Shown piece after piece: positions 1-12,529 of a DNA stretch of 12,529 bases. Below the pieces are notes generated by a model. That model had not been told where the DNA came from and did no database searches. It was given only the letters and a program-made list of their open reading frames with translations. This DNA comes from Candidatus Hydrogenedentes bacterium CG07_land_8_20_14_0_80_42_17 (lineage in GTDB: Bacteria > UBA8481): positions 1 through 12,529 of the forward strand of contig PEWQ01000108.1 of the NCBI GenBank assembly GCA_002780065.1, written 5' to 3'. Within the stretch, counting starts at the first letter, position 1, and every line of letters starts with the position of its first letter. The translations under genes were made by a program, and so were the position numbers.

Positions 1-108
1 ATGCGTTGGAATCGTGAGTCCGCAAACGCGATGATCGCCATTCGATCTCGCTGGTATACGAATCGATGGGATGCATCTTGGTCTGCACCCCGTGCTCTGG
101 CCGCGTGA
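1..108 (+). CDS. C-terminal fragment of a transposase (partial, runs off the left edge)
   Basis: The frame starting at base 1 is open for 35 codons and stops at TGA 106-108. The peptide begins MRWNRESANAMIAIRSRW and continues with an N-R-W-D-x-S-W segment before ending in PRALAA. From memory this resembles the C-terminal end of ISKra4-like transposases (a W..gAxAhhxLR....RWd.yW pattern), which would be the final piece of the protein that cuts and rejoins the element's ends. The stretch is visibly richer in G+C than its surroundings, as expected for a transferred element. Only the tail is present, so the catalytic residues cannot be examined. Whether ATG at base 1 is an internal codon or a start cannot be known; internal is far more likely. 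The family assignment rests on about 25 residues and could be wrong. Confidence 0.45.
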   Translation: MRWNRESANAMIAIRSRWYTNRWDASWSAPRALAA

Positions 109-134
109 AAGTGCCATTTTTTCGCCATGCACCC
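1..134 (+). mobile_element. Probable right end of an insertion sequence
   Basis: This combines the transposase tail (stop at 108) with the 26 bases that follow it, which end in CGCCATGCACCC at 123-134. Base 135 is exactly where a 49-bp repeat, also present at 4571-4619, begins. The other repeat copy has unrelated sequence upstream of that point. An element end at or near 134 explains both observations. The left end, its terminal inverted repeat and any target duplication lie outside the window, so the boundary is inferred. Confidence 0.35.
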
Positions 135-183
135 AGTGCAAATTGAAAATTTTATTTTTCCAATTTTCATTTTTCAATTATTT
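135..183 (+). repeat. 49-bp AT-rich dispersed repeat, copy 1
   Basis: It is identical over all 49 bases to 4571-4619, and a diverged copy lies in opposite orientation at 5184-5225. It starts AGTGCAAATTGAAAATTTTA and ends in CAATTATTT. It contains self-complementary arms (AATTGAAAA and TTTTCAATT), so it can fold into an AT-rich hairpin. No coding function is visible. Function is unknown; it may be a non-autonomous dispersed element. Confidence 0.8.
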
Positions 184-223
184 CACACGTTCCACGGGAG
201 AAGGCAGGGGTGAGGGCAGTCCT

Positions 224-1153
224 TTATCTAAATGGCTCCTCCTTACTGAAATCAGGATTGTAATTGTCTCTGCTCTCTAAAGATTGAATCCATCCGTTTT
301 TAAATCCGAGCTGTTCCATCTCTTCCAATACTTCTTCGTATTCGTCTCTACGCAGATCGCGGTTGAAGATAGGATTATCCTTTGTTTGCGGAGTCGGATG
401 ATACTGTGACATCAAAGAAATATGCAGTTCGTTAGATATCTCTTCGGCAAGAATTCTCAAACATTTTTTGCTGTTCTCGACGTGCCCTGGCAGAACCAAA
501 TGCCTGACGATAAGACCTGATTCAGCAACTCCTTCTTTTGAAAGCTTGATACCTGCTCCCTTTTGACGATACATCTCTTTAATTGCTTTCAATGCAATGG
601 AAGGGTATTTCGGAGCTGATGAAAGTTTTATAGAGAGTTCTTCGTCTGCATATTTGAAATCAGGAAGATAGACTTCTATTTTCCCTTCCAGAATTTCAAC
701 GACTTCTTTTTTGTCATAAGAATTTGTGTTATAGACGAATATAGCATCATTCCATTTTTTTTCTCGCACTGTATTCATAATATCAAACATTGCGGGAATA
801 GAATGAGAAGGTGAGACAAATCCTATTCCTCGACATTTGGATCTTCGAGCTTGCTCGATGAATTTCAAAACATCTTCGATTTTTTCATAACTCTTTGAAC
901 TCTTCTTTCCACTCCTGCTTATTTGATAGTTTTGGCAGTAGATACAGCGCATGTTGCATCCCGCAAAAAAAATGTTGCATATACCGTGCTCGCCGCTAAT
1001 TGGCGGCTCTTCGCCGTGATGAATAGAGATAGATGCAATATTGAGATCGTTTCCGCTTAGGCAAAAACCTGTCTCATTCGCATTTCTCTTGGCTCCACAA
1101 CTTCGAGGACAAATCTTGCAATAATTGTAATTAAAAAATTTCATTGCTTTCAT
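224..1153 (-). CDS. PflX-like radical SAM protein (pyruvate formate-lyase activating enzyme-related, COG1313 type)
   Basis: This 309-residue protein has two cysteine groups. The N-terminal CKICPRSCG segment (Cys12, Cys15, Cys19) with Cys31 is typical of the COG1313/PflX family and probably holds an auxiliary Fe-S cluster. GCNMRCIYCQN supplies the radical SAM CxxxCxxC (Cys66, Cys70, Cys73) that binds the 4Fe-4S cluster cleaving S-adenosylmethionine. HHGEEPPISG at about 45-54 and GFVSPSHSIPAM at about 111-122 are further family landmarks. Length is normal for the family. The family resembles glycyl-radical activases, but its substrate is not established, and no glycyl-radical enzyme lies nearby. 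It is likely cytoplasmic. The ATG at 1153 lacks a well-placed Shine-Dalgarno; a second in-frame ATG at 1144 is an alternative start. It is divergent from the lipoprotein gene, with 53 bases between the starts. Confidence 0.85.
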   Translation of the reverse strand: MKAMKFFNYNYCKICPRSCGAKRNANETGFCLSGNDLNIASISIHHGEEPPISGEHGICNIFFAGCNMRCIYCQNYQISRSGKKSSKSYEKIEDVLKFIEQARRSKCRGIGFVSPSHSIPAMFDIMNTVREKKWNDAIFVYNTNSYDKKEVVEILEGKIEVYLPDFKYADEELSIKLSSAPKYPSIALKAIKEMYRQKGAGIKLSKEGVAESGLIVRHLVLPGHVENSKKCLRILAEEISNELHISLMSQYHPTPQTKDNPIFNRDLRRDEYEEVLEEMEQLGFKNGWIQSLESRDNYNPDFSKEEPFR

Positions 1154-1171
1154 TATTCAAAATAATATCAT
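1144..1171 (+). promoter_or_regulatory. Candidate sigma70-type promoter for the lipoprotein gene
   Basis: TTGCTT (1144-1149) is separated by 16 bases from TATCAT (1166-1171). Transcription would start near 1178, about a dozen bases before the AGGAGGTG ribosome site at 1191-1198. It overlaps the first codons of the divergent radical SAM gene. This is a by-eye match only; such hexamer pairs occur by chance in AT-rich DNA. Confidence 0.3.
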
Positions 1172-1206
1172 TCACACCTTAGAAATGGAAAGGAGGTGTT
1201 TAACTA

Positions 1207-1473
1207 ATGAAGAAATTAATGGCAGGATTATTTGCGCTCGGTTTGGCTATTACGATTACAGCATGCGGACAAGAGGAGCAATTAAAACAGCAGATCAGCG
1301 ACTTAGAGACAAAGAATACTGAACTTCAGGCTCAGGTTCAGGAATTGAGCACTGCAAAACAGGAGTTCGAGACAAAGGTTCAGGAATTGGAAACTCAGCT
1401 TTCTACAATAGCTGCAATGGCTGTTCCGGATACAACTACAGCAGTTACTCAGTCTGAAATACCTGCAAAATAA
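1207..1473 (+). CDS. Small coiled-coil lipoprotein, Lpp-like in layout
   Basis: This 88-residue protein has a lipoprotein signal peptide: MKK, a hydrophobic stretch, then the lipobox I-T-A-C with Cys20 as the lipidation site. Gly at +2 (no Asp) fits export to the outer membrane if the cell has one. Residues 26-68 form a regular heptad coiled coil. The d positions are Leu26, Leu33, Leu40, Leu47, Phe54, Leu61 and Ile68; the a positions are Ile30, Asn37, Val44, Lys51, Val58 and Leu65. A Thr/Pro-rich tail ends in a C-terminal Lys (IPAK). Lipid anchor, zipper and terminal Lys recall Braun lipoprotein Lpp, but I see no sequence relation, so homology is not claimed. The start is fixed by AGGAGGTG at 1191-1198. 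It is probably transcribed alone, since a terminator follows directly. Confidence 0.85.
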   Translation: MKKLMAGLFALGLAITITACGQEEQLKQQISDLETKNTELQAQVQELSTAKQEFETKVQELETQLSTIAAMAVPDTTTAVTQSEIPAK

Positions 1474-1487
1474 TTTAGAATATTTTC

Positions 1488-1518
1488 AGCCATAGGTTTT
1501 TTGATCTATGGCTTTTTT
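1488..1518 (+). terminator. Intrinsic terminator after the lipoprotein gene
   Basis: AGCCATAG (1488-1495) pairs perfectly with CTATGGCT (1506-1513) around a 10-base loop. A run of six T (1513-1518) follows, then GTTTT. It begins 15 bases after the lipoprotein stop codon and separates that gene from the primase-like pair. Confidence 0.85.
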
Positions 1519-1525
1519 GTTTTAA

Positions 1526-1554
1526 TTGTGAATATTGTGATATTAAGATATATT
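1526..1554 (+). promoter_or_regulatory. Candidate promoter for the primase-like gene pair
   Basis: TTGTGA (1526-1531) is separated by 17 bases from TATATT (1549-1554). Initiation near 1561 would leave a short leader before the AAGGAGGA ribosome site at 1573-1580. It sits between a terminator and a gene start, where a promoter is needed. The match is by eye. Confidence 0.45.
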
Positions 1555-1586
1555 TCTTTGTGGACTTTTAATAAGGAGGAACTAAG

Positions 1587-3134
1587 TTGCGCTGGAATTC
1601 TTACGATTTTGTATTATCAACTGATATTCAATTTAATGGAGCGAGTTTTGATTATTGTCCCGACATTGAGGCGTATAAGCATGCTGATATAAAAACGGAA
1701 TATCAGACAATTGTTTCTCCTGAGCTTTCCAGAGTTTATAGCCGCGCGGCAAGGTCGTACGAATCTGCAGACCAGTCTATTTGCGCGCACGTTAGAGCTA
1801 TTGATCATCAATTACCTTTTCCTGCGGAATTTTTCCAGTGTCTGCTTCAAAAGCCTTCTCACTATGTGGACTTCAAAGGAAGAGTCGGCGAGATTATGGA
1901 CATTGTCAGACGCAATCATACTGTCATAAATGGAATCTTTCATAAAGCGTTTGCTGAATTCTACGGCTGGGGCGCTCAGATAGACAAAACTATTTATAGT
2001 GAAGTAGATACCTGTTTCAGATTTCTTGATGATGAACTTCGCAGTATCTTGAAAGGATATTTGACTCAAAAACCTCAGCGCTCGATCTTTATGCTGGATA
2101 TTGAATCTTCGCCGGCAAGTTTCGATTGGCTCGAACCTGTGTATCAGACTTTGAAGTGGCATTTGCGTAATTACGGGCTCGATTTCATCGCATCTGTTTC
2201 GGGGAAAGGTTACCATTTTATTTCGCAAATACCTCTTTATACCGGTGACTACGGCTATGACGACGGCAAAGGGCATCTCAATTATGCTATGATAAATTTG
2301 ATGGCAGTCGGAGGCGCGATAAGACCGGAAACTGTTGATCATTTGGTCTCGGTCAGATGGGGTTCGAGAAAACTTGCTCCTACTCCGCTTCTTTCTCAAC
2401 GCGCATATCAGGGAATGATAAAGCTTCAGCAATTTTTTGCAGTCAATACGGCAGATGAGATTAGACGTTCGCTATCTTCTAAAAGTATGGCGCCGTGGGT
2501 GAATTTTACTGATTCTGAAAATGATACTGTGATTCTGGATTTGACTTCGATGCTTCGCCAGAGCGAAATGGCTGTTTTCGGTTCTGTTGGCAGTCTCTAC
2601 AATAAATCGAGGTATCCTTACAAAGTGCGGCTGATACGCTCAAGAAACGGACACGAATATTTCAATAACGATCTTTCATGGATGCATCACACTAGAAATG
2701 ATCTCGGCGCGGCAAAGATGCATCTCGTTCATTCGGGAGGCAGAATTCCTGACGGAACAAGAGGCATTGAAAATATGCTTCAGGCATATTCAAAGAGTAG
2801 AATTAAGCGTGAGCTTCATGATCCTTGCGATCGAGATATAAATCCTGACAGAATCCGCGATTTTATTAACTCGAATTATAGAGAGATATGGAGGAGATGC
2901 CCTTCGATTCTTCATGACATTGAAAAGGCTCAGCCGAATTTCTTGAGCCCTCAATCTTTGAAGTGGGTTTACGAACAGATGGCAAATAAAGGATTTTCTA
3001 TTCTCGATATGATGACACTTAGTAAGGCGGTCTACTGCGATCCGGTAAAGAGAGTTGATATTGATCCCAAGTATTCGAAGGATGAATGGTGCCGGTGGCC
3101 GGCAGTGCTTATGGGTGAATGGTTTAAAGGCTAG
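1587..3134 (+). CDS. AEP (archaeo-eukaryotic primase)-like protein, first of a tandem pair; motif III diverged
   Basis: I do not recognise this 515-residue protein as a named family. Its central part shows the AEP motif order. Motif I is FMLDIESSP with Asp171 and Glu173, candidate metal ligands. Motif II is SGKGYHF, Ser205 to His210, which matches the AEP sGxGxH nucleotide-binding loop. A later acidic strand VILDL (Asp318) is followed by GSVGSLYNKS (332-341), recalling the R.PgSlHxK segment of AEP motif III. The usual Arg and His of that segment are absent (Asn339 lies near the His position), so nucleotide handling may be altered. Residues 453-486 align without gaps to 373-406 of the next gene's product. 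The N-terminal 165 residues are unassigned. The start is a TTG placed six bases after AAGGAGGA. Primase, primer-polymerase or a degenerate partner subunit are all possible. Confidence 0.55.
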   Translation: MRWNSYDFVLSTDIQFNGASFDYCPDIEAYKHADIKTEYQTIVSPELSRVYSRAARSYESADQSICAHVRAIDHQLPFPAEFFQCLLQKPSHYVDFKGRVGEIMDIVRRNHTVINGIFHKAFAEFYGWGAQIDKTIYSEVDTCFRFLDDELRSILKGYLTQKPQRSIFMLDIESSPASFDWLEPVYQTLKWHLRNYGLDFIASVSGKGYHFISQIPLYTGDYGYDDGKGHLNYAMINLMAVGGAIRPETVDHLVSVRWGSRKLAPTPLLSQRAYQGMIKLQQFFAVNTADEIRRSLSSKSMAPWVNFTDSENDTVILDLTSMLRQSEMAVFGSVGSLYNKSRYPYKVRLIRSRNGHEYFNNDLSWMHHTRNDLGAAKMHLVHSGGRIPDGTRGIENMLQAYSKSRIKRELHDPCDRDINPDRIRDFINSNYREIWRRCPSILHDIEKAQPNFLSPQSLKWVYEQMANKGFSILDMMTLSKAVYCDPVKRVDIDPKYSKDEWCRWPAVLMGEWFKG

Positions 3135-3143
3135 CGACTGAAG

Positions 3144-4475
3144 ATGACTCCGGGAGAATACTACCGCAAAATATTGCCTTCTTTGAAACAGTCTTTTGAA
3201 CGCTCAAATTATCTTCTCGCGTACGGCAGAGAACTTATTAATCTTTTAGGGTTCGGGCCTTACGATCTTCCAGTGACTGTTCAGCCTGTTTCTGAACTTG
3301 AAAAAATTGCTCTGGATTGGAACCTCGAGGTTTTTCTTCCTGTGCGCGGCAGGGATGCAATTTTGTTTCCTTTCGATTTTGAAATTGCATTGAAGAATGA
3401 AAATTCTAAACTTTATATTGGTCAGGATTCGCAAAAACATTACATCAGAAAATATATCTTTCCGGTTTCAAATTTTCTGGAGCATTTTCTTCAAAAAAGA
3501 AAGATCCCGTATCTTTTGGATTTTACTCCGTCCGGCGGGCATATTCTCTTTTATGTAATTCGTGATTCGCAGGCATGGAACGCGTTGCAGTCTATAGGAA
3601 GAATAGAACGCGATTTGAAAAGCGCTTACGAATGGACGGATCGAACAGGGAATGATATTAAGAGGCAGAAAGCTATTTCTGATCCTGAAGGCTTGGTTTT
3701 CAGCGCAATTGGAAGAATAGCTGAATATATCGGTTTGACTTTTATTGAACTCGAGGACGAATTGGTCGGTAAAAAAAATCAGGATGGTTTGGAAGCTCAT
3801 CTTTGCGATGCTTCGGATAGATCGATTAATATTGATATTTCTTGGGCAGGCGACCCTTTGTATATGCGGATCATGAGAGCTCCCGCGTCGCTTCACAAAA
3901 AAAATATGAATTATTATCAGGTTACAAAGTTCGGACCGCTCGCAGATGCGAAAGCTGTTTACTTTGATTCAAAAAAAATATTCAGAGCGTATAACAAAAT
4001 TGAAGAGGTATTTGATGCACAGTGGAATTTGGAACGCGCTGCGGATTTTAATATGATTTTGCCTGGTTACATCCCATTCGCAAATGAAGGCTTGGCAGGG
4101 CTTGTTGAGGAATATAAGCGCTCGCCTCTATTCGGACATCATATCTATTTTGACAAAGAAGATGATATGCCGAGAGGTGAGGCAAGACTACGAGCATTAA
4201 GCGATTCAAGCCTTGATGAGAAGACAATCAGTATAGTTCAAAATCCTAATCCAAGAATGCTTCAGCCTGACGCGCTAAAAAAAATGGTTCGTGATTTTCT
4301 TGAACAAAATTGGCATCCAAGGCACATCGGAAATGTTATTCGAGATTGCTACATCGATCCAAAATTTGAGTGGAACGCCGACTGGTTTAAATGTCCTGCC
4401 GAGACTAGAGCAAATTTTTGGGCGCGAATATATTCTAGCGTATTCTACCTTGAAAACGGAGAACCTATCATTTAA
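3144..4475 (+). CDS. AEP (archaeo-eukaryotic primase)-like protein, second of a tandem pair; catalytic motifs intact
   Basis: This 443-residue protein shows a clearer AEP signature than its neighbour. Motif I is FPFDFE (Asp78, Glu80). Motif II is TPSGGHILF (Ser130-His133). Motif III is NIDIS (Asp231) followed by MRIMRAPASLHKK (241-253), very close to the R.PgSlHxK segment of archaeal PriS-type primases. These residues would bind two metal ions and the incoming nucleotide for primer or DNA synthesis. No helicase, ligase or zinc-finger module is evident. The C-terminal part (373-406 and following, ending in a W/R/F-rich segment ETRANFWARIYSS) resembles the end of the upstream protein. The gene begins 9 bases after the upstream stop without a strong ribosome site, which suggests translational coupling and joint function. 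The assignment comes from motif reading only; overall family, substrate and partner are unknown. Confidence 0.6.
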   Translation: MTPGEYYRKILPSLKQSFERSNYLLAYGRELINLLGFGPYDLPVTVQPVSELEKIALDWNLEVFLPVRGRDAILFPFDFEIALKNENSKLYIGQDSQKHYIRKYIFPVSNFLEHFLQKRKIPYLLDFTPSGGHILFYVIRDSQAWNALQSIGRIERDLKSAYEWTDRTGNDIKRQKAISDPEGLVFSAIGRIAEYIGLTFIELEDELVGKKNQDGLEAHLCDASDRSINIDISWAGDPLYMRIMRAPASLHKKNMNYYQVTKFGPLADAKAVYFDSKKIFRAYNKIEEVFDAQWNLERAADFNMILPGYIPFANEGLAGLVEEYKRSPLFGHHIYFDKEDDMPRGEARLRALSDSSLDEKTISIVQNPNPRMLQPDALKKMVRDFLEQNWHPRHIGNVIRDCYIDPKFEWNADWFKCPAETRANFWARIYSSVFYLENGEPII

Positions 4476-4501
4476 ATGTAGGACGCACGTGCAGGGGAAA
4501 C

Positions 4502-4538
4502 TGCAAGCACAGGCGAGGACACTTGTGCCTCTAGAGCG
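4502..4538 (+). repeat. 37-bp direct repeat, copy A
   Basis: It is identical over 37 bases to 4715-4751. It begins TGCAAGCACAGGCGAGGACA and ends CTCTAGAGCG. It contains an imperfect palindrome around AGGACACTTGTGCCT and is much richer in G+C than the adjacent AT repeat. Confidence 0.85.
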
Positions 4539-4570
4539 TCTCCCGTTATATTAGAAATTACAAATTGAAA

Positions 4571-4619
4571 AGTGCAAATTGAAAATTTTATTTTTCCAAT
4601 TTTCATTTTTCAATTATTT
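4571..4619 (+). repeat. 49-bp AT-rich dispersed repeat, copy 2
   Basis: It is identical to 135-183. Similarity continues patchily downstream (ACAAGTTC here, ACACGTTC in copy 1). Upstream, a further CAAATTGAAA (4561-4570) precedes the unit, which suggests the full element is longer than copy 1 shows. It lies between the two 37-bp direct repeats. Confidence 0.85.
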
Positions 4620-4714
4620 TACAAGTTCTTTGAGAGAGGGAATATTACTTCTCATCTGGAGGCGCGTGCGCTACACGTCAATGGACGCCTCGCACGTGCT
4701 CGATAGGCGTGCGT

Positions 4715-4751
4715 TGCAAGCACAGGCGAGGACACTTGTGCCTCTAGAGCG
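4715..4751 (+). repeat. 37-bp direct repeat, copy B
   Basis: Second perfect copy of the unit at 4502-4538, in the same orientation, with 176 bases between them. It lies about 35 bases from the end of the histone gene, so it is in the histone mRNA's 3' region if transcription reads through. Confidence 0.85.
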
Positions 4752-4764
4752 AGACTGCCTGTGC
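4720..4764. repeat. Inverted repeat downstream of the histone gene, possible transcript end
   Basis: GCACAGGC (4720-4727) and GCCTGTGC (4757-4764) are perfect 8-base inverted arms around 29 bases that contain a smaller imperfect palindrome. On the leftward strand this follows the histone stop codon by about 20 bases and could form an RNA hairpin. No T-tract follows, so terminator activity is uncertain. Confidence 0.45.
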
Positions 4765-4785
4765 CTACAAGAATATTAAATTTGC

Positions 4786-5076
4786 TTATTCTGCCGCCGG
4801 TTCTTGACCTTCTGACTGAACCGGAGCAGCTTCTACTGCCTTAACTACTGCAGAATAGTTTTCAGTTAACATCTTTCCTGCAGTTTCAATATGCTCAGGC
4901 ATAATTGTCTTCTTCTTCGCCTTTATCGCTTCTTCCGCTGCAAGTCTTCCTAATTCCGCAAGAAATTTGTGTCCTAGAATTCTAGCCTGTTGAACTGCCG
5001 GTCCGCTGATTCTTTCAATTTCTCCTGCTCCGCTTAATACGTGAGCCTTTGCTACACTTGTTGCAATGTCTGCCAT
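4786..5076 (-). CDS. Histone-fold DNA-binding protein (archaeal/bacterial histone type)
   Basis: This 96-residue protein follows the single histone-fold plan: short helix 1 (about 3-14), loop GAGEIERIS (16-24), long helix 2 (about 26-54), DNA-contacting loop KKKTIMP (54-60) and helix 3 (about 60-70, possibly longer). KKTIMPEHIETA corresponds to RKTIKAEDIELA of archaeal histones, and RISGPA to RVSDDA. The span from that Ser to the loop Thr matches archaeal HMfB, as I recall it, in length (34 residues). The conserved Arg-Asp clamp of the loop/helix 3 junction is replaced by Lys55 and His62. A tail of about 20 residues, rich in Ala and Glu, follows. It probably dimerises and coats DNA or RNA. 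The start is supported by AGGAGG (5084-5089) seven bases upstream and a promoter-like element. It is a stand-alone gene, convergent with the primase-like pair and divergent from aconitase. Confidence 0.78.
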   Translation of the reverse strand: MADIATSVAKAHVLSGAGEIERISGPAVQQARILGHKFLAELGRLAAEEAIKAKKKTIMPEHIETAGKMLTENYSAVVKAVEAAPVQSEGQEPAAE

Positions 5077-5104
5077 TTTGATTCCTCCTAAAAATATTTA
5101 TTGC

Positions 5105-5133
5105 ATGATAAATTATTAGTAGCGTCATTTCAA
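5105..5133 (-). promoter_or_regulatory. Candidate sigma70-type promoter of the histone gene
   Basis: On the minus strand TTGAAA (5128-5133) is separated by exactly 17 bases from TATCAT (5105-5110). Initiation would fall near 5098, about 20 bases before the ATG, just ahead of the AGGAGG ribosome site. Spacing and position are consistent, but the match is by eye. Confidence 0.5.
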
Positions 5134-5183
5134 GATAAGAACTAAATTTTTATAAAGTTTTCCACAGTATGTATGGGCAGACC

Positions 5184-5225
5184 AATAATTGAAAAATGAA
5201 AATTGTAGAGATAAAATTTTCAATT
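5184..5225 (-). repeat. Diverged, inverted third copy of the AT-rich repeat
   Basis: Compared with the reverse complement of the 49-bp unit, 39 of 42 bases agree. The first 22 bases (5184-5205) and last 14 (5212-5225) are perfect, with three differences in the six bases between. It lies in the intergenic region between the histone and aconitase genes, immediately upstream of the likely aconitase promoter. Confidence 0.75.
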
Positions 5226-5230
5226 AGCTC

Positions 5231-5257
5231 TTTACAATTTGCAATTTCAAATATAAT
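5231..5257 (+). promoter_or_regulatory. Candidate promoter for aconitase and the following transporter genes
   Basis: TTTACA (5231-5236) is followed after 15 bases by a perfect TATAAT (5252-5257), about 55 bases before the aconitase ATG. The spacing is short for an ideal sigma70 promoter. The -35 region begins six bases beyond the end of the inverted AT repeat, so an insertion may have shaped this promoter. Confidence 0.4.
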
Positions 5258-5311
5258 TGCAGTTGTGTTGCATAACACTACGTATGGAGCACTTTGATAA
5301 GGAGATAAGTT

Positions 5312-7591
5312 ATGATTGAAAAATATCCTCAAGATGCTGTTCAAATGATTCAGAATGTCTATTCGGAGATGAGGGAAAAAATTTCTCGTATCCGAAAACG
5401 TATTAACAGACCTTTGACTCTTGCCGAAAAGATTTTGTTTGCTCATTGGGCTGAAGGAAAAAATGGTTTGCCTGAACGAGGTAAACGAACTGAGCTCTTT
5501 AAACCTGACAGGGTTGCAATGCAGGATGCAACCGCTCAGATGGCAATTCTTCAATTTATAACTGCAGGACTTCCTAAAGTTGCGGTTCCCTCGACTGTTC
5601 ATTGCGATCATTTGATACTTGCTGAATCTGGAAGCAATTCTGATCTTGCGTCTGCTCAAAATAAAAATCGTGAGGTCTACGACTTTCTTCAGTCGGCTTC
5701 GGCAAAATATGGAATGGGATTTTGGAGACCCGGTGCAGGCATCATTCATCAAGTTATTCTCGAAAATTACGCGTTTCCCGGAGGAATGATGATCGGAACA
5801 GATTCACATACTCCGAATGCAGGCGGGCTCGGAATGATCGCAGTTGGAGTTGGCGGCGCCGATGCCGTCGATGTCATGGTTGGACTCAGTTGGGAAGTGC
5901 TGTGGCCGCAGTTGATTGGTGTGAGGTTGATTGGCAAGCCAAGCGGTTGGACGAGCGGTAAGGACGTGATACTGAGGCTTGCAGAGATACTTACAGTGAA
6001 AGGCGGAACAGGAAAGATTGTCGAGTATTTCGGCTCTGGAACTTCTGCTTTGTCCTGTACTGCAAAGGCAACGATAACTAATATGGGCGCGGAACTCGGA
6101 GCGACAACTTCGGTTTTTCCTTACGACTTGAGAATGGAAAGTTATTTGAAAGCTACAGGCAGAGAAAAAATTGCGGCGCTGGCTACAGAGCATATTTCTG
6201 AACTTACAGCCGATCCTGAAGCTTTAGCAGAGCCGGAAAAATATTACGACAGAATAATCGAGATCGATCTTTCTACTCTTGAGCCTTATGTTGTAGGACC
6301 TCATACGCCTGATTTGGCGCGGCCGGTCTCGAAACTTTCTTCTGATGCGGAAAAGAACGATTATCCAAGGCGCTTGAGCGCAACTCTTATCGGAAGCTGT
6401 ACTAACTCTTCTTATGAAGATATTGGCAGAGCGGCTTTTGTCGCCAGACAGATGATTTCGCACGGCAGAAAAGCAAAGTCTCCTTTCTTTATTACTCCAG
6501 GTTCAGAACGAATACGAGCGACAATTGTTCGCGATGGTTTTATGAAGGACTTAGAGGATATAGGCGGAATTCTTCTTGCGAACGCATGCGGCCCGTGTAT
6601 TGGCCAATGGAAACGAAATGATTCTGCGGCAGGTACAAAAAATTCGATTATGACTTCTTATAACCGAAATTTTCCGGCTCGCAATGACGGCAGTGCAAGC
6701 ACTCTGGCTTTTATTGCAAGTCCGGAAGTTGTGACTGCTTTTGCTCTGGCCGGAGACATAACCGAAAATCCTTTGAAAGATGGAATTCTTCTTGATAATG
6801 GTGAACGAGTAAAATTGATTCCTCCTTCTGCAAAAGAACTGCCGCCAAAAGGCTTTGCTGATCTTGAAGACAACGGATACCTTCCGCCTGCTGAAGATGG
6901 TTCGAAAGTAAATTTGAAGATCGATCCGAATAGTGAAAGGCTTGCTGCTCTTGAGCCATTCACGCCTATTGATAAATCCAAGTATGTTGACTTGCCGGTA
7001 CTTTTGAAAGCAAAAGGGAAATGCACAACTGACCACATTTCGCCCGCGGGCCGCTGGTTGAGGTTCAGAGGGCATCTTGACAGAATTAGCGACAATATGT
7101 TTATCGGGGCCAATAATGTCTTTTCTTCTGCGCCCGGTTCCGGCAAAGATGCATTTAGCGGAGAAGAAAATGTTAATTTGAGTGAACTTGCAAGACGCTA
7201 CAAAGCAAAAGGAATGAGATGGGTTGTTGTAGGAGATGAAAATTACGGTGAGGGAAGTTCACGGGAACACGCGGCAATGTCGCCAAGACATCTCGGTTGC
7301 CTTGTTGTTATAGCGAAAAGTTTTGCGAGAATTCATGAAACAAATCTTAAGAAACAGGGAATTCTTGCTCTTACATTTTTTGATCCGAAAGATTACGATA
7401 AAATAAGAGCTGATGACAGGTTGAATTTTATCGATCTAAATTCGATTGTTCCGGGTTCTAATGTCAAAGTTACTATTTGTCATTCTGACGGCAAAAGTGA
7501 AGATATAATTTGCAAGCATAGTTTCAATGAAGAACAGATTAAATGGTTTAATGCAGGCTCTGCGCTGAACGTAATTACGATGAAGAAATAA
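5312..7591 (+). CDS. acn: Aconitate hydratase (aconitase), mitochondrial type
   Basis: It interconverts citrate and isocitrate through cis-aconitate in the TCA cycle, in the cytoplasm. The 759-residue length and the early RIRKRINRPLTLAEKILF segment fit the mitochondrial-type aconitase branch rather than the longer AcnA/IRP1 or the AcnB type. Landmarks are VPSTVHCDHLI, DSHTPNAGGLGM (from Asp164), GSCTNSSYEDIG and ACGPCIGQW. Cys363, Cys426 and Cys429 are the 4Fe-4S ligands, with the same 63- and 3-residue spacing as the mitochondrial enzyme (358/421/424). The C-terminal swivel domain carries CTTDHISPAGRW and GEGSSREHAAMSPRHLG (from Gly646), which supplies substrate-binding Ser and Arg. The protein looks complete and active. 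AAGGAGA (5299-5305) supports the ATG. The transporter gene follows after 15 bases, so co-transcription is likely. Confidence 0.96.
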   Translation: MIEKYPQDAVQMIQNVYSEMREKISRIRKRINRPLTLAEKILFAHWAEGKNGLPERGKRTELFKPDRVAMQDATAQMAILQFITAGLPKVAVPSTVHCDHLILAESGSNSDLASAQNKNREVYDFLQSASAKYGMGFWRPGAGIIHQVILENYAFPGGMMIGTDSHTPNAGGLGMIAVGVGGADAVDVMVGLSWEVLWPQLIGVRLIGKPSGWTSGKDVILRLAEILTVKGGTGKIVEYFGSGTSALSCTAKATITNMGAELGATTSVFPYDLRMESYLKATGREKIAALATEHISELTADPEALAEPEKYYDRIIEIDLSTLEPYVVGPHTPDLARPVSKLSSDAEKNDYPRRLSATLIGSCTNSSYEDIGRAAFVARQMISHGRKAKSPFFITPGSERIRATIVRDGFMKDLEDIGGILLANACGPCIGQWKRNDSAAGTKNSIMTSYNRNFPARNDGSASTLAFIASPEVVTAFALAGDITENPLKDGILLDNGERVKLIPPSAKELPPKGFADLEDNGYLPPAEDGSKVNLKIDPNSERLAALEPFTPIDKSKYVDLPVLLKAKGKCTTDHISPAGRWLRFRGHLDRISDNMFIGANNVFSSAPGSGKDAFSGEENVNLSELARRYKAKGMRWVVVGDENYGEGSSREHAAMSPRHLGCLVVIAKSFARIHETNLKKQGILALTFFDPKDYDKIRADDRLNFIDLNSIVPGSNVKVTICHSDGKSEDIICKHSFNEEQIKWFNAGSALNVITMKK

Positions 7592-7606
7592 ACTGGAGGG
7601 ATTACT

Positions 7607-8764
7607 ATGACAAAAAAATTGCTTGGAATTTTATTTACATTTCTTATCGCATCATGCGGCGCAGGAAGAGATATTGCCGGAGATCGTGCGACACGACTTG
7701 AAACTTCGTCGGGCGACATACACATTGGAGTTGCAGGGCCGTTTACAGGCGACCTTGCTCAATTCGGACAGTCTATGCTTTATGGAATAGAGCTTGCGGT
7801 TGATGAGATTAATTCGGCTGGAGGAGTGCTTGGCGGACGTAAAATAAAAATCGAACGAGGAGATGATCAGGCAAAAGTAAATGAAGGAACTCTTGTGGCT
7901 CAGAGGTTTGCCGGTGATCCTGACATAGCAGTTGTCATCGGGCATTTTAACTCGGGTGTCTCCATTCCTGCTTCGGCAATTTACGAGAAGAGCGGAATTA
8001 TTCAATTGACTCCGGCATCGACAAATCCGAAATTGACTCAGCAAGGCTATAAATTAATTTTTAGAAATCTTCCTAACGACGATGAGAATGGCAGACAGCT
8101 GGCGGATTTTGCAGGACGGCAAGGCTACAAACGTATAGCAATTTATTTCGCGAACAACGCTTATGGAAAAGGGCTGGCAGATGTTTTTGAAAAGCGGGCC
8201 AAAGAACTCGGTATAACTGTTGTTGATAGACAAGCTTATGATACTGAGCGCGACGAGGATTTTCGCCCTGTTCTTACAAAATGGAAAGGGAACTCACTCG
8301 ATGCAATTTGCATTGCAGGCGAAAATCCAAAGGGAGCAATTATTATTTCTCAAGCGCGAGAAATCGGATTGAAGATCCCTTTTATGGGTGGAGATGGAAT
8401 TGCTTCGTCAGAATTGTGGGAGATTGGAGGAGCCGCTTCGGAAGGCGTATTTGTGACGTCGTATTTCCATCCGGGTGATAAACGGCCTGAAGTTGTTAAA
8501 TTCAGTCAGACCTACAGATTACGTTTTGGACGGCTTCCTGATGTCTGGGCGGCTCAGGCTTACGATGCAATGAAAGTTGCTGCAACTGCTTTTGAAAAAG
8601 CAGGTACTATTTCCCCTCCGAAAGTTGCTTCTGCATTGAGAGCACTTTCCGATTGGCAGGGTGTCACCGGTCTGCATAACTTTGATGCAAATGGAGATGT
8701 GGTAGGAAAAAAAGTTATCGTTACAGTTGTAAAAAATGGAGCGTTCAAACTTTACGAGGAATGA
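7607..8764 (+). CDS. livK: Branched-chain amino-acid-type ABC transporter substrate-binding lipoprotein
   Basis: This 385-residue extracytoplasmic receptor captures the substrate and delivers it to the LivHM permease. A signal peptide ends in the lipobox L-I-A-S-C (Cys17), so the protein is membrane-tethered rather than free in a periplasm. The Peripla_BP_6 (Leu/Ile/Val-binding) fold is clear: IHIGVAGPFTGDLAQFGQ (38-55), AVDEINSAGGVLGG (64-77), GHFNSGVSIPAS and LTPASTNPKLTQQGY, which include usual ligand-contacting Ser/Thr positions. Members also bind amides, urea or aromatic compounds, so valine or leucine is only the default guess. GGAGGG (7595-7600) supports the start. A 108-base gap separates it from livH, the largest gap in this gene row. 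It holds only a weak 5-bp stem (GATGC 8797-8801 / GCATC 8813-8817), and I see no terminator there. Confidence 0.93.
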   Translation: MTKKLLGILFTFLIASCGAGRDIAGDRATRLETSSGDIHIGVAGPFTGDLAQFGQSMLYGIELAVDEINSAGGVLGGRKIKIERGDDQAKVNEGTLVAQRFAGDPDIAVVIGHFNSGVSIPASAIYEKSGIIQLTPASTNPKLTQQGYKLIFRNLPNDDENGRQLADFAGRQGYKRIAIYFANNAYGKGLADVFEKRAKELGITVVDRQAYDTERDEDFRPVLTKWKGNSLDAICIAGENPKGAIIISQAREIGLKIPFMGGDGIASSELWEIGGAASEGVFVTSYFHPGDKRPEVVKFSQTYRLRFGRLPDVWAAQAYDAMKVAATAFEKAGTISPPKVASALRALSDWQGVTGLHNFDANGDVVGKKVIVTVVKNGAFKLYEE

Positions 8765-8872
8765 ACTGAACTTATCTTCGTGAATCGTGTATTGTGATGC
8801 GTGGAGTAAAGGCATCTCGATTGAATTTGTAATTCAGGCGCTGGTTTTACGATTAAATGATACGGTGATTAA

Positions 8873-9904
8873 ATGCTAGAACAGATTGCAGGTGGGCTTG
8901 CGCTCGGCGGAGTTTATGCTCTGATTGCGCTCGGATATACAATGGTTTACGGCATTATTGAGCTCATTAATTTTGCGCATGGCGAAATAATGATGCTCGG
9001 AGCATTTTACGTTTTAGCATTTTCGGTTTCTATGTCTCCTGATATCTCTAACGCATTTGCAATTTATACTTCGATTGCATTCTATTTTGCTGTTGATTCG
9101 CATCTCAATAAAAGATTTGGATTATACGGAATTGCATTTGCCGTTATTCTCGCATTCTTCTTCTGGTTTTCTTCAAGAAAATTATTTATTGCAGAAATTA
9201 CTCCGCTCATTGCAATTCCGCTTGCAGTTATAGCTACAGCAATATCGGGAATGGCTCTCGAAAGAATTGCGTATAAACCGCTCAGAAATTCGCCCCGCCT
9301 TGCTCCGCTCATCAGCGCTATCGGAGCTAGTCTTTTTTATCAAAATCTTGCTCAGATTATTTTTGGAACGCATCGATATTCTCTCCCGATGGCAGTGAAG
9401 ATATCGAACGCGAAAATTTTAGGTTCAAATTTTGCTTTGGCGCCGGTGCTTATTATTCTTAGTGCAGTTGTCATTATGATTGCTCTTCACTTATTTATAG
9501 CAAAAACCAGAATCGGAACTGCTATGCGCGCTACTGCACAAGACAAATACGCCGCGTCGCTGATGGGCATCAATGTAAACGCAGTAATTGCTATGACCTT
9601 CGCTATTGGCTCTGCGCTTGCCGCTGTGGGCGGATTGCTCTTTACTATTCATCAAAAAACTTTATGGCCATATATGGGTTTTATGGCGGGAATAAAAGCG
9701 TTCACTGCGGCTGTGCTTGGAGGAATCGGGTCTATTCCGGGAGCAATGCTTGGAGGATTTATTCTCGGTATTGTCGAGTCGTTGGGCGCGGGTTTATTCG
9801 GAGAAGCCGGATACAAAGACGCGATTGCTTTTGTAATCCTTATTGGAGTTTTGCTCTTTAAGCCGACAGGAATTTTAGGCAAGCGTTCCGTGATAAAGGT
9901 TTAA
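8873..9904 (+). CDS. livH: Branched-chain amino-acid ABC transporter permease LivH, with an internal extension
   Basis: This integral membrane subunit forms the import channel with LivM. GGVYALIALGYTMVYGIIELINFAHGEIMMLGA at the N-terminus (read in two parts, 12-30 and 31-44) is characteristic of LivH. ERIAYKPLRNSPRLAPLISAIG (from 130) and VLGGIGSIPGAMLGG near the C-terminus confirm the family. At 343 residues it is longer than usual. Between the NFAHGE and ER.AY.P motifs I count 91 residues, against about 46 in E. coli LivH as I recall it. The extra part (roughly 55-105) has a polar HLNKR segment between two hydrophobic stretches and may add a pair of membrane helices. An in-frame TAA immediately before the ATG fixes the start. 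GGTGA (8864-8868) is a close-spaced ribosome site. Confidence 0.93.
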   Translation: MLEQIAGGLALGGVYALIALGYTMVYGIIELINFAHGEIMMLGAFYVLAFSVSMSPDISNAFAIYTSIAFYFAVDSHLNKRFGLYGIAFAVILAFFFWFSSRKLFIAEITPLIAIPLAVIATAISGMALERIAYKPLRNSPRLAPLISAIGASLFYQNLAQIIFGTHRYSLPMAVKISNAKILGSNFALAPVLIILSAVVIMIALHLFIAKTRIGTAMRATAQDKYAASLMGINVNAVIAMTFAIGSALAAVGGLLFTIHQKTLWPYMGFMAGIKAFTAAVLGGIGSIPGAMLGGFILGIVESLGAGLFGEAGYKDAIAFVILIGVLLFKPTGILGKRSVIKV

Positions 9905-9914
9905 TTCTGTCAAT

Positions 9915-10919
9915 ATGATAAAGTATCTTAAAAAAATTCGTGAGAAAAAAGGGAAGCGTTGGTTTGCTTTGGCTCTCATCTTCGCATTACTGCCCCTTCT
10001 TCATCTATATTATCCGCACATCTCATTTAGACTTTTTGATGACAGAATAGATTTTCATCTTGGAGTTTACAGTCTTGCTCTGCTTTACGTTGCTTTGGCA
10101 ATGGGGCTTAATCTTTCGATAGGCTTTATTGGAATGCTTGATCTGGGATTCGCGGCTTTTGTCGGCATTGGAGCCTATACTCTGGCGATTTTGACAAATC
10201 ATTCGACTCTTCCGTTTTGGATTTTTATTCCTGTTGCCGCCTTGACCGCGGGTTTTGTCCGCATGGTTTTAGGCGCAACGTGCCTTCACCTTCGAGGAGA
10301 TTATCTCGCGATTGTTACGCTTGGATTTGGTGAAATATTTGTGACACTTTTAAAAAACAATCCCGGTGGATTGACAGGGGGACCGGATGGAATTCCGCTT
10401 TCGCTTCTTAGATTATCGCTGTCAGATTTGACAAGATTTTGGCTGGCATATTTTTTTGCTATGTTGGCTGTTTGGACTGTGTATCGAATTAAATTTTCGC
10501 GTATCGGTCGAGCGTTGGAATCAATTCGCGAAGACGAAATTGCCGCTGAAGCGATGGGAATACCGGTTTATAGATTGAAGCTTTTGGCTTATTCTCTTGG
10601 CGGAGTTATTGCCGGAGGTATTGGAGCTCTGCTCGCTGTCGAAGTTGGATCTGCTCATCCGTCAAATTACGATTTCTTCGAATCGGCTAGGATCGTTGCA
10701 ATGGTCGTTGTAGGAGGCACAGGCTCTATTTTCGGATCTGCGCTTGGCGCGATAGGTTTTGTTTTTCTTCTCGAAATATTCAGACCGCTTGCTGAATACA
10801 GAATGCTGATATTCGGCGCAGTAATGGTTTTGTTGATGATTTATCGACCCAAGGGTCTGCTTGAAACTGAACGTAAACGTTCGAAGAAAAAGCTTTCTAA
10901 ATTGGATTGCCAAAAATGA
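9915..10919 (+). CDS. livM: Branched-chain amino-acid ABC transporter permease LivM
   Basis: The second membrane subunit of the importer, 334 residues. After a basic N-terminus (KKIREKKGKR) come multiple hydrophobic segments with the LivM landmarks GMLDLGFAAFVGIGAY (73-88), LRGDYLAIVTLGFGEI (126-141) and LTGGPDGI (153-160). VVVGGTGSIFGSALGAIGF near the C-terminus is the permease-family loop expected to contact the ATPases. A strongly basic tail (ERKRSKKK) is cytoplasmic. No clear Shine-Dalgarno precedes the ATG, which lies 10 bases after the livH stop, so translation may depend on coupling to livH. Its stop overlaps the start of livG. Confidence 0.93.
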   Translation: MIKYLKKIREKKGKRWFALALIFALLPLLHLYYPHISFRLFDDRIDFHLGVYSLALLYVALAMGLNLSIGFIGMLDLGFAAFVGIGAYTLAILTNHSTLPFWIFIPVAALTAGFVRMVLGATCLHLRGDYLAIVTLGFGEIFVTLLKNNPGGLTGGPDGIPLSLLRLSLSDLTRFWLAYFFAMLAVWTVYRIKFSRIGRALESIREDEIAAEAMGIPVYRLKLLAYSLGGVIAGGIGALLAVEVGSAHPSNYDFFESARIVAMVVVGGTGSIFGSALGAIGFVFLLEIFRPLAEYRMLIFGAVMVLLMIYRPKGLLETERKRSKKKLSKLDCQK

Positions 10920-11725
10920 TGTCATCTTGGAAAAAGACGGGAGGAATTATTCTTAAGATTGAAAATGTCACGCAGACATTCGGCGGAGTTGTAGCTGTCA
11001 GTCAGCTTAATGTAGATGTGAAGAGAGAAAGTATTACTGCTGTGATTGGACCAAATGGAGCAGGGAAGACTACTCTTTTTAATTGCGTGACAGGTATTTA
11101 TTCTCCGACTTCAGGTAATATCATCTTCGATGGCAGAGATATTACAGGCCGCGCCCCTCATGAAATTGTAGAGATTGGAATTTCCAGAACTTTTCAGAAT
11201 GTCAGGCTCTTTGCCGGTATGACGGTTCTCGAAAATGTTCTTGTAGGTTCTTACTGCAGAACTCACGCGAATATTTTTTCTTCTATCTTGAAAACTCGAT
11301 TGCATCGAACGGAAGAATCTGCAGTCGAGACAAATGCTTTTGAAATTCTTGATATGCTCGAACTTTCTCATCTTGTAAATCAGTTCGCTGGTTTTCTTCC
11401 TTATGGGCTTCAGAGACGGTTGGAAATTGCAAGAGCGCTTATTGCCGAGCCTAAACTTCTTCTGCTCGATGAACCTGCGGCTGGGCTGAATCCTTCTGAA
11501 AAAGTCGAACTTAAAAAAATAGTCGAGAACATACGCTCCGAAGGCATAACAGTGATTTTGATCGAGCACGATATGAAATTTGTAATGGATATATCTGAAA
11601 CAATAGTCGTTCTTGATTACGGGAAAAAGATTGCAGAAGGAAATCCTTTCGAGGTTAGAAATGATGCCAATGTGATTGATGCATATCTCGGAACTAGAGG
11701 GCATGATTTTGGAGTGAAACTATGA
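10916..11725 (+). CDS. livG: Branched-chain amino-acid ABC transporter ATP-binding protein LivG
   Basis: One of the two ATPases that power import at the inner face of the membrane; about 269 residues from this start. Walker A is GPNGAGKTT (from Gly45). The signature is the LivG-type PYGLQRRLEIARAL (Tyr163-Gly164 in place of the usual S-G). Walker B is LLLLDEP with Asp185 and Glu186, followed by AAGLNP. The IEHD H-loop is present. Start choice is uncertain. ATG at 10916 overlaps the livM TGA and is immediately followed by another ATG. A TTG at 10907 would add three residues. Family similarity only begins at about residue 12 (ILKIENVTQTFGG), just after an internal GGGAGGA (10939-10945) that precedes ATT codons, so a non-ATG start there is conceivable. 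Confidence 0.93.
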   Translation: MMSSWKKTGGIILKIENVTQTFGGVVAVSQLNVDVKRESITAVIGPNGAGKTTLFNCVTGIYSPTSGNIIFDGRDITGRAPHEIVEIGISRTFQNVRLFAGMTVLENVLVGSYCRTHANIFSSILKTRLHRTEESAVETNAFEILDMLELSHLVNQFAGFLPYGLQRRLEIARALIAEPKLLLLDEPAAGLNPSEKVELKKIVENIRSEGITVILIEHDMKFVMDISETIVVLDYGKKIAEGNPFEVRNDANVIDAYLGTRGHDFGVKL

Positions 11726-12426
11726 GTTTTTTTGGAATGAAAAATATTTCGTCTGCATACGGTAAGACTGACGTACTACATGGGATTAATATTGAAGTAG
11801 GTCAAGATGAAATAGTGACGCTTATAGGCTCGAACGGTGCGGGAAAGTCGACAACGCTGATGACTATTATGGGAATAGTAGCAAAGACCTGCGGAGAGAT
11901 TATATTCGATAATTTGAATATAACCGAGCTGGAGCCGCACGAGATTGTTAAACGCGGAATTGTGCTTGTGCCTGAAGGAAGAAGAATTTTTCACCGCCTT
12001 ACAGTTGAAGAAAATCTTCGAATGGGAGCTTTTCTTTTTACTCGGCATGATAAGAGTATGTTCGATAAAGCCTTTGCACTTTTTCCGATTCTTGCGGAAA
12101 GGAGAAGGCAATTCGGCGGCACTTTATCGGGCGGCGAACAACAGATGCTGGCGATTGCGCGAGCGCTGATGTCTTCGCCGCGCCTTCTGCTTCTCGATGA
12201 GCCTTCACTTGGTATCGCTCCTAAATTGATAGAACGTATCTTCGAGGCTTTGCATAAGATTCATGAGGAGGGGACTCCGATTCTATTGGTGGAACAGAAT
12301 GCAAAATTAGCTCTGGAAATATCTGATCGAGCTTATGTTCTAGAAAATGGAAAAATTTTAATTTCAGGAACTTCACGCGAGATAGCTTGCAATGAAGATG
12401 TAATTAAGGCATATCTTGGAATTTAA
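11722..12426 (+). CDS. livF: Branched-chain amino-acid ABC transporter ATP-binding protein LivF
   Basis: The partner ATPase of LivG, 234 residues, normal for the family. Walker A is GSNGAGKST (36-44). The ABC signature is LSGGEQQ (135-141). Walker B is LLLLDEP (155-161), followed by SLGIAP. LivF typically has Gln where most ABC ATPases have the H-loop His, and VEQNA (Gln192) shows it here. VPEGRRIF (83-90) is another LivF hallmark. ATG overlaps the livG stop as ATGA, and GGAGTG (11711-11716) lies five bases upstream. It is the last gene of the row; the following 100 bases hold only a repeat. Confidence 0.95.
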   Translation: MSFFGMKNISSAYGKTDVLHGINIEVGQDEIVTLIGSNGAGKSTTLMTIMGIVAKTCGEIIFDNLNITELEPHEIVKRGIVLVPEGRRIFHRLTVEENLRMGAFLFTRHDKSMFDKAFALFPILAERRRQFGGTLSGGEQQMLAIARALMSSPRLLLLDEPSLGIAPKLIERIFEALHKIHEEGTPILLVEQNAKLALEISDRAYVLENGKILISGTSREIACNEDVIKAYLGI

Positions 12427-12460
12427 TAATTGCAGTCATGCAAGTCGATATGGAATGCAA

Positions 12461-12527
12461 CCACTGAGGTACGGAGACACAGAGAAAAAAATAGATAAAA
12501 AATCTCAGTGTCTTGGTATCTGGTATG
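12461..12527. repeat. Imperfect inverted repeat at the window's right end
   Basis: The left arm CCACTGAGGTACGGAGACAC (12461-12480, continuing AGAG) is partly complementary to CTCAGTGTCTTGGTATCTGG (12504-12523), around an A-rich centre. Arms reading 'cactgagg.acggagacacagag' recur as dispersed non-coding elements in many environmental bacterial genomes, as I recall. It lies 34 bases after livF and might also help end that transcript. The right boundary may be outside the window. Confidence 0.5.
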
Positions 12528-12529
12528 TT

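Follow-up and report, generated by a model that had tools for sequence, protein, structure and literature searches.

A tandem pair of diverged AEP-family genes in a Hydrogenedentes bacterium points to a chromosomal family of candidate two-subunit primase-polymerases

Bacteria are taught to prime replication by DnaG only, and most bacterial AEPs have been assigned to mobile elements or to NHEJ. What, then, do two AEP-like genes do that lie in tandem among metabolic genes in the genome of Candidatus Hydrogenedentes bacterium CG07_land_8_20_14_0_80_42_17? We analyzed the whole stretch of 12,529 nucleotides that holds them (the window; contig PEWQ01000108.1), for which a sequence-only reading had proposed an undescribed two-gene system behind a terminator and under one likely promoter. 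Both genes, here called A and B, were found at the positions claimed, on the same strand and 9 bases apart (Table 1). Ahead of the pair there is also a terminator-like hairpin followed by a T run, at the end of the lipoprotein-like gene upstream (1207-1473) and before gene A. The promoter is a weak candidate, since it matches at just 9 of 12 positions and such matches are not rare (13 found across the region against 7.3 expected), so that this one is not clearly above chance. Gene A starts with TTG and has a good AAGGAGG in front of it.

The surroundings of the pair show further features. A 96-aa histone-fold protein, an archaeal-type feature in a bacterium, adjoins it (4786-5076, minus strand; PF00808 at 21.8 bits with a cut-off of 21.4, PF00125 at E 6e-5). 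There is also an AT-rich intergenic direct repeat of 70 nt whose copies are 90% identical (135-204 and 4571-4640), and an exact 37-nt direct repeat 3′ of gene B (4502-4538 and 4715-4751).

Table 1. Features of the gene A/gene B locus, in window coordinates.
Feature	Position	Strand	Description or basis
Terminator-like hairpin	1488..1513	+	11 pairs, then T run; tail TTTTTGTTTT
Possible promoter of the A/B pair, weak	1526..1554	+	TTGTGA-17-TATATT, 9/12 match
Ribosome-binding site AAGGAGG of gene A	1573..1579	+	From sequence
Gene A	1587..3134	+	515 aa, strongly diverged AEP-family protein without four-cysteine domain
Gene A motif I, D171-I-E173	2097..2105	+	Invariant family columns
Gene A motif II, SGKGYH, residues 205-210	2199..2216	+	Invariant family columns
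Gene A motif III, D318, then S336/K340 (S336-LYNK)	2538..2606	+	Family alignment
Gene B	3144..4475	+	443 aa; AEP-family protein of the b type, lacking the four cysteines
Gene B motif I, D78-F-E80	3375..3383	+	Model strand 72-83
Gene B motif II, SGGH, residues 130-133	3531..3542	+	Model strand 131-139
Gene B motif III, D231	3834..3836	+	End of model strand 226-231
Gene B motif IV, RAPASLHKK (R245, H251; S249-LHKK), PriS-like	3876..3902	+	Signature per PMC5862659
Gene B helical C-terminal part, residues 313-443	4080..4472	+	Model and cysteine survey

We first consider the catalytic motifs. With AEP motifs I, II and III as defined previously (PMC5862659), motif I (hhhDhD/E) reads FMLDIE in gene A and FPFDFE in gene B, motif II (sxH) reads GYH and GGH, and motif III (hD/E) reads ILD318 and NID231. 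In an alignment of 42 family sequences the invariant columns are D78, E80, G131, H133, D222, D231, S249, K253 and P375 (gene B numbering), which cover motifs I, II and III, and since the motifs of A and B fall on these same columns they are not a chance occurrence. The order that had been read from the two proteins, a D-x-E, then SGKGYH or SGGH, a later Asp and S-L-x-x-K, is thus confirmed as AEP order in both. A PriS-like motif, R.P.SxHxK, follows motifs I to III in the family. Gene B also carries the H-R/K-H nucleotide-binding signature of archaeal and eukaryotic PriS (PMC5862659) as H133, R245 and H251, and so do the canonical copies of the two subunit classes of the family, a and b, described below; in the alignment gene A lacks the motif IV Arg and the second His.

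The structural models agree with this assignment. The AF2 model of gene B is good (pLDDT 84.8, pTM 0.89) and that of gene A is weaker (pLDDT 65.5, pTM 0.71); both were built from alignments that include relatives, so that the fold predicted for A depends in part on the family. The leading PDB matches of the gene B model are AEPs, namely Prim-PolC (Z 16.1), LigD-Pol (14.9), the Methanocella NHEJ polymerase (14.8), human Pri1 (12.2), the Sulfolobus core primase (12.1) and CRISPR Prim-Pol (11.8), and the gene A model gave the same list, headed by Prim-PolC at Z 15.4. Furthermore, motifs I, II and III of the gene B model lie on the expected strands. An RRM-like AEP catalytic fold, which the earlier reading had put forward for structure prediction to decide, is therefore supported by the models for B and, at moderate confidence, for A. 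Searches of the PDB by sequence were uninformative: gene B as a single sequence had no match, the antibody structures that were the only matches of gene A were dismissed as chance, and a profile search gave chance matches only.

No family in Pfam, NCBIfam, PHROG or PADLOC recognizes gene A or gene B, PF01896 (archaeal/eukaryotic PriS) matches neither the window proteins nor their relatives, and a search of the open-access literature found no description of the family. Searches with gene B gave relatives in distant bacteria and a paralogue in the host genome itself, a canonical a protein of 465 aa on another contig (C151). A profile built without the window proteins finds gene B in the host genome at E 5e-66 and gene A as two collinear stretches (E 1e-8 and 5e-6). 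A scan of named genomes yielded 33 family loci in 31 genomes, which belong to Auribacterota (Tritonobacter, Erginobacter, Euphemobacter), Elusimicrobiota, records labelled Hydrogenedentota, Lindowbacteria, Schekmanbacteria, Caldiserica, UBP18, PVC and one Woesearchaeon. The distribution is patchy: among 386 genomes drawn from across the domain, 18 carry the family. Between phyla, the canonical copies often share 45-60% identity. Two side branches were seen: a diverged member without the four-cysteine tail whose motif II reads TGQGYN, with Asn for His (locus L143, 6072-7340, genome G485), and a further subgroup with 100/100 support in the tree (L006, L041, L125 and L129) that provides an extra copy in some genomes.

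The family comprises two paralogous classes. In 12 of the 31 named genomes a second family gene lies directly 3′ of the first (gap 2-331 bases, mostly below 90), and the order is a then b in all 12 of these pairs. Motif II reads TGQGYH in a and TxSGYH in b, and within one bacterial pair the two proteins are 39-44% identical. The b proteins, gene B included, form one clade with 100/100 support, inside which the b proteins without a four-cysteine site (gene B, Woesearchaeal and Elusimicrobial) group together at 95/95, several of them on long branches. Six Elusimicrobia carry such a b protein unlinked to a, and in a second archaeal genome, G658, b comes first and overlaps a by 4 bases (L142, 6215-9045). 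The pairing persists across phyla and after genomic separation, which fits the behavior of two partners. Together with the failure of curated families to recognize either gene, this conserved adjacency supports the proposal of an undescribed two-gene system.

Canonical copies of the family end in LPPC ... GWHPKHIAGL.RS ... NC-x8-C-x4-CG, and the PriL Fe-S domain of the DPANN fused primases has FPPC ... FL...GW ... NC-x(about 11)-C-x5-C. By hhalign, the DPANN fused PriS-PriL scored 40.8 with the a profile, 36.3 with that of all members and 35.4 with the b profile; 60 column shuffles reached at most 30.1, 30.1 and 27.3, respectively (means about 17), and the reversed profile at most 29.7. The alignment covers the PriS N-terminus up to and including motif II, and also the LPPC region. 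PF04104 gave weak matches in 3 of 42 family proteins. Judged by sequence, most members thus resemble PriS and PriL joined in one chain, as in the DPANN enzymes. Of 64 family proteins, 53 have all four cysteines; those that lack them are the two window proteins, the archaeal b and the second copies in Elusimicrobia, besides a small number of fragmentary or deviant rows. This all-or-none loss fits a single metal site, which by its resemblance to the PriL Fe-S domain is probably an Fe-S site, although the cysteines could bind zinc instead. An attempt to name the initiation arginine of the PriL-like domain was dropped because the alignment does not place such an Arg. It had been noted that the partner domains of known bacterial AEPs are absent; this stands for the window pair and fails for the family, most members of which carry the PriL-like four-cysteine domain.

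Gene B is a b-type protein after loss of the cluster, and its helical C-terminal part is what remains of the PriL-like domain, with the cysteines gone. The placement of gene A is less clear: the b profile scores it higher than the a profile (64.6 versus 48.3 bits), while the tree slightly prefers a (AU test undecided, p 0.196), and we did not accept it as a clear orthologue of a. By these profile and tree comparisons it is a strongly diverged family member, neither clearly a nor b. With its Fe-S site lost, and with gene A lacking motif IV and highly diverged (branch 6.8-9.3), the pair in the window may have moved away from the original function.

We next examined which cellular role would suit such proteins. 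The N domain of DnaG was found in the host genome, and 29 of 31 carriers have DnaG, all but the archaeon and one draft genome; replacement of DnaG in bacteria is therefore ruled out. Ku is absent from 31 of 32 carriers, which rules out a role in NHEJ, and these two findings together indicate an accessory system that is neither the main primase nor NHEJ. PrimPol-PV1 primases, which phages, plasmids or integrated elements encode, often together with a helicase or PriCT, do not fit either, given metabolic neighbors and no relative among viral contigs or match in PHROG, and phage origin is likewise not supported by the viral contigs. No cas-like neighbor was recognized among the window ORFs and there was no PADLOC match. 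Across the family the neighbors are housekeeping genes of the chromosome, not the same ones in each phylum, rather than phage, plasmid or CRISPR genes, and in most loci no conserved DNA-repair or replication neighbor was found.

The archaeal carriers offer a separate view of this role. The PF04104 match is missing in the Woesearchaeon G089 and in five others of 60 genomes in its phylum. With a sensitive profile of the fused primase, the enzyme was detected in those five genomes as well as in five of five further archaeal genomes, but not in G089 (a draft genome; locus L038), which carries a and b beside an archaeal Hjc resolvase gene. This one draft genome suggests that the a/b pair replaced the fused primase there. 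As a general rule for archaea such replacement is ruled out, because in G658 the pair coexists with the fused primase (E 4e-159). We regard it as doubtful that a and b make up a full two-subunit primase fit for replication, one that replaced the fused PriS-PriL in G089 and serves as a second machine beside DnaG in bacteria.

The reading that we favor, with a probability of roughly one half, is that A and B represent, in a form specific to their lineage, a chromosomal two-subunit primase-polymerase made of the paralogous AEP proteins a and b. We infer that a and b form one complex and prime or fill DNA. Each ancestral subunit would join a PriS-like catalytic domain to a PriL-like C-terminal four-cysteine, probably Fe-S, domain; the PriL-like domain of a might help to bind the first nucleotide, which the AEP site would then extend, and b would either be catalytic too or hold the template. 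Where bacteria retain DnaG, the complex might act beside the replisome, in restart ahead of stalled forks or in gap filling during repair. In the host, gene B retains the complete catalytic set, whereas gene A, without the nucleotide-binding Arg and His of motif IV, may be structural or regulatory, and the canonical Fe-S copy on the other contig may be a further partner. Priming may survive without the Fe-S site, since PriX in Sulfolobus performs the initiation step in the absence of the cluster (PMC5700102).

The same structural matches also allow that these are gap-filling repair polymerases of the Prim-PolC/LigD-Pol kind, which extend strands and do not start them, the two genes being merely paralogues in an operon. 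Prim-PolC is the best match of both models, followed by LigD-Pol, and it carries out short-gap synthesis in excision repair (PMC5663958, PMC7442782). However, structural rank by itself does not decide function, no ligase gene was recognized among the window ORFs, Ku is missing as described above, and the ancestral PriL-like domain points to priming; we therefore consider this reading unlikely. Still less probable is an action on RNA, in which the family would serve RNA repair or turnover as a nucleotidyltransferase, whether template-dependent or not. Four of the six Elusimicrobia with an unlinked b have, whole or in part, the neighbors PIN-PhoH, PHP phosphoesterase, b and ClpC, and the PIN-PhoH and PHP phosphoesterase types that share this operon are linked to RNA processing; elsewhere, too, the neighbors of a and b are not DNA-replication genes. 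The closest domains are nevertheless those of DNA primases and DNA repair polymerases, and to our knowledge the PriL-like domain is known only from primases. The order PIN-PhoH ATPase, PHP phosphoesterase, Fe-S-less b and ClpC is conserved at L105, L107, L108 and L109, in several of which PHP and b overlap by 4 bases. About equally improbable is that the host pair is in decay or has taken on a non-enzymatic task, which would leave the canonical copy on C151 as the real enzyme: the missing cysteines and motif IV residues, the very long branches and the presence of a canonical copy only in a genome of the same order (G001) would fit, but both reading frames are long and open, with the catalytic acids and the His of motif II intact, and B retains all of its catalytic residues and groups with the other b proteins that lack the Fe-S site.

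The PriL-like domain, the a and b subunit classes, the distribution of the family and the exclusion of DnaG replacement and of NHEJ are new findings of this analysis. If the favored two-subunit reading is right, bacteria with a and b, in many little-known lineages, may have a second means of initiating DNA strands. A conserved chromosomal pair of the PriS-plus-PriL type across several candidate phyla would add a new cellular AEP family and a new heteromer of two catalytic-type primases, and it would give a natural test of how an Fe-S domain can be lost.

Among known systems, the fused PriS-PriL of DPANN archaea (Nanoarchaeota, Woesearchaeota and others; PMC7414124) is likewise a single chain of about 450 aa, with a PriS-like N-terminus (YY..R..I, DxD/E, SG..G.H) and the elements xPPC ... 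GW ... NC ... C ... C in the same order. However, single-profile scans do not find the two groups from each other at significance, and the DPANN enzyme is the single replicative primase of its hosts, whereas here there are two paralogues, mostly bacterial, beside DnaG. PolpTN2, a PriS-PriL fusion (PMC3973330), also combines an AEP and a PriL-like domain in one protein, but it is plasmid-borne and has Gln for the motif II His (PMC5862659), while the family is chromosomal and keeps His. Prim-PolC and the LigD polymerase domain of Mycobacterium, the best structural matches of the family's catalytic domain, have no PriL-like C-terminal domain and no paired subunits, and no LigC/LigD or Ku partner was found for the family. 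The CRISPR-associated Prim-Pol of Marinitoga has the AEP fold in common with it, but no cas gene was recognized among the window ORFs. Finally, archaeal PriSL/PriSLX (PMC5700102) shares the idea of a heteromeric primase and the H-R-H signature, although PriS and PriL are not both catalytic-type AEP and Fe-S fusions, as a and b are; its PriX is a relative of the PriL-CTD that works without an Fe-S cluster, as the Fe-S-less b proteins might.
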